Assembly (NCBI RefSeq): GCF_015207655.1 | Contig: NZ_JADEWN010000015.1 | Span: forward strand, 19,768-83,767 | Reading direction: 5' to 3' | DNA: 64,000 nt | Source of the DNA: Gloeocapsopsis crepidinum LEGE 06123 | GTDB lineage: Bacteria > Cyanobacteriota > Cyanobacteriia > Cyanobacteriales > Chroococcidiopsidaceae | Position numbers and translations under genes: made by a program | Part shown: positions 1-64,000 of the stretch, one piece after another | Layout of the letters: each line of letters opens with the position of its first letter | Position numbering within the stretch: position 1 is the first letter of the stretch | Notes under the pieces: model-generated | What the model saw: the letters and a program-made list of their open reading frames with translations, nothing else | The model's database searches: none | What the model was told of the DNA's origin: nothing

Positions 1-348
1 GAAAGACGGATTGCCCAACTCAAAGAAAGCCATGCATCTGAAGTTAATTTAAACATCAAATTGTTAGGTATTGTATTTACAATGTCGGGTAATTTAATTA
101 CGGGGCGATATTACAAACAGGTGATGCAGAGAATTAACGAAGATTTTGATGCAGCACAGATTTTCAGGACACAAATACCAACTGATGTTAATGTTGCTAA
201 AGCAGTTGATAGTTTTATGCCTGTTGTATTGACAAATCCGCAGTCTGCTGGTGCTAAAGCGTTTACTCAAATTACGCAAGAGTTTTTACAAAAACTGCAA
301 GCAACTGGTAGCAGCCAACAGCAAACGCAATTAGTCAATATTAGTTAG
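1..348 (+). CDS. ParA-family partition ATPase, C-terminal end (partial)
   Basis: The reading frame is open from base 1 and ends at TAG 346-348, so the gene begins outside the window and only about 115 C-terminal residues are seen. The visible part has the tail typical of ParA/Soj/MinD-like ATPases: a hydrophobic strand (LLGIVFTM), a helix with YYKQVMQRINEDF, then the conserved FRTQIPTDVNVAKAVD segment and a closing TQEFLQKL helix. Such ATPases bind ATP through a Walker box, here outside the window, and move plasmid, chromosome or protein cargo over the nucleoid. Whether this is a chromosomal or a cargo-positioning ParA cannot be told. The gene converges on ileS. Confidence 0.75.
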   Translation, partial: ERRIAQLKESHASEVNLNIKLLGIVFTMSGNLITGRYYKQVMQRINEDFDAAQIFRTQIPTDVNVAKAVDSFMPVVLTNPQSAGAKAFTQITQEFLQKLQATGSSQQQTQLVNIS

Positions 349-361
349 TTTGAGTGTAACA

Positions 362-381
362 AGGTGGGCAATGCCCACCCC
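362..381. terminator. Palindromic hairpin between convergent parA and ileS
   Basis: GGTGGGC at 363-369 and GCCCACC at 373-379 form a perfect 7-bp GC-rich stem with a 3-nt loop, 15 nt after the parA stop and 7 nt beyond the ileS stop. There is no clear T-run on either side, so it may be a weak bidirectional terminator or a copy of a short palindromic repeat. Confidence 0.5.
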
Positions 382-385
382 ACCG

Positions 386-3300
386 TTAAAAGTCTCCGAT
401 TAATGCAGAAACGCATCGTTCGCAGATCAGCGGATGTTCTGACGATTCGCCAACATGAACTGAGTAGTTCCAGCAGCGATCGCACTTTTTCCCATCTGCA
501 TTAACAACACCAACGCCAAGTTCATCAGTTTGTAAGTTGTACTTCGCCTGTTGGACAGCTTCTGATGAATTGACGAGTTCTACCTGTGAAGCAATGAATA
601 AATAACGTAATTCATCAACTCCATTAGATTGAGGTAACTGCTTTTCTGGTTGTACTGGTGCATCTGTGATAAATTCAGTTTCGGTAACTTGCGGTTTTGG
701 TTTCTGCGATAACATCAGACGCATAAATGCGAATAACAAGTAGCGCAGCGTTGCATAAATCCCAATAAGTTGAAATACGCGCGGTAGTAGCGGAATTTCA
801 TTGATTCCGACAAGCAGGGCTTTTAATAAACCAATTGGTAAAACAACTAAAGGAAACACCGCAAGAACAACTGCAAATATCCAAAGTTCGCGGTATACCT
901 TTAATACATCACGTAAGTAGCTAGGCGATCGCGTAAATGGTTGCAAGATCCCTGCTAAATACTGTTGCCAGGTTTTTGGGGTTTCTGTTGCAGAGATTTT
1001 AGCTGTTTCTACCAACGCAGGCGCAACTATAGTAGGTTGGGTTGGTGTCGTGCTAGGGTGTAATGTTTGTAATTGTGCTTTGAGTACAGTATCAGGCACA
1101 TAAAGCAACACCTTAGCTTCTAAAGAAGAACCAATCATTTTCTCGACTCGTGCTTGTTCGAGAACCTTATTAACTTCTCCACGAATTTGGCGTAGCTTTT
1201 GCCAAGAATTGCCAAGTTCGCTATTTTGCCATTGTTCTTCTAATTTCACCCAACCAGCTTCAAAAACTGATTTGTACGGTGTGGGATAAGGCAGTTGTTG
1301 CCAAATATCTTCTGCCATGTGACATAGTACAGGTGCGATCGCTCGTGCTAAATTTTCGAGTGCGACACTTAACACAGTTTGACAACTGCGTCGTCGGAAG
1401 GCATTAGGCGCACTGATGTACAATCGGTCTTTGGCAATATCTAAGTAGAAATTAGATAAATCCACCACACAGAAATTCTGCACTGTTTGGAAAAACCGGA
1501 AGAATTGATAACTCGTCATAGCCTCAGTGACGTCTTTGAAGACTTCCGTCATTCGGTGCAGCATGTACCGATCGAGTTCGGGCAATTGTTCGTAAGGTAC
1601 AGCATGTTGAAGGGGGTCAAAATCGTGTAAGTTACCTAATAAGAACCGTGCTGTATTACGAATCTTGCGATAAGCATCGGATAATTGCTTGAGAATATTT
1701 TTACTCAGCGGGGCATCTGAGGTGTAATCAACTGATGATACCCACAGCCGTAAGACATCAGCACCATATGCTGGTTCCTCTTTTTGATTTTTACCGCCAT
1801 TGATGACAATCTCTGGTTCGATGCCATTACCCAGCGATTTACTCATTTTGCGACCTTGCTCATCAATTGTAAAACCATGAGTCAAGACTGTTTTGTAAGG
1901 TGCATAGCCATTGACTGCTACACTCGTGAGTAAACTCGACTGAAACCAGCCTCGATGTTGGTCGGAGCCTTCCAAATACATATCAGCGGGATAACGCAAT
2001 TCCGGACGCTGTTGGGCTACTGCTGCCCATGAGGAACCCGAATCGAACCAAACATCCATCGTATCTGTACCTTTGCGGTAAGACCGACCATTGTGAAGGT
2101 AACTTTCTGGCAATAACTCCTCAGTTGATAATTCCCACCAAGCATCTGTACCTTTTTCAGCGATAATTCCTTGAACGTGGGCGATCGTTTCTTCATTGAG
2201 TAGTGCAACGCCTGTTTCTTCGTCGTAGAACACAGGGATAGGTACACCCCAGCTACGTTGTCGAGAAATACACCAATCTGAGCGTTCGGACACCATTGCG
2301 GTAATCCGATTTTCACCAATTGCGGGAATCCACTTCACCCCAGAAATTGCTTTGAGTGCTTCATCGCGAAATCCTGCTACTGAGGCAAACCATTGTTCTG
2401 TTGCACGGAAAATTGTTGGTTTTTTCGTCCGCCAATCGTAGGGATATTTATGAACATAAGGTTCTTCTTTGAGTAGTGCCCCCACCGCATATAGGGCATC
2501 AATCACAGCAGAGTTACCATTACTAAGAACATTCAACCCTGCAAATTGTCCCGCTTCTTCTGTAAAGTTACCATCGGCATCGACTGGTGCCAAAATTGGT
2601 AGACCGTAACGCTGACCGACAATATAGTCATCTTGTCCGTGACCAGGTGCGGTGTGGACTAACCCTGTCCCTGACTCAGTTGTGACATAATCACCACCAA
2701 TGACAATAGGACTTTCGCGATCGTAGAGTGGATGGCGGTAGGTTGTATGTTCTAAATCCTTACCACTGACTTTAGCTTTAATTGTGAGATCGCTTGCGAG
2801 AATCTGTGACAAGCGGTCTACTAAATCAGCAGCTACGATTAAATATTTGGGATGCTCATCGGCGGAAACTTCTACAACTGCGTATGTCAGTTCTGGATTG
2901 ACAGCCACTGCTAAGTTAGCCGGAATCGTCCAGGGTGTGGTGGTCCAAATTGCTACACTCAGATGCGGTAAAAATTCTCCTAGTGCAGAGACAGCCTCAG
3001 AAAGATGAGTGACAGGAAAGGCAGCATAAAGACTGCGCGAAGTATGTCCTTCAGGATATTCTAATTCAGCTTCTGCCAAAGCTGTTTTTGAGCTAGGACT
3101 CCAATGGACAGGCTTAAGACCGCGATAGATGTATCCTTTTAAGACCATTTGCCCGAATACGCCAATTTGTGCTGCTTCGTATTCAGGCTTTAAAGTTAAA
3201 TAAGGATTATCAAAGTCACCCCAAACGCCGTAGCGTTGGAAACTTTTGCTTTGTTCCTCGACAGCAGCTAAGGCAAAGTCTTTTGCTTTGCGACGCAACT

Positions 3301-3670
3301 CTAAAGGCGTGAGGTTTTGCCGTTCAGCCGCCTTCATATTTTGTAACACTTTGAGTTCAATCGGCAAACCGTGACAATCCCAGCCAGGAACATAACGCAC
3401 TTTACGTCCTTGCAACAACTGAAATCGGTTAATAATGTCTTTGAGAATTTTGTTAAGCGCATGACCGAGATGCAGTGCGCCGTTAGCGTAAGGAGGGCCG
3501 TCGTGCAAAACAAATATCTCGCCTGGGTTGTTCTGCGACAGGCGATCGTAAATTCGGTTTTCCGCCCAAAATTGTTGAATCTCTGGCTCGCGCTTTGTAG
3601 CGTTTGCCCGCATATCAAAGTTGGTTTTAGGCAGATTAACGGTATCTTTGTAGCTTCCTGGTTCTGTCAC
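386..3670 (-). CDS. ileS: Isoleucyl-tRNA synthetase with inserted CAAD membrane domain
   Basis: Charges tRNA-Ile with isoleucine. The 1094-residue protein has the class I signatures HLGH (residues 67-70) and KMSKS (608-612), the large editing domain between them, and a C-terminal zinc finger with Cys1063, 1066, 1083 and 1086. It is over 100 residues longer than usual because residues about 870-1015 are a proline/threonine-rich linker followed by a domain with two hydrophobic helices (around [15 protein letters not shown] and [14 protein letters not shown]). This matches the CAAD domain appended to some cyanobacterial aminoacyl-tRNA synthetases, which anchors them to thylakoid membranes. The start is GTG at 3670, just before the conserved [12 protein letters not shown] segment. 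It is transcribed alone and converges on the ParA gene. Confidence 0.97.
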
Positions 3671-3787
3671 AGTTTAATGCCGAAAGATGATAAAGTCGTT
3701 TTGCAACTATTATCAATGACAATCCGCTTTTGCTTCAACCTCAAAAGCGATTAGCACTCTTCAATTAGCAGTTAGCTAATCACACGG

Positions 3788-4609
3788 TCAACTTGGAGAG
3801 GGATTTTCTGGTGCTTCAGGTTCGGGTGGTGCAGCTTCTTGATGTTTTTCTTCAGCATCTTTGAGCGCCGCGTCTATCAATTCAGGTTCTGGCGGGTTAG
3901 GACGGACTAATTCATCTGATTCTGATATTGTTTCTGTTGCCGTTGCGTCAACTATCAATGTATCTTCAACTTCTTCAGATGCGTCTGGGATAGACTCTGT
4001 AACTGATGCTGCCGTGGATTCAGCTATTTGAGGTTCCTCCGTTGGTGCGTCAGGAGAGACTTCCGATACAGTTTCTATTGTTGATTCTGTGGAAGTACTC
4101 GTTGCTGGTGTGGAAGATCGGTTATCAATAATCTCAATTGAGTTATTTGTACTCGTTGCAGGAATACTACTTGTAGCAGTTTCTGAGCTTTGCGCTTGCT
4201 TACTGAGTTGTTGCAACCGATCTTTTGCAGTAGCCGCACTATTGCTACCGCGTTTAGTCAATTGCGAAAGTTTAGAAAAGAAAGAGGATTTAGAAACTTT
4301 TTCTTGTACTGTGTTTTTTACTTCTTCCGCGCTGGGTGCTGCGGTTTGCAGAAGGTGTGGAGTGAGTTGTCGTCGTAGCAACAGCGTTTGGGTGACTGAC
4401 CAACCTAATAAAGCAACGCCAGCTACTTGACCGAGTAGTACACCCCCTGTGATGCGTCCAGAACACACCCATAGGACTAAGGCGTAGAATAATCCTACCC
4501 CGCTCCAAATAAAGTCACCTTTGCGGTGTACCTCAGGAAAAAAGAAAGCTGTCATGTAGATAGCGAGGCTAAAAAAACCTACCGCCAACGCCAGGATGTA
4601 TGCCAGCAT
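3788..4609 (-). CDS. Ycf66-family membrane protein
   Basis: 273 residues. The first ~85 residues contain three hydrophobic segments (MLAYILALAVGFFSLAIYM, a second around GVGLFYALVLWVC, a third around VLLGQVAGVALLGW) in the pattern of the Ycf66 family found in cyanobacteria and some plastids. Its function is unknown. The remaining ~170 residues are low-complexity, rich in Ser, Thr, Glu and Pro and strongly acidic, so they are probably disordered and on one side of the membrane. It lies 117 nt upstream of ileS on the same strand but has its own spacing, so co-transcription is uncertain. Family assignment rests on the N-terminal part only. Confidence 0.8.
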   Translation of the reverse strand: MLAYILALAVGFFSLAIYMTAFFFPEVHRKGDFIWSGVGLFYALVLWVCSGRITGGVLLGQVAGVALLGWSVTQTLLLRRQLTPHLLQTAAPSAEEVKNTVQEKVSKSSFFSKLSQLTKRGSNSAATAKDRLQQLSKQAQSSETATSSIPATSTNNSIEIIDNRSSTPATSTSTESTIETVSEVSPDAPTEEPQIAESTAASVTESIPDASEEVEDTLIVDATATETISESDELVRPNPPEPELIDAALKDAEEKHQEAAPPEPEAPENPSPS

Positions 4610-5000
4610 TTGTGGGTTACTCCTTACTGTGTCATCAGACTACATATTTTAATTTTGCGCTTTTATTGTTCACTTGGATACAAATCTTAGTTAATTGACT
4701 GGACTAGTCTTGGAATCTACTTAATTGGGAAGGAAAATCAAGTTGGCTGGGAGAGCAATGTTTTTGCTTTTTTCACACTGATTATGCATCCTCAATGTAC
4801 CATCTAGCTCGTAGTTAAACTGAAAGCTAATGAGAGAAATCTATCTTTTGATCTATTTAGTCAGAGAATCTGTATTTTAAATGTACTTTTACCCAACTTA
4901 GTTAACACCTTTAATCTCTTTTTTACAGAAGAAATCTGATAGTTCGAGCTACCCTGAAGGGGAATTAATATCTCAATAGCGGAGTTAGCGAAGCAAACTT
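4610..5000. other. Intergenic region between divergent ycf66-like gene and gnd
   Basis: A 391-nt AT-rich stretch between divergent genes; it must contain both promoters. No open frame of note. Just before gnd (4984-4994) lies GTTAGCGAAGC, identical to 11 nt of the small element that interrupts devB near 63.1 kb, so a fragment of the same repeat family may be present. Confidence 0.4.
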
Positions 5001-6482
5001 ATGACACAGCAAAGCTTTGGTGTAATTGGTTTAGCCGTTATGGGTGAAAACCTAGCCCTTAACGTCGAGCGCAACGGTTTTCCGATCGCAGTCTACAATC
5101 GTACCCCAGAAAAGACAGATGCCTTCATGCATACGCGAGCACAAGGTAAGAACGTTAAAGCTGCCTACTCGCTGGAAGAATTTGTTGGCTTGCTAGAGCG
5201 ACCCCGAAAAATTTTAATCATGGTAAAAGCTGGAGCACCTGTTGATGCTGTGATTGACCAGCTTAAACCCTTGTTGGATGAAGGAGATATCATTATTGAT
5301 GGTGGAAACTCTTTGTATGACGACACGGCGCGACGCACCCGTGCTTTAGAACCTGCTGGTTTTAGATTTATTGGTATGGGAGTCAGTGGTGGCGAAGAAG
5401 GAGCGCTGAATGGTCCAAGTTTGATGCCAGGAGGGACAAAAAGCTCTTATGAGTACTTAGAGCCAATTTTGACAAAAATTGCCGCTCAGGTAGAAGATGG
5501 ACCTTGTGTCACATATGTTGGTCCTGGTGGTGCTGGACACTACGTCAAGATGGTACATAACGGCATTGAGTACGGTGATATGCAGCTGATTGCAGAAGCC
5601 TACGATTTACTCAGAAATACATTGCATCTCGATCACAATCGCTTGCACGAGATTTTTGCTGAATGGAACACTACTGAAGAACTCAATTCGTTTCTCATTG
5701 AAATTACAGCAGATATTTTCAGGTACATCGATCCAGACACAAAGCAGCCGTTGGTTGATATGATTCTTGACGCTGCAGGTCAAAAGGGAACTGGACGTTG
5801 GACAGTACAGAGTGCCTTGGAACTAGGTATTGCTATTCCAACAATCACTGCAGCAGTCAATGCACGTGTTATGTCTTCATTTAAAGAGGAGCGTGTTGCT
5901 GCTTCGCAAGCGCTTACAGGTCCTACAGGTAAGTATGAAGGCGATGCCGAAGCTTTTATCAATATGATTCGCGATGCGTTGTACTGCTCAAAAATCTGTT
6001 CATATGCTCAGGGTATGGCACAGTTAGCTGCTGCCTCGAAAGTGTATTCTTATAATTTGAACTTGAGCGAAATGGCTCGGATTTGGAAAGGTGGCTGTAT
6101 TATTCGAGCAGGTTTCTTAGGTAAGATTCAACACGCTTACCAAGAAGATCCTAATTTGCTGAACTTACTGCTGGCACCAGAATTCAAGCAAACAATTTTA
6201 GATCGGCAAAACGCTTGGCGGGAAGTAGTTGCATCTGCTGCTAAACTCGGCGTTCCAGTACCCGCATTTAGTGCTTCACTGGATTATTTCGACAGCTACC
6301 GCCGCGATCGCTTGCCACAAAATCTCACTCAAGCCCAGCGTGACTACTTTGGGGCACATACTTACGCCCGAGTTGATAAAGAAGGTGCCTTCCATACTGA
6401 ATGGACAAAACTCGATGAAGCATCTTTACAAACCTCTACGCCTGAGCCTTTAGAGGCTGATCCTGCAACGAGCAACGCTTAA
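5001..6482 (+). CDS. gnd: 6-phosphogluconate dehydrogenase, decarboxylating
   Basis: Oxidative pentose phosphate enzyme: converts 6-phosphogluconate and NADP+ to ribulose 5-phosphate, CO2 and NADPH, which in cyanobacteria supports dark metabolism. The 493-residue length is normal. Seen are the N-terminal Rossmann motif [15 protein letters not shown], the substrate segment [19 protein letters not shown], the catalytic-lysine region [19 protein letters not shown], and the C-terminal segment [14 protein letters not shown] with the arginine that reaches into the partner subunit of the dimer. No other pentose phosphate gene is adjacent. Its 3' end converges on the KaiB-like gene across a CTAG-rich repeat. 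Confidence 0.98.
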
Positions 6483-6493
6483 GAGAGTGGCGA

Positions 6494-6598
6494 CGACAAA
6501 GTGACTAGTGGCTAGTGACTAGTAATACGCATCGGAAAATGCTCAGTAATTAGTAACGGAACTTGTGTGCAACCCACTAATTACTAGCCACTTTCTTT
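6494..6598. repeat. CTAG-rich repeat at convergent gnd / KaiB-like junction
   Basis: Contains GTGACTAGTGGCTAGTGACT just after the gnd stop and the inverse motif TTACTAGCCACTTT about 70 nt later. The two parts can pair as a long-loop hairpin. The same motif family occurs at two other convergent junctions (12757-12779 and 57936-57977), so it may act as a two-way terminator or be a dispersed repeat settled in gene-end spacers. Confidence 0.55.
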
Positions 6599-6601
6599 AC
6601 T

Positions 6602-7360
6602 TCAAACCTCAGGAAAAGTTAACAACTGTAACAGTTTTTCAGTATTGTCTAGATTGCCAACTAAGCGTCGTGTTGGCTTTGGAGAGACTTTTACAAGTGT
6701 TGGTGTCGCTGTCACTTGATAAATTTCGGCTTGCTCTGGATACTTAAGCACATCAATGACTTTTAGTATGTATGGATAGTTAAATTGCTCAAGAACTTGG
6801 CGTAAACTTTGTAAGATTCTCTCTGTTGCTGGATTCTGTCCTGCAACAAATAAGTACAGGGTACACTCTAGTGGTTGCGGACTATGCTTTATTGATGGCT
6901 GAGATGACACTGGCTCAATAAAACGAGAACTGGCAAGCGAGCGCTCAAAGTGCACAACAAGCTCGTGTTCTTCCCACAGTTGCGGAAATGAGGTGCGATA
7001 CGTAGCTAGTAATATTGGATCGCACAAACCTTCTGTGACAGGAGCAGCTTGCCAAACTACATGAGTGCGAAAAACAGCATTTAACAGAGGTTGGTACCGT
7101 AGCACAGGAGGATGTGCTTCTGCGTAAGTCTGTACCTGTTGTGTCTGTGGATCTAACCAACGATCAATTGTTGCAGTATAGCAAGGCACTAAGAAATGAG
7201 GTGGTTCAGGAAGGTTGAGTATTTCTTGTAAACCTGCACACAGATGTGAATGCCAGCGTCCTTGTTTTTTGGGGTCAATGCAGTAAATTAAATCGCCCCC
7301 TGGGGTAAACAGCGCAATACCTTTAAACGTATCTATATCTTGTGACTGAGCTTGATTCAA
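6602..7360 (-). CDS. KaiB-domain protein with extra N-terminal domain
   Basis: The C-terminal ~85 residues (from CTLYLFVAGQNPATERIL to NTEKLLQLL) closely follow the KaiB fold signature, including LKVIDVLKYPEQAE and VTATPTLVKVSPKPTRRLVG, as in KaiB and in the sensor domain of SasA. Residues ~10-150 form a separate domain of unknown function with FKGIALFTPGGDLIYCID at its start. Normal KaiB has only about 100 residues, so this 252-residue protein is not the core clock KaiB but a KaiB-like fusion. It could bind clock or kinase partners; that is inference. No kaiA or kaiC is nearby. The start is uncertain: TTG at 7360 is used here, and the frame stays open further upstream. Confidence 0.75.
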   Translation of the reverse strand: MNQAQSQDIDTFKGIALFTPGGDLIYCIDPKKQGRWHSHLCAGLQEILNLPEPPHFLVPCYTATIDRWLDPQTQQVQTYAEAHPPVLRYQPLLNAVFRTHVVWQAAPVTEGLCDPILLATYRTSFPQLWEEHELVVHFERSLASSRFIEPVSSQPSIKHSPQPLECTLYLFVAGQNPATERILQSLRQVLEQFNYPYILKVIDVLKYPEQAEIYQVTATPTLVKVSPKPTRRLVGNLDNTEKLLQLLTFPEV

Positions 7361-7454
7361 TTGTTTGAGTAAGAAATTAGGATTTTTTAGAGCAGAGGAG
7401 CTTGAAAGAGTTACTCGTAAAGAGTGTTGAGTTATGAGTTATAAAACTTACTTC

Positions 7455-7499
7455 AATTCAAAATTCAAAACTCAAAATTCAAAACTAATCACTAGCCAC
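7455..7499. repeat. Short tandem repeat plus CTAG motif
   Basis: Tandem units of AATTCAAAA/ACTCAAAA followed by CACTAGCCACTAAACAC, in the spacer between pilT and the KaiB-like gene. Similar A-rich strings recur near 21.1 kb. Low-complexity spacer repeat; no function assigned. Confidence 0.5.
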
Positions 7500-7532
7500 T
7501 AAACACTATTCACTTACTCCTCATTCTTCTAT

Positions 7533-8780
7533 TTAAACTCTACCGCGTAAAATCATCGCCATTTCGTTCGGCTTAGGTGACGCCTCTAAAGCAGTTTCTT
7601 CTGTTAATCTTCCTTCTTCGTATAGTTTATAAATTGATTGATTCATGGTACACATGCCCTCAAAGTTACAGCGTGGAATGATTGCCTCGATTTCTTCAAC
7701 CTCGTTGCGCATAATATAATCTTTAATAGCATCTGTATTAATCAGAATTTCGTGAATCGCCGCTCGTTTGTTGTCAGTTGTCCTCACAAGGCTTTGGGCA
7801 ATAACTGCAACTAAAGATTCTGCAACCTGAATTCGCATCGGAGCTTGCTCGTCAGGATTGTAAAGATTAAGAATTCTTTCAATTGTTTTTACTGCACTAT
7901 TTGTGTGCAAAGTTCCAAAGACAAGGTGTCCAGTTTGGGCAGCTTTTAAAGCAGTATTAACAGTTTCGCGATCGCGCATCTCCCCAATGAGAATTATATC
8001 TGGATCTTCCCGCAATGATGCTTTCAAGGCATTGTCAAATTTCAACGTGTGAATGCCTACTTCCCGTTGCTTGATTAGCGATTTTCTACTTTGATGCACA
8101 AACTCCACAGGATCTTCAATTGAGATAATATGCTTGGGCAATTCTTGATTGATATAATCAACCATTGCTGCGAGCGTAGTAGACTTACCCGAACCCGTTG
8201 GTCCTGTGACTAAAATTAATCCCTTGTGATAGTGACACAAATCTCGAAAAATGGGTGGTAAACTCAGTTGCTCTAACGTCAGAATTTTTAAGGGAATTAA
8301 TCGTAGCACCATTGCTGGACCGTTGAGCGAGATAAATACGTTAATTCGCACTCGTGCTACTCCTTCGTACTGTGTAGCACCGTCGTATTCTAGATATTCG
8401 TGAAATTGTGCAATTTGTTGTTCGGTAAGAATTTCTTGCAGCCAGCTAGCAAACGTAGCTTCATCTGTTTTTGGATGATCTGTCAAAATAATTTCTCCAC
8501 GTTCGCGCAAACGAGGAACTTCTCCGACTCCTAAGTGTAAGTCTGAAATACCTTTGTCATGAGCTTCTCGTACTAGTTGCTCTAACGTTGGGGCTGTATT
8601 CGTTGCTGCAGTACTTGGCTTAGAATGATGAGTCACATGAGTATTCAGTTGTAAAACAGTCTGTGGTTGTAGCTCGGTTATGTCTGTGACTGGATTGGCT
8701 ACCTTAGACTTTGGCAGTGGCATCGGTGGCACGCGGGGAATCGCTGGAGCAGGAATTGGTGGACGCTGTGATTCTGTCAT
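7533..8780 (-). CDS. pilT: Type IV pilus retraction ATPase (PilT family)
   Basis: Hexameric cytoplasmic ATPase that powers pilus retraction, hence twitching motility and DNA uptake. Seen in order: a proline-rich N-terminal extension of ~65 residues (PPIPAPAIPRVPPMPLP), the PilT N-domain with ISDLHLGVGEVPRLRERG, Walker A GPTGSGKST near residue 192, the Asp box, Walker B DIILIGEMRDRETV, the His box TLHTNSAVKTIERI, and the C-terminal AIHEILINTDAIKDYIMRNE that resembles the PilT AIRNLIRE motif. Length 415, longer than the typical ~345-370 because of the extension. No pilB or pilC is adjacent, which suggests a stand-alone paralogue. Phototactic motility links it functionally to the pix operon at 46-54 kb. 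Confidence 0.92.
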   Translation of the reverse strand: MTESQRPPIPAPAIPRVPPMPLPKSKVANPVTDITELQPQTVLQLNTHVTHHSKPSTAATNTAPTLEQLVREAHDKGISDLHLGVGEVPRLRERGEIILTDHPKTDEATFASWLQEILTEQQIAQFHEYLEYDGATQYEGVARVRINVFISLNGPAMVLRLIPLKILTLEQLSLPPIFRDLCHYHKGLILVTGPTGSGKSTTLAAMVDYINQELPKHIISIEDPVEFVHQSRKSLIKQREVGIHTLKFDNALKASLREDPDIILIGEMRDRETVNTALKAAQTGHLVFGTLHTNSAVKTIERILNLYNPDEQAPMRIQVAESLVAVIAQSLVRTTDNKRAAIHEILINTDAIKDYIMRNEVEEIEAIIPRCNFEGMCTMNQSIYKLYEEGRLTEETALEASPKPNEMAMILRGRV

Positions 8781-9611
8781 GTATTAACTGTTAACTTTTG
8801 GCTACCTGGTTAAGTATTAGATGAGGCATTGCAAGCTTGTTGCTCTACCAAATGGCTGCGATGACATCCATCTATAGTTTTCCCTCAGTGCCACACTTTG
8901 TATCAGGTGTACTTGAACTATGGTGTGTAATATTTCTAAATCACTACTGCATTGTTGCTTTTCTTGATAAAACACCAGGACACCTAACACGCTTTGTAAT
9001 GAATTTGTTACAGACTCTCAAAAAAATGAAAGCGTAATAATTTTTAGCTTTCTATTAGTAAGTATTTGTACTCTTATACATTTGTTCTAACGCAACTTGT
9101 TAATTTTTTATCGAGTTGCGATCGCAATGACATTCTTATAAATAAAGAATTGATGAATCTCTATTACAGCGGAGGCATCAATACCCTCAGCAGAGCACTG
9201 TTTTTCAGAACTAATTTACTCAAATCTGAACTAAAAGAATTATGAGAAAAAATGCATTTATTTATAAGAAATGTTAAGCCTTGATTGTAGCCCTCAATAA
9301 ATTATTGTGTGAATAGCGCAACTTTTGCAGAAATATATTAAGTAATATAGGTTGGGATCGCGAAAGAGCAAGTCTTGTGGCTTTTATACCTATTGATAGA
9401 TGCCAATGTAATCACCAATGATAAACAGCTAAAACGCAACAACTTTAATTGAGTATTCATAAATACAATTGCTCCACTGTAAAGTTTAATAACTAAAAGA
9501 TCATTTTAACCATTGGTTTCTATATACTAAATTTCAATAGATAAGCTAGCTAAAACTAGTTAACAAGAATTTTACTTAATTCACTTTTTTATTCTCTGTG
9601 GAGGAGAAATC
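8781..9611. other. 830-nt stretch without a recognisable gene
   Basis: AT-rich, with a single HIP1-like site near 9119. A 66-codon open frame (8837-9037) has no coding character or ribosome binding site. The region must hold the pilT promoter and that of the small membrane protein at 9612. No hairpin with T-run or RNA gene recognised. Confidence 0.4.
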
Positions 9612-9986
9612 ATGGCTCTAGCTCAAAGCTCCAGTCTAAAAAAGACTTATTATTTCTTTATGCTCAAAAGTTTTTTAATCTGGACTTTTACACTGGCAGT
9701 TTGCTTATTAGTCGTAGGGTTTCCCCTTGTTGTTTTGATGGCAACATTTGGTTCGCTACTATCAATTGTGCTGCAATCAGTGATACCAGTTAGTGCAGTT
9801 TTATTAGTCGTTGGTAGCATCATTACCATCAATGTATTAGCAGTAGTGTTTGGTGCTGGCATACTAACACTCAAAGGCATTCATCCAAAAGAAGTTAGCT
9901 GGCTAAACTGGCTACACGGCGAGGCAGACACCCTACACACTTCAGTTTACGCGGCTTGTCCATTAACTTGTGAACTGAAGCAATAA
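9612..9986 (+). CDS. Small membrane protein, unknown
   Basis: Not recognised. 124 residues with two strong hydrophobic segments: about residues 18-50 (FLIWTFTLAVCLLVVGFPLV onward) and 55-90 (VIPVSAVLLVVGSIITINVL onward), followed by a soluble tail of ~35 residues containing three cysteines. A strong ribosome binding site (GTGGAGGAG) stands 6-8 nt before the ATG and a hairpin terminator follows 70 nt after the stop, so the gene is likely real and monocistronic. A topology with both ends in the cytoplasm is plausible. Confidence 0.7.
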   Translation: MALAQSSSLKKTYYFFMLKSFLIWTFTLAVCLLVVGFPLVVLMATFGSLLSIVLQSVIPVSAVLLVVGSIITINVLAVVFGAGILTLKGIHPKEVSWLNWLHGEADTLHTSVYAACPLTCELKQ

Positions 9987-10054
9987 GGAGCGCTGGGATA
10001 GCGGATATTTGCAAAGTAGTTTTATAGTATCTATCCGCAATGACAGTGGATCTG

Positions 10055-10076
10055 CCCGGTAAAAGCCGGGTTTTTT
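10055..10076 (+). terminator. Rho-independent terminator
   Basis: CCCGG (10055-10059), a 6-nt loop, CCGGG (10066-10070), then six T (10071-10076). It ends transcription of the small membrane protein gene. Confidence 0.85.
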
Positions 10077-10282
10077 CATGCCAAGAATTGTAATAGCTTT
10101 CTGATTAACTATTACAGGAACTCAGAGTCATTGCTAAGTGCTAACTTCTAACCTTCTAACACTGCCCTCTGAACCCTGCCATATTACCCAACCTTATCCA
10201 AAATCGTGTCAGGATACAGAAGATAGGAGAACATATATCAGGAGAAAGTTTTTCTCTAACTCCAGTCATAAGTCCTGAGCAC

Positions 10283-11386
10283 ATGGCAAAGCAAGTCTGC
10301 ATTATTTTAGGTACGCGGCCGGAAGCAATTAAAATGGCTCCGGTGATTCAAGTCTTTAGGCGATCGCCCCTCTTTGACACGCAGGTAATTTTAACAGGTC
10401 AACATATTGAGATGGTGGCACAAGTCATGCAGTTATTTGACTTGGAAGCGAACCAAAATTTAGAAATTATGCAGCCAAAGCAAACTCTCACGGATATTAC
10501 ATGTCGCAGCTTACAGGGATTAGAAAGCTTGTTTAAGCAACTCCAACCTCAGTTAGTTTTAGTTCAAGGAGATACGACAACTGCTTTTGCTGCTGCATTA
10601 GCAGCGTTTTATCAAAAAATTCCTGTAGGTCATGTAGAAGCAGGATTGCGGACAGATGATGTTTTGAACCCTTATCCAGAAGAAGCCAATCGTCGTTTAA
10701 TATCACAGCTGACACAATTGCATTTTGCCCCTACAAAGCTTGCTGTGCAAAATTTGCAACGTTCAGGGGTATTAGGGAAAATTCATCAAACAGGTAATAC
10801 TGTGATCGATGCTTTGCTATCAGTTGCTCAGCGTCAACCTGCGTGTGATGTCCCTGGTTTAGAGTGGAAAAAATACCGTGTTTTGTTGGCAACAGTGCAT
10901 CGACGCGAAAATTGGGGAGAACCCCTCCTCCAGATTGCTGAAGGATTTTTACAAATCTTAGATCAGTTTCCAGATACAGCTTTGCTTTTACCCCTGCATC
11001 GCAATCCAATTGTGAGAGAACCGTTGCAAGCGGCGTTAAGTCACCACTCTCGCATATTTTTAACAGAACCATTGGATTATGCGGAATTGGTTGGTGCAAT
11101 TGGGCGATCGCACTTACTACTCACTGATTCAGGTGGATTGCAAGAAGAGGCACCTTCTTTAGGAAAACCAGTATTAGTATTGCGCGAAACAACCGAAAGA
11201 CCAGAAGCGATCGCTTCTGGTACTGCTAAACTAGTCGGAACTGACCCAGAACAAATTTTTACTGCAGCCAGCGTACTATTAAGTAACGCAGAAGCTTATC
11301 AAGCTATGGCAACCGCAATCAACCCTTTCGGTGACGGTCATGCAGCCCAACGAATCTTACAAATCGTAACAGACTATTTTGTATAG
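10283..11386 (+). CDS. wecB: UDP-N-acetylglucosamine 2-epimerase (non-hydrolysing)
   Basis: Interconverts UDP-GlcNAc and UDP-ManNAc for cell-surface polysaccharide synthesis. The 367-residue protein has the family motifs GTRPEAIKMAPVI at the N-terminus, VQGDTTTAFAAALAA, the catalytic-region VGHVEAGLRTDD, NPYPEEANRRL, TVHRRENWG, and LTDSGGLQEEAPSLGKPVLVLRETTERPE near the C-terminus. A CAGGAGA ribosome binding site lies upstream. No dehydrogenase (wecC) or glycosyltransferase cluster is adjacent, so its end product cannot be inferred from context. Confidence 0.96.
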   Translation: MAKQVCIILGTRPEAIKMAPVIQVFRRSPLFDTQVILTGQHIEMVAQVMQLFDLEANQNLEIMQPKQTLTDITCRSLQGLESLFKQLQPQLVLVQGDTTTAFAAALAAFYQKIPVGHVEAGLRTDDVLNPYPEEANRRLISQLTQLHFAPTKLAVQNLQRSGVLGKIHQTGNTVIDALLSVAQRQPACDVPGLEWKKYRVLLATVHRRENWGEPLLQIAEGFLQILDQFPDTALLLPLHRNPIVREPLQAALSHHSRIFLTEPLDYAELVGAIGRSHLLLTDSGGLQEEAPSLGKPVLVLRETTERPEAIASGTAKLVGTDPEQIFTAASVLLSNAEAYQAMATAINPFGDGHAAQRILQIVTDYFV

Positions 11387-11515
11387 AGGTGAAGGGTTGT
11401 CTGGTGCTGGAAGCCTAGGAGTTAGCTAAATTAACTTCAGTTAGATGCTTTTAGTCCCTATTAACACCGAAAATAGAAAAGACCTCAGCCTAGAAGAGGA
11501 GTGATGGTATAACAT

Positions 11516-12724
11516 ATGGCAGACTTCATGCAGTGGGCAAACGCCGTATCAACTCGTGCTTCATTAGAAGCAGCTGTTGCAGAAGTTGTAGAAAAAGCTT
11601 CTACACTGTTACAGTTACCAGCAGATCTTGGATTAATTTTTATTTCTGCTGCCTTTACTAGTGAGTATTCCCGCCTGCTTCCTTTATTACAAGAAAAGCT
11701 ACCCGACGTTAAAGTTCTGATTGGTTGTGGTGGCGGTGGTATTATTGGGATGAACCAGCAAAGATCTGTGCAGGAATTTGAGGGTGTACCAGCACTAAGC
11801 CTGACTTTGGCACACTTACCAGGCGTCGCAATCAAACCTTTTCACGTTGTAGCTGAGCAATTTCCCGATCTTGATAGTCCTCCCACAGCCTGGGTTGATC
11901 TTTTAGGTGTCTCGCCTGCTGAGCAACCCCAGTTTATTTTGCTAGCTGATCCTTTTTCTTCAGGAGTTAGTGATTTACTGCAAGGTATCGATTATGCTTA
12001 CCCTGGTTCGATTACAGTAGGCGGATTAGCAAGTGGTAGTCAAATGCCTGGTCGAATTGGCTTGTTGTGCAATGACACTTTACATCGTTCAGGAACAGTA
12101 GGTGTTGCATTAAGTGGCAATATTGTCCTAGATACAATTGTGGCACAAGGATGCCGACCAATTGGCGAACCTTACCGTGTTAGCGCCTCCGAACGCAACA
12201 TTTTACTTGCTTTAGAAGAACAACCCCCCTTAGAAGTTTTGCGCGATCTCATTTCGAGTTTAAATGATTCTGATCGGCAATTAGCTGAACATTCTTTGTT
12301 TATCGGTGTTGTGCGCGACGAATTTAAGCAGAATTTAGAGCAAGGAGACTTTTTAATCCGGAATTTATTAGGAGTCGATCCGAAAGTTGGGGCGATCGCT
12401 GTCGCTGATTTAATTCGCCCAGGACAACGAATTCAGTTCCACTTGCGCGATGCCGAAACTTCTGCTGATGATTTGGAATGGTTGCTACAACGATACATCC
12501 AAACTCATCCTGATTTATCACCTGCTGGGGCGTTAATGTTTTCTTGTTTGGGACGAGGAGAAATGCTCTACGGGAAACCTAACTTTGATTCTCAGCTATT
12601 TAGCAGCTACATACCAAATGTATCAATGGGGGGTTTTTTCTGTAATGGAGAAATTGGTCCTGTGGGTGGTAGTACTTTTCTACATGGCTACACATCAGTG
12701 TTTGCGATCTGTCGCCAACCGTGA
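11516..12724 (+). CDS. FIST signal-transduction domain protein
   Basis: 402 residues matching the FIST_N plus FIST_C layout. The N-terminal half has ISAAFTSEYSRLLPLLQEKLP, a glycine-rich CGGGGIIG motif and GSITVGGLASG; the C-terminal half has GALMFSCLGRGEMLYGKPNFDSQLF and the terminal GGFFCNGEIGPVGGSTFLHGYTSVFAI segment with the conserved Cys and Gly residues. FIST domains are thought to sense small ligands, perhaps amino acids, and are often linked to chemotaxis or cyclic-nucleotide proteins; here the protein stands alone. Ligand unknown. Start ATG 11516 with a purine-rich GAAGAGGAG sequence upstream. Confidence 0.9.
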   Translation: MADFMQWANAVSTRASLEAAVAEVVEKASTLLQLPADLGLIFISAAFTSEYSRLLPLLQEKLPDVKVLIGCGGGGIIGMNQQRSVQEFEGVPALSLTLAHLPGVAIKPFHVVAEQFPDLDSPPTAWVDLLGVSPAEQPQFILLADPFSSGVSDLLQGIDYAYPGSITVGGLASGSQMPGRIGLLCNDTLHRSGTVGVALSGNIVLDTIVAQGCRPIGEPYRVSASERNILLALEEQPPLEVLRDLISSLNDSDRQLAEHSLFIGVVRDEFKQNLEQGDFLIRNLLGVDPKVGAIAVADLIRPGQRIQFHLRDAETSADDLEWLLQRYIQTHPDLSPAGALMFSCLGRGEMLYGKPNFDSQLFSSYIPNVSMGGFFCNGEIGPVGGSTFLHGYTSVFAICRQP

Positions 12725-12756
12725 TGGCAAGTTTGATTAATCACTAATAATTAAAG

Positions 12757-12779
12757 TAGTGACTAGTAACTAGCCACTA
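12757..12779. repeat. CTAG hairpin at convergent FIST / phosphoesterase junction
   Basis: TAGTGACTAG (12757-12766), a 3-nt loop, CTAGCCACTA (12770-12779): a 10-bp stem with one mismatch, which is a G-U wobble on the minus-strand RNA. It sits between two convergent stop codons and shares its sequence with 6494-6598 and 57936-57977. Candidate bidirectional terminator. Confidence 0.6.
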
Positions 12780-12799
12780 GCAACTATTTTTCTGTAGCT

Positions 12800-13900
12800 T
12801 CACAGTTTTAGAGTTGTGTTGTTATCAATTAGTAATGGTTTGCCATTTGGTGCGATCGCACCAAATTTAGCAAAATAGCGTTGTGCAGACACCGGAAAGT
12901 CAGGAAATTCAAATAAAGCGTCTCCAGCCGCAATATCTGCCCAGAAATAGCGCAAATGAGGAGCAAGTTTTGCTGCTTCAATTTGCGGTAAGTTCAAAGG
13001 CGGTTGAGTCAACAGGTGAAGCATGAAAGGAAAACTGCGATCGCCAAGCCACTGACGTGACATTTGTTGCAGTTGTGGAACATCAGGAACTGCTTCTACG
13101 CAATGCGTCTCAATTTTTAACCAATTTTGTCCTGAGTCATCTTGGTGAAACTGAATGATGCGGTAAGGATGAGGATAACTGACAAGCGAACCTGTCGTAA
13201 TTTCATAAATATTTTGCCACTGCGCGACATCTTGAACGTGTAAATGTCCTGTAAAGACTAACTGTACGCCAAAATTTTGGAGGAGTTGTAATAACTCTGG
13301 CGCATTTTCTATCATATACCGCTGACCGAGTTGATGTTGTGATTGATGCGGTATGTGTTCGATCGCATTATGATGCACCATAACAAACACAACATCTTCT
13401 GCGGCTTGCTCAAGAACCTGATGCAACCACTTGAGTTGATTATTATCCAATCGCCCGACAAGTTTTCCTTGTGCATTGAAATAATTGGAATTCAAGCTGA
13501 TAAGTCTTAACCCAGGTAGCACTTGCTGAGTATAGTAAAGCTCTTGTGCAGTCTCATAACCGAACTTGCGATAATATTGAGGAAAGTCAATTGCGGCGAT
13601 TGATTGTTTACCTGGAATTTTCGTCTCAAAATCATGATTGCCAGGAATCACATATACCGGAAAAGGTAACTGCGCTAAACGTTGTTGTAACCAAGTATGA
13701 TTGTCTGGTTCTCCGTCTTGAGTAAGATCGCCAGGAAGTAATAAAAAATCAAGTTGCTGTTGTTCTAAATGCTCAAAGACAATTTCCAACGCGGGAATAC
13801 TCACTTCCACCATGTGAAATCGACTAGGATGATGCCAGACGGTGTGAGGCAGGGCAATGTGTAAGTCGCTAACTACGGCAAAGCGAAAATTTAAAGTCAT
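12800..13900 (-). CDS. Calcineurin-like metallophosphoesterase
   Basis: 366 residues with the metal-binding motifs of the superfamily in order: VVSDLHIAL (D-x-H), LLPGDLTQDGEPD (GD), VIPGNHDFE (GNHD), VMVHHNA (H) and FTGHLHVQD (GHxH). The catalytic half (residues 1-245) resembles CpdA-type 3',5'-cyclic nucleotide phosphodiesterases; the last ~120 residues are a cyanobacterial extension of unknown role. Substrate not determinable from sequence. It is cytoplasmic, with no signal peptide. Confidence 0.88.
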   Translation of the reverse strand: MTLNFRFAVVSDLHIALPHTVWHHPSRFHMVEVSIPALEIVFEHLEQQQLDFLLLPGDLTQDGEPDNHTWLQQRLAQLPFPVYVIPGNHDFETKIPGKQSIAAIDFPQYYRKFGYETAQELYYTQQVLPGLRLISLNSNYFNAQGKLVGRLDNNQLKWLHQVLEQAAEDVVFVMVHHNAIEHIPHQSQHQLGQRYMIENAPELLQLLQNFGVQLVFTGHLHVQDVAQWQNIYEITTGSLVSYPHPYRIIQFHQDDSGQNWLKIETHCVEAVPDVPQLQQMSRQWLGDRSFPFMLHLLTQPPLNLPQIEAAKLAPHLRYFWADIAAGDALFEFPDFPVSAQRYFAKFGAIAPNGKPLLIDNNTTLKL

Positions 13901-14074
13901 GACTAGAGAGTACTTAGCTATTAGCGATCTTCAATTAGCTAATTGTAAAACGGTTTTTAGCCCCGCATAGCAAAGTTATCCGTTATTCGTAAATCACGAC
14001 AAAGCAAATCATTCGATAAACTGACTGAGAGAGGCTTTCATCGATCTAAAATTCAGTTTTCAGGAGGGCAAACA

Positions 14075-14704
14075 TTGACACTCCGAGTACGTCAACACGT
14101 CAATCCATTATCGCAGAAGTATCAAACACCGGTTCATCCTTTAGATTGGGAGAAAATCTATCGTAATTTTACTCAGCCCCTACACCTAGATATTGGCTGC
14201 GGTAAAGGGAAATTTTTACTTGAGATGGCACCACAGCAGCCTAACTGGAATTTCTTAGGATTAGAAATTCGCGAACCGCTTGTTCAAGAAGCTAATTCTT
14301 GGCGCGATCAACTAGCACTACCAAATTTACATTACTTGTTTTGTAATGCAAATAATTCTCTAGCACCGCTTTTGAGTAATTTGCCTGCCAACACGTTACA
14401 GCGAGTTACAATTCAATTTCCCGATCCTTGGTTTAAACATCGCCATGCCAAACGGCGAGTCGTGCAACCAGAATTAGTAGCAGAATTGGCGACACATCTA
14501 GCATCTGGTGGTATTGTTTTTCTGCAATCGGATATTGAAGCAGTTGCCAGAGAAATGTGCGATCGCTTTACGGCACATCCTGTTTTTCATCGCCAAGGAA
14601 CGCAGTGGTTAGCCGAAAATCCTTTACCAATTCAGACTGAAAGGGAAAAATCAACGCGATCGCGAGAACAACCTGTGTATCGGGCGGTGTTTATGCGCAG
14701 TTAA
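14075..14704 (+). CDS. trmB: tRNA (guanine-46-N7)-methyltransferase
   Basis: Methylates G46 in the tRNA variable loop using S-adenosylmethionine. 209 residues with LHLDIGCGKGKFLLEMA (SAM motif I), NFLGLEIREPLVQ, QFPDPWFKHRHAKRRVVQPELV (the family signature) and QSDIEAVAREM. The start is TTG at 14075: AGGAGGG at 14062-14068 stands 6 nt before it and no in-frame ATG precedes the fold. Its TAA stop overlaps that of the convergent glycosyltransferase gene: both stops share the tetranucleotide TTAA at 14701-14704. Confidence 0.96.
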   Translation: MTLRVRQHVNPLSQKYQTPVHPLDWEKIYRNFTQPLHLDIGCGKGKFLLEMAPQQPNWNFLGLEIREPLVQEANSWRDQLALPNLHYLFCNANNSLAPLLSNLPANTLQRVTIQFPDPWFKHRHAKRRVVQPELVAELATHLASGGIVFLQSDIEAVAREMCDRFTAHPVFHRQGTQWLAENPLPIQTEREKSTRSREQPVYRAVFMRS

Positions 14705-16164
14705 ATCCACGTAGGGGATAACATCCGTAATCGATAACTTTCTGGAGTTAATGGTAAACCAAGATAAATTGGCATCCAAAAGACAAAGGCTGCCAAGATG
14801 AGGAAAATAATTGTCACGGCAACTGCCCGCAATAATAAAGAGTAACTTTGTATCCAGCGAGCGACTAGCCAGGCGATCGCAAGTCCTGCAAACACTGAAG
14901 CGCCCATGTAGTGATAAATAAATGTACAGCGCGTTACTCTTACCCAGGGTAATAGATTGGCTAACCAGTTTATAACTAAGTACAAGGCAATCCAAGTATC
15001 TGTAGGTGATGTGCGTTCAGGCAAGCGCTTGGTACGAGTTACCAGCTTGATAACAAAGCGTCTTATGAGTCTCCACAGCAGAGTGACAATTCCTACTGTT
15101 GACAGCCACCATAAGATAGGATTTCCGATGGCATGAACATCATAAATCACGCGAGCATAGCTAGCGGGAAGTGGTGGTCCCACAATTGATATTGGTGCTG
15201 TTATAGACTGAGCTATGTAGTAGAAATAGGCTACAGGTCTTACCATGAACAGCCAACTGAGCCAAGAAGAACAGTAAGGATGGACATCACTACCGCTACC
15301 AATGTTCTGATGGTAAGACAGAATTTTCTGCTGTACTTCCCAGAAGTTAGGAGATGGATTCAATTGTAGGTGCGGAATCCACTGAATGCTGTAAAAAGCA
15401 ACTGGAACAATGCCTAAATAAAAGACAACGTGCCAAAGCTTAATTTGCCTAAGATTGACTAAAGACGAAGAAACTCGAATAAAGTGACTTTGATAATTAC
15501 TGTAGCGTTTGGGAAATAGCCAACTCAGCCACCCAGCTATCCATACAGTATAAGCTCCCAATAAAAACCATAAGCCATTCCACTTTACTGATACAGTTGC
15601 CCCAAAAGCAATTCCAGCGAGTGCTAGCCATACATGGCGTCGTTTCTTATGCTCTAATGCCAGTAAAAAGCATAAGTGTCCTAATAGGCCAAAAATTACT
15701 AAATAAACGTTGTTGAGTGCATAGCGCGACTCGACTAAAAACAAGCCATCAGCCGCCGCAAATAATGCTGCTATCAATGCATAGGTACGGTTGTAACTGA
15801 TTTGGTAAGCAATTCCAGCAATGACTAAGGGAATAAAAGTCCCAGTGAGCGCATTTAACCAGCGATAACTCCACGTAGAGCGTAAAGAACCCGTGAGGCT
15901 ATTTACAGTATCCTGTCCAACGGGAAGATGACTGCCAATCCACATTCCTACAGCAATAATATATTTGCTTAAAGGTGGGTGTCCGTCAAAAAATTGAGTA
16001 CGAGTTAGGTAGTTATTGGCAAAAATAGCGTAGTAAACTTCATCAAATACTAAGGTATTAAACCGACTCAGTTGCCAAAACCGCAGACCCAGAGAGACCA
16101 GAAATACTGCTAACATTCCTAGCCAAAACCACAGGGGCTGGAGAGATTTTTTTGCAAAGGACAT
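14701..16164 (-). CDS. GT39/PMT-type membrane glycosyltransferase
   Basis: 487 residues with about ten or more hydrophobic segments and the motif pair of the protein-O-mannosyltransferase family: FDEVYYAIFANNY (acidic pair in the first loop) and FFDGHPPLSKYIIAVG. It is expected to transfer a sugar from a polyprenyl-phosphate donor to a protein or glycan outside the plasma membrane. A C-terminal region with repeated long hydrophobic helices and the segment VRVTRCTFIYHYMGASVF matches the PMT C-terminal four-helix part. Acceptor unknown. It is monocistronic and converges on trmB with overlapping stop codons. Confidence 0.88.
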   Translation of the reverse strand: MSFAKKSLQPLWFWLGMLAVFLVSLGLRFWQLSRFNTLVFDEVYYAIFANNYLTRTQFFDGHPPLSKYIIAVGMWIGSHLPVGQDTVNSLTGSLRSTWSYRWLNALTGTFIPLVIAGIAYQISYNRTYALIAALFAAADGLFLVESRYALNNVYLVIFGLLGHLCFLLALEHKKRRHVWLALAGIAFGATVSVKWNGLWFLLGAYTVWIAGWLSWLFPKRYSNYQSHFIRVSSSLVNLRQIKLWHVVFYLGIVPVAFYSIQWIPHLQLNPSPNFWEVQQKILSYHQNIGSGSDVHPYCSSWLSWLFMVRPVAYFYYIAQSITAPISIVGPPLPASYARVIYDVHAIGNPILWWLSTVGIVTLLWRLIRRFVIKLVTRTKRLPERTSPTDTWIALYLVINWLANLLPWVRVTRCTFIYHYMGASVFAGLAIAWLVARWIQSYSLLLRAVAVTIIFLILAAFVFWMPIYLGLPLTPESYRLRMLSPTWI

Positions 16165-16492
16165 AGAACTAACGCTCTTTAGCTCACAGCATTCTTGATA
16201 TTTTGCCTGAAGGTGTTACTTATCATACTGAAGATTTGAGAATTTAAGAGAGTTGCTAATCGTAAAACGCGATCGCTCCTCAAAAACTTGATAATCACTC
16301 GCAATAAGTATAAAGTAATCTTTAGTGTTACTCCTCGCACACAATAGCGACACGGAGAATCAAACATAAACTCTGTGTCGTTTTTGCATTGATTTCTAAG
16401 GATTTCTTGGAAGTTGAATGTGTAGTGACATTGTGAAGAATTAACCGCAAGATTGGTGACTTGTACTCCGACAACGCTTTATTGGTGTTCAA
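16165..16492. other. Intergenic region between divergent genes
   Basis: 328 nt containing the promoters of the glycosyltransferase and the FecE-type ATPase genes. One HIP1 site near 16270. No gene, RNA or terminator recognised. Confidence 0.35.
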
Positions 16493-16501
16493 TTGCAAAA
16501 G

Positions 16502-17323
16502 ATGACTTTGAAAGCTTCCTCGCCAAATCGACTATCAACTCAGCGTCTCACGCTTGCTTACGATAAAGCAGCAATCATCAAAAACTTAGATTTGGCAATT
16601 CCGAAAGGGAAAATAACCGCCTTAGTGGGTGCTAATGGCTGTGGTAAATCAACTCTATTGCGAGGGTTGGCAAGATTACTCAAACCGCGATCGGGGGCTG
16701 TGTTCCTTGATGCAAAAGATGTCTTTAAGTTATCGACTAAACAAGTTGCAAAGCAATTAGGCATACTCTCACAATCACCAGTTGCCCCAGAAGGTTTAAC
16801 AGTAAAGGATTTAGTTGCTTGCGGACGATATCCATATCAAAGCTGGTTGCAGCAGTGGTCGCTAGAAGATGAGCGGTTGGTAGAGTTAGCATTAGCAACG
16901 ACAGCAATGACAGAGTTTGCTGAACGCGAACTTGATACACTATCTGGTGGACAACGACAACGTGCTTGGATTGCAATGGCACTGGCACAGGATACGGATA
17001 TTTTACTATTAGATGAACCGACAACTTTTTTGGACTTGGCACATCAAATTGAAGTGTTGGATTTATTGCAGGAGTTGAATCACCTGCAAGGTAGAACTTT
17101 GGTAATGGTGTTGCACGATCTGAATCAAGCTTGTCGCTATGCAGATTATTTGGTGGCGCTGAAACAGGGAGGGATTTATGCGCATGGAACTCCTCAAGAG
17201 GTGATGACAGAAGAGGTGGTGCGTGAGGTGTTTGGGTTGGATTCTCGGATTATTGCTGATCCGGTTGCGGGAACACCGATGTGTATTCCTTTGAGTCGGA
17301 AGGTAAGAAGTGCGATCGCTTAG
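16502..17323 (+). CDS. ABC transporter ATPase, FecE/siderophore type
   Basis: 273 residues with Walker [10 protein letters not shown], the signature [15 protein letters not shown], Walker [14 protein letters not shown] and the switch His in [11 protein letters not shown]. Sequence style and C-terminus ([20 protein letters not shown]) match FecE/FhuC ATPases that drive uptake of ferric siderophores, haem or cobalamin. No permease or binding protein lies beside it, so it must serve a transporter encoded elsewhere. ATG 16502 is preferred over an in-frame TTG nine bases earlier; neither has a clear ribosome binding site. Confidence 0.88.
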
Positions 17324-17341
17324 ACGAACCACAACAGAGGA

Positions 17342-17427
17342 GCCACTTCCGTGCGGAGGTTTCCTCCGTTGAGGAGGGAGTGCGTTGCGGGGGTCTCCCC
17401 CGTTGTAGCAACTCCCGTGAAAGTGGC
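17342..17427. repeat. Compound palindromic repeat, copy A
   Basis: Outer arms GCCACTTCC (17342-17350) and GAAAGTGGC (17419-17427) enclose two inner hairpins, GGAGG-TTT-CCTCC and GGGGG-TCT-CCCCC. Shorter relatives are at 22521-22561 and 25119-25160, sharing TGCGGAGG and CAACTGGC blocks. It lies between the ATPase and acylase genes and is a dispersed, probably mobile or folded-RNA repeat. Confidence 0.65.
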
Positions 17428-17451
17428 GTGCACAGAGGGCGCAGAGAAAAG

Positions 17452-19533
17452 ATGCAAGGGAGGTTTTGGCGATTTGGATTGGTGGTTTTAGGGCTGATTG
17501 TTGTGTTGCTGGTTGGGGGGTATGGTAGGGCGATTTTGCCGACAGTGACGGAGATTCTTTGGGATACGTATGGTGTTCCTCATGTGTTTGCTAAGGATGC
17601 GCGTGGTGCGTTTCAAGCTTTTGGGTGGGCGCAGATGCAGAGTCATGGGGATTTACTGCTACGGCTTTATGGACAAGCGCGGGGACGTGCGGCGGAGTAT
17701 TGGGGGGAGAATTATTTAGATTCGGATCGCTGGGTGTTGACGATGGGTGTGCCCAACAGGGCGCGTCGTTGGTATCAGTTACAAAGTCCGGCTTTTCAAA
17801 GTTATCTTGAGGCGTTTGCGGCGGGAATTAATGCGTATGCGCAGGAACATGGCAACTTGATTGATGATGAAGTTGAAGTCGTGTTACCAGTTAATCCGGA
17901 AGATGTATTAGCGCATTTGCAGCGGGTGCTGTACTTTACGTTTGTTGTGAATCCGGCGCAAGTTGCAGGAGTGGAGGAAAAATACTCAGCGGGATCTAAT
18001 GCTTGGGCAATCGCACCTTCTCACTCGGCGAATGGTCATGCTATGTTACTCGCAAATCCGCATTTGTTGTGGTCGGATCGATTTTTGTGGTATGAAGCAC
18101 AGTTGCAAGCTCCTGGCGTTGATGTTTATGGGGCAACGCTTGTCGGGTTTCCTGGGCTAGCGATCGCATTCAATAATAATTTGGGGTGGACATATACTGT
18201 CAATACTCACGATGGCTGGGATGCCTATGAATTGCAACTTCAAGATGATGGGTATCTTTTTGATGGCAAGGTACGGGCGTTTGAGACGGAAAACCTAACG
18301 CTACGGGTGAAGCAGCAAGATGGAAGTGCGCGATCGCAATCTCTACTAGTACGACGTTCAGTTCATGGATCTGTCATATCACAACAAGATGGCAAAGTGT
18401 TAGCATTGCGAGTTGTCGGACTCGATCAACCTGGTGTATTAGAACAATGGTGGGATATGGCGCGGGCTAAAAACTTGACTCAGTTTGAAGCCGCGTTGCA
18501 ACGCTTGCAACTACCCATGTTTACTGTAATGTATGCTGACCGTGAAGGTCACATTATGCATTTGTTTAACGGGCAAGTTCCTATTCGACAAGCAGGAGAC
18601 TATCAATATTGGTCGGGTATCATTCCTGGTGAGACTTCAAAAACATTGTGGACAAAATATCATGCTTACCAAGATTTACCACGGGTAGTCGATCCGGCAA
18701 GTGGATGGTTACAGAATGCTAACGATCCACCGTGGACAACGACATTTCCCCAGGTGCTAGATCCGACAAAATTTCCCGCATACATGGCACCGCAATTCAT
18801 GCACTTTCGAGCACAGCGATCCGCACGTATGCTAGATGAAGATCGGCAAATCTCGTTTGAAAAGATGATGCAATATAAGCACTCAACACGCATGGAATTG
18901 AGCGATCGCCTAATCGCTGATTTAATTTCGGCAGCACGGGAATATGGTAATGAATTAGTGCGTCAGGCAGCGGATGTTCTGGAATCTTGGGATCGTCAAA
19001 CTGAAGCTGATAGTAAAGGTGCGGTGTTATTTGCAGCATGGACAAATGAAGTCAAATTTCCTGAAGTGTTTGCAACTCCTTGGCATGCTGATTCTCCACG
19101 AACTACACCGAATGGACTAGCAAATCCTCAAAGTGCCGTCAAAGCGTTAGAAACGGCTGCTAGTAAAGTAAAACAAGCGTATGGTACATTGAATGTCCGC
19201 TGGGGAGATGTTTTTCAGTTACAGTATGGCAACCAGAAATTGCCTGGTAATGGTGGATTTGACGCCTTAGGTGTGTTTCGCACAGTTTGGTTTGCACCCC
19301 AAAAAGACGGCAGTTTTACATCGATTGGTGGCGATTCATATGTAGCAGCGATTGAATTTTCAAATCCGATTCGGGCAATGACAATCAACAGTTACGGTAA
19401 TTCAACGCAACCTCATTCGCAGCATAACGGAGATCAGTTATCGTTATTTGCACAAAAGCAATTGCGTCCAGTGTGGCGATCGCGCAGAGAAATTCAAGCG
19501 CATTTAGAGGAACACAAAGTATTTAAAAAGTGA
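17452..19533 (+). CDS. Penicillin/acyl-homoserine-lactone acylase family protein
   Basis: Ntn-hydrolase expected to cleave an amide bond in an acylated substrate such as an acyl-homoserine lactone or a beta-lactam. The 693-residue precursor begins with a signal anchor (FGLVVLGLIVVLLVGGYG), then the alpha chain with WDTYGVPHVFA, and the self-cleavage site before Ser182 in AGSNAWAI, which becomes the catalytic N-terminal serine of the beta chain. Further family residues are NPHL and GFPGLAIAFNNNLGWTYT. Probably exported. The start was set at ATG 17452 because the frame upstream runs through a repeat. The 5' part is noticeably G-rich compared with neighbours. Quorum quenching or scavenging is possible but substrate is unknown. 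Confidence 0.9.
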   Translation: MQGRFWRFGLVVLGLIVVLLVGGYGRAILPTVTEILWDTYGVPHVFAKDARGAFQAFGWAQMQSHGDLLLRLYGQARGRAAEYWGENYLDSDRWVLTMGVPNRARRWYQLQSPAFQSYLEAFAAGINAYAQEHGNLIDDEVEVVLPVNPEDVLAHLQRVLYFTFVVNPAQVAGVEEKYSAGSNAWAIAPSHSANGHAMLLANPHLLWSDRFLWYEAQLQAPGVDVYGATLVGFPGLAIAFNNNLGWTYTVNTHDGWDAYELQLQDDGYLFDGKVRAFETENLTLRVKQQDGSARSQSLLVRRSVHGSVISQQDGKVLALRVVGLDQPGVLEQWWDMARAKNLTQFEAALQRLQLPMFTVMYADREGHIMHLFNGQVPIRQAGDYQYWSGIIPGETSKTLWTKYHAYQDLPRVVDPASGWLQNANDPPWTTTFPQVLDPTKFPAYMAPQFMHFRAQRSARMLDEDRQISFEKMMQYKHSTRMELSDRLIADLISAAREYGNELVRQAADVLESWDRQTEADSKGAVLFAAWTNEVKFPEVFATPWHADSPRTTPNGLANPQSAVKALETAASKVKQAYGTLNVRWGDVFQLQYGNQKLPGNGGFDALGVFRTVWFAPQKDGSFTSIGGDSYVAAIEFSNPIRAMTINSYGNSTQPHSQHNGDQLSLFAQKQLRPVWRSRREIQAHLEEHKVFKK

Positions 19534-19591
19534 ATTAGTTGTTACTGTTCTCAACATGAAACATTTAATTTTTGTTAATTGAGAGTAAACT

Positions 19592-20011
19592 ATGCAGAAA
19601 ATTTCCTTTGATTTAGATATTTACTCTTACCAAATTGACTTCATTGGACACGTCAACAATGCTGTTTATATTCACTGGATGGAGATAGGACGGACTAAGC
19701 TGCTTGAAGCGGTAGGAATGCCAACTCATGAAATTTTCAAGCAAGGATTTGCACCAGTTTTAGTGCAAACCAATATTACCTATAAATCACCGTTGTATTT
19801 AGGCGATCGCGTTCAAATAGAACTTTGGTTGTCTGAGTTGCGCAATGCTTCTGCTACTATGCAATTTCGTTTCTATAATAGTCAACAAATACTTGCGGCT
19901 GAGGGCGTTCAAAAAGGCTTATTTGTTGATAAACAAACTATGCGTCCACGGCGGCTTTCTCTAGAAGAAAGAGCTTGGTTTATCCCATATTTAGCCTTAT
20001 GTACCTTGTAG
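19592..20011 (+). CDS. Acyl-CoA thioesterase, YbgC/4HBT hotdog family
   Basis: 139 residues with the 4HBT active-site motif IDFIGHVNNAVYIHWME, in which the Asp acts on the thioester, followed by the hotdog strands LVQTNITYKSPLYLGDRVQIE. It hydrolyses an acyl-CoA or acyl-ACP thioester; DHNA-CoA in phylloquinone synthesis is one cyanobacterial possibility, but nothing here decides the substrate. It follows the acylase gene by 58 nt on the same strand and may share its transcript. Confidence 0.82.
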   Translation: MQKISFDLDIYSYQIDFIGHVNNAVYIHWMEIGRTKLLEAVGMPTHEIFKQGFAPVLVQTNITYKSPLYLGDRVQIELWLSELRNASATMQFRFYNSQQILAAEGVQKGLFVDKQTMRPRRLSLEERAWFIPYLALCTL

Positions 20012-20222
20012 TCTGTGGTAAAGGTTATAAGTTAACCCTTCCTACTATTATTCACCGCAAAACTAAACTACATCAGCACTAACAGCTATTAGTTGCTCTA
20101 CAGTAGTCTAATCCAATTAAATAATTAAGAGATTTGGAGAAAGCATCTTGCCTGTCCACAACAAGATAACAGCTTTAGATAGTCCGCAGAAATTGCTACT
20201 CTCTTGTAAGTTAACGCTCCAC

Positions 20223-21044
<822 letters not shown>

Positions 21045-21050
21045 CTATAG

Positions 21051-21083
21051 GGGAGGAGTGAGGAGTGAGGGATGAGGGGTGAG
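21051..21083. repeat. Short tandem repeat of GAGTGAG type
   Basis: Imperfect tandem heptamers (GGAGTGA, GGAGTGA, GGGATGA, GGGGTGA) between divergent fabG and trxA, followed by A-rich strings with ACTCAAAAC units to about 21150. The same unit occurs at 39189-39210 and, inverted, at 22498-22519. This resembles the short tandemly repeated heptamers known in cyanobacterial spacers. Confidence 0.7.
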
Positions 21084-21240
21084 TTTTGAATCCTCAAGAG
21101 TTTTGAATTACACTTTCTTAAACTCAACACTCAAAACTGAGAACTCATAACTCCCTGATCTCTGATCTCTAGAAATAGGTGCGATCGCTGTCGGAAAAAA
21201 TTAGGATGGAGATGCAATTCTAAAAAATAACCACTGTTCT

Positions 21241-21558
21241 ATGGCAACTAAGCAACAGTTCAAAAACTTTGAAGAATTATTAGCTCAATCGAATGTTCCG
21301 GTACTAGTTGATTTTTATGCAGACTGGTGTGGTCCTTGTCAGATGATGGCAGCAATTTTAGAGCGAGTCAATGCTCAGTTCCAGCAACAACTGCGCGTTG
21401 TTAAAATTGATACAGAAAAATATCCTGAAATCGCTAGTCAGCATCAAGTTCAAGCATTACCAACATTAGTACTTTTTAAACACGGTCAACCTGTAGAACG
21501 TATTGAGGGGGTTATGCCAGCAGATGCTTTGATCCAAAAGCTACAGACGTTGCTGTAA
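21241..21558 (+). CDS. trxA: Thioredoxin
   Basis: 105 residues, a single thioredoxin domain with the redox pair Cys30-Gly-Pro-Cys33 in DFYADWCGPCQMM, the cis-proline region VQALPTLVLFKHGQPVERIEG and no signal peptide, so it is a cytoplasmic disulfide reductase. It receives electrons from ferredoxin- or NADPH-thioredoxin reductase. It is divergent from fabG, and its stop is only 12 nt from that of convergent prmA. Several thioredoxin types exist in cyanobacteria and the exact class (m, x or y) was not settled. Confidence 0.93.
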   Translation: MATKQQFKNFEELLAQSNVPVLVDFYADWCGPCQMMAAILERVNAQFQQQLRVVKIDTEKYPEIASQHQVQALPTLVLFKHGQPVERIEGVMPADALIQKLQTLL

Positions 21559-21570
21559 TTTATTGATCGT

Positions 21571-22449
21571 TTAAGCGCGGCGAATATTTAGACAGCACCA
21601 GTCTTGTTTTTGCAATTGGCTAGTAATACACCAGCCATGCTGATTTAAAGTCTCATTAACTGCCTGGGCTTGGCTGACAAGAATTCCGCTCAAGATGCCC
21701 CAAGTTGATGCATGGGCGATCGCATTCCACTGGGGAATTAACTTGATAATGACTTCTGCCAAGATGTTACAGACAATGCCGTCTACTGGTGCTGGTACTA
21801 AGGATACAAGCCGCTCGACACTACCTTGCTCAACAATTAAGCACTCTGGTTTGATTGAATTGAGTTCGCCATTGTTCACAGTAGATTGCACTGCCAGAGG
21901 ATCGACATCAACTGCATAAACTTTACTTGCGCCTAAAAGTAATGCAGCAATTGATAAAATACCAGAGCCACAGCCAATATCTGCAATAACGGCTTCACTG
22001 TTAATATGAGCTTCTAGTGCTTCAAGACACAATTGCGTTGTCTGATGGTTGCCCGTGCCAAAAGCGACACCAGGATCGAGACGGAGAATTAGTCGCCGAG
22101 TATCGGGTGTGGGTAGCCATGCAGGGTTAATTAAAAAGCGATCGCCAATTTCCTGCGGATGCCAATATTGCTTCCAACTATTTGCCCAGTCTTCTTCATC
22201 GAGCGATCGCTGGTGTAACTCTGGTGCAGCTACACCCATTGATGCAGCATTTTCACTGAGTTGCTGTTGTAAAGCTGCTAAATCAGCTGTTTGCACTTCT
22301 TGCAACGGCAAGTATGCTCGAATCAGGCGAAGATCTCCTTTTTTCTCACTTGCCATTCCCCGAAACCCAAATTGATCTAATTGCCAAAAAACAGTTTCTT
22401 CTAGCACAGAATCGCAAACAATCTGTAATTCACACCAAGTATTTGTCAT
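21571..22449 (-). CDS. prmA: Ribosomal protein L11 methyltransferase
   Basis: Trimethylates lysines of ribosomal protein L11 using S-adenosylmethionine. 292 residues: an N-terminal L11-recognition domain, the linker [20 protein letters not shown], then the methyltransferase core with [19 protein letters not shown] motif [31 protein letters not shown] and the post-I/IV motif [12 protein letters not shown]. All family motifs are intact. It follows serA by about 125 nt on the same strand, with a palindromic repeat in the spacer. Confidence 0.95.
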
Positions 22450-22497
22450 AACTCAATCCAGTAAGCGTGAGGCAAAGTTCTAGAGAATCATTTTTCT

Positions 22498-22519
22498 TCC
22501 CTCGCCCCTCACCCCTCAA
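22498..22519. repeat. Inverted copy of the GAGTGAG-type short repeat
   Basis: CCCTCGCCCCTCACCCCTCA; reverse complement of the unit at 21051-21083. Adjacent to palindromic repeat copy B. Confidence 0.55.
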
Positions 22520-22520
22520 C

Positions 22521-22561
22521 GCCAGTTTGCTCAACGGAGGACACCTCCGCACGCAACTGGC
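22521..22561. repeat. Palindromic repeat, copy B
   Basis: Outer arms GCCAGTTTGC and GCAACTGGC with an inner hairpin GGAGG-ACA-CCTCC, between serA and prmA. On the reverse strand it reads like copy A (TGCGGAGG ... TCCGTTGAG). Confidence 0.65.
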
Positions 22562-22573
22562 TCCTCCTCGCCC

Positions 22574-24154
22574 CTACAAAGTCACTGTGTAAGCATCTCG
22601 AATGCCAGACACTTTGGTAATCTCATCTAAAATGCCATCAGGTAGAGGATCGTCAAGACTCAAAACCATCACAGCATCGCCACGCACAATTTTGCGTCCT
22701 ACCTGCATACTGGCAATATTGACATTAAAACTACCCAGTAGCGAGCCGATTTTACCAATAATTCCTGGCATATCGCGGTGCAGCGTAAACAGCATATTTT
22801 GACTGGGAGGAACATTGACAGGAAATTCATCAATGTCTGTAATGCGAATTTCACTGTCACCAAGCAAAGCACCTGTCACAGAATGCTCGCCTAAAGAACC
22901 TTTGGCTTCTAAGTGCAACGAACCTGCATAATCTCTAACTGCTGCATCCCGCGTTTCAATTACCCGAATTCCGCGTTCTTTTGCTTCAATGGAAGCATTA
23001 ACATAATTTACTCGTTCTCGTAACGCCTGCGAAAGTAGACCTTTGAGTGCTGCGACTACAATAGGCTGGCTTTTGTTTGTTGCAAGTTCTCCTTGCAATT
23101 TGACAACGAGTTGTTCTACTCTTCCTCCAGCTAACTGCCCTACCAAGTTACCCAAAGTTTCTGCAAGTTGCATATATGGGCGTAGTTCTTCTAAAACATC
23201 AGGACCAAGCCCAGGAATATTCACTGCTGATCGCGCAGGTAATCCAAGCAAGACATCGCGAATTTGTTCGGCGACATCAATTGCGACGTTCACTTGTGCT
23301 TCAGTGGTAGATGCTCCTAAGTGGGGAGTGAGAATCACTTGTTTTTCTAGTGACTTTAAAGGTGAATCTCCCAACGGTTCTGTTTCATAAACATCAAGGG
23401 CTGCACCTGCAATTTTTCCTTCTTTGAGTGCGTTATACAATGCCATTTCATCAATGATTCCCCCACGCGAACAGTTAATAATGCGGGCATTGGGTTTCAT
23501 TTTGGCGATCGCATCTGCGTTGATTAAGTGAGTTGTTTCTGATGTTTTGGGTATGTGCAAAGTAATGTAATCAGATTCCTGCAGCAATACATCCATTTCA
23601 ACCAAGCGACAGCCTAACTGATCGGCTCTTTCTGTAGAAATAAAAGGATCGTACGCTAACAGTTTCATGCCCATTGCCTTAGCTGCAGTGGCAACGTGCG
23701 AGCCAATTTTACCCAAACCAACAATACCAAGAGTCTTTTTGTAAACTTCTGCACCAATAAAACTTTTGCGATCCCAATTACCACTTTTGACTGAAGCATT
23801 CGCATCGGGAATATACCGCGATAAAGCTAGCATCATCGCTAACGCGTGTTCTGCGGCTGCAATCGTGTTTCCTTCAGGAGAGTTGACGACAACAATTCCC
23901 TTGCGGGTGGCAGCGTTAACGTCTACATTATCTACTCCGACACCTGCTCTACCAATAATTTTTAACTGCGTTCCCGCTTCAATAATTTCTTGGGTGACGC
24001 GGCTGCCAGAGCGGATCATCAATGCGTCATATTCTGGTATAATTTGCGCCAGTTCTTCTGACGATAGTCCAGTTTTTATATCAACGGTAGCAACTTGAGA
24101 CAGGATATCAATTCCTGCCTGGTCGATTGGATCGGAGACGAGAACTTTAGCCAT
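22574..24154 (-). CDS. serA: D-3-phosphoglycerate dehydrogenase
   Basis: First enzyme of serine synthesis: oxidises 3-phosphoglycerate with NAD+. 526 residues in the long, type I layout: substrate domain, NAD domain with GIVGLGKIGSHVATAAK, the catalytic His/Glu segment LTPHLGASTTEAQ, an allosteric-substrate-binding domain, and a C-terminal ACT domain (from NMLFTLHRDMPGIIGKIGSLLG to the end) that normally binds serine for feedback inhibition. ATG 24154 is chosen because family members start MAKVLVSDPID; four extra residues upstream are not conserved. Confidence 0.97.
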   Translation of the reverse strand: MAKVLVSDPIDQAGIDILSQVATVDIKTGLSSEELAQIIPEYDALMIRSGSRVTQEIIEAGTQLKIIGRAGVGVDNVDVNAATRKGIVVVNSPEGNTIAAAEHALAMMLALSRYIPDANASVKSGNWDRKSFIGAEVYKKTLGIVGLGKIGSHVATAAKAMGMKLLAYDPFISTERADQLGCRLVEMDVLLQESDYITLHIPKTSETTHLINADAIAKMKPNARIINCSRGGIIDEMALYNALKEGKIAGAALDVYETEPLGDSPLKSLEKQVILTPHLGASTTEAQVNVAIDVAEQIRDVLLGLPARSAVNIPGLGPDVLEELRPYMQLAETLGNLVGQLAGGRVEQLVVKLQGELATNKSQPIVVAALKGLLSQALRERVNYVNASIEAKERGIRVIETRDAAVRDYAGSLHLEAKGSLGEHSVTGALLGDSEIRITDIDEFPVNVPPSQNMLFTLHRDMPGIIGKIGSLLGSFNVNIASMQVGRKIVRGDAVMVLSLDDPLPDGILDEITKVSGIRDAYTVTL

Positions 24155-24532
24155 AATTAGCAACAATTAGCAAGCAAGACTAGGTGAGGAAAACGCTCTT
24201 GAGCTATTGCGATCGGTGACGCAATTGTGGGCGTGTAAGTTGGGCAAATTATGCCACAGCGCAGTTGCTTCTGCCGTAGGTTATTTTAACTGTAAAGGCG
24301 TCCACCCTAGAACATTTCACAAAATAATTTCTGCATTTGGGCTATACCCTTATTAATATACCGATAAAACACTATAGTTTTGAGCAAATCATAATTACGA
24401 CAGAACCAGCAGCGTGCTTGCCACTGGTACATTAAAAATTGAGATTGTTTGCATATTACTTGCTGTATGTAAGTCAGCATGAGCGCAAAATATCTACTCA
24501 AGCATAACTGTCAGTTAATACAACGTGTTAAA
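24155..24532. other. Intergenic region between divergent serA and stress-protein gene
   Basis: 378 nt with both promoters. Nothing else recognised; an open frame of 64 codons at 24307-24501 on the minus strand has no coding character. Confidence 0.35.
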
Positions 24533-25048
24533 ATGAACTACCTGATTGCTGTATTACCAGATCGCATCCAAGCCGAAGCTGCTTACTTGGCACTCGAAAA
24601 AGAAGGAATTCCAACGGATAAAGTTAGTATTTTGGGTAAAGGTTATAAAAGTGCAGATGAATTTGGGTTAATCGATCCTAAAGAACAGGCTAAAAAGCAG
24701 TCGAAGATAATGATGTTATGGCTTGTACCGTTTGGCTTTATTGCAGGAATTGCATTTAATTTGCTTACGGGTTTAAATACTTTCCCTTGGGCGGGCGAGA
24801 TTGGCAATCAGTTAATTGGCGGTTTGTTAGGAGCTGCTGCTGGTTTTATGGGAAGCTTTTTTGTAGGTGGTGCAGCGGGAATAGCTTTTGGTAGTGGTGA
24901 CGCTTTGCCTTATCGCAATCGTCTGGATGCGGGTAAGTATCTGGTTGTTGTTCGCGGTTCAGAAAGTTTAACTCGTCAAGCAACTCGCGTTCTCCGCCAG
25001 TTTGAACCAGAAAATTTGCAAGGATATGTTGATCCGGCTGGAGCGTGA
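24533..25048 (+). CDS. Glycine-zipper membrane protein, general-stress-protein-17M-like
   Basis: 171 residues. The N-terminal ~40 residues (MNYLIAVLPDRIQAEAAYLALEKEGIPTDKVSILGKG) follow the pattern of the general stress protein 17M-like domain: a strand, a helix pairing two elements, and the phrase D-K-V-S-I-L. Two hydrophobic, glycine-rich stretches follow (WLVPFGFIAGIAFNLLTG and GGLLGAAAGFMGSFFVGGAA), then a second ferredoxin-like half ending in VLRQFEPENLQGYVDP. Function unknown. A paralogue-like protein lies at 31062-31787. ATG 24533 fits the domain start better than the in-frame ATG 18 codons earlier. Confidence 0.65.
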   Translation: MNYLIAVLPDRIQAEAAYLALEKEGIPTDKVSILGKGYKSADEFGLIDPKEQAKKQSKIMMLWLVPFGFIAGIAFNLLTGLNTFPWAGEIGNQLIGGLLGAAAGFMGSFFVGGAAGIAFGSGDALPYRNRLDAGKYLVVVRGSESLTRQATRVLRQFEPENLQGYVDPAGA

Positions 25049-25118
25049 TAGGACAAGTCTATGTGAATATTATTTGCGAACCTTACTAAACGCAGAGAAA
25101 GTAGAGGTGCAAGGGATA

Positions 25119-25160
25119 GCCAATGCGGTGCGGAGGTTTCCGCGCGTGAGAGCAACTGGC
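25119..25160. repeat. Degenerate palindromic repeat, copy C
   Basis: Contains GTGCGGAGGTTTCC as in copy A and ends GCAACTGGC as in copy B; arms are partly decayed. Located upstream of the photosystem II S4 gene. Confidence 0.55.
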
Positions 25161-25228
25161 GCGGGCAGAGGAGAATAGGGAATTATCAATTTAGTATTGG
25201 CACAACACATCACATTAGTATATTCAAA

Positions 25229-26008
25229 ATGCTACCGAGAGAAGAACTTTTAAAGAGCGTTGAAAACCGCGATAGTATTGCACGGGTAATAGATCAAGCA
25301 CAACAGGCAATCAAAACCTGGGAAGTTGTATTAACTGATTTTCTGTCACCTCCAGAATTAGCTGAAACGCAACAAGTTTTTAGCCGTTTAACTGAAGTTC
25401 AAACGATCGCATGGGGTGGCTATTCGCAAGCCGAAAGGCAAAGAGTCGCGATCGCCCGCGCTGAAATTCCGCTAGATTTGTCACGCGTTGTTGTCGCTGC
25501 GCTAGAGATTTCGGGGAATTTTCTATTTGATACGGCAACTCATCGTGATTTTTTAGGTGCAATGCTTGGTACTGGGATTGTTCGTGATAAAACCGGTGAC
25601 ATTATCGTTTTGGGCGAACGTGGTGCGCAGGCTATAGTTGCGCCGGAACTTGTAGAGTTTTTGGAGATGAATCTTCAGCAGGTTCGTTCGGTTCCTGTGA
25701 AAACACAACGCATTGAATTAAGTGAACTGAAAATTCGCGAACCAAAGAAGAAAGAACTAACAACGGTTGAAGCTTCCATGCGGTTAGATGCGATCGCATC
25801 AGCTGGATTTGGCACATCGCGTAGCAAAATGGCTGATATGATTGACTCTGGGGATGTACGCGTTAACTGGAAAGAAGTTACTCAAGCAAGCACCCAAGTT
25901 AAACCTGGAGACTTAATAGCAATTCGCGGTAAAGGGCGTTTAGAAGTAGGAGAAGTTGCTGTCACTAAAAAAGAACGCTACCGCGTACAGCTAACACGGT
26001 ATGTATAG
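25229..26008 (+). CDS. Photosystem II S4 domain protein (YlmH-like)
   Basis: 259 residues. An N-terminal domain of ~170 residues resembles YlmH, and residues ~180-245 form an S4 RNA-binding domain (RLDAIASAGFGTSRSKMADMIDSGDVRVNWK, then a PGDLIAIRGKGRLEVG turn). The family is annotated in cyanobacteria and plants as photosystem II S4-domain protein because of its conservation in oxygenic phototrophs; it likely binds rRNA or another structured RNA. Partners and target not visible. Monocistronic, with a repeat copy in its upstream spacer. Confidence 0.88.
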   Translation: MLPREELLKSVENRDSIARVIDQAQQAIKTWEVVLTDFLSPPELAETQQVFSRLTEVQTIAWGGYSQAERQRVAIARAEIPLDLSRVVVAALEISGNFLFDTATHRDFLGAMLGTGIVRDKTGDIIVLGERGAQAIVAPELVEFLEMNLQQVRSVPVKTQRIELSELKIREPKKKELTTVEASMRLDAIASAGFGTSRSKMADMIDSGDVRVNWKEVTQASTQVKPGDLIAIRGKGRLEVGEVAVTKKERYRVQLTRYV

Positions 26009-26282
26009 CAGAGATCGGAGATCAGAGGATGCTGCACAGAATTTCGTTCAGGGTTAAAACAGTGGATCTTCTGCGCGAATACCTAAAATTGTCCTGTCAA
26101 GAGAAGCGAAACAATCTCCTGAGATTCTAGCCTAGCCTGCGGCAAAGCAACGCTACACTGCGTTTCATTCAGAATGACATCCATGTTTTTTTGATTCATG
26201 CAGGAGGTCTAATATACAACTGTAGTTTTGATAATAGGATTGGTGTTTAGCAAGCCAAAAGCTAACTGCTAATCGCTCATAA

Positions 26283-27068
26283 TTACTTTCTACTACCTAA
26301 AACTGTTTTCCAAAAAGTTGTAATGGCTTCTCTTGGTAAAAATCGCGGTACATTTGCCAAGATTTGGTTGCGCAAGTCTCCAGGAACAACAACAGGATGT
26401 TCTTTTTGTAGCGCCGCTAAAGCTTCACGAACAACGACTTCGGTCGAAGTATAATTTTTTTCTGCAATATTAACTAAAACTGATGGAAAGTCTGCATCTT
26501 GGAAAAAACTTGTATCAGTAGGTCCTGGGCAAACTGCGATAATGCGAACGCCATATTGACGATTTTCTGCCCACAAAGCCTCACTAAAACTTAGGATAAA
26601 TGACTTGGTTGCAGCATAAACACTAAAGTAAGGCATCGATTGAAACGCAGCAACAGAAGACATATTGATGATGTTTCCTGAACGACGCTGCCGCATTCCT
26701 GGCAAGAATAGATGTGTTAAATTCACTAGCGCCAGTATGTTTAACTGAATCATGTTCAACTGTCGTTCGCGATCCAGTTCGATAAAGTCACCGTATTCAC
26801 CAAAGCCTGCATTATTGATTAGTAGATCGATAGTAATGCCTTTGCGAACCAGTGTATCGAAAACAATTTGTGCTGCTTGCGGCGCGGTCAAGTCTTGGGC
26901 AATCACCTCTACTGAAATTTGATGTTGCGTTTGTAGTTGTGTTGCTAGCTGTTGGAGTTTTTCATGCGATCGCGCGACTAAAACTAGATTTGTCTTTTGA
27001 GTAGCTAGTTCTTGAGCAAAAACAGCGCCAATCCCCGCAGAGGCACCTGTAATTAAAGCAGTTGTCAT
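26283..27068 (-). CDS. Short-chain dehydrogenase/reductase
   Basis: Classical SDR of 261 residues with TGASAGIG cofactor loop, NNAGFGEYG, Ser in NMSSVAAFQ and Tyr-x3-Lys in YAATKSFILSFSEAL, plus VCPGPTDT. The sequence is close to DltE-like or YqjQ/SadH-like SDRs that act on unspecified carbonyl or hydroxyl groups, with NADP(H) likely given the Arg in LVARS. Start at ATG 27068, since the four-residue extension from a TTG is not conserved. Substrate unknown. Confidence 0.87.
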   Translation of the reverse strand: MTTALITGASAGIGAVFAQELATQKTNLVLVARSHEKLQQLATQLQTQHQISVEVIAQDLTAPQAAQIVFDTLVRKGITIDLLINNAGFGEYGDFIELDRERQLNMIQLNILALVNLTHLFLPGMRQRRSGNIINMSSVAAFQSMPYFSVYAATKSFILSFSEALWAENRQYGVRIIAVCPGPTDTSFFQDADFPSVLVNIAEKNYTSTEVVVREALAALQKEHPVVVPGDLRNQILANVPRFLPREAITTFWKTVLGSRK

Positions 27069-27279
27069 GCTTTTTACCAAATGATTGTTTAAAGAATCTT
27101 AATATTACTTAACTCTAAATTTTAGAGTTTATCAAGAAAGAGTTTTATACCAATGGAGATAGACAAACGAGTAGATTTCTAGCAAAACGCAAAAAAATGT
27201 TTCCTTGTTAACAGTTTTATTATCAAATAAATTTATAGTTTGTTTGACATTCTGTCCCTAGTGTTTGCATTAGTATCTG

Positions 27280-28803
27280 ATGAGACAATATTCGCTTTTA
27301 CGGGTGCTGCGAAAATCCCCTATATTTTCAGTAGTGCTGCTGTTGGTTGTGTCAGGAACAGCTTTAGCAGCGGAAGAGACAACGGCAGACAACGGATTTT
27401 TGGCTGGAATCGATGCTGTTTTTTCCACTTTGGTAGATGCCTTATCGCAGGTACTATTTTTTAGCGTTGCAGGTTTACCATTTATCGTCTTGTGGTTAAT
27501 TGTTGGTGCAGTTTTCTTTACACTGCGCATGAATTTTATTAACTTTCGCGGTTTTGGTCATGCCATTTCTGTGGTTCAAGGTCATTATGATAATCCATCT
27601 GAAACAGGAGAGGTGACACACTTTCAAGCTTTATCAGCAGCACTTTCTGCAACTGTTGGGTTAGGAAATATTGCTGGGGTGGCGATCGCAATTCAGCTTG
27701 GTGGTCCAGGTGCAATGTTCTGGATGACGATTGCTGGATTATTAGGGATGTCGAGTAAATTTGTTGAGTGTACGCTAGGTCAAAAATATCGCTTGGTGTC
27801 ACCTGATGGTACAGTTTCTGGTGGCCCAATGCGCTACCTATCACGCGGCTTAGGTGAACTCGGACTGCGTCCCTTCGGAAGGCTGCTTGCTGGTTTATTT
27901 GCAGTTTTGTGTATCGGTGGCTCCTTTGGCGGCGGTAATATGTTTCAGGCAAACCAGTCTTACGCAGCGATCGCCGGAGTTGTTCCTTTGTTTGAGGGAC
28001 GAAGCTGGCTGTATGGGCTAATTTTGGGGGCTATGGTTGCTTTAGTAATTATTGGTGGTATCCGTCGTATTGGTGGAGTGGCGGAGAAACTTGTTCCTGC
28101 AATGTGCTTGATTTATGTTTTAGCTGCATTGTGGATTATTTTAGTTAATTTACCGCAGGTTCCTGCTGCTTTTGGCACGATTGTGCGAGAAGCTTTTGTC
28201 CCTCAAGCGGTTACAGGGGGATTTATTGGAGTACTAGTACAAGGGTTCCGGCGAGCCTCTTTTTCTAACGAAGCTGGTGTTGGTTCAGCGGCGATTGCCC
28301 ATTCCGCAGCCCGTACAGAAGAACCTGTTCGAGAAGGAATTGTGGCTTTATTAGAGCCATTTATTGACACTGTAGTCATTTGTAATATGACGGCGCTAGT
28401 TGTTGTGATTACTGGTGTCTACACCGATCAAACAGATAGTGGCGTACAGCTAACCAGTACTGCGTTTGCTTCGGTAATTACCTGGTTCCCGATTATTCTG
28501 TCACTTGCAGTGTTTTTATTTGCCTTCTCAACGATGATTTCCTGGAGTTACTATGGTGAGCGTTGTTGGGCTTACTTGTTTGGCGATCGCTCTACGTTAA
28601 TTTACAAAGTCATCTTTGTTGTCTTTGTTTTCATCGGATCTGTCGTCAACTTAGGTGCTGTTCTCGACTTCAGCGACATGATGATCTTGGCTATGGCTTT
28701 TCCTAATATTCTCGGTTGCTATCTATTGTCTGGGAAGGTAGTAGTAGATTTAGAAAGCTATATGAAGCGTTTAAACACTGGACAAATGCCAGTTTATCGG
28801 TAA
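27280..28803 (+). CDS. Alanine or glycine:sodium symporter (AGCS family)
   Basis: 507 residues, inner membrane sodium-coupled amino acid importer. About eleven hydrophobic segments; the family signature is seen in GLGNIAGVAIAIQLGGPGAMFWMTIAGLLGMSSKFVE, with further conserved GGPMRYLSRGLGELG, FRRASFSNEAGVGSAAIAHSA and FAFSTMISWSYYGERC. The N-terminus carries a long hydrophobic stretch ending in ALAAEE that looks like a cleavable signal sequence, common in cyanobacterial members. Substrate specificity between Ala, Gly and Ser is unknown. Confidence 0.93.
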   Translation: MRQYSLLRVLRKSPIFSVVLLLVVSGTALAAEETTADNGFLAGIDAVFSTLVDALSQVLFFSVAGLPFIVLWLIVGAVFFTLRMNFINFRGFGHAISVVQGHYDNPSETGEVTHFQALSAALSATVGLGNIAGVAIAIQLGGPGAMFWMTIAGLLGMSSKFVECTLGQKYRLVSPDGTVSGGPMRYLSRGLGELGLRPFGRLLAGLFAVLCIGGSFGGGNMFQANQSYAAIAGVVPLFEGRSWLYGLILGAMVALVIIGGIRRIGGVAEKLVPAMCLIYVLAALWIILVNLPQVPAAFGTIVREAFVPQAVTGGFIGVLVQGFRRASFSNEAGVGSAAIAHSAARTEEPVREGIVALLEPFIDTVVICNMTALVVVITGVYTDQTDSGVQLTSTAFASVITWFPIILSLAVFLFAFSTMISWSYYGERCWAYLFGDRSTLIYKVIFVVFVFIGSVVNLGAVLDFSDMMILAMAFPNILGCYLLSGKVVVDLESYMKRLNTGQMPVYR

Positions 28804-28879
28804 TTTAAGACCGAGGCACAGTGCTTTTAAGTAAATGGGTGCAAGTAAACATAACATAAAGGCTAGTAATTGATAATTA

Positions 28880-28930
28880 GTCAATGGTTAATAACCAAAT
28901 CTTCTACTTCTCTAACTGTTAACCATTGAC
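28880..28930. repeat. Perfect 12-bp inverted repeat between symporter and USP genes
   Basis: GTCAATGGTTAA (28880-28891) and TTAACCATTGAC (28919-28930), 27-nt loop, with partly matching flanks ATTGATAATTA and CCTTAATCAAT. No T-run follows, so it is more likely a regulatory or repeat structure than a simple terminator. Confidence 0.6.
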
Positions 28931-28976
28931 CCTTAATCAATATAAAAAGATGTGACTGCTAATCAGGAAAAATATA

Positions 28977-29405
28977 ATGACTTGGCTACAAAAAAACCGT
29001 GTTTTAGTCCCAATTGACTTTTCTGAAGAATCGTTTGCTGCGCTTCAACCTGCACGAGAGTTTGTGCAAGAACCGTCTCAGTTGTATGTGTTGCATATTC
29101 TCTCTCATCTCCATCCTGCTGAGCCAGGAGTTGTATGGAATACGATAGATGACGAGACACGTAAAAAACATGCATTAGAAGCACTACACGAGCGCCTCAA
29201 AGACTCAGAATATCAGGGCGTTCATCTAGCTATTTTGGTTGGCGATCCTAGCTCCAAGATTATTGACTATGCTCAGGAAATCAATGCCGACTTGATAGTG
29301 ATCCCATCTCACGGACGTACTGGGCTTAGTCGTTTTTTTCTTGGTTCAGTAGCAGAAAGAGTCATTCGATTTGCTCACTGTCCAGTTGTTGTCCTACGAA
29401 AATAA
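28977..29405 (+). CDS. Universal stress protein
   Basis: 142 residues, one UspA domain: LVPIDFSEESFAAL at the N-terminus, GDPSSKIIDYAQEINADLIVIPSHG, and the ATP-binding G-x2-G-x9-G-S pattern in GRTGLSRFFLGSVAERVI. The pattern suggests an ATP-binding member. Role in a specific stress is not visible. It sits 173 nt after the symporter on the same strand, separated by an inverted repeat. Confidence 0.92.
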   Translation: MTWLQKNRVLVPIDFSEESFAALQPAREFVQEPSQLYVLHILSHLHPAEPGVVWNTIDDETRKKHALEALHERLKDSEYQGVHLAILVGDPSSKIIDYAQEINADLIVIPSHGRTGLSRFFLGSVAERVIRFAHCPVVVLRK

Positions 29406-29543
29406 GCTTATTAATTGTATATTTGAGGAGCGCATGAGTTTTGCTTGTCTTTATAGCAAATTGAAGTGAAACAACATCTATTATAGTAAAGTCTTTTTAA
29501 AGAAGATAATAGATATTATGTTTTAGAGTAGCATAACAGCTAA

Positions 29544-30413
29544 TTATTTGTGACTCAATGATTTAATTCTATCGCGTATTGAATGAGAAATAGAACGGAT
29601 ATATCCATACTGCTGGTTTAAAACCTTGAATGCGGTTAAGTCCTTTTGAAAAGAATCTTTATACTGATTCATTTTATTTTCCACATACTTTTCTGCAAAA
29701 TTATAAAGTTCTATATCTAACTCATTGTATTGTTGTATAAGTGTCATATCAGCAGCAGATATATCTTTAGATTGCTGATTTTTAGCAACATTTTTTTTAG
29801 TATAAAAAAGACTTTTCCAGCCCAGTACTTTCTGTAATAAAATTAAAGACTCATCAAATTTTTCAGTCAAACCTACCACAGCAAAATGCTCTTGAATATT
29901 TTTCTGAGCATCCTCTAAAAGAGTAATTGGAACTTCTCCAAACTTAATAGTGGTTGCTTTGACTCCAGCTAGAGCTTTAGTTTGACCATTATTAACGTTT
30001 GGGTCTATACCACTAATAACATAATCTTGTAAACTCATGTTATTAGTCTTTAATTCTTTGTAAAGAGGATGCTCTGGTTGCCGAAGAATATAATAATACT
30101 GCGATAATACTCGCTTAATTGGATCGCGGAGTAAAGTAATATATATCGATGGCTGTACCAAGTACTTATGCAATCCAAACCCAATATGTCCTCTTAATAG
30201 TTTGATATTTCTTCTACGTGTTTCTGGAAGAGCTTTAAACTGTTCTGCAGTTTTAACTTCTCTTTCACTACGTTCAAAACCATAAATAGAAAAGATAAAT
30301 TCTTTTCTGTACTGGCGATTAATTACTGTATTTAACGTACTACCTGCAGATTTAGGAATGTGTAAAAAAATTATTGAAGCGTCGTTATATTTTCCTTGGT
30401 TAAGCTTTGACAT
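29544..30413 (-). CDS. Sulfotransferase family protein (Sulfotransfer_2-like)
   Basis: 289 residues. The 5'-phosphosulfate-binding loop is visible as IIFLHIPKSAGSTLNTVI near residue 13, and the 3'-phosphate-binding region as LLRDPIKRVLSQYYYIL. It should transfer sulfate from PAPS to a carbohydrate or lipid acceptor; the acceptor is unknown, though extracellular polysaccharide is common. Codon use is AT-rich with many Lys, Asn and Ile codons compared with flanking genes, which hints at acquisition by transfer. Start chosen at 30413 with AGGTGG just upstream; the frame extends to 30464. Confidence 0.82.
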   Translation of the reverse strand: MSKLNQGKYNDASIIFLHIPKSAGSTLNTVINRQYRKEFIFSIYGFERSEREVKTAEQFKALPETRRRNIKLLRGHIGFGLHKYLVQPSIYITLLRDPIKRVLSQYYYILRQPEHPLYKELKTNNMSLQDYVISGIDPNVNNGQTKALAGVKATTIKFGEVPITLLEDAQKNIQEHFAVVGLTEKFDESLILLQKVLGWKSLFYTKKNVAKNQQSKDISAADMTLIQQYNELDIELYNFAEKYVENKMNQYKDSFQKDLTAFKVLNQQYGYIRSISHSIRDRIKSLSHK

Positions 30414-30655
30414 AGGAGCCACCTTCTGCTCAGTTGCAGGTCGACTTATCAATGAGAATACCACATGTCAAATCAGTTTCTAGTAGATGTTTTGATATAT
30501 TCCATCAAGTTTGCATCGTTCTATTTATTTCAGTATTTTTCTTTCTTGATATAAAGTTAGGATGCTACTCAAATTAAATAATTAATGCGATCGCCGTGCA
30601 GTGAATTTTGATGATTGCATTCTGGTCTATACCTATGCTAGTATTGATTTCCGGC

Positions 30656-30729
<74 letters not shown>

Positions 30730-31061
30730 TTTAAGTTGAATCTGAAAAGTTGAACGCATTCTTCATTTCTTATTCTGTGATAGCCAAGCAGCCAAAATGA
30801 GGAGGTGCGATCGCTTCGTATTCTTATTGCGGCAATATGTTAACACTTCGACTCTTGAGCAGAAGATAAAAATTGTTTTTGATTGATGTAAAGCTGAATG
30901 CAGCCAATTAATCAAGCTGATATCTATAAACCTCCCCCTCTTCTGATAGATAAATAGCTAAAACCATAGACTGATGAAGCAACCAGCTTTATTGGAGAAA
31001 CTATAAATTCAAGTGACGAGTACAAAGCTCATTGCTGATGTAGTTAGAAAAGGAGGGAACA
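30730..31061. other. Intergenic region after tRNA-Val
   Basis: 332 nt, AT-rich, one HIP1 site near 30807, ending in AAGGAGGG just before the next start codon. No gene or terminator recognised. Confidence 0.35.
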
Positions 31062-31787
31062 ATGGCAACTCAGCTTAAGCGTGCAGTTGGTACATTTTCC
31101 AGCCGGACAAAAGCCGAATCTGCTCTTAATACTTTAAGAGATTCAGGCTTTAAGATGGATAAAGTTTCAATATTGGCTAAAGACTCAACCCGTGATGACC
31201 AAATTGCTGGTGTTGATCTGCAAGATCGCAACCAAGTCAATGAACGAGGTAACACTGAAGCCCAAGAAGGTGCAGGTATTGGTGCAACTACTGGCACAAT
31301 CCTAGGAGGTGCTGGAGGATTACTAGTAGGCTTAGAAGCTTTGCTAATCCCTGGAGTAGGACCGTTTCTTGCAGGTGGAACTATTGCAACTACATTAGCT
31401 GGTGCAGGTATTGGTGCAGCAGCAGGAAGTATTGTCGGAGCACTAACAGGTTTGGGAATCCCTGAAGAAGACGCCAAAACATATAGCGATCGCGTGTCTC
31501 ATGGTGATTACTTGGTGTTTATAGAAGGTACTGCTGCAGATATTGACCGTGCTAGTACACTTCTAAGCAATCAAGGTGTTCATCAGTGGAACGTGTATGA
31601 TATGCCTGCTAGCAATAGTTACGCAGATACCATACCTACTAACGCTAAAGTAGAGCCGAGGATACATCAAGACACAGTAGAACCAACAACACATCGCTAT
31701 ACCAGCGATAAGACAAAAAGCAATGTAGTAAACACAACCAACCAGCCAGAAGTTAAGGTTGTTGATCGGCGCAAGGAAACTCGCTAA
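31062..31787 (+). CDS. Glycine-rich general stress protein (17M-like)
   Basis: 241 residues with a strong AAAGGAGGG ribosome binding site. N-terminal domain VGTFSSRTKAESALNTLRDSGFKMDKVSILAKD matches the general stress protein 17M-like fold and the protein at 24533-25048. Residues ~70-145 are an extended alternating Gly/Ala glycine zipper (AGIGATTGTILGGAGG, then AGAGIGAAAGSIVGALTG) that could insert in a membrane. A second ferredoxin-like half follows (GDYLVFIEGTAADIDRASTLLSNQGV), and then a hydrophilic tail of ~60 residues. Function unknown; stress link is from family naming only. Confidence 0.7.
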   Translation: MATQLKRAVGTFSSRTKAESALNTLRDSGFKMDKVSILAKDSTRDDQIAGVDLQDRNQVNERGNTEAQEGAGIGATTGTILGGAGGLLVGLEALLIPGVGPFLAGGTIATTLAGAGIGAAAGSIVGALTGLGIPEEDAKTYSDRVSHGDYLVFIEGTAADIDRASTLLSNQGVHQWNVYDMPASNSYADTIPTNAKVEPRIHQDTVEPTTHRYTSDKTKSNVVNTTNQPEVKVVDRRKETR

Positions 31788-31928
31788 TTATAGATTTCCT
31801 GTATATCGTTAAGTTCTAAGAGTGGTGTAACAAAGAAAAGTATCTTTGTTCACCTTCTTGGAGCTTTTGTTTTAAATATGGGGCAAGCATCTTGGCTACC
31901 TCAAGTTTCCTATAATATTACTGCCTTA

Positions 31929-32528
31929 TCAAAATAAACTTGGCAATACCTGAGGAGCTTGCCAAAGCGTGTAGCCAATTGATAGAACTATCAAGGTAAT
32001 TAAAGCCGTCAGAATGTAACTGATGCACATTAGTAAACCGTCAGCTTCTAAAGTAGCCACAGCCAATAATAAAATTCCAATGGTAGGGATGGGGTTTGTG
32101 AACGGAATTGGAGAAATGAGAAGTATCGTCAGCCAAGAAATACACAGTCCGTTGAGTCGCCAGGTAATTTGACTTTTGGCAAATGCTGTCAGTCGAGGAC
32201 GTGCAATCCTTTCAATAACTCGCGTAACACGTCTTAAGTTGTGGAAAAGTTGTAAGACAAATCGGTGAGGAAATTGAAACTGGGCAATTTTTTTAGGCAA
32301 CCAAGGCGATCGCCGACCCATAACCATTTGCAGTGAAAGTAACAAACAGCCTACACCCAAAGGACCTGTGAATCCTGGAGGCATTGGAAAGAGAAAGGGT
32401 AAGACAAGCAATGCAATAACTAAGCTAAAGCCTCTTTCCGAAGTTTCTGCCAAAATATCGCCAATAGTAAGTGGCTGAGAGGCTAACTTTTCTAGCAATA
32501 ACTTAATATCTTGAGAAAATCTCAGCAT
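31929..32528 (-). CDS. Exopolysaccharide synthesis protein ExoD-like
   Basis: 199 residues, membrane protein of the ExoD family. N-terminal helix with ITIGDILAETSERG-like text (TIGDILAETSERGFSLVIALLVLPFLFPMPPGFTG), then four or so hydrophobic segments, including LNGLCISWLTILLISPIPFTNPIPTIGILLLAVATLEADGLLM. ExoD was first linked to exopolysaccharide and alkaline tolerance in rhizobia; its biochemical role is unknown. Located 30 nt downstream of the lipid kinase gene on the same strand, probably one transcript. Confidence 0.85.
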   Translation of the reverse strand: MLRFSQDIKLLLEKLASQPLTIGDILAETSERGFSLVIALLVLPFLFPMPPGFTGPLGVGCLLLSLQMVMGRRSPWLPKKIAQFQFPHRFVLQLFHNLRRVTRVIERIARPRLTAFAKSQITWRLNGLCISWLTILLISPIPFTNPIPTIGILLLAVATLEADGLLMCISYILTALITLIVLSIGYTLWQAPQVLPSLF

Positions 32529-32558
32529 TGGGTGTGTTGTATTTCTGCATTGACATAG

Positions 32559-33422
32559 CTACGGCATCAAAACAGCTAAAGCACGAGGAATAACACGAAA
32601 ATGAGCGGGTGTATATGTTGTAATTTCTCCGTCAGTATTAATGGGGTGGGGTTTGCGAGTATAAACTTCAATCTCCTGAGCGTGAAAAGCACGAACACCC
32701 GATAAGGTGGTATGTCTTCCGTGCCGTAAAGCAGGTAGCAAAGCTAACATTTGCCACCAGTGCTGTATTTCTAAACTGTACACATCTAACCTTTGATCGT
32801 TAATTTTAGCATCGTGTACAATCGCCATTCCACCTCCATAGTAGCGACCATTTCCAATCGCAATCTGAATAGTCTTTAGCTGTATTGTTTTTCCATTGAG
32901 ACGAATTTCTGCATGAAACGGTCGCGCTCGCCACATGGCTTCTATTGCAGTTATGGCATAAGCAAAAACTCCCCAACGCCGTTTAGTTTCCTTGGTGAGT
33001 CTTTGTGTAATTTGGACACTCAGCCCAAGACTGGCAACATTAAAAAAGTGCTTACCATTAACACAGCCTAAGTCAATGTGCTGAACATGACCACGAGCAA
33101 TGATTTGACAAGCTGCAGATAGAGAGTTAGGAATTCCTAGAGTGCGTGCTAGGTCATTAGCTGTTCCTAAAGGTAGAATGCCCAAAGGTAACTGAGTATT
33201 TACTAAACCGTCAACCGCAGCATTTAAAGTACCATCACCACCACCAATGATGACTAAATCTACCTGATTTTGGTAACTTTCAATAATCTCAGATAAAAAC
33301 CGCACATCTTCAATATTTTCTGTAATTAACTCCAAATTCAACTTTTGCAGTTGAGCGATCGCTTGTGAATTTTGTCCTTGACGAGCGTGACGATTAATTA
33401 GTAATAATGCTCGACGAGTCAT
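32559..33422 (-). CDS. YegS/DgkB-type lipid kinase
   Basis: 287 residues with the diacylglycerol kinase catalytic domain: LLINRHARQG at the start, the phosphate loop GGGDGTLNAAVDGL, LGILPLGTANDLARTLGIP, and the C-terminal beta-sandwich with IAIGNGRYYGGGM and the final INTDGEITTYTP. It phosphorylates diacylglycerol or a related lipid to yield a phosphatidate. ATG 33422 is preferred over the TTG eight codons upstream. It shares a transcript with exoD, and the upstream gene encodes a PlsY-like acyltransferase fusion, so the three neighbours have a lipid/envelope theme. Confidence 0.9.
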   Translation of the reverse strand: MTRRALLLINRHARQGQNSQAIAQLQKLNLELITENIEDVRFLSEIIESYQNQVDLVIIGGGDGTLNAAVDGLVNTQLPLGILPLGTANDLARTLGIPNSLSAACQIIARGHVQHIDLGCVNGKHFFNVASLGLSVQITQRLTKETKRRWGVFAYAITAIEAMWRARPFHAEIRLNGKTIQLKTIQIAIGNGRYYGGGMAIVHDAKINDQRLDVYSLEIQHWWQMLALLPALRHGRHTTLSGVRAFHAQEIEVYTRKPHPINTDGEITTYTPAHFRVIPRALAVLMP

Positions 33423-33526
33423 ATCGTTTTGTTTTGAGATTTTCAATTGATATGAGTTTGCTTACCAGGACTATTTAGCCCCTTCTTCAACAAACCCAAA
33501 CGTACTTGATATAAAGATGAATAGCT

Positions 33527-36457
33527 TTAATCTGCCAAAATTTGTACTGTTCCCAACTGACCATCAATTTGCACTCGTTGACCGTCCTTTAAGATAACAG
33601 TGGCATTATGAATATCCATAACTGCTGGTAATCCATACTCCCGCGCTACAATTGCACCATGAGAGAGCCGTCCTCCCACTTCTGCAATCAGCCCGCCCGA
33701 TCTTGCTAATAATGGTGCCCAACCAGAATCTGTGTACGGTACAACAAGAATCGTATCCTGGTCAATCTCAAAAGTTGCTTGCAAATTTCGTAGCACCTTC
33801 ACACGCCCTATTACCTTACCAGGACTAGCACCGATGCCTTTGAGTAGAGTAGCAGAGGGAGCAGAAGAAGAAGGAGAGGCTGGGGGAGCATTGCCATAAA
33901 CTAAAAAAGGGACATCTAAGCCACGATCTTTCTCAAGTTGCGATCGCCGCTGTTCCACAAGTTCCTTTAACCGAGAACTCAGCTTGGAGTCACCATCCAC
34001 AACCTGTCGTACTTCCGCGAATTCCAAAAAGAAAATGTCCCCCGTAGATGTCAGCAATCCCGACTGTATCCAAACACGCTCTAACGTCACAAAACGCCAA
34101 CGCAAATGTGCCAACAACTGACTATAAACCTCAGTCACCTTCCCCTTCAAATCAACCCGCCCTTGTACTATCTTGCCTCGGCGTCCTCTGTCTTTAAAAG
34201 CTTTGATCGGAAGAAACCTCCAATCAAACTTTTCGCTGCGTCTGTGTGGTTCGTTTCCTCCTATACCTCCACTCCTGACAAACTGCACAAACAACTCTCG
34301 TACATACTGCGGTTCCTCTTTCCAAGTAGGCACAGCAATATCAGTTCCTACCTCACTCAAATAGCCATAACGCTCTAACAACTGATCAAATCGTTGTAAA
34401 ATTGCCCTACCTAGGTCTGTTGTAGCCAATTGAGTAAACACCTCTTCGGAAGACACATTTTGAGAATTAGGTAAAACACGACGCGCATCAGTTGCAAGTT
34501 GCACAAGCGATCGCATTGAAGCCACTTCAGGAGCCAGACTATTATCAATTTCTGTATCTTTCGTCTTGAAAATTGCCTGTCGTAAAGCCGCGCTTAAAGG
34601 TGCCAAAATGCTGTAATACGTTGCCCTTTTCAGCAACACCAGAATCGAGTCTATCTGTGATAGCAGTTGTACTGGATCGCGATCGCTGGAGTTCAACTCA
34701 ATCAATGCTGGCTGGAAGTAGTGTCGATCGTCTTTTTGAAAATCCTTTGCTAGATTCAACTCGCGTCCTAATAAGCGCATTAATCCAGGGACATTGCGCA
34801 CAGTAGAATTTAACGGGGGCTTACTAAATTTTGCACCCCGTGTCAAAAACTCCAAACTCTCTGGTGGTAAACCCATGCGTAAAAATATCTGCCCTAACAG
34901 TGAAGCATTGAAGTAAGCATAAGAATAATGCAGCGTTGCAGTTTGATTAAAATCTAAACCACGGGCGCGACTTCCCAAGACAATTGTAAAAATTTCTCCC
35001 CAAACGCCACAAGTTAAAGGACGATTGATTGACCAAGTAAGCGGACGAATCAATCCTGGAATGACTTCTGCCGCAATTTTACGCGTCCAAATTGGTAGCA
35101 GCGTTGTAATTGGGCGCGATTGTAACAGCCACAATGTTTGACCATCATAGCTCCATTCGATATCCTGGGGAATTCCGTGATAGCGTACTTCTAGATGTCG
35201 GGCTAAGAAAGCAACTTGTTGAATCAAACGAGGTGGGATGTCTCCCTCACCCTCAACGCTGAATGCTATGTTTTCTGGCAATACCCAGTTTTGGCTGTGT
35301 TCTAAGTCAGTTTGCGGCACAATAACGCGATACTGCTCTGGTGTAAGTTGTCCTGAAACGACTTTGCTGGCGTCCCCTGGTAAAGCTTCAATCACAACAG
35401 CATCACCTTGCTGTGTCATCGGATCGCGACTAAATGCTACTCCAGAAAAAACGCCTTGTATTTGTTTTTGAATGAGGGCAGCCATTGCTGATTCTGGCAA
35501 ACCGCGTTGTTTGCGATATTCTATCGCTGCTGGATTGTCGTAAGAAGCTAAAACCGTAGCGATCGCCTGCTGCAATTGCTCTTTACTTGTCACACCTAAA
35601 ACAGTTTTATACTGTCCCGCTGCTGATGCTTGTTGAGAATCTTCACCTACGGCTGAGGAACGTACAACTAAGGGAGATTCTAAGGGTAAATAGTTAACGA
35701 GAGGTTCTGAGTCATCACCAGGAGGAAGTACCCAACCTGTTGGTACAGGGTAGCCCCAGCGGATTAATTGTGAAAGTGTTGCTGCTTTCTGTCCGACTTG
35801 AGCTGCTGTCAACTCATCACTTAAGGAAACTATGGCTTTATCACCACGAAAAAAGCGAAACACTTTTTGCGACTCCGTGTGTCCTGCATTTGTTGCTAAG
35901 TCGAGATCGTCAGGCATTTTTTGATAAATCCATCCCAGTAAAACTGCTAGAGCGATCGCTGCGACAATTCGATCGGAATCATGAGGACGTAGCAGTGCAG
36001 TTAGTAAGGGAAACAAAATTAAGACCCCAATTTTTCCCAATTGCCTTTCTCGTAAGACGGTGAAACTAATTCCACCAATCAGAAATACTAACCCTGCAAC
36101 AACGGGATCGTGAACGATGAAGCCCCAAACAACATTTGTTGTCCCTGCACCTCCACCTATCCAATAACGTCCCATTACTAAGGCAATTAAAGCAATTAAC
36201 TCCCAAACTGAAGCTTGCGGAAAGAATGCCCGTGCTAAAAGAACAGCCGCTATGCCTTTTAAGGCTTCAGAGAGAACGGCAAGAACACCTGCAAGTTTAC
36301 CGCCATGATAAAACGCTGCGGACACACTGATATTACCTGTACCTGAGTTCGCTAAATTATGTCCAGTCAGCGCTGATACAATCCAAGCAATGAGTGGTAA
36401 TCCGCCAATAAGGGGACAGATCAAAAAGATAGCGATCGCACCCCAGACTTGCAGCAT
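33527..36457 (-). CDS. PlsY-like membrane domain fused to PEP-synthase/rifampicin-phosphotransferase-like protein
   Basis: 976 residues, two protein families in one chain. Residues ~1-190 are a multi-pass domain like glycerol-3-phosphate acyltransferase PlsY: SGTGNISVS resembles the SGNIGATN motif, but the phosphate loop expected as GGKG(V)AT reads GGGAGTTN, so activity is doubtful. Residues ~205-470 are the PEP/pyruvate-binding ATP-grasp domain (VGQKAATLSQLIRWGYPVPTGWVL, SPLVVRSSAVGEDSQ, DIEWSYDGQTLWLLQSRPI). Residues ~870-976 are the swivelling phosphohistidine domain with GGRLSHGAIVAREYGLPAV. The order ATP-grasp, ~400-residue middle, C-terminal His and no TIM barrel is that of rifampicin phosphotransferase. 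Substrate unknown; the protein is likely membrane-bound. Confidence 0.85.
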   Translation of the reverse strand: MLQVWGAIAIFLICPLIGGLPLIAWIVSALTGHNLANSGTGNISVSAAFYHGGKLAGVLAVLSEALKGIAAVLLARAFFPQASVWELIALIALVMGRYWIGGGAGTTNVVWGFIVHDPVVAGLVFLIGGISFTVLRERQLGKIGVLILFPLLTALLRPHDSDRIVAAIALAVLLGWIYQKMPDDLDLATNAGHTESQKVFRFFRGDKAIVSLSDELTAAQVGQKAATLSQLIRWGYPVPTGWVLPPGDDSEPLVNYLPLESPLVVRSSAVGEDSQQASAAGQYKTVLGVTSKEQLQQAIATVLASYDNPAAIEYRKQRGLPESAMAALIQKQIQGVFSGVAFSRDPMTQQGDAVVIEALPGDASKVVSGQLTPEQYRVIVPQTDLEHSQNWVLPENIAFSVEGEGDIPPRLIQQVAFLARHLEVRYHGIPQDIEWSYDGQTLWLLQSRPITTLLPIWTRKIAAEVIPGLIRPLTWSINRPLTCGVWGEIFTIVLGSRARGLDFNQTATLHYSYAYFNASLLGQIFLRMGLPPESLEFLTRGAKFSKPPLNSTVRNVPGLMRLLGRELNLAKDFQKDDRHYFQPALIELNSSDRDPVQLLSQIDSILVLLKRATYYSILAPLSAALRQAIFKTKDTEIDNSLAPEVASMRSLVQLATDARRVLPNSQNVSSEEVFTQLATTDLGRAILQRFDQLLERYGYLSEVGTDIAVPTWKEEPQYVRELFVQFVRSGGIGGNEPHRRSEKFDWRFLPIKAFKDRGRRGKIVQGRVDLKGKVTEVYSQLLAHLRWRFVTLERVWIQSGLLTSTGDIFFLEFAEVRQVVDGDSKLSSRLKELVEQRRSQLEKDRGLDVPFLVYGNAPPASPSSSAPSATLLKGIGASPGKVIGRVKVLRNLQATFEIDQDTILVVPYTDSGWAPLLARSGGLIAEVGGRLSHGAIVAREYGLPAVMDIHNATVILKDGQRVQIDGQLGTVQILAD

Positions 36458-36664
36458 TTGAGAATTAGGAATTACGGTTTATGGGTTGTTCTTCCAGTTG
36501 ATCGGAGCAACGACGAAGATCATTTTTACTTCTTTTTTACTTTAAAGTAATACCTAGAGGTATTGCAAAGCTCAAGCCTAATAGCTAATAATTTAGCGCA
36601 TGCAGAAGCCTGCTCTCCTTTACGAAAAGCAAACTATGTAAAATTCCTCATTTCCACAACCTAG

Positions 36665-36802
36665 TTATTGAGCATAAGCAACCTGCAATGCCCATAAAAT
36701 GAGGACTGTAATTGAACCTAATATCAGCATTGTTGAAATTGCAACTGCTTTTGGGGAATCGGCTCCTTTAAACTTCATAATTCCACGATCTAAGTCAGAC
36801 AT
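36665..36802 (-). CDS. 45-residue single-span membrane protein, unknown
   Basis: Not recognised. ATG at 36802 is preceded by AAGGAG at 7 nt, a strong ribosome binding site; stop TAA at 36665. The protein has a charged N-terminus (MSDLDRGIMKFKGADSP) and one hydrophobic helix (AISTMLILGSITVLILWAL) ending VAYAQ. The size and design resemble the small subunits of cyanobacterial thylakoid complexes, but no specific subunit was matched. Independent of the PlsY fusion gene 207 nt away. Confidence 0.65.
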   Translation of the reverse strand: MSDLDRGIMKFKGADSPKAVAISTMLILGSITVLILWALQVAYAQ

Positions 36803-37024
36803 GTAAATTCTCCTTCAACGACAGAGTGTTGATTTTGCCCGTTTCGATTTTAGTATCTTTGTTCGTTAATTTGTAAAACTTATAATTAAAATACTCTTTT
36901 TTATGCTAAAAGCTGACTACAATTTTTATCTATCCGCAGAAAAACAGATTAATGAAACTGATAGGTAATTAATAAGATGCATACTTCACTTATCATACAT
37001 AATCTGGTTAAACAAGTAACTAAA
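36803..37024. other. AT-rich intergenic region
   Basis: Upstream region of the 45-residue protein, with the terminator of the oxidoreductase gene beyond it. Nothing else recognised. Confidence 0.3.
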
Positions 37025-37060
37025 ACAAAAAACAGCCCTCATCTTTTCAGATTGGGCTGT
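37022..37060 (-). terminator. Rho-independent terminator of the oxidoreductase gene
   Basis: On the minus strand: ACAGCCC (37060-37054), a 15-nt loop, GGGCTGT (37038-37032), then a T-rich tail (TTTTTTGTTTT). It lies about 40 nt past the oxidoreductase stop. Confidence 0.85.
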
Positions 37061-37096
37061 CACTTGCAGTTAATTTTGTGATGTTCTGAAGAAAGC

Positions 37097-38161
37097 TTAG
37101 ATAACGACAGCAGAACCATTACGTTGATAAAGCTCTACTTCTTCTTTCCAAGCTTTCCCATCTAAAGCCATCTGCTCAATAGAACTAGCTAAACGCAAAG
37201 CCTTAAGTGCTTGCTCGCCTCCTACAGAAGGTTGATTACCACCGCGTACGCATGACACAAAGTGTTCTAATTCTGCATGTAGAGGTTCAATGTTACTTGT
37301 GTAAACTTTTTCAATCAAACCATCTTGACGATAAAGTACTTGACCATAATCCGTCATGTAGTTAGCGGTTGTCTGACGGTGAATCAAAATTTCGTTATTT
37401 AGAAAATCTGCTTCTGTCAGGGAATTTTTACAATGAGCCGCAATCCGCCGAATTTTGCGATGAGTCACTTTGCTAGCAGTGAGTGTCGCAACAATTCCAT
37501 TAGCAAAGCCGAGAATCGCGGTGACGTAATCTAAGTAACCAGAACCAGCAGCGCGACTACCACTAGCGGTTAGTTTAACAATGGGTGCGCCTGCTAACTC
37601 AAGTAACAAGTCAATGTCATGAATCATCAAATCCAGCACAACCGAAACATCGTTTGCTCGCTGGGAATAAGGACTCATGCGATGTGCTTCTAAAGCCAGT
37701 AATTCTTCTGTTTTCAGAACTTTGCTGAGTTCTTGAAATGCTGGGTTAAAGCGCTCAATATGACCTACTTGTAAGATACACTGCGATTGGGCTGCGGCAT
37801 TTACTAAAGATTCAGCTTCAGCAATACTGGCAGCAATGGGCTTCTCGATCAAAACATGAATTCCCGCCTGGAGACAGGTCATCCCGACAGCGTGATGCAA
37901 GCGGGTGGGAACAGCAATGCAAACTGCCTCGACATGAGGCAGCAAATCGCGGTAATCTTCAAAAAAACGGATGCGGTACTTGCTAGCAATATCTAGTCCC
38001 CGCTCGACGTTGATATCGGCAACACCAATTAGTTCTACATCTTTGAGTAAACTCAGAATACGGGTATGATGTTGTCCCATGTTGCCTACTCCAATCACGC
38101 CAACACGGATTGGTTGAGGCTGGTTGCGCTGTAAATGAGGGATGGGTTGTCCCACTGTCAT
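37097..38161 (-). CDS. Gfo/Idh/MocA-family oxidoreductase
   Basis: 354 residues from ATG 38161. N-terminal Rossmann domain with VGVIGVGNMGQHHTRIL and the sugar-dehydrogenase motif HVLIEKPIAA; C-terminal domain begins with LQVGHIERFNPAF and includes HDIDLLLEL with the likely catalytic His. NAD(P)-dependent oxidation or reduction of a sugar, possibly a UDP-aminosugar, is expected; substrate not visible. The frame extends 17 codons upstream to 38212 with a glycine-rich non-conserved tail; the internal start is preferred. A strong terminator follows. Confidence 0.85.
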   Translation of the reverse strand: MTVGQPIPHLQRNQPQPIRVGVIGVGNMGQHHTRILSLLKDVELIGVADINVERGLDIASKYRIRFFEDYRDLLPHVEAVCIAVPTRLHHAVGMTCLQAGIHVLIEKPIAASIAEAESLVNAAAQSQCILQVGHIERFNPAFQELSKVLKTEELLALEAHRMSPYSQRANDVSVVLDLMIHDIDLLLELAGAPIVKLTASGSRAAGSGYLDYVTAILGFANGIVATLTASKVTHRKIRRIAAHCKNSLTEADFLNNEILIHRQTTANYMTDYGQVLYRQDGLIEKVYTSNIEPLHAELEHFVSCVRGGNQPSVGGEQALKALRLASSIEQMALDGKAWKEEVELYQRNGSAVVI

Positions 38162-38212
38162 GCTTTGCACTCCTCTGTCTTCTCCTCCACCACCAAAACT
38201 ATCAAGACGCAT

Positions 38213-38498
38213 CTATAACAGCGCCAATACGCAATTTTGACTGGATTACAGTCTCAAATCATCCAGATGGTAGCATAATGACTCTATTTATGAAGAATTT
38301 CAAATTTACTTATATGTTCCGCAGATTGTTACGTTTATCACCAAGCTAGGTTTCAATCATTGTGATTTTGCTGAGGTGTATAGCGTAGGCGCAATGTGTC
38401 ACTTTCTGACCTGTCCATTATGAATGGACTAGGGGGTGAGGGCTAGAAGTTAAGGGAAATTAGAAAGCAAATAGATTGTCAAGTTAAGAGGTTTACTG
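38213..38498. other. Intergenic region between divergent oxidoreductase and queC
   Basis: 286 nt with both promoters. Contains TAGGGGGTGAGGGCTAG near 38430, a partial match to the GAGTGAG-type repeat. Nothing else recognised. Confidence 0.35.
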
Positions 38499-39209
38499 AT
38501 GAAAGCGGTCATTTTATTGTCTGGAGGTTTAGACTCTTCTACGGTACTGTACCAAGCAGTGGCAGATGGTTACAAGTGCCATGCACTCTCATTTGATTAT
38601 CAACAGCGACATCAACGCGAATTAAAAGCCGCGATCGCGATCGCCCAATCGACTCAAGTACTGGCTCATAAGTTGGTAACTTTTGACTTACGTTCTTGGG
38701 GGGGTTCGGCATTAACCGATACCAGTATTGCTTTACCAAGCGATCGTTCTGTGTCAGAGATGTCTCAAGATATTCCTGTCACATACGTTCCTGCCCGCAA
38801 CACAATTTTTTTAAGTTTTGCCTTAGCCTACGCAGAAACAATCACCGCAGAGCGTGTTTATATAGGTGTTAATGCCCTTGACTACTCAGGATATCCTGAT
38901 TGTCGTCCTGACTATATTCAAGCAATGCAAGAAGTTTTTCGTCTCGGTACCAAGCAAGGACGTGAGGGACAACCAATCGCAATTGAGACGCCTTTAATTA
39001 ACTTGAAAAAAACAGAAATTATTCAATTAGGCAATCAGCTAGGTGTACCTTGGGAAAAAACTTGGTCTTGCTATGCTGGAGGTGGCATTGCCTGTGGTGT
39101 TTGTGATGCTTGCCGCTTACGCTTAGCAGCTTTTGTAGAATTGGGATTGGAAGATCCGATTCCCTACCGCGCGCAAACTTATCAAAAAGGGGTGAGGAGT
39201 GAGGGGTGA
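38499..39209 (+). CDS. queC: 7-cyano-7-deazaguanine synthase
   Basis: Queuosine pathway enzyme: converts 7-carboxy-7-deazaguanine, ammonia and ATP to preQ0. 236 residues with the PP-loop LLSGGLDSSTVLYQA at the N-terminus, YVPARNTIFLSFALAYAE, GVNALDYSGYPDCRPDYI, and the zinc site CYAGGGIACGVCDACRLRL (four Cys). The last few residues (KGVRSEG) are encoded by a GAGTGAG-type tandem repeat that also supplies the TGA stop, so the natural C-terminus may have been changed by repeat insertion; catalytic parts are intact. No other que gene is adjacent. Confidence 0.95.
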   Translation: MKAVILLSGGLDSSTVLYQAVADGYKCHALSFDYQQRHQRELKAAIAIAQSTQVLAHKLVTFDLRSWGGSALTDTSIALPSDRSVSEMSQDIPVTYVPARNTIFLSFALAYAETITAERVYIGVNALDYSGYPDCRPDYIQAMQEVFRLGTKQGREGQPIAIETPLINLKKTEIIQLGNQLGVPWEKTWSCYAGGGIACGVCDACRLRLAAFVELGLEDPIPYRAQTYQKGVRSEG

Positions 39210-39210
39210 G
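39189..39210. repeat. GAGTGAG-type short tandem repeat overlapping the end of queC
   Basis: GGGGTGAGGAGTGAGGGGTG and flanking bases, three heptamer-like units. It encodes the final residues and stop codon of queC. Same family as 21051-21083. Confidence 0.7.
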
Positions 39211-39344
39211 AAAAAACAATATTCTGTTGAGACTAAGTTTATTTAGATATATTTGGCTGTTGGCGGTAATCTATGTAGTAGCAAGCGATTAGATGGGCGA
39301 TCGCGTTATATTAAGGAATATAAAGAGTTTTTTCATAAATCACT

Positions 39345-39995
39345 ATGCTGTTTGGACTTGGTAAAAAATCAACGCTACCTAAACCAGAAGAAGCCTTGCC
39401 AGGACGTGCGGCAAAGATGTCAGTTCCCGAACGTCACTTTGTTAACGGCAATCCTCTACAGCCGCCATACCCCGATGGTATGGAAATCGCCATGTTTGGT
39501 TTGGGTTGCTTTTGGGGAGCAGAACGTAAATTCTGGCAGCTAGATGGAGTCTTTGTTACGGCGGTAGGTTACGCGGCAGGTATTACACCGAATCCTACTT
39601 ATCAAGAAGTTTGCACAGGAAGGACAGGACATAACGAAGTTGTGCTTGTTGTGTTTGACCCTAAAGTTATCAGCTACGAGCAACTCTTGAAAACCTTTTG
39701 GGAAAGTCACGATCCTACTCAAGGAATGCGTCAAGGAAATGATGTAGGCACACAATACCGCTCTGGAATTTATGTATACTCTGAAACTCAGAAAAAACTA
39801 GCTGAAGCTTCCAAAGAAGCTTATCAACAAGCTCTGAGTGCAGCAGGGTACAAAACAATTACAACAGAAATTCTAGATGCTCCTGAATTTTATTATGCTG
39901 AAGGCTATCACCAACAGTATTTAGCAAAAAACCCTAACGGCTACTGTGGCTTAGGTGGAACTAATGTTGCCTGCCCTGTCGGGATTCAAGTTTAA
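39345..39995 (+). CDS. msrA: Peptide methionine sulfoxide reductase A
   Basis: Reduces methionine-S-sulfoxide in oxidised proteins, using thioredoxin. 216 residues with the catalytic motif [64 protein letters not shown] and [14 protein letters not shown] near the end; the C-terminal Cys pair ([13 protein letters not shown]) fits the recycling cysteines. The ~45-residue N-terminal segment ([17 protein letters not shown]) is usual for cyanobacterial and plant forms. A thioredoxin is encoded at 21.2 kb, but unlinked. Confidence 0.95.
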
Positions 39996-40202
39996 TTGAG
40001 ATGCGGTTGCTTGAAATTAGGCACGATAGCTGCCGTTCTTTCTGAGGCAATAAATTCAGATAAAGGTAATAGGTACTGTGAGTAGGGGTGTTTAAATACA
40101 CTCCTTTTAATAGTAAATTTACGGAGGAAAACGTTACATGACTTATACCGTAACAGGCTGAGGATTATCCTGTTGGTTGTGTTATAGCATGCGAGAGTCA
40201 AT

Positions 40203-40408
40203 TTATATACTTAACGCCTGAGCAACGCGCCGACCGTAATCGACATCAGCTCGGAAAAAGTGGCACAGTTGCCGTATTTAAATATCTTGTCTTGTGCTCC
40301 ACTTAGCGCCCCAGCGATCGCTTGTGCTGTACGGTTTTCTTCTTCAGAAAAGATGCGCCAGAGATTACCTGCTTGAGTATAGTCATCTTGTGAGATTACG
40401 AACACTCA
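40203..40408 (-). pseudogene. Catalase C-terminal remnant, frameshifted
   Basis: On the minus strand, residues ISQDDYTQAGNLWRIFSEEENRTAQAIAGALSGA match the C-terminal end of haem catalases (DDFTQAGNFYR...NNIAGALSG). After a frame change near 40260 the next frame reads HFFRADVDYGRRVAQALSI to a stop at 40203, matching the usual catalase ending HFFKADPEYGxxVAxALG. Nothing catalase-like is found upstream (40409-40646), so the haem-binding and catalytic parts are gone. Only about 65 residues of a ~480-residue enzyme remain. Confidence 0.75.
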
Positions 40409-40646
40409 TGCCAACGCTGAGGTAAATTGATTTTAGTCATAACGACTATAACTTGACAGGGAAGTTGGAAAATGTTTTTCCATTTGTGGCGTAATCATAG
40501 TGATGCCAATACGAGTGCAAATAAATTCGCTGCTATACAAACAAAGTTTACGTAAGTAAAAAAACTGATATAAATTCTATTTAACTGCATAAAATTACAC
40601 TTCGCTTAATAGCTCCGAAGGGAGTCGAAGGGCATCTTGTTTGATA
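40409..40646. other. Spacer upstream of catalase remnant
   Basis: AT-rich, no gene. Near 40608-40634 is CTCCGAAGGGAGTCGAAGGG, a small inverted-repeat-like string next to the stop of the CNNM/CorC gene. The bulk of a former catalase gene would have been here and is deleted. Confidence 0.3.
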
Positions 40647-42053
40647 TTACTCTTGATGTTCGTTAGTGAATGTTGGCTGAAGACGGCGAATGCGGATGTG
40701 TTGTAAACGCGGTCCTTGGGCTAATGTTACTGTAAATTCTAAGTTTTGGTAGTGTAAAGTTTCCCCGATCGCCGGAACTTTTTGAAGTTGGTAAAGCAGG
40801 AAACCACCTAGTGTTTGATAGTCATCGCGTAGCGGTAGATCTAATTTTAGTAACTCATTTAGTTCTTCAAGATTCATCTGTGCTTGCACAAGAAAAGTTT
40901 GTTCGTCCAAGTTTTGCACGAGTAACTCATCTGTAGTTGCGAGTTCGCTTGTATTACCAATGATTTGAGCAACTAGATCTTGAATTGTAATCAAGCCGAC
41001 AGTACCACCAAATTCATTGACAACAATTACTATTGGTAGGTGCGATCGCTGCATCAGTGGTAGCAATTCACTTAAAGGCATGTATTCAGGAACAAACCTT
41101 GCTGGGTGAAGCCAAGGATTAATTTTTGTGTCTAACGATAACTTGCCCAAAACTAAAGGCTTTGCAAGTTCCTTAAAATGAACAATCCCCCGCACATCAT
41201 CCAAAGACTTACCAATAATTGGATAACGAGAGTGTCCAGTTGTCGCCATTTCTTTAAGTAAGGTTTGAAACGTTGCGTCCTCTGGTAAAGCAACAATTCC
41301 AGTGCGTGGTACCATAATTTCTTCTGCGGTAACATCGCCAAATTCAAAAATATTATTGAGTAGCTCGCGTTCTTCGGCTTCTAACCCCGTTGATTCTCGT
41401 TCGGTCGCGATGATTAATTGTAACTCTTCGGAAGTTACTGGAGGAAGCCAAGCTTGACCTGTATATTGAATTCCGACAACTCGCAGCAGCAAGCGTGTAG
41501 ATTGATTCAAAATCCAGATAAAGGGAGTAAAAAAACGCGCGATCGCTTTAACCGGTAGCGCCAACAACCTTGCCAAGCGTTCAGAGTAAAGTAATGCGAC
41601 TGACTTAGGACACAGTTCTCCCAAAACAATTTGGAGATATGCTACCAAAAAAAAAGCTAAGGGAATTGATAGCGAGTGCGCCACTCTGATCCGCATAACA
41701 TCAGATAAGGGTAACTGTGTCAGCCCAGTAGCAACGAGTACAGCCATAGTACTTTCTCCAATCCAGCCAAGCGCCAAACTCGATAAAGTAATTCCTAATT
41801 GAGTTGTAGATAGTAAGCGATCAATACTATGTTGCAGGGCTTGAAGTGTAATAGCAGGAGCATCTCCAGCTTCGACTAATTGGTGAATGCGCGATCGCCG
41901 TACAGACACCATAGAAAACTCGGCTGTCACAAAAAAGGCATTAATTGCAATGAGCAATAACACCGACAGTAGACGTAACCAAATGTCTGAGATAAACAAC
42001 GGTGATACAGCCAACAGCGGAACAATACAGAAAACTATCGGCAAGTGAGACAT
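40647..42053 (-). CDS. CNNM/CorC (hemolysin-like) membrane transporter
   Basis: 468 residues. A DUF21/CNNM transmembrane domain fills residues ~15-205 (LLIAINAFFVTAEFSMVSVRRSRI at the front; TTQLGITLSSLALGWIGEST), followed by a CBS-domain pair (EIMVPRTGIVALPEDATFQTLLKEM ... GLITIQDLVAQIIG) and a C-terminal CorC_HlyC domain (FLVQAQMNLEELNELLKLDLPL). Members act in magnesium or other divalent cation efflux or homeostasis; older hemolysin naming is not supported. Expected in the plasma membrane with CBS domains in the cytoplasm. Confidence 0.92.
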   Translation of the reverse strand: MSHLPIVFCIVPLLAVSPLFISDIWLRLLSVLLLIAINAFFVTAEFSMVSVRRSRIHQLVEAGDAPAITLQALQHSIDRLLSTTQLGITLSSLALGWIGESTMAVLVATGLTQLPLSDVMRIRVAHSLSIPLAFFLVAYLQIVLGELCPKSVALLYSERLARLLALPVKAIARFFTPFIWILNQSTRLLLRVVGIQYTGQAWLPPVTSEELQLIIATERESTGLEAEERELLNNIFEFGDVTAEEIMVPRTGIVALPEDATFQTLLKEMATTGHSRYPIIGKSLDDVRGIVHFKELAKPLVLGKLSLDTKINPWLHPARFVPEYMPLSELLPLMQRSHLPIVIVVNEFGGTVGLITIQDLVAQIIGNTSELATTDELLVQNLDEQTFLVQAQMNLEELNELLKLDLPLRDDYQTLGGFLLYQLQKVPAIGETLHYQNLEFTVTLAQGPRLQHIRIRRLQPTFTNEHQE

Positions 42054-42109
42054 CAGTTTGATTCCAGATGATCGCGGTCTACCTTGCTCGAATTAAGATA
42101 CTACACTAC

Positions 42110-42793
42110 CTAAATTTTGACAGGAATTTCAGACACTTGCAGTTTAAGTTGCTGCTCCGGATAATCTGTCAATCGTAAAGACAGTTTTTCAACATCATCT
42201 AGAGCAGTTGAGGGAATACTGAGAATGCCAGAAATTGGTTTACCATCTGGCGGTAACTTCTCCGGTAAACCTTCAGCATTTGCAATTAAAGGGCGTCCGT
42301 GGTTATCAGTGACATCCATAAAACTATATAAAAAGCGCACTGTGCGATCGCTTTCATTTTTGAGATTCAATCTAAGCTGCAAAGTTCCGCCAGAATATTG
42401 CGCTGAGACCACCTCTAGCATGACACCGCGATCGCGATTGACTAAAGGAAATCCAGGTTGATTTGCGGCTACTACTAACTGTGCTTTTGGTTTGGCACTA
42501 GACTGAGTATCATTTTTTTGTGGCTGTGGTTCGGGCTTGGCATTTTTGCCTTTTCCTTCTATTCTTGCCCGAACATTGGTGAGAATATCTTGCTCTTTCA
42601 ACATTACTACTGCCCGTTGTTGCGAGCCTCCTGAAGGAGCTTTAGCTTTACTTGTGGGGCGAGTATCGGGTTGTGTCACGCTTTCAAGTGCTTCGCTACC
42701 GATGGTAAACCCCCATACTGCACTGACGTAACCTGCTACTGCCATGAGAACTAATAAGAGCAAACTGAGCGCTACAGTAGAATTTATTTTCAT
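42110..42793 (-). CDS. Single-anchor exported protein, unknown
   Basis: Not recognised. 227 residues: N-terminal signal anchor (TVALSLLLLVLMAVAGYVSAVWGF), a hydrophilic low-complexity linker (residues ~35-100), then a beta-rich domain of ~120 residues beginning RDRGVMLEVVSAQYSGGTLQLRLNLKNESDRTVRFLYSF and ending LQVSEIPVKI. The domain has the look of an immunoglobulin-like extracytoplasmic fold. Located 57 nt upstream of the CNNM/CorC gene on the same strand, so possibly co-transcribed. Confidence 0.6.
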   Translation of the reverse strand: MKINSTVALSLLLLVLMAVAGYVSAVWGFTIGSEALESVTQPDTRPTSKAKAPSGGSQQRAVVMLKEQDILTNVRARIEGKGKNAKPEPQPQKNDTQSSAKPKAQLVVAANQPGFPLVNRDRGVMLEVVSAQYSGGTLQLRLNLKNESDRTVRFLYSFMDVTDNHGRPLIANAEGLPEKLPPDGKPISGILSIPSTALDDVEKLSLRLTDYPEQQLKLQVSEIPVKI

Positions 42794-42980
42794 TGGTTAT
42801 TTAATATACAAGTTGCTGCTCAACACATTGTTTGCTGTGTCTATTTAATTATCTTATTATTAGAACCATAGCATTGAGCAATGACTAAACTGCATTGCAT
42901 GAGCAATAATAGTATAAAGATGATATGCTAATATGTCAGCTACAACAAGCCATTTGAGTAGTTGATTGTGCAAAAAATTA

Positions 42981-43053
42981 CGGCAGTTGGCCGAGCGGTT
43001 GAGGCAGCGAACTCATAATTCGCCTTAGGCAGGTTCAACTCCTGCACTGCCGA
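42981..43053 (+). tRNA. tRNA with CAT anticodon, probably tRNA-Ile2
   Basis: 73 nt. Acceptor arms CGGCAGT and ACTGCCG pair perfectly (7 bp), discriminator A at 43053, D-arm GCCGAGCGGTTGAGGC, anticodon stem GCGAA/TTCGC with loop CTCATAA (anticodon 43014-43016), T-stem GCAGG/CCTGC with loop TTCAACT. The pattern around the anticodon matches plastid trnI-CAU rather than elongator or initiator tRNA-Met (C1-A72 mismatch absent), so C34 is probably converted to lysidine by TilS and reads AUA isoleucine codons. CCA not encoded. Confidence 0.8.
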
Positions 43054-43074
43054 TTTTAATATTTTTAAAAACTT

Positions 43075-43617
43075 CTACTCGAAGGGGACAATTTCAGGAG
43101 TCTCCGTTTCGCTTTCAAAATCATTTTCTATAGGGCTGTCTTCAGTTGGTTCCGCATCGGATGGAACATCAATGTCGTTTTGCTCCAAGTTTTCTACATC
43201 ATCTGTATCGGGCGAAATATTATTTTCATCTTGAGTAGTGACATCTGCGGGCGGCTGTAAAAAAAGTGACGAGTCGTAAGGATTTTGTAAATCAGGGGTA
43301 CGAATAGTTGTGCTACCTGCCTGTTGTTGAAGTGTATCTTGGTACAAAATGTTAATTAGCCGAGCGTCACGAGCGTATTCGTTTTCAGGAAAACTATTGC
43401 GAGTCAAAGAACCAATGCCAAAAAATGTGCTAAGTTGCCGCAGTAAAGTGCGATCGCGATAGAAGTCAGGCGCATTTGTAAAAAAAGCTCTGTAATATGC
43501 CTGTGGTAAAGTGTCGCTGCTTGTCGGTTCTAGAGGCGGAGGAGTTTGGGCGATCGCCGTAGTAGGAACAGCAAGAATTATTAAACTACTCAACAAGTAT
43601 TTGTACGAGAAACGCAT
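43075..43617 (-). CDS. Exported protein with acidic tail, unknown
   Basis: Not recognised. 180 residues with a good Sec signal peptide (MRFSYKYLLSSLIILAVPTTAIAQ, cleavage after AIA-Q). A central ~80-residue region (LPQAYYRAFFTNAPDFYRDRTLLRQLSTFFGIG) is followed by a highly acidic, Asn/Asp/Glu-rich C-terminus of ~55 residues. Likely periplasmic or secreted. Divergent from pyrE. Confidence 0.6.
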   Translation of the reverse strand: MRFSYKYLLSSLIILAVPTTAIAQTPPPLEPTSSDTLPQAYYRAFFTNAPDFYRDRTLLRQLSTFFGIGSLTRNSFPENEYARDARLINILYQDTLQQQAGSTTIRTPDLQNPYDSSLFLQPPADVTTQDENNISPDTDDVENLEQNDIDVPSDAEPTEDSPIENDFESETETPEIVPFE

Positions 43618-43712
43618 GAGCTAACCTCACTTTCTAACGCAGTCTTCATTTATGCTGGAATTTAAACTCTTTTTAGCTTAACTTTTGCTTAGCTACCACC
43701 GTTGACACACTG

Positions 43713-44345
43713 ATGATTGATCAAACCGCGTCGCAGCCAGCATCTGATAATTGGGCAACTACTACTAGTTTGTCTATTCTTCGCCAGCAACTACTAGATT
43801 TGTTTTGTCGGCTAGCTTATCGCGAAGGAGATTTTGTGCTTTCTTCTGGGCAACACAGTTCCTACTACATTAATGGTAAGGAAGTCACGTTACATCCCCA
43901 AGGAGCATTAGCCATTGGGCGGATCATTCTTTCTCTACTACCAACTGATACTCAGGCTGTATCAGGTTTAACTTTAGGTGCCGATCCGATTGTTACAGCA
44001 GTCAGTGTTGTTTCTGCATATGAAAATCGCCCCATACCAGCGTTGATTGTCCGCAAAGAAGCGAAGGGACATGGCACAAGAGCATATATTGAAGGTCCCA
44101 ATTTGCCAGAAAATGCGAGTGTGGTGGTGTTAGAAGATGTAGTGACAACAGGAGGGTCGGCATTAAAAGCCGCAGAAAGGCTCAAAGCGGCGGGCTACAA
44201 CGTTAATTATGTTATTTCCTTAGTCGATCGCTTACAAGGAGGTGCTGAGTTATATGCATCGGCTGGGTTGCAATTTCAATCGGTGTTTACAATTGAAGAT
44301 CTGCAGAAACATTTCCGACAACTGGGAACTAGTTCCAATTCCTAG
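43713..44345 (+). CDS. pyrE: Orotate phosphoribosyltransferase
   Basis: Makes orotidine 5'-monophosphate from orotate and PRPP in pyrimidine synthesis. 210 residues with YREGDFVLSSGQHSSYYINGKEVTL, the lysine-rich loop IVRKEAKGHGTRAYIEG that contacts PRPP, and the PRPP motif VVVLEDVVTTGGSALKAAERLK. No decarboxylase domain is fused. It converges on thiC with a 15-nt gap. Confidence 0.95.
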   Translation: MIDQTASQPASDNWATTTSLSILRQQLLDLFCRLAYREGDFVLSSGQHSSYYINGKEVTLHPQGALAIGRIILSLLPTDTQAVSGLTLGADPIVTAVSVVSAYENRPIPALIVRKEAKGHGTRAYIEGPNLPENASVVVLEDVVTTGGSALKAAERLKAAGYNVNYVISLVDRLQGGAELYASAGLQFQSVFTIEDLQKHFRQLGTSSNS

Positions 44346-44360
44346 CCCCCAGTCTCTAGT

Positions 44361-45740
<1,380 letters not shown>

Positions 45741-45755
45741 TTAGTTCCTCTAGTA

Positions 45756-45836
45756 ACAGCTTCCCTCCGCCGGTATGAGCCGGTCTCAGGTTCTCAGGGT
45801 TTGATCTCAGCCTGGACATCCAGACACCCCTAGCTT
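45756..45836 (-). promoter_or_regulatory. TPP (THI-element) riboswitch
   Basis: In the 5' leader of thiC, read on the minus strand: GGGGTG with a small P3 hairpin (TCTGGATGTCCAGG), the conserved CTGAGAT, ACCCTGAGAACCTGA, a P4 hairpin with ACCGG and CCGG arms, and the closing GGAGGGAAGCT. All consensus blocks of the thiamin pyrophosphate riboswitch are present in order. It ends about 20 nt before the start codon, consistent with control of translation initiation by ribosome-site masking. Confidence 0.93.
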
Positions 45837-46008
45837 GATTGATGATTGTAGCACTTCAATTCGCAGCGCAGGCAATTAGGGAAATAATTCTTGATTTAGA
45901 CTTGTAATAATTGTGAGCCGTGACGTAATAGATGTAACTATTCTAAGTTTTACTAGCTGTATTATGTACTTATGTAAGTTGCTAATCAAATAGTTAGAAT
46001 TTATATTT

Positions 46009-48807
46009 TCAATTTAAAATATGCTGTAAAGTTTGGAGTAATTCTTGTTCATTAAAAGGTTTAGAAAAATAAGCTGCTGCACCTAAATTCGTTGCAAGTT
46101 GCCGCTCTCGCTGTCCTTGACGAGAAGTTAATATAATGAAGGGTAGTTGTTTGAGATTAGCAATTGATTTAACTTGTGCTAATAAACTGTAACCATCAAG
46201 GCGAGGCATATCAACATCAGAAATCACAGCTTTTACTGGTAAGCCACTAAAAAGTTTTTCAATTGCATCTTGACCATCAATAGCTTCTTCAACACGATAC
46301 CCAGCTTTTTCTAAAGCTAAACTTAAAAAACGACGTACATTAATTGAGTCGTCTACTACTAAAACTGTATCTTTGTTACTTTGAAATTGAGTATTAGCTA
46401 ATGTCTCTGTTTGTACTAATGCCGATTGCTGACTACTTGCAATCCACTGTAGTAAAGCAGATGGATTGACTAACGGAACAACTCGACCATCACCCAAAAT
46501 GGTACAGCTAGAAAATCCAGGGGGCATAGCGATCGCACCTTCTACTTGACGAATGGCGACTTCTTGTTCGCCCCAGCAGCGATCTACTTGAACAGCTACT
46601 AATTCATGACCTTGGACAACTTTTAGCACTGTTGGAACGCCCATAGTAGCTACTGTTGCTGCGTCTGACTTTTTGTATGCACCACGAAATGTTAGCCATT
46701 GTCCTAAGCGAATTAGAGGTATTATGTTTTCTTCCCAACTGAATTTTTCCTTACCCTCAATTGTAGTAATATGTTCAGAATTAAGTAAGCGCATTTCCTC
46801 AATCGTATCTGTAGGAAATGCCATGAGCATACTATTACTTTCCACCAAAATAACTTTAGCAATAGAGAGGGTTATAGGTACATTGAGATGAAAAGTTGTA
46901 CCGCTACCTAACTGCGTATCTACTTTAATATCACCACGAATTTTTCTTAAGTTAGTGCAGACAATATCAAGTCCTACGCCTCTACCAGATAAGTTTGATA
47001 CCTGCTTAGCGGTGCTAAAACCTGGTTCAAAAATGAGTGATAAAAGTTCTTGTTCGCTAGCCTTGGCTAGGGCTGGTGCATTTAAACCTAACTGCTGTGC
47101 TTTAGCACGAATTTTATTCAAATCAATACCTTGACCATCATCACTAACACTGATGAAAGTTTGATTTCCGCGTGTGGTGGCTTTGATCTCAATTGTGCCT
47201 TGTTCTGGCTTATCATGCGATCGCCGTGTGTGCAGATCTTCAATTCCGTGATCAAAGGCATTACGTAAAAGATGTGTCAAAGGATCATTTAATGCTTCTA
47301 AAATATTCCGTTCAATTAAAGTTTCACCACCTTGGATTTTTAATTCAACTTTTTTGTTGTACTGCAATGAAAGCTCGCGTAAAAATCTGGGAAAGCGATC
47401 GAGTAAATCTGATAACGGACGCATTCGCACTTGTGTTAAGTTGGTTTGCATCTGTTTTGCTGTGCGATTGAGTTCTCCCACAGTTTGTGCAGTGTCTTCA
47501 ATACTAATACTAATGTCATTAGCAACTTCTTGAATACGGAAAATACTTTCCATAACCTCATCAGTTAAAGCTCGCAGATCGTGGCTTTCATCGGTAAATC
47601 GGTTAGCAAAGTTATTTTCTTCTATAATGTTATTAAACGTATGAGCTTTATTGCCATGCGAGTAGTGATTTTCATAGGCTGTCAACAAGCGAGTATCAAA
47701 ATTTTTGAGAGTGTGAACTCGACCATCTAAAATTTTGACTAAGTTTCTGAGACGATCTATATATAAATTGATACCATTTCGCTCAATTGTGAGTTCTCCA
47801 AATAAGTCATTTAGTTGTTCGAGAAGATCAACAGAAACACGAACTGTTTTATCTTGTTCAATTGAATTTAAAGTTGATTCTGAAGCGAGATGAAGAGATT
47901 TTTTTTCTGTGGTTTGTGAGTATTGTTGCGGATCAATTGGCGCTAAAGTTGGATTGAATTCTAGTTGAGAGTTGTCCTCAGTTAATTCTGGTGAAAGCAA
48001 ATCGAGAAGAGCTTCAATTTCGGCTTGTGCTGTTGCTAATGAGTCGCTCTGATTAATATTAGTAGGAATTGTTGATGGTACGCCTTGGTTCAACAATATT
48101 GCTGCTTGCGATCGCCGCCATTCTTGTAATGCTAAACTAGCAATTTCTACAACACGTTCTGGAAATTCTGCTAAATTTTGACTAATTGATTCACACAAGC
48201 TTTGAAACGCTGGAATTTGAAACATTTGCCCTAAACTGGCAAAATCCTGAGCGATCGCCGTTGTTTCTTCTAATAATCCAGGATGTTGTGGATCTGCTAA
48301 AATATTCTCTAGCCGCTGCAGATATTCTTCTACTTCGGTTTCAAAGACTAAGGTTTGCATTTGCCTATCTTCAGGCAACATCAACTCAGGACTATCAATA
48401 GATGAAGCATTTCCTAGGCGTTGCTGTAGTTGAGAAAAAATCGGTGTAACGTGATTTTCTTGCCACCGTTCATCAATAGATTTGCCTTGATGATAAATTG
48501 CGATCGCTTGTCTTAAGCAACCTACGCTTGCTAGTAGTAAACTTTCTAACTCTGCGTCAAGCGATAGTTGCTGTGTTTTTAAGACTTTAAAAAAATCTTC
48601 TAAACGATGAGCCAGATCGCTTAATACAGGAAATCCCATCATCGCCGCACCACCTTTAATGGAATGTGCAGCACGTAGTACTGCATCCATTTGTTGGCGA
48701 TCTTGCTGTGCTGTTGCAACCATAACTCCGGTTTCAATCGCATTTAAATAGTCTTGAGCTTCCTCAAGAAATGAAAGCCGGATTTCTAGTTCTTTGTCCT
48801 TTACCAT
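46009..48807 (-). CDS. pixL: CheA-type hybrid histidine kinase of phototaxis operon
   Basis: 932 residues. N-terminal Hpt domain with the phospho-accepting His48 in AAHSIKGGAAMMGF; a second, degenerate Hpt-like segment near residues 150-230 lacks the HxxKG motif. Then the CheA dimerisation region, the HATPase with LLRNAFDHGIEDLHTRR, VSDDGQGIDLNKI and GRGVGLDIV, a CheW-like regulatory domain, and a C-terminal receiver with VVDDSINVRRFL and ISDVDMPRLDGY. Last gene of the operon. It takes signals from PixJ through PixI and phosphorylates PixG/PixH receivers, driving pilus-based movement. Confidence 0.9.
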   Translation of the reverse strand: MVKDKELEIRLSFLEEAQDYLNAIETGVMVATAQQDRQQMDAVLRAAHSIKGGAAMMGFPVLSDLAHRLEDFFKVLKTQQLSLDAELESLLLASVGCLRQAIAIYHQGKSIDERWQENHVTPIFSQLQQRLGNASSIDSPELMLPEDRQMQTLVFETEVEEYLQRLENILADPQHPGLLEETTAIAQDFASLGQMFQIPAFQSLCESISQNLAEFPERVVEIASLALQEWRRSQAAILLNQGVPSTIPTNINQSDSLATAQAEIEALLDLLSPELTEDNSQLEFNPTLAPIDPQQYSQTTEKKSLHLASESTLNSIEQDKTVRVSVDLLEQLNDLFGELTIERNGINLYIDRLRNLVKILDGRVHTLKNFDTRLLTAYENHYSHGNKAHTFNNIIEENNFANRFTDESHDLRALTDEVMESIFRIQEVANDISISIEDTAQTVGELNRTAKQMQTNLTQVRMRPLSDLLDRFPRFLRELSLQYNKKVELKIQGGETLIERNILEALNDPLTHLLRNAFDHGIEDLHTRRSHDKPEQGTIEIKATTRGNQTFISVSDDGQGIDLNKIRAKAQQLGLNAPALAKASEQELLSLIFEPGFSTAKQVSNLSGRGVGLDIVCTNLRKIRGDIKVDTQLGSGTTFHLNVPITLSIAKVILVESNSMLMAFPTDTIEEMRLLNSEHITTIEGKEKFSWEENIIPLIRLGQWLTFRGAYKKSDAATVATMGVPTVLKVVQGHELVAVQVDRCWGEQEVAIRQVEGAIAMPPGFSSCTILGDGRVVPLVNPSALLQWIASSQQSALVQTETLANTQFQSNKDTVLVVDDSINVRRFLSLALEKAGYRVEEAIDGQDAIEKLFSGLPVKAVISDVDMPRLDGYSLLAQVKSIANLKQLPFIILTSRQGQRERQLATNLGAAAYFSKPFNEQELLQTLQHILN

Positions 48808-48839
48808 GTGATTAACATTGCTGAAAATAAAATGAAAGT

Positions 48840-51743
48840 TTAACTTTCATCATCAACTTTAAAGACACCAACGGAAACTTGTAACTGTTGTGCTACAGTA
48901 GTAGTCTCTTGTAAAGATCCAAAAACTTGTCTTGCAGAGTTTGCTGTTTGCTCAGAAATTAAGGCAATTTCTTTAATTAATTGCGTGACTTGTTGTGAAG
49001 TCTGAGCTTGAGCAATTGTTGCGTGAGAAATTGATTGTACTAATTGATCGATTTGACGCGAGCCATCAAAGATTTTCCTCAAGTTCTTCTTTGTATCTTC
49101 AACTAAGTTAGTTCCTTCAATAACTTGATTTGTGCCAAGTTCCATAGCGTGGGCAACTTCAACAGTTTCGCGTTGAATATTTTCCACAATTTGTTCAATC
49201 TCTTTTGTTGCTGCGCTTGATTGCGATGCCAGTTCGCCAATTTCTTCTGCTACCAAAGCAAAGCCTCTACCTTCTTCACCTGCACGATTTGCTTCTATGC
49301 TAGCGTTAATAGCTAAAACGTTAGTTTGCAGTGCAATTTGATTAATTAAAGAAACAACTTTGGAAATTTGTTGCGAAGACTCGCTTAACTGTCGGACTTT
49401 ACCTGCAGTTGTCGCAACGGTTTGGCGTAGATTGAGAATACTGTCTACCGTGTGGTTCATGGCGACTCCTCCTACCTGGGCGGTGAGAGAAGCTGTGCGG
49501 GTAACTTCTGCGGCTTGATGCGCGCTAGCAGCGACTGCTTGAATTGAATCTGTCATGTGTGCCAAAGAATCAAGGCTGTGGGCGATCGCTTCGGCTTGTT
49601 GTGAGGCTTGATCTGCTAGTTGATGCATTGCCCCTTGGTTTTCGGCAACAGCAAAGTTAACCTGACTTGCCGCTGTTTTGACATTTGTCGCCAGTTGTCG
49701 CAAACTTTCAATAATTGAGTTGAAAAAGTCAGCAACTGTGCCAATTTCTCCTGCGGTAACTTCTGCACGTACCGTCAGATTTCCTTGAGCTGCTTGTTCA
49801 ACATCGCTGAGTAATCCGATTAACTGTTGCTGGAGTGATTCTTTTTGCTGTCGCTGATCTCCAGAGGCTTCTTCGGCAACTGCACGAGCTTTTTCAACTT
49901 GCTCTAGGAGATATGCTTGATCTAATGCAAATCCAATCTGAGTTGCTAACTGAGTAAATAAATCAATTTCAGCTTGTTGCCAAGCACGAGTTGTGGCACA
50001 TTGATGAGCAATCAGTAACCCTAATAATTGATTGTCTTTTAAGATCGGTGCGACTAAATTAGCTTTGACTTCAAATCGTTCTAAAGATTTGATGTGACAA
50101 TCAGTTAAACCAGCTTGATGAATGTTATCAATTGCTCGAACGCGACCATTTTTGTATTGTTGAATGTGTCGATCTTTGAAACAAGGATCGTCTATAGTGT
50201 CTGATAGAGCTTGTGTCCATCCTGGTGCTACTGCTTCAGCGACTATAGTGCCACTCAAGTCAGAGTTGAACTGATAAATAACAACGCGATCGCTTTTAAG
50301 AACTTTTCTAACTTCTTTAACTGCTGTTTTAAGAATATCGTCTACATTCAAAGAACGGCGAATCCGAAAAGTGACATCAGCAAATAATTGGGCTTGTTCT
50401 GTCACTTCTTCTTGCTGTCGCAGCAAACTTTGCAGTTGGTTCGCCATAACGTTGATATTAGAACCTAGCACTGCTAATTCGTCTTTGCCTTGGACGCTAA
50501 GTCTTGTGTTGAGGTTTCCTTCTCCGAGTTTTTGTACTGCTAGTGATGCATTGACAACTGGACGTAATGCGCGGTTGACTAAATGAGCAGCGATCGCACC
50601 TACAAGAATAGTAAATACTGTTGTTCCTAGAAAGAAGGGTAAAAATAGTCCCTGGCGGGCTGCGAATACTTGTGCTGTCGGTAGTGCAACCATTGCACTC
50701 CAATTTAATGCAGTTTGACTTTCAATTTGCTGAATGGGAGTATAAGCAACTAAGTACTGCTGGCGCTCAACGCGATCTCGATCGATGAGACTACCTACTG
50801 AAGTATTGTTAATTAAGCGTGGAGCAACACGGGGAAATACTGCTTGAGCATCTTCGCCAATGTAGTCTAAATGCTCTGTTGGCGCAACAACAACTTTGCC
50901 CAAATCATTGACTGCAAAATATTCTTCAACTCCAAAACGATTGCCACTTTGAGCTAAGTTTTTTGCTTCAGCGTGTAAGATTTCATTAAAATATTGTACA
51001 GGAGTTCGCGATCGCACAACGGCGAATACCTCTCCTGTTGTTGTATTAATTACAGGTGCAGCTGCATAGATTGAATACTCGCCTGTTAATAAAGACTTTC
51101 TTGGCGGCGTCACAACTGGACGCTTGGTTTGAATACTTTGCTGAAAATAATCTACATTACTGTAATTAGCAATGCCTTCTCCAGCAGTTTGCAGAATAAC
51201 TTGACCAGCAGGATCAATGACAGCAATATTATCGTAGCCAGGGTTATTTTTTATATATTGCTCTAAACTTAATTCTTTTGATTGAGTAGAAACTACCGCT
51301 CGAACTGTGGGATCATTCAAAACACTTGATTGCGCCAAGTTCTGAATGTCTAAATAGCGTTGCGATATAAAATTATCGAACTGATCTGCCAAAGCAATTG
51401 CACGGGCTTGTTGTTGCTGAGTGACATTATTTGTAATAGTTTTACTTGTAATGTAGTAAGCTGTTGCCCCAAGGACTATAATTGGGAGTGTGCTGAGTGT
51501 GATCGCCAGTGTTGTTGCTTTAGTCTTTAAGCTCAACCGCTGCCAAAAAGATAAACCTAACTGATCGAAAACTGAGTTTTGATTCGACTGCTGAGTTGGA
51601 ATCTGATGATTATCTAACCCTGACAGGGGATGCTGAACACTGCTGCTAGGCATTTGAGGAGTATTGCGCGTAGAATCATTAAGATGACTTGCTTTTTTGT
51701 ACTTGTGTCTGCTTGTTGGTTCCTGTTTAAATCGGGTTGCCAT
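48840..51743 (-). CDS. pixJ: Methyl-accepting phototaxis receptor with Cache and DXCF cyanobacteriochrome GAF
   Basis: 967 residues. N-terminal cytoplasmic tail, a first membrane helix near residue 85, a periplasmic double-Cache-like region (~100-360), a second helix, HAMP, a GAF domain (~470-630), a second HAMP-like linker and the MCP signalling domain ([30 protein letters not shown]). The GAF domain has Cys521 in DPCF (DXCF motif) and canonical bilin Cys549 in TDCH, 28 residues apart as in TePixJ. It should bind phycoviolobilin and sense blue/green light. Start at 51743 has GGAG upstream and avoids overlap with pixI. Confidence 0.92.
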
Positions 51744-51780
51744 ATCAGCTCCAATCAGTATTTGCTCGACTACTATAAAA

Positions 51781-52272
51781 CTAGTAGTTATATAAACTGG
51801 GCGAGTGTACAATTGCTTCAGCATTTAATACAAGCAATTTCTCTTGGTGTTGCCAAATATATCCTTGTAGGTAAGGTTGTATTGTGGCGGTACCCTCCTC
51901 TAAAGGCTGTAAATCTGACACTAGCCTAATTGTTCCTTTAATTTCTCGTACAATTAAGCTGAGCGGAGTCTCCCCAACCCGAATTATCATAACGTGGTAC
52001 TGCTGACTACTAGCGTCAACAGGTTGTGAAGTTAACATAAATGCCAAATCGATTGCCCAGAAAATGCGATTGCGTCGATTAAATAATCCCAATATGCATT
52101 CAGGCATATTAGGTATAGGCGTTATGCGCCCAGTTGAAATAATTAAGACTTCTTGAACGTACTTCATCAAAAGGACAGCTGGAGTATCCTCATTAAGTTG
52201 AAATCTTAGATAAGATTCACCTACACTTGTTTTAGGCTGATGCAATTGCGGTGTTAGGATAGGAATATCCAT
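51781..52272 (-). CDS. pixI: CheW-type adaptor
   Basis: 163 residues, a single CheW domain ([61 protein letters not shown]). It couples the PixJ receptor to the PixL kinase. The text with [10 protein letters not shown] in place of the usual GxxNxRGxxxP is typical of phototaxis adaptors. It is four bases downstream of pixH, with the stop and start nearly touching, and 37 nt upstream of pixJ, so it is co-transcribed. Confidence 0.88.
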
Positions 52273-52276
52273 AAGA

Positions 52277-52645
52277 TTAAGCTACGACAGATTTTACAGC
52301 ACGAACCAACTCTTCTCGGGTAAAAGGTTTAGTGACATAGGCAGCTGCTCCTTGTTTCATACCCCAAAAACGATCAATTTCTTGATCTTTAGAACTACAA
52401 ATAATGATTGGTAATTGTTCTGTATCTGGATTGTTTTTAAGCTTACGGCATAATTCAAAACCACTCATCCCTGGCATGACAATATCTGTGACTATTGCAT
52501 CGAGTTTTTGTTCTATCGCTTTATTCAAAGCTTCTTTAGCACTAGTAACACCAATGACAGTAAAACCACTCTCTCGTAAATAATTACTAATTAGCTCTAG
52601 TTCTGATAAAGTATCTTCAACTACCAAAATTGTAGCCACTTTCAA
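52277..52645 (-). CDS. pixH: CheY-type response regulator
   Basis: 122-residue stand-alone receiver with the acidic pocket ILVVEDTLSELEL, the phosphorylated Asp54 in IVTDIVMPGMSGFELC, IIICSSKDQEID and the conserved Lys in YVTKPFTREEL. It takes phosphate from PixL; in phototaxis systems PixH acts in balance with PixG on the pilus motors. Position as second gene in the operon fits pixH. Confidence 0.9.
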   Translation of the reverse strand: MKVATILVVEDTLSELELISNYLRESGFTVIGVTSAKEALNKAIEQKLDAIVTDIVMPGMSGFELCRKLKNNPDTEQLPIIICSSKDQEIDRFWGMKQGAAAYVTKPFTREELVRAVKSVVA

Positions 52646-52696
52646 TTTCCCTCAACGCTTGATAATATATTGTCAATCTAATTATTTAAAAGCTGC

Positions 52697-54091
52697 TTAA
52701 GATAAGTGCCGAAAGATAATTTTAAAGAGTTCTGACTGAGTAAAAGGTTTAGTTAAATATCCAGACGCGCCTACAATCCTAGCTTTTACTCTATCAATAA
52801 TTCCTGTATTACCTGTCACCATAATAATGGGAGTACTCTTAAATAAAAAATGATTACGGAGAAGACGACATAACTCATAACCATCTATACCAGCCATTTT
52901 CACGTCCAATAAAATTAAGTCAGGTTTAATCCTCACAACTTGCATAAGAGCTTTAACAGGATCGTTGATTGTAAAAACATCAAAATTTTCATCATCTAAA
53001 AAATGATTCAGCTCTTGTAGCATTGCTTGACTATCATCAATACAGACAACTTTAAATTTATTTTTGTTCGTATAAGGATTAGTAGTTTTTTCTGGGGGTG
53101 TGGCTGATTTTTCAACAGAGTTGTTTTGAGATACTACGAATTTTTCAATAGGTTGAGTAGGGCGACGACTAACAACTGGTTGCTGTAGATTGGGTGTAAT
53201 TTTAGTTAAAGAAACTGTATTTTTTTCATCATCACGATTGTGATTTTTGATAGATGCTACTGAAGGTGCAATGTTGTCAACTGTAGCAGGAGTTTGTATT
53301 TGTTGCACAGCTTGACTTTCTGTAGGTGATTCATAGGTTTTCGGTAGCTGCTCAAATGGTGGCTGGGGATCTTGCAAAATAATATTCCCCATTTTGATAT
53401 AAGGATACAAACTTCGTGCTAGTTGTAATTCATCTTGATTCAGCAAAACAGCTAAATGCCGAATACTAAAGCCTTTAAGAATTGCACTCAATTTATGTTG
53501 AATTTCTGGAGAAAGTTGCTCTTTTATTCCTGGCTGATGGCATAAATAAGGACGTTGGTAAGGAGACCAAATATAAGGTGCAAAAGACTGCCAAACTTGT
53601 AATTTTTTTTGGCAGTGTTTAACTATATCTTGGAGATCAAGACGACACAATTCAGAAGGTAGTGGACTATAGTTTTCATTTATTTCGTACGTACTTTCTT
53701 TAATTAAGAGAAACGATTCGATAACCTCTTTAACAAGATATTCAATCAAAGCTGCTGCTTGAGCTTGATTCAAATATTGATTATTTACAAGCCAACAAAT
53801 TGCTTGGTATTCAGGATGTAGCGTCGATTCTTCGTCAAACATCAAACGAAGTTTGGTGCGAATTTCACTGTTGAGTGTAGCTGTGTGATAACTGAATCGT
53901 CGCAGATAACAATCGAGACGATCGAGAGGATCAACTGTTTGAGAGGCATAAATAATTTTGCCTTGTTCTATATAAATCAACCAAGAAACAGTATTGCTAT
54001 TTACTTTTAAACAAGCACTATCGTAACTACTACATAAATGTGCTAGTAAGCTTAAAGGGCGTAGGGTTTGAAACTTGCCATAAATAGCCAT
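52697..54091 (-). CDS. pixG: PatA/PixG-type response regulator
   Basis: 464 residues. N-terminal PATAN/DUF4388-like domain (FQTLRPLSLLAHLCSSYDSACLKV, YIEQGKIIYASQTVDPLDRLDCYL), a middle helical part with DIVKHCQKKLQVWQSFAPYIWSPYQRPYLC typical of PatA proteins, a low-complexity linker of ~90 residues, and a C-terminal receiver with CIDDSQAMLQEL, the Asp in LILLDVKMAGIDGYELC and YLTKPFTQSEL. First gene of the operon; expected output regulator that acts on PilB-type motors. Confidence 0.9.
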   Translation of the reverse strand: MAIYGKFQTLRPLSLLAHLCSSYDSACLKVNSNTVSWLIYIEQGKIIYASQTVDPLDRLDCYLRRFSYHTATLNSEIRTKLRLMFDEESTLHPEYQAICWLVNNQYLNQAQAAALIEYLVKEVIESFLLIKESTYEINENYSPLPSELCRLDLQDIVKHCQKKLQVWQSFAPYIWSPYQRPYLCHQPGIKEQLSPEIQHKLSAILKGFSIRHLAVLLNQDELQLARSLYPYIKMGNIILQDPQPPFEQLPKTYESPTESQAVQQIQTPATVDNIAPSVASIKNHNRDDEKNTVSLTKITPNLQQPVVSRRPTQPIEKFVVSQNNSVEKSATPPEKTTNPYTNKNKFKVVCIDDSQAMLQELNHFLDDENFDVFTINDPVKALMQVVRIKPDLILLDVKMAGIDGYELCRLLRNHFLFKSTPIIMVTGNTGIIDRVKARIVGASGYLTKPFTQSELFKIIFRHLS

Positions 54092-55008
54092 TTATAACTG
54101 AAACCTTATAAATTTATAAAAGTACCCTAATATGAGATATTTTTTGAACTATTGTTTTATAACTGAATTTAAGTTTATTAAATCAATTATTTCTATTCTT
54201 TCTTTGAAATGGAAATTGAAACAGACGAGAAATGAAGTAACAATATGTTTTCATTATTTAGAAGCTATCCTACTACCTTAGTAGTATTGACTTGTTAAGT
54301 TATATGAATTTTACATTAGAGATACAGTTCTTGTGAACTGGAAATGATATTAACTACATATATTAGCAGTCCACAGTCTACGTATCATTTATCTAGTCGG
54401 AATTGCTTTTAGCGCAAGAAAAAAATGCTAGTCCCTAGAGAGCACTTAGTCTCTATAAGAAGCTATAAGAAGCTGTCTGACAACTTCGTAGTAAGGTAGA
54501 AGCATACATAATTGAAAGAAGATTATTACTGCAGGACACTTTCGCTGGAAAAATGCTGAGTAGCTGTTACATGAGCGTTCTTCCATGTTTGAGCCAAAAG
54601 CAAGGAAGAACTCTATAAGGTTGGCTGAGAACTTTAGGTAGGTAGAATTCGTTTGACCATGTATTGACAGCCAAATGACTGACCTAGCAATGCGGTATGG
54701 TAATAAACCTGAAACAGAATAGGTTGGAGTGATTATGGCACAAAACACCTGAGTTTATGTCTACTGAATAAGAGTAGACCCATTAAAATAGCACGTGTCC
54801 TGAGTAACTTACATAAATTTAAGTAAATTATTGATGAAGTACTTATGAAAAAAGTTTAAAACATTGGATGACAAATCCTTGAACGGCAGATTCTGATTAC
54901 TATATAAGAAGTTAGATTTCTAATTTAAGGGAAAAGCAGGAACAATTCTTAGCTGTTTGCCTATCCGAATCATCTATGTTATTGATGTGGTGTTTTCAGT
55001 GAGATCAA
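54092..55008. other. 917-nt intergenic region upstream of the phototaxis operon
   Basis: Between divergent pixG and the PP2C gene. It holds the operon promoter and shows low complexity, AT-rich sequence. A 100-codon frame on the minus strand (54446-54748) has no recognised similarity and no ribosome binding site; it could be a decayed transposase end but this is not supported. Confidence 0.35.
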
Positions 55009-55809
55009 ATGAACGTGAATGACTTCTTCAGACAAAAGAATACGGTTGAAGAAGTTAGTTGGCGTGTGGCAGCAGCGTCAGTACGTGGTAGAGGTCACGA
55101 GAAAGTAGGGCAACTGTGCCAAGATGCACATTTTTGGGAAAAGTTACCTGAAGGAATTTTAGTAGCTGCCGTGGCTGATGGTGCGGGTTCTGCAAATTTA
55201 GGGAAAGTTGGTGCAATTGTTGCGGCACAAACAGCCGTGAAAACAGTTCGCGATCGCTTAGCAATACCGCCACTACCTAACGATGATAGTGAATGGCGCG
55301 TACTATTAAACGAAGCTCTCACCGTAGCTAGGACAACTGTAGAAGCAGAGGCTGTTGCCTGTCAGCTATCCGCCCGCGAACTTGCAACAACATTAATTCT
55401 TGTCGTTGCAACACCTAGCCTTGTCGTTGCGGCGCAAGTTGGTGATGGTGTCGCAGTTGCCAGCGATCAGCAAGGTAATTTAATTTCTTTAACTACGCCT
55501 CAATTTGGGGAATACATTAATGAAACAACTTTCCTCGTCTCGCCACAAGCACTTGATACGGCACAAATTACTCTCTGGCAAGGGAAAACAGCTAAGATTG
55601 CATTGTTATCTGATGGATTGCAAATGCTCGCTTTGGAATTAGATCAAGGAAAACCCTATGCACCTTTTTTCTCTCCCTTGTTTCATTTTGTTGCCCAGAT
55701 CCAAGATGAAACAGAAGCAAAAGACCAACTAGTATCTTTTTTGCGCTCTCCGAGGATCGCTGAACGAACAGACGATGATTTAACGCTTTTGTTGGCAACA
55801 CTAAGTTAA
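55009..55809 (+). CDS. PP2C-family serine/threonine phosphatase
   Basis: 266 residues with the metal-binding signatures RGRGHEKVGQLCQDAHF, VAAVADGAGSANLGKVGA, IALLSDGLQML and the terminal TDDDLTLLLATL. It is the compact, SpoIIE/PphA-like class that pairs with kinases of the TerY-P group. The next gene, a kinase, starts 12 nt after the stop, so the two are co-transcribed and the phosphatase probably opposes that kinase or acts on its substrate. Confidence 0.88.
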   Translation: MNVNDFFRQKNTVEEVSWRVAAASVRGRGHEKVGQLCQDAHFWEKLPEGILVAAVADGAGSANLGKVGAIVAAQTAVKTVRDRLAIPPLPNDDSEWRVLLNEALTVARTTVEAEAVACQLSARELATTLILVVATPSLVVAAQVGDGVAVASDQQGNLISLTTPQFGEYINETTFLVSPQALDTAQITLWQGKTAKIALLSDGLQMLALELDQGKPYAPFFSPLFHFVAQIQDETEAKDQLVSFLRSPRIAERTDDDLTLLLATLS

Positions 55810-55821
55810 TAAATTTGGGCT

Positions 55822-57939
55822 ATGCGGTTGCAACGTCAATCGAACAAACAAATTATCACCATTGAACCCAAGTTGACTGTAGGACATGGGGGTGAAGCGC
55901 GAGTTTTTGTCTTGCCGCAAGACGAGCAATTGGTGGCAAAAATTTATCACAAGCCAACCAAGGCACACGCGCAAAAACTCATGGCAATGCTTGCTAATCC
56001 GCCAGAAAATCCTACAGCAGCAAAAGGGCATATTTCGATTGCTTGGCCTACTGATTTGCTGTATCCAGGAGATGGTAGCGATCGCGTTATCGGCTTTTTG
56101 ATGCCTCGCGTTCACAAGATGCACTCGGTCTTAGAGTTCTATAACCCCAAAACCCGCCGCCAAACCTGCCCCTTCTTTAACTATCTTTACTTACACCGCA
56201 CAGCACGTAACCTTGTCACCGCAATGGGAGCACTGCACTCCCGAGGTTATTGTATTGGAGATATCAACGAATCAAATATTCTTGTGAGTGATACTGCCTT
56301 AATTACGTTGGTAGACACTGACTCATTTCAAGTGCCAGATCCTAAAAGTGGCTATGTTTATCGCTGTGGAGTTGGGAAAGCAGAATTTACTCCGCCTGAG
56401 TTACAAGGCAAAAATTTCGCCCACTTCGAGCGCAAACCAGAACACGACCTTTTTGGATTAGCAGTTCTGTTATTTCAACTCCTGATGGAAGGAACGCACC
56501 CGTTTGCTGGCATCTATCAAGGAATTGGCGATCCCCCTTCATTTTCAGCACGTATTAATGCTGGACATTTTGTCTACAGTAAAAGCAAGCGTGTCCCCTA
56601 CAATCCTACGCCGATCGCACCACCTTTTGAACTACTTTATCCTTCCTTACAGCAGCTTTTCTTACGTTGTTTTGAAGAAGGTCATCACAATCCTAAATTG
56701 CGACCGAATACCCAAGCATGGCAAGCTGCTTTAATTGAAGCAGAAAAATCGCTGATAACTTGCACATCAAATAACCAACACCGCTACAGCAACCACCTTA
56801 GTTCTTGTCCTTGGTGCGATCGGGCAGTCAAACTAGGAGGACGCGACCAGTTTCCTTCACTACAAGCTGTTCGTGCAGGTCAACACCTCCAACCAGTGAA
56901 GCGCAAGCGTGCCACACTACCAAAAAAAGACTATCAGCAGCAAGTACTATCAGCTTTTAATTCCGCTGCAGCTAACCCAACTGCAAAACTAACTGTTGGG
57001 AAACATAAAAAGAGATTTAATCCTTTGATGTGGGGTTTGATAGGCACAGGAGCGCTAGTTTGTCTAGAAATTATTGTAATTGTTCACGATCTGCAAATTT
57101 CTCCACAAACTATCGCCAATCTTTTTCCTGATAGAAGTGAGGCAAAACCTGCAATACCACAACCTTCACTAAATGGTAATCAAATTTCGATTGCCTACTA
57201 CGATCAAGGCAATTTTCATTACAAATTAGGTGACTACAAAGGAGCAATCGAAAATTTCAATCGCGCTTTACTTTATAATCCTAACGATGCTAATGCTTAT
57301 GTCAATCGTGGTAATGCTCGTTATGAAATAGCCCAACACAGTAGTAATCCTGTGATGGAATACCAAGCTGCGATCGCTGATTTCGATCAAGCACTGCAAC
57401 TTAATCCATCAGCTGAGGAAGCTTACCTGAGTCGTGGTATGGTTCGCCATGACACTGCCAAATTTAGTAAAGACACAGACAAAAATTATTTGGCGGCTAT
57501 CAGTGACTTTGACAAAACTGTGATGCTGAACCCAAGTAATGCTAAAGCATATGTCAAAAGAGGCATCTCTTACTATAAATTAGCGCAAAATAGTAAAAAT
57601 ATTCAGCATCCAGGCTATCAAGAAGCTATCAATGACTTTAATCAAGCTTTGCGACTTAACAATCAAGAAGCTGAAGCATATATTAATCGGGGTATTGTTC
57701 GCTACGAAATCGCTCAAAGTGGGAAAACTCAGAACCAAGACCATTCCAGTGCGTTGACAGATTTAAAGCAAGCCGCGAAACTTTTTTTAGCACAAGGAGA
57801 TGTGGAAAGCTATCAAGAAGCTTTAAGTAACATTTGTGTGGTGCTAGAAAATAAATGCCAATCGTTCTTACAAAATCCAGAAAAGTTTATTACCTCCAAA
57901 GTGCATTTGATGACTCCCAAGCCGCAGCAGGGTAACTAG
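55822..57939 (+). CDS. Serine/threonine protein kinase with zinc ribbon, TM helix and TPR repeats
   Basis: 705 residues. Kinase domain residues ~15-305: glycine loop GHGGEARVF (21-29), Lys40, the catalytic loop as GDINESN (Asp147, Asn152, with Gly in place of the usual His-Arg), the DFG position as DTDSF (Asp167) and PPE at 191-193. A Cys-rich stretch follows (~310-340, with CPWC), then a hydrophobic helix (LMWGLIGTGALVCLEIIVIV) and four to five TPR-like repeats (~440-650, e.g. YNPNDANAYVNRGNARYE). The kinase/zinc-ribbon form matches TerY-P-type kinases. Targets unknown; TPRs suggest an extracytoplasmic or scaffold partner. Confidence 0.85.
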   Translation: MRLQRQSNKQIITIEPKLTVGHGGEARVFVLPQDEQLVAKIYHKPTKAHAQKLMAMLANPPENPTAAKGHISIAWPTDLLYPGDGSDRVIGFLMPRVHKMHSVLEFYNPKTRRQTCPFFNYLYLHRTARNLVTAMGALHSRGYCIGDINESNILVSDTALITLVDTDSFQVPDPKSGYVYRCGVGKAEFTPPELQGKNFAHFERKPEHDLFGLAVLLFQLLMEGTHPFAGIYQGIGDPPSFSARINAGHFVYSKSKRVPYNPTPIAPPFELLYPSLQQLFLRCFEEGHHNPKLRPNTQAWQAALIEAEKSLITCTSNNQHRYSNHLSSCPWCDRAVKLGGRDQFPSLQAVRAGQHLQPVKRKRATLPKKDYQQQVLSAFNSAAANPTAKLTVGKHKKRFNPLMWGLIGTGALVCLEIIVIVHDLQISPQTIANLFPDRSEAKPAIPQPSLNGNQISIAYYDQGNFHYKLGDYKGAIENFNRALLYNPNDANAYVNRGNARYEIAQHSSNPVMEYQAAIADFDQALQLNPSAEEAYLSRGMVRHDTAKFSKDTDKNYLAAISDFDKTVMLNPSNAKAYVKRGISYYKLAQNSKNIQHPGYQEAINDFNQALRLNNQEAEAYINRGIVRYEIAQSGKTQNQDHSSALTDLKQAAKLFLAQGDVESYQEALSNICVVLENKCQSFLQNPEKFITSKVHLMTPKPQQGN

Positions 57940-57977
57940 TGACTAGTGACTAGAATAACTAGCTACTACTAGCCACT
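57936..57977. repeat. CTAG-rich inverted repeat at convergent kinase / tolC junction
   Basis: Arms CTAGTGACTAGTGACTAG (57936-57953) and ACTAGCTACTACTAGCCACT (57958-57977), then TTTTT a few bases later on the plus strand. Overlaps the kinase stop codon. Same motif as at 6.5 and 12.76 kb; a likely terminator. Confidence 0.6.
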
Positions 57978-57986
57978 CAGGTTTTT

Positions 57987-59657
57987 CTAGCGTGGTTGAC
58001 TAGAGCTAATTGCACGTTGTAGCCTTGCCAAAGCACGGTTGTAGTCCAAGATTGCAGTAACTCGATTGCCTTCAGCATTAGTCAAAGCATTTTCAGCATC
58101 AATGACTTCAGTTTGTGTACCTACTCCGGCTTGGAAGCGTAGCCGCGCTAAGCGTAGTGCTTCTCTTGCTTGTTCTAAGGCAACAGAAGCTGTTTGAATA
58201 TTAGCTAAGTTTGCCTGCAAACTATTGTAGGATTCTTCAACCTCAAAGCGCACTTGGTTGCGAGTATCCGCGAAATTAGTCTCTGCGATCGCAATATTTG
58301 CTTCTTCTTGCCGTGCTCGTGCTCTTGCAGCTCCACCATCATATAAGTTAAGAGACACGTTAGCTCCCAAAGAATATCCATCGGCAACACCTAAACCATC
58401 ATCAAAAATGTCAAGGATGTTGTAATTTGTTGAAACACTCACGCGGGGTCCAAGTTGTGATAGGGCTATTCGTCGCTGTGCTTCACTGATATTACGTTGG
58501 GCTAATTGCTGCTGAAGTTCTGAACGGTTACGAAATGCGAGTACGATACTATCTTCTAGCGGTAAGTTCCACAGCCCTGCAATTTGAACTGGCTCTGCTG
58601 CTGCGAGACTTACTGACTGTGCTACACTCAGCCGTGCGGCTAATTGACGGCGACTATTTTGCTGCTGACTTAGAGCATTTGTTAATTCTTGTGTGGCATT
58701 GGCAAGTTGTACTTCAGATTGCAGCACATCAAATCGCGTTCCTACGCCAGCCTGTTCTAATGCTTGAGCGTCACGTAAACTTGCTTGAGCGTTTGTTACA
58801 GCAGACCGGTTAATGCGGACTAACTCATCTGACGCTTGCAAATTGTAGTAATCGTTGGCAACATCTAATCGAAGTTGTTGTGCTGTTTGCTCTAGCTGTA
58901 ATTCATTTAAGCGAATTTGTTCCTCTGCCGCACGAATACGAGAGCTTCTTTCTCCAGATGTATAAACGTCATAACTCAGTTGTGCCGTACCACTGAAAGC
59001 TGTACTAGCACCAGCTTCTATCTCAGGAAACTGTGGTTGTGCGCGTTCTTGCAACTCTGATTGTGCAGACACAGATCGATCTAGCCCTGTACTAAGAGTG
59101 ACATTGGGAAGTAAAGCCGCTTGAGCTTCGCGTAAAGCAGCACGGCTTCGCTCTAAATTGAGCCTCGCTACTTGAAGTTGGCGATTATTCCGCTGTGCGA
59201 GTTCCAGTGCTTGTTGAAATGTAATCGGCTGAGTTCCTTGAATACGGACTTCTTCTGGTCGAGTAGGAAATTGCAGTGGATTAGGGCTGGGATTGAGATA
59301 ATCTGGTATCTCTGCTGGAGGACGCACGTCAGGCGCAGGAGGTATAGCAGTTCCTGGCGTCGCTGGAGTAGGAACCGTGGGCACAACAATGTTTCGATTA
59401 TCTGTCGGAGTATTATTCTGGGACAAAACTCCAGCTGTCGAGCTACCTTTCTGAGAAAGGCTAGGGATAACACTTTTACCTGCAGCATTGGTAGGTATCG
59501 CGCTTAGCAATAAACTATTATGACTGCTATTGTGCTGTTTTAAAAATGTGTTCTTATCAATTAGATTAACTGGCAAGGTATCAGCATCAGCACTCTGAGA
59601 TACTGCCACCATCATAGTAAGGCTCAACCACAAGCTGTGACGTAATTGTTTCACCAC
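57987..59657 (-). CDS. TolC-family outer membrane efflux protein
   Basis: 556 residues. Signal peptide (LWLSLTMMVAVSQSADA), a proline-rich linker of ~100 residues, then two OEP repeats of alternating coiled helices and strands (e.g. ALELAQRNNRQLQVARLNLERSRAALREA; LQASDELVRINRSAVTNAQASLRDAQALEQAGVGTRFDVLQSEVQLANATQEL). It forms the trimeric outer membrane channel of tripartite exporters, as HgdD does with DevBCA for heterocyst glycolipids. Its neighbour 0.66 kb upstream is a devA-type ATPase, which supports a shared pathway. Confidence 0.92.
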   Translation of the reverse strand: MVKQLRHSLWLSLTMMVAVSQSADADTLPVNLIDKNTFLKQHNSSHNSLLLSAIPTNAAGKSVIPSLSQKGSSTAGVLSQNNTPTDNRNIVVPTVPTPATPGTAIPPAPDVRPPAEIPDYLNPSPNPLQFPTRPEEVRIQGTQPITFQQALELAQRNNRQLQVARLNLERSRAALREAQAALLPNVTLSTGLDRSVSAQSELQERAQPQFPEIEAGASTAFSGTAQLSYDVYTSGERSSRIRAAEEQIRLNELQLEQTAQQLRLDVANDYYNLQASDELVRINRSAVTNAQASLRDAQALEQAGVGTRFDVLQSEVQLANATQELTNALSQQQNSRRQLAARLSVAQSVSLAAAEPVQIAGLWNLPLEDSIVLAFRNRSELQQQLAQRNISEAQRRIALSQLGPRVSVSTNYNILDIFDDGLGVADGYSLGANVSLNLYDGGAARARARQEEANIAIAETNFADTRNQVRFEVEESYNSLQANLANIQTASVALEQAREALRLARLRFQAGVGTQTEVIDAENALTNAEGNRVTAILDYNRALARLQRAISSSQPR

Positions 59658-60315
59658 GATTCCTCACACAAAAATCAACTTGACTGCAGCAGGAGTGACT
59701 AGATATCTACATATCGAGATGCTTCTTAAACCATTCATACTTTAAGCTACACTGCTTACCATGCTGAAAAATGCTGCTTTTACTCTAGGTTTATGAATGA
59801 CTTACTGTAGTCTACGCACAAGTTATGATATCGGTAAACTCTGTTTTATAGCTTACTCACACTAAATTTTAGGATTAGCCTGTTATTGTTACAATCAACA
59901 CATACGATAAGACACTTATAAGCATATATAATTATGCATTGAAACAAGCATTGTAGAGCTAGTGTCAACATAGAGTTAAAGTAGCAAGCTCGACGCCTTT
60001 TTGCAATCCATAGCAAATTAGCTACAGTTTTATCGATTTTAAAATATTTGATCAGCTGAGTCACTCAACGCAGTACTGCTGCAGCACACATAGCAAAATT
60101 CCTACTAAAAATTTTTGTGCTGAGAATTCTATCAATAAAACATTCTTGCTCTTACGCTTCATAGTATCTAGGTTATTTAGAGTACAAGTGTAGATGCTCC
60201 TCTGGTTCCTCTATATCCTAATCCTACTCGCGTTTCGTAGTTGCCTTGTCATTATCCTAATTCATTGTTAGTAGAAAGGTGCATTAAAACCTAGTTGGTA
60301 TCCTGTCTCAACTAC
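59658..60315. other. 658-nt intergenic region between devA and tolC
   Basis: AT-rich, no convincing gene. It must carry the tolC promoter and the end of the devBCA transcript; no T-run hairpin was seen. A 72-codon frame at 59846-60064 has no coding features. Confidence 0.35.
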
Positions 60316-61017
60316 CTATGCGGCATCGAGGGATAGCGTGTTACTAGATAATGTTCCATCTTCCATATGAACAATTCGATCTGCAATATCTAAAATCCGA
60401 TTGTCGTGAGTCACCATGAGGATGGTGCAACTCTGTTCTTGGGCTATCTGCTGCATTAGATTAACGACATTTCGCCCCGATTTACTGTCAAGCGCTGCTG
60501 TCGGTTCATCAGCGAGAACAATTTGAGGGTAACTTACCAAAGCACGAGTAATTGCTACTCGTTGTTTTTGCCCACCAGAGAGATTGTCAGGATAGTAGTG
60601 TAAGCAATCGCCCAATCCAACCTCTGCTAATATTTGAGCAGCTCGATGTTGCATTTTGGTGCGAGATAAATTGCCATGAACTTCTAAACCCATACACACA
60701 TTTTGGAGCGCTGTCAGACTGCAATGCAGATTATGCGCTTGAAAAATGTAGCCATTACGTCGGCGTGCTTGAACTAATTGCTGAGAAGTCGCTTGGCAAA
60801 GTTCTTGTCCCAATACTTTTAAACTGCCAGAGTGTGCCGATCGCAATCCTCCGACTAAAGTCAAAATCGTTGTTTTGCCTGAGCCAGAGGATCCGGTCAT
60901 AATCACAATTTCACCGGCAAAAATCTCTAGATTAATGTCGAATAGGACTTGCTTACGTAACTCACCTTCACCAAAGTAGTGATTGAGATGCTGAATATGA
61001 ATGACAGGTTGCTGCAT
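60316..61017 (-). CDS. devA: DevA-type ABC exporter ATPase
   Basis: 233 residues, MacB-like class: Walker A GSSGSGKTT, signature LSGGQKQRVAITRAL, Walker B IVLADEPTAALDS, and switch VTHDNRI. The header IHIQHLNHYFGEGELRKQVLFDINLEI is characteristic of DevA-like ATPases. It energises the DevB-DevC exporter, which in heterocyst-forming species exports glycolipids; here the substrate is unknown. Start at 61017; the frame extends to 61119, overlapping devC, but the added part is not conserved. 35-nt gap from devC. Confidence 0.9.
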   Translation of the reverse strand: MQQPVIHIQHLNHYFGEGELRKQVLFDINLEIFAGEIVIMTGSSGSGKTTILTLVGGLRSAHSGSLKVLGQELCQATSQQLVQARRRNGYIFQAHNLHCSLTALQNVCMGLEVHGNLSRTKMQHRAAQILAEVGLGDCLHYYPDNLSGGQKQRVAITRALVSYPQIVLADEPTAALDSKSGRNVVNLMQQIAQEQSCTILMVTHDNRILDIADRIVHMEDGTLSSNTLSLDAA

Positions 61018-61052
61018 GATGCTGATTGCGAGTAAATCAAGAATATTCAAAA

Positions 61053-62222
61053 TTAAAAAATGTCTGCTGGATCTGCAGAGCGCAATTGACGAGTCGCAAC
61101 GATTCCCGACAGACTGCACATGACAACAGTCAGAGTAAATACTAAAACCAACCGCAACAACAGCATATAAATTGGCAAAGCTCCCACCTGGCGTAGTAAG
61201 CTATAAAGACCTAAAGACACTCCAACACCAGGTATAAAACCGATAGCAGCGAGAATCAGTGCTTCTTCAAAGATTGCCCCCAATAAGTAGCGATCGCGGT
61301 AGCCCATTGCTTTAAAGGTGGCGTACTCGGCTAAGTGATCGTTGACGTCGGTAGAAAGGATTTGGTAAACAATGACAATCCCTACAATAAAACCAATCGT
61401 CGTTGCTAATCCAAAGACAAAAGCGATCGGCTGATTTTGGTCAATGTAAGCTTTTTCAAAATCTACAAACCCCTGCTTCGTCATAGCTTTAACATCTTGA
61501 GGCAAATACGCATTTAAATCCTCAACGACAGCTTCTGGATCAGATCCAGGTTGCACCTGAACTAATCCCAAGCTCACCTGTCCAGCTTGGCGACTAGGAA
61601 ACAGCCTCAGAAAACTTTGATCGCTCGTCAGCAAAATACCATCAGTTGTGAAGGATGCACCCAGTTCAAACAGTCCTGCTATGGTAATTGTGCGTCGTTC
61701 TATTTCTGTCGTGACTGTGCGTTTTTGCTCAACTTGGTCGATAACCCATTGGTAGTTACCTCGCGCAGCGCGATCAAACAAGACTGTATCTGGCAACTTG
61801 ATTTTATCTAAGCTTTGGTTAACCGCTGGCAGGTCAAATGCTTTCGTGTCAGGATTTACACCGACAACTAACATTGCAGTCTTTTGGCGAGTTTCAGGAT
61901 GTTTCCAGTCAATGAAATTGATGTACAAAGCTTGTGCTGATGCAACACCAGGTACGTCCATTGCTTGATAAAGTCGCCGTCGGGGAAAAGATAACAAATT
62001 TGTCAGTTGACGAGCTTGAGTACTAACTAACACAATGTCAGTTTGTAATTGGCGATGAGGTGCTGTATTACTGTCGTACAAACCATTAAGAATTCCCAGT
62101 TGCATGAACATCAGGATATCAGCAAAGGCAATGCCTCCGATTGAGACTAAAAGGCGTGTTTTGTTGTGACGCAGTTGAATCCAACCTAAAGGAGTTCTCC
62201 GGCGAAGTTGTTGAAGTATCAT
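61053..62222 (-). CDS. devC: DevC-type ABC exporter permease
   Basis: 389 residues, FtsX/MacB-like permease with four membrane helices: one near the N-terminus (LLVSIGGIAFADILMFMQLGIL), a large periplasmic domain, and three near the C-terminus (IGFIVGIVIVYQILSTDVNDHLAEYATFKAMGY, EALILAAIGFIPGVGVSLGLYSL, LVLVFTLTVVMCSLSGIVATRQL). Start ATG overlaps the devB stop as ATGA, so translation is coupled to devB. All parts appear intact. Confidence 0.92.
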   Translation of the reverse strand: MILQQLRRRTPLGWIQLRHNKTRLLVSIGGIAFADILMFMQLGILNGLYDSNTAPHRQLQTDIVLVSTQARQLTNLLSFPRRRLYQAMDVPGVASAQALYINFIDWKHPETRQKTAMLVVGVNPDTKAFDLPAVNQSLDKIKLPDTVLFDRAARGNYQWVIDQVEQKRTVTTEIERRTITIAGLFELGASFTTDGILLTSDQSFLRLFPSRQAGQVSLGLVQVQPGSDPEAVVEDLNAYLPQDVKAMTKQGFVDFEKAYIDQNQPIAFVFGLATTIGFIVGIVIVYQILSTDVNDHLAEYATFKAMGYRDRYLLGAIFEEALILAAIGFIPGVGVSLGLYSLLRQVGALPIYMLLLRLVLVFTLTVVMCSLSGIVATRQLRSADPADIF

Positions 62223-63440
62223 GTTTCAATCACTGTTTGAACTTGAAGGTTAGTGAAGTTAGCAACTTTTTGACTCGATGCTGCATCTAGCTGCACCTTT
62301 ACCTCGATAATTCTGCTGTCAATATTGTCTGAAGGGTCGCTGTTGATAACTTCTTGTCGCTGCACCTGCAAGCCAATGCTTTCTACAGTTCCATACAGTT
62401 CTGTATTGGGTAATGATTCGCTCGTTAGCTTCACCGACTGTCCGACTCGTACCTGATGAATATCACTTTGATAAACCTCTGCAACTGCATACATTTGCTC
62501 GGTTTGCCCAATTTCAGCAAGTCCTACTTCACTGGAAATGAGTTCGCCAGGACGGGCATGAATTTTGAAGATTCGACCAGATTGAGGAGTGCGGATATAA
62601 GCTTGATCTAAATTTTTCTCTGCTTGTTTGGCAGCGGCGATCGCCTGACTTACTCTTGCCTCGGCTGTCTGCACGTCAACTGGACGTACTTCGGCAATCT
62701 GTGCTAGTGTGGCACGCGCTGCAGCGACTTGCTCTTGAGTGGCTTTTGTAATCCGCTCTGAAGCCGCTTGTGCTTCCTGGAGTTGTTTTTGAGTCGTCGT
62801 CAAAGCTAACTGCTTGCGATCGCGTTCTGATGCTGAAATTGCTCCGTTTTGATAGAGAGATTTGTAACGCTGATACTCAGTCTGTGCATTTTCCACTTCT
62901 GCTGCTAGACGGGTAACTGTTGCTGTTTGAGCGTTCAAATTGCCGACTCTTTCAGCCTCTAAACGCGCAATCTCAAAACGCTGTGCTTGAATTTCGCCGC
63001 GCTTTGCTCCTGCTAGTACCTGCGCCAACTCAAATTGGGCAACTCGTACTTGCTCTTGTGCTTCTTGTAGTGCTGCTTGGAGGCGAGCTTCCTTACGGAA
63101 GAGCTTCGCTAACGCGGTTATCTAAAGTTGCAATTATTTGATTAACTTTGATTGGATCTCCTTCTTTCACAAGGAGTTGTTCTACGCGACTTCCTTCAGC
63201 TGATGTAGGAGCTGAAAGCTTGATGACTTCGCCTTCAGGCTCTAGCCGTCCCAAGGCAGTGATAGTTTTGATCTCAGGCTGCTTGACTAGAGGAGGTTGC
63301 AAATTCCTAGATTGAAATGATTGGAATTGCCAGTAAATTAGGGGTGTTAGACATCCAATAGCTAAAAGCACTGCAATTGATAGCCTAATAGCACGACGAA
63401 CAAGGGTTTTGGAAACTGCAATATCAGTAGATGTTGTCAT
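62219..63440 (-). pseudogene. devB: DevB-type membrane fusion protein gene, interrupted
   Basis: HlyD-like adaptor linking DevC to TolC. The first part (63440-63093) has the membrane helix (AIRLSIAVLLAIGCLTPLIYW) and first half of the lipoyl-like barrel (ALGRLEPEGEVIKLSAPTS) up to TLDNR, then stops at TAA. The second part (up to ~63085, open to 62219) continues RLQAALQEAQEQVRVAQFELAQVLAGAKRGEI through the coiled coil and beta-barrel to the end. Between them, 63086-63112 is a ~27-nt palindromic block that shifts the frame and brings a stop codon. Apart from this the two halves are well conserved, so the break is recent. Confidence 0.85.
63086..63112. repeat. Small palindromic element inserted in devB
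   Basis: About 27 nt with an imperfect palindrome: CTTCC-TTAC-GGAAG at the centre, with outer AGCTT and AGAGCTTCGC parts. Flanks GGCG and CGCGG would rebuild a HIP1 octamer (GGCGATCGCGG) if it were removed, with net gain 25 nt. It resembles the very small dispersed repeats reported in cyanobacterial genomes. Confidence 0.7.
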
Positions 63441-63503
63441 CGATTACTTTCCTACTTATTTGGCTTTGCATATTAATTAGCCTCTACATATTTCACCTAA
63501 CTC

Positions 63504-63530
63504 CAATCAATTGAATTATTCAATTGATTG
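63504..63530. promoter_or_regulatory. Perfect 12-3-12 palindrome, candidate TetR operator
   Basis: CAATCAATTGAA (63504-63515), spacer TTA, TTCAATTGATTG (63519-63530): perfect inverted repeat in the intergenic space between divergent devB and the tetR-like gene. Further ATTGATT half-sites follow to about 63570. Position and symmetry fit an operator for a dimeric TetR repressor controlling devBCA and itself. Confidence 0.7.
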
Positions 63531-63613
63531 ATTGATTTTAATGTGAGTCAGTCGATTGATTTTGTCAATGAACTACAATTAAGTTGTGCTGGTAATAGTA
63601 AAATGACATCATA

Positions 63614-63913
63614 ATGGTTCAACCAAAATCTCCTCAACCCAATGTGCAGCAGCGTGGTGAGGATGCTCGTCATCGTTTAATTGATGCGGGAATTGAAGTT
63701 TTTGGCATCTCTGGCTTTGAAGCAGCGAGTACCCGACATATTGCAGACAAAGCAGGCGTTAATCTTGCTGCTATCCCCTACTATTTTGGTAGCAAAGAGG
63801 GACTGTACCGTGCGGTTGCAGAGCATATCGCTAATGATGATGAACCAGCAGCCTCTACAGCCCGACGCATTGACTCACATCTTGCACCTATCAGGAAAAC
63901 CACTAATACATGA
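63614..63913 (+). pseudogene. TetR-family regulator, truncated
   Basis: 99 residues where ~200-230 are usual. The DNA-binding domain is intact: ARHRLIDAGIEVFGISGFEAASTRHIADKAGVNLAAIPYYFGSKEGLYRAVAEHIAND, with the helix-turn-helix in the middle. After about residue 75 the sequence no longer looks like a TetR ligand-binding domain and stops at TGA 63911-63913. No other frame restores it within the remaining 87 nt of the window. Possibly a deletion or frameshift; a short DNA-binding-only form is the alternative. Start ATG 63614. Confidence 0.7.
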
Positions 63914-64000
63914 ATAAGTAGTGTAAGAAAGTGACAGCAGAAGCGGAAATTCGCTTTTGTGGCAGAGAGTAATTCAGAAAACTTGATTTGTAGAGAAATT

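Follow-up and report, generated by a model that had tools for sequence, protein, structure and literature searches.

A hairpin repeat within a HIP1 site divides devB in Gloeocapsopsis crepidinum LEGE 06123: a probable mobile insertion since the split from a sister species

The stretch of DNA analysed here, called the window below, comprises 64,000 nucleotides and forms the last part of an 83,767-base contig in a 5.67-Mb draft genome. Its minus strand carries devB, devC and devA, recognised by matches to the profiles TIGR02971, TIGR01185 and TIGR02982, respectively (Table 1). Together with HIP1, these DevBCA genes identify the DNA as cyanobacterial. The devB gene lies in two pieces, each of which hits TIGR02971, in agreement with a preliminary description of this DNA that took both halves of the protein to be conserved. 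The curated cut-off of this DevB profile is 129 bits; it is passed by the 3' piece, which scores 264.4 bits over the stretch 62219-63040, while the 5' piece alone scores below it. No stop codons were found along the reading frame of the 3' piece, which forms a 269-aa ORF when counted from a TTG codon. A protein database entry, P0004, corresponds to this 269-aa piece and holds 2 member sequences from 2 contigs. Between devB and a divergent tetR-type regulator gene lies an AT-rich inverted repeat, CAATCAATTGAATTATTCAATTGATTG (window 63504-63531). It differs in the same-genus genome G001, introduced below, and could be a putative operator of the regulator.

Table 1. Features of the devB locus, with window position, strand and basis of assignment
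devA, open	60316..61119	-	TIGR02982, 357 bits
devC, open	61053..62222	-	TIGR01185, 474 bits
devB 3' piece, open, in another frame than the 5' piece	62219..63085	-	TIGR02971, profile 67-325
HIP1 right remnant, TCGC	63083..63086	-	GCGATCGC intact in G001
Inserted element TTAGCGAAGCTCTTCCGTAAGGAAGC, 26 nt, covering the A of HIP1, net +25 nt	63087..63112	-	alignment to the empty site of G001
Variable stem-loop CTTCC-GTAA-GGAAG, 5-bp stem, 4-nt loop	63088..63101	-	covarying stems in the family
TAA stop in the loop, ending the 5' devB frame	63093..63095	-	ORF 63440-63093
devB 5' piece, 115 aa	63093..63440	-	TIGR02971, profile 1-51, 67.5 bits
Constant family head TTAGCGAAGC, containing GCGAAGC	63103..63112	-	shared by the family in 21 of the 23 genomes chosen
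HIP1 left remnant, GCG	63113..63115	-	GCGATCGC intact in G001
Divergent tetR-type regulator gene, 5' part, cut at 63873	63614..63873	+	TetR_N
Terminal part of an IS-like sequence, present in several copies, that interrupts tetR; the contig ends here	63874..64000		eight other places in the genome

On the coding strand, positions 63115-63083 read GCG, TTAGCGAAGCTCTTCCGTAAGGAAGC and TCGC and lie between the conserved halves of devB, with GATAACC preceding GCG and TCCAAGCA downstream of TCGCC. HIP1 octamers are frequent in this DNA, numbering 72 in the 64-kb window and making up about 1% of its bases. Sixty relatives were searched with the gene region, which led to G001, a genome of the same genus with 93% identity. 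An 80-kb stretch of G001 matches window positions 3804-63873 in 13 collinear blocks (60 kb compared). At the devB site, G001 reads GATAACC GCGATCGC CTTCAAGCA in a single open frame, with HIP1 intact and devB running through as one gene of 397 aa. The alignment to a close relative, which the preliminary description had proposed as a check, thus yielded an empty HIP1 allele and bears out its view that devB was broken at a former HIP1 site. The junction it had predicted, GGCGATCGCGG, obtained by replacing 63086-63112 with AT, is the sequence of G001 exactly, and the alignment agrees with a net gain of 25 nt and a stop codon, the TAA at 63095-63093. Fifteen indels of at least 6 nt were listed in the aligned blocks of window 3804-63873, and the devB insert alone was seen to interrupt HIP1.

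Comparison with more distant homologues indicates the direction of change. HIP1 occupies the same R-D-R codons in 10 DevB-like loci, one of them G001, out of 14 fetched loci where the motif was found. Of the best 120 of 5,356 protein hits, 119 are homologues that cover the site and, by eye, have no extra residues there; the one left over is the 3' fragment encoded in the window itself. The empty HIP1 in G001, its recurrence in these loci and the lack of extra residues in the homologues together make the insert the derived state. Because the 3' piece of devB carries no further lesion, the insert also looks young.

By sequence identity, the inserted block is not a repeat. With up to 3 mismatches allowed, its own genome and two others of the genus contained the 27-mer once, in the window. 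At up to 2 mismatches, the window copy was the sole hit among 388 genomes of the order, and no donor was found. A repeat defined by sequence identity was rejected on these grounds, the 27-mer being single-copy and absent from the 387 other genomes. The genome search suggested in the preliminary description thus turned up no second copy, but its proposal of a small mobile repeat is supported in a refined form: the block itself is not repeated, yet a family architecture and an empty HIP1 in two relatives speak for it. Since the 27-mer is unrepeated, membership of a family rests on architecture and target, and with the window copy as the sole match, the family was sought through its head instead. 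The 13-mer GCGTTAGCGAAGC has 9 occurrences in the window's genome, and the reversed pattern has 0; most of the other eight copies lie within different repeats. A repeat rich in GGCGAAGCCCAGCGGGACGAAGTCC-like units follows GCGTTAGCGAAGC in three same-genus genomes (L059-L064, L067-L071, L073, L075-L078).

The family pattern, defined as the head, a spacer of 8-20 nt and then TCGC, was searched in 23 genomes chosen from two families. It gave 95 matches, 46 of them distinct, in 21 of the 23, and the reversed pattern gave 0 matches in all 23. In its common form the element follows GCG with TTAGCGAAGC, then a stem-loop and one A or C before TCGC. Of the 46 distinct spacers, 40 can pair into a stem of 3 bp or longer, compared with a mean of 11.0 and a maximum of 22 in 1000 shuffles, and 29 of these 40 stem-forming spacers have GNA or GNNA loops. 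Covariation between the arms was assessed on 18 rows, made up of 17 distinct 26-mers and one added row; one row is not family-like. The inner stem pairs covary, with 15 both-sided cells versus 5.9 in shuffled rows, and 81.9% of cells are paired versus 60.2%, values reached in 0 of 500 shuffles in each case, although these figures are not probabilities because related copies share ancestry. The signal was gone when the partner was slid. Two of the five measures fail to exceed the shuffles in the 18 rows: pairs changed on both sides (2 versus 2.6) and further pair types (5 versus 4.7). The outer stem pair fails in 9 of the 18. Folding energy was left out as evidence; the window insert alone folds modestly (z -1.5, 19 of 200 shuffles as good), and four other strands, including the window's opposite strand, gave z from -0.5 to -2.6. 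The head-plus-hairpin family is not named in the literature searched, whose coverage mostly leaves out subscription papers.

Copy length bears on the effect on genes. If HIP1 is taken as 8 nt long, the net gain of the 95 matches is 21 nt (75 matches), 22 (3), 23 (3), 24 (8), 25 (3), 27 (2) or 28 nt (1), and 85 of the 95 net lengths are multiples of three. Most family matches, adding 21 or 24 nt, could thus keep a gene's frame, whereas the 25 nt of the window copy cause a frameshift. Its nearest relatives belong to a longer form that ends in GCTCGC, has a GAA loop and adds a net 24 nt, with arms CCTCC/GGAGG (G264, G387), CCTCT/AGAGG (G343) and CCTGC/GCAGG (G387); these have a 3-nt loop, against GTAA in the window copy. 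The arms of the window copy itself, CTTCC/GGAAG, occur with a GAA loop in records of Nostoc desertorum, N. indistinguendum and Phormidium tenue. This 24-nt variant is flanked by nearly the same sequence in the two Nostoc MAGs and in Phormidium tenue (L170, L171, L172), a likeness that suggests either shared inheritance or transfer. A search for an RNA gene with Rfam at gathering thresholds returned nothing at the Nostoc and Phormidium copies.

Two further copies illustrate both outcomes. The one additional family copy in the window's genome (C128:66400; L105 near 1500) adds 21 nt inside an ORF and lengthens it by 7 residues relative to G001, where GTTATCGC stands. A copy in G382 (C1:399512; L108 near 1500) adds 23 nt, which puts a frameshift into an ORF uninterrupted in G326, likely a second gene break by this family. 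From these two copies, frame-keeping members occur within genes and off-length members break them. This pattern bears on whether the loop in devB is counted correctly. If the assembly had a wrong base count there, the real insert would keep the frame, and DevB would merely gain a few residues; the 24-nt length and 3-nt loop of the nearest relatives, the frame-keeping C128 copy and the 3' piece still free of stops would all fit. However, two other 25-nt matches, in G362 and G387, also have 4-nt loops, and the tetR gene next door is cut too, as fits a decaying locus. We regard a miscount as improbable, while granting it more weight than any other alternative considered here.

With the frame shifted, the beginning of DevB, including its N-terminal anchor, is cut off from the remainder of the protein, and the DevBCA exporter would for that reason be left without its membrane-fusion subunit. 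We infer loss of DevB function. The tetR-type gene, which is whole in G001 (221 aa), carries the second damage at this locus. The IS-like sequence that cuts it is present at eight other places of the window's genome with different left flanks; it was not found in G001 or G002, and no transposase was identified in it. With the devB insert and the tetR cut, the locus has two separate lesions, an arrangement that, as read from the sequence, is consistent with a module being lost.

It is quite unlikely that devB still works, through a restart in the 3' piece or a ribosomal frameshift across the hairpin. The downstream piece is open, and its nucleotide differences from G001 are 18 synonymous versus 8 non-synonymous, with devC and devA open as well. 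A restart piece would nevertheless be missing the anchor at the N-terminus, and it is within the insert that the stop codon lies. The 5' piece differs from G001 by 10 synonymous versus 17 non-synonymous changes, plus a small gap. In addition, devB-like places elsewhere in the genome, C59 (497 query bases) and C57 (796 query bases), could cover the need; a third, C43, resembles devB in two short pieces.

No mobiliser or vehicle stood out in the material searched. Y1_Tnp genes occur in all 8 genomes searched, and, judged by eye, their copy numbers and those of the family do not go together; the family head was within about 1.5 kb of 0 of the 8 Y1-transposase loci inspected. Three variants had no exact match among viral contigs, and plasmids gave no hit to the window copy at E up to 1. 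This absence of a vehicle, together with the single-copy status of the insert at up to 3 mismatches, would fit if a one-off copying error, such as a template switch, had made a hairpin unrelated to any mobile family. We think this very unlikely: the 10-nt head, the hairpin layout and the flanks recur in 21 of the 23 chosen genomes with the reversed pattern at 0, and the arms of the window copy are also found in Nostoc and Phormidium. Instead, we infer movement of the insert in one piece.

The second filled and empty pair, G382 and G326, clarifies the target. The two are 98% identical outside the gap, and 23 nt were added at an intact HIP1 with no duplication. The gap fits GCG^ATCGC and is ambiguous by one base. 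The window and G001 match this pattern, except that a C takes the place of the A of HIP1. In all, seven family copies have an unfilled relative (the window, L065, L108, L111, L121, L122 and L126), and for only two of the seven, the window and L108, does that relative have an intact HIP1. L122 and L126 face HIP1 with 1 and 2 differences, respectively, and L065 faces it with 2 (GTTATCGC), while L111 and L121 face diverged sequence. That the insert is old and was lost from G001 by exact deletion is scarcely credible: the GTTATCGC of G001 at the C128 site is a possible leftover of a 21-nt deletion, but exact deletion at devB must restore a perfect HIP1, which is there in most of the fetched DevB-like loci, and the homologue P0002 runs through the site without an insert. 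Insertion into HIP1 remains our reading of the devB allele.

The site of joining resembles that of a known element. SDR5, a small dispersed repeat of cyanobacteria, is described in a passage of PMC4390886 as inserting between nucleotides 3 and 4 of HIP1, a finding traced there to Elhai et al. 2008 (Genome Res. 18:1484). Very small size and this target are shared by the window copy and by the G382/G326 pair; a difference in the window copy is the C that takes the place of HIP1's A. On the strength of this shared target, we call the head-plus-hairpin family SDR5-like rather than SDR5. The insert is also a short imperfect palindrome, as are REP/REPIN elements, which work with RAYT transposases and, according to PMC3116915 and PMC3733652, are reported also in cyanobacteria. 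PMC3733652 defines REPs by a tetranucleotide, GTAG or CGTC, that closes the palindrome on one side. This tag is absent from both strands of the 26-nt insert. The window insert also differs from REP/REPIN elements in targeting HIP1, and the family copies do not flank Y1 transposase genes at the 8 inspected loci. Rickettsia palindromic elements (RPEs) lie inside protein genes, often with frame-keeping lengths; they are longer than the window insert and come from another phylum. The insert is tied to HIP1, whereas RPEs are not known to be. RPEs are mentioned in PMC3733652.

Taken together, these comparisons leave us with good confidence that the hairpin repeat in the HIP1 of devB is likely a mobile insertion, acquired once the sister species had diverged, and that it likely abolishes DevB. 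How such an element would travel can be sketched more tentatively. Movement as single-stranded DNA is suggested by arms that stay complementary though their letters vary, by loops that are mostly GNA or GNNA and by GCGAAGC within the head. PMC4686876 reports GCGAAGC as a very stable mini-hairpin in DNA, which melts at 78 C and belongs to a type with GNA or GNNA loops. The modest folding of single copies and the lack of the family head at the 8 Y1 loci speak against such movement. In the scheme we have in mind, the element would move as a hairpin in single-stranded DNA, and some enzyme would join it after the third base of HIP1. The window copy has a 4-nt loop, against 3 nt in its nearest relatives, and with its 25 nt shifts the frame. 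A possible generalisation, which we hold as a conjecture, is a HIP1-targeted mini-element of cyanobacteria with a constant GCGAAGC mini-hairpin head, followed by another hairpin in which the two arms are rewritten together and the loop is mostly GNA or GNNA. In its usual 21 or 24 nt it would add 7 or 8 residues to a protein, and its off-length copies would knock genes out.

Elements of this kind are already known; what is added here is a clean allele pair and the description of a head that stays constant next to a hairpin that covaries. Filled and empty alleles of one site are now available in sister species with junctions at base-pair resolution, and they concern elements too small to encode anything. 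They link HIP1, a motif of disputed purpose, with an insertion into a gene that has a name. Across the family, the covariation of the arms and the pattern of lengths would predict a single-stranded hairpin intermediate.
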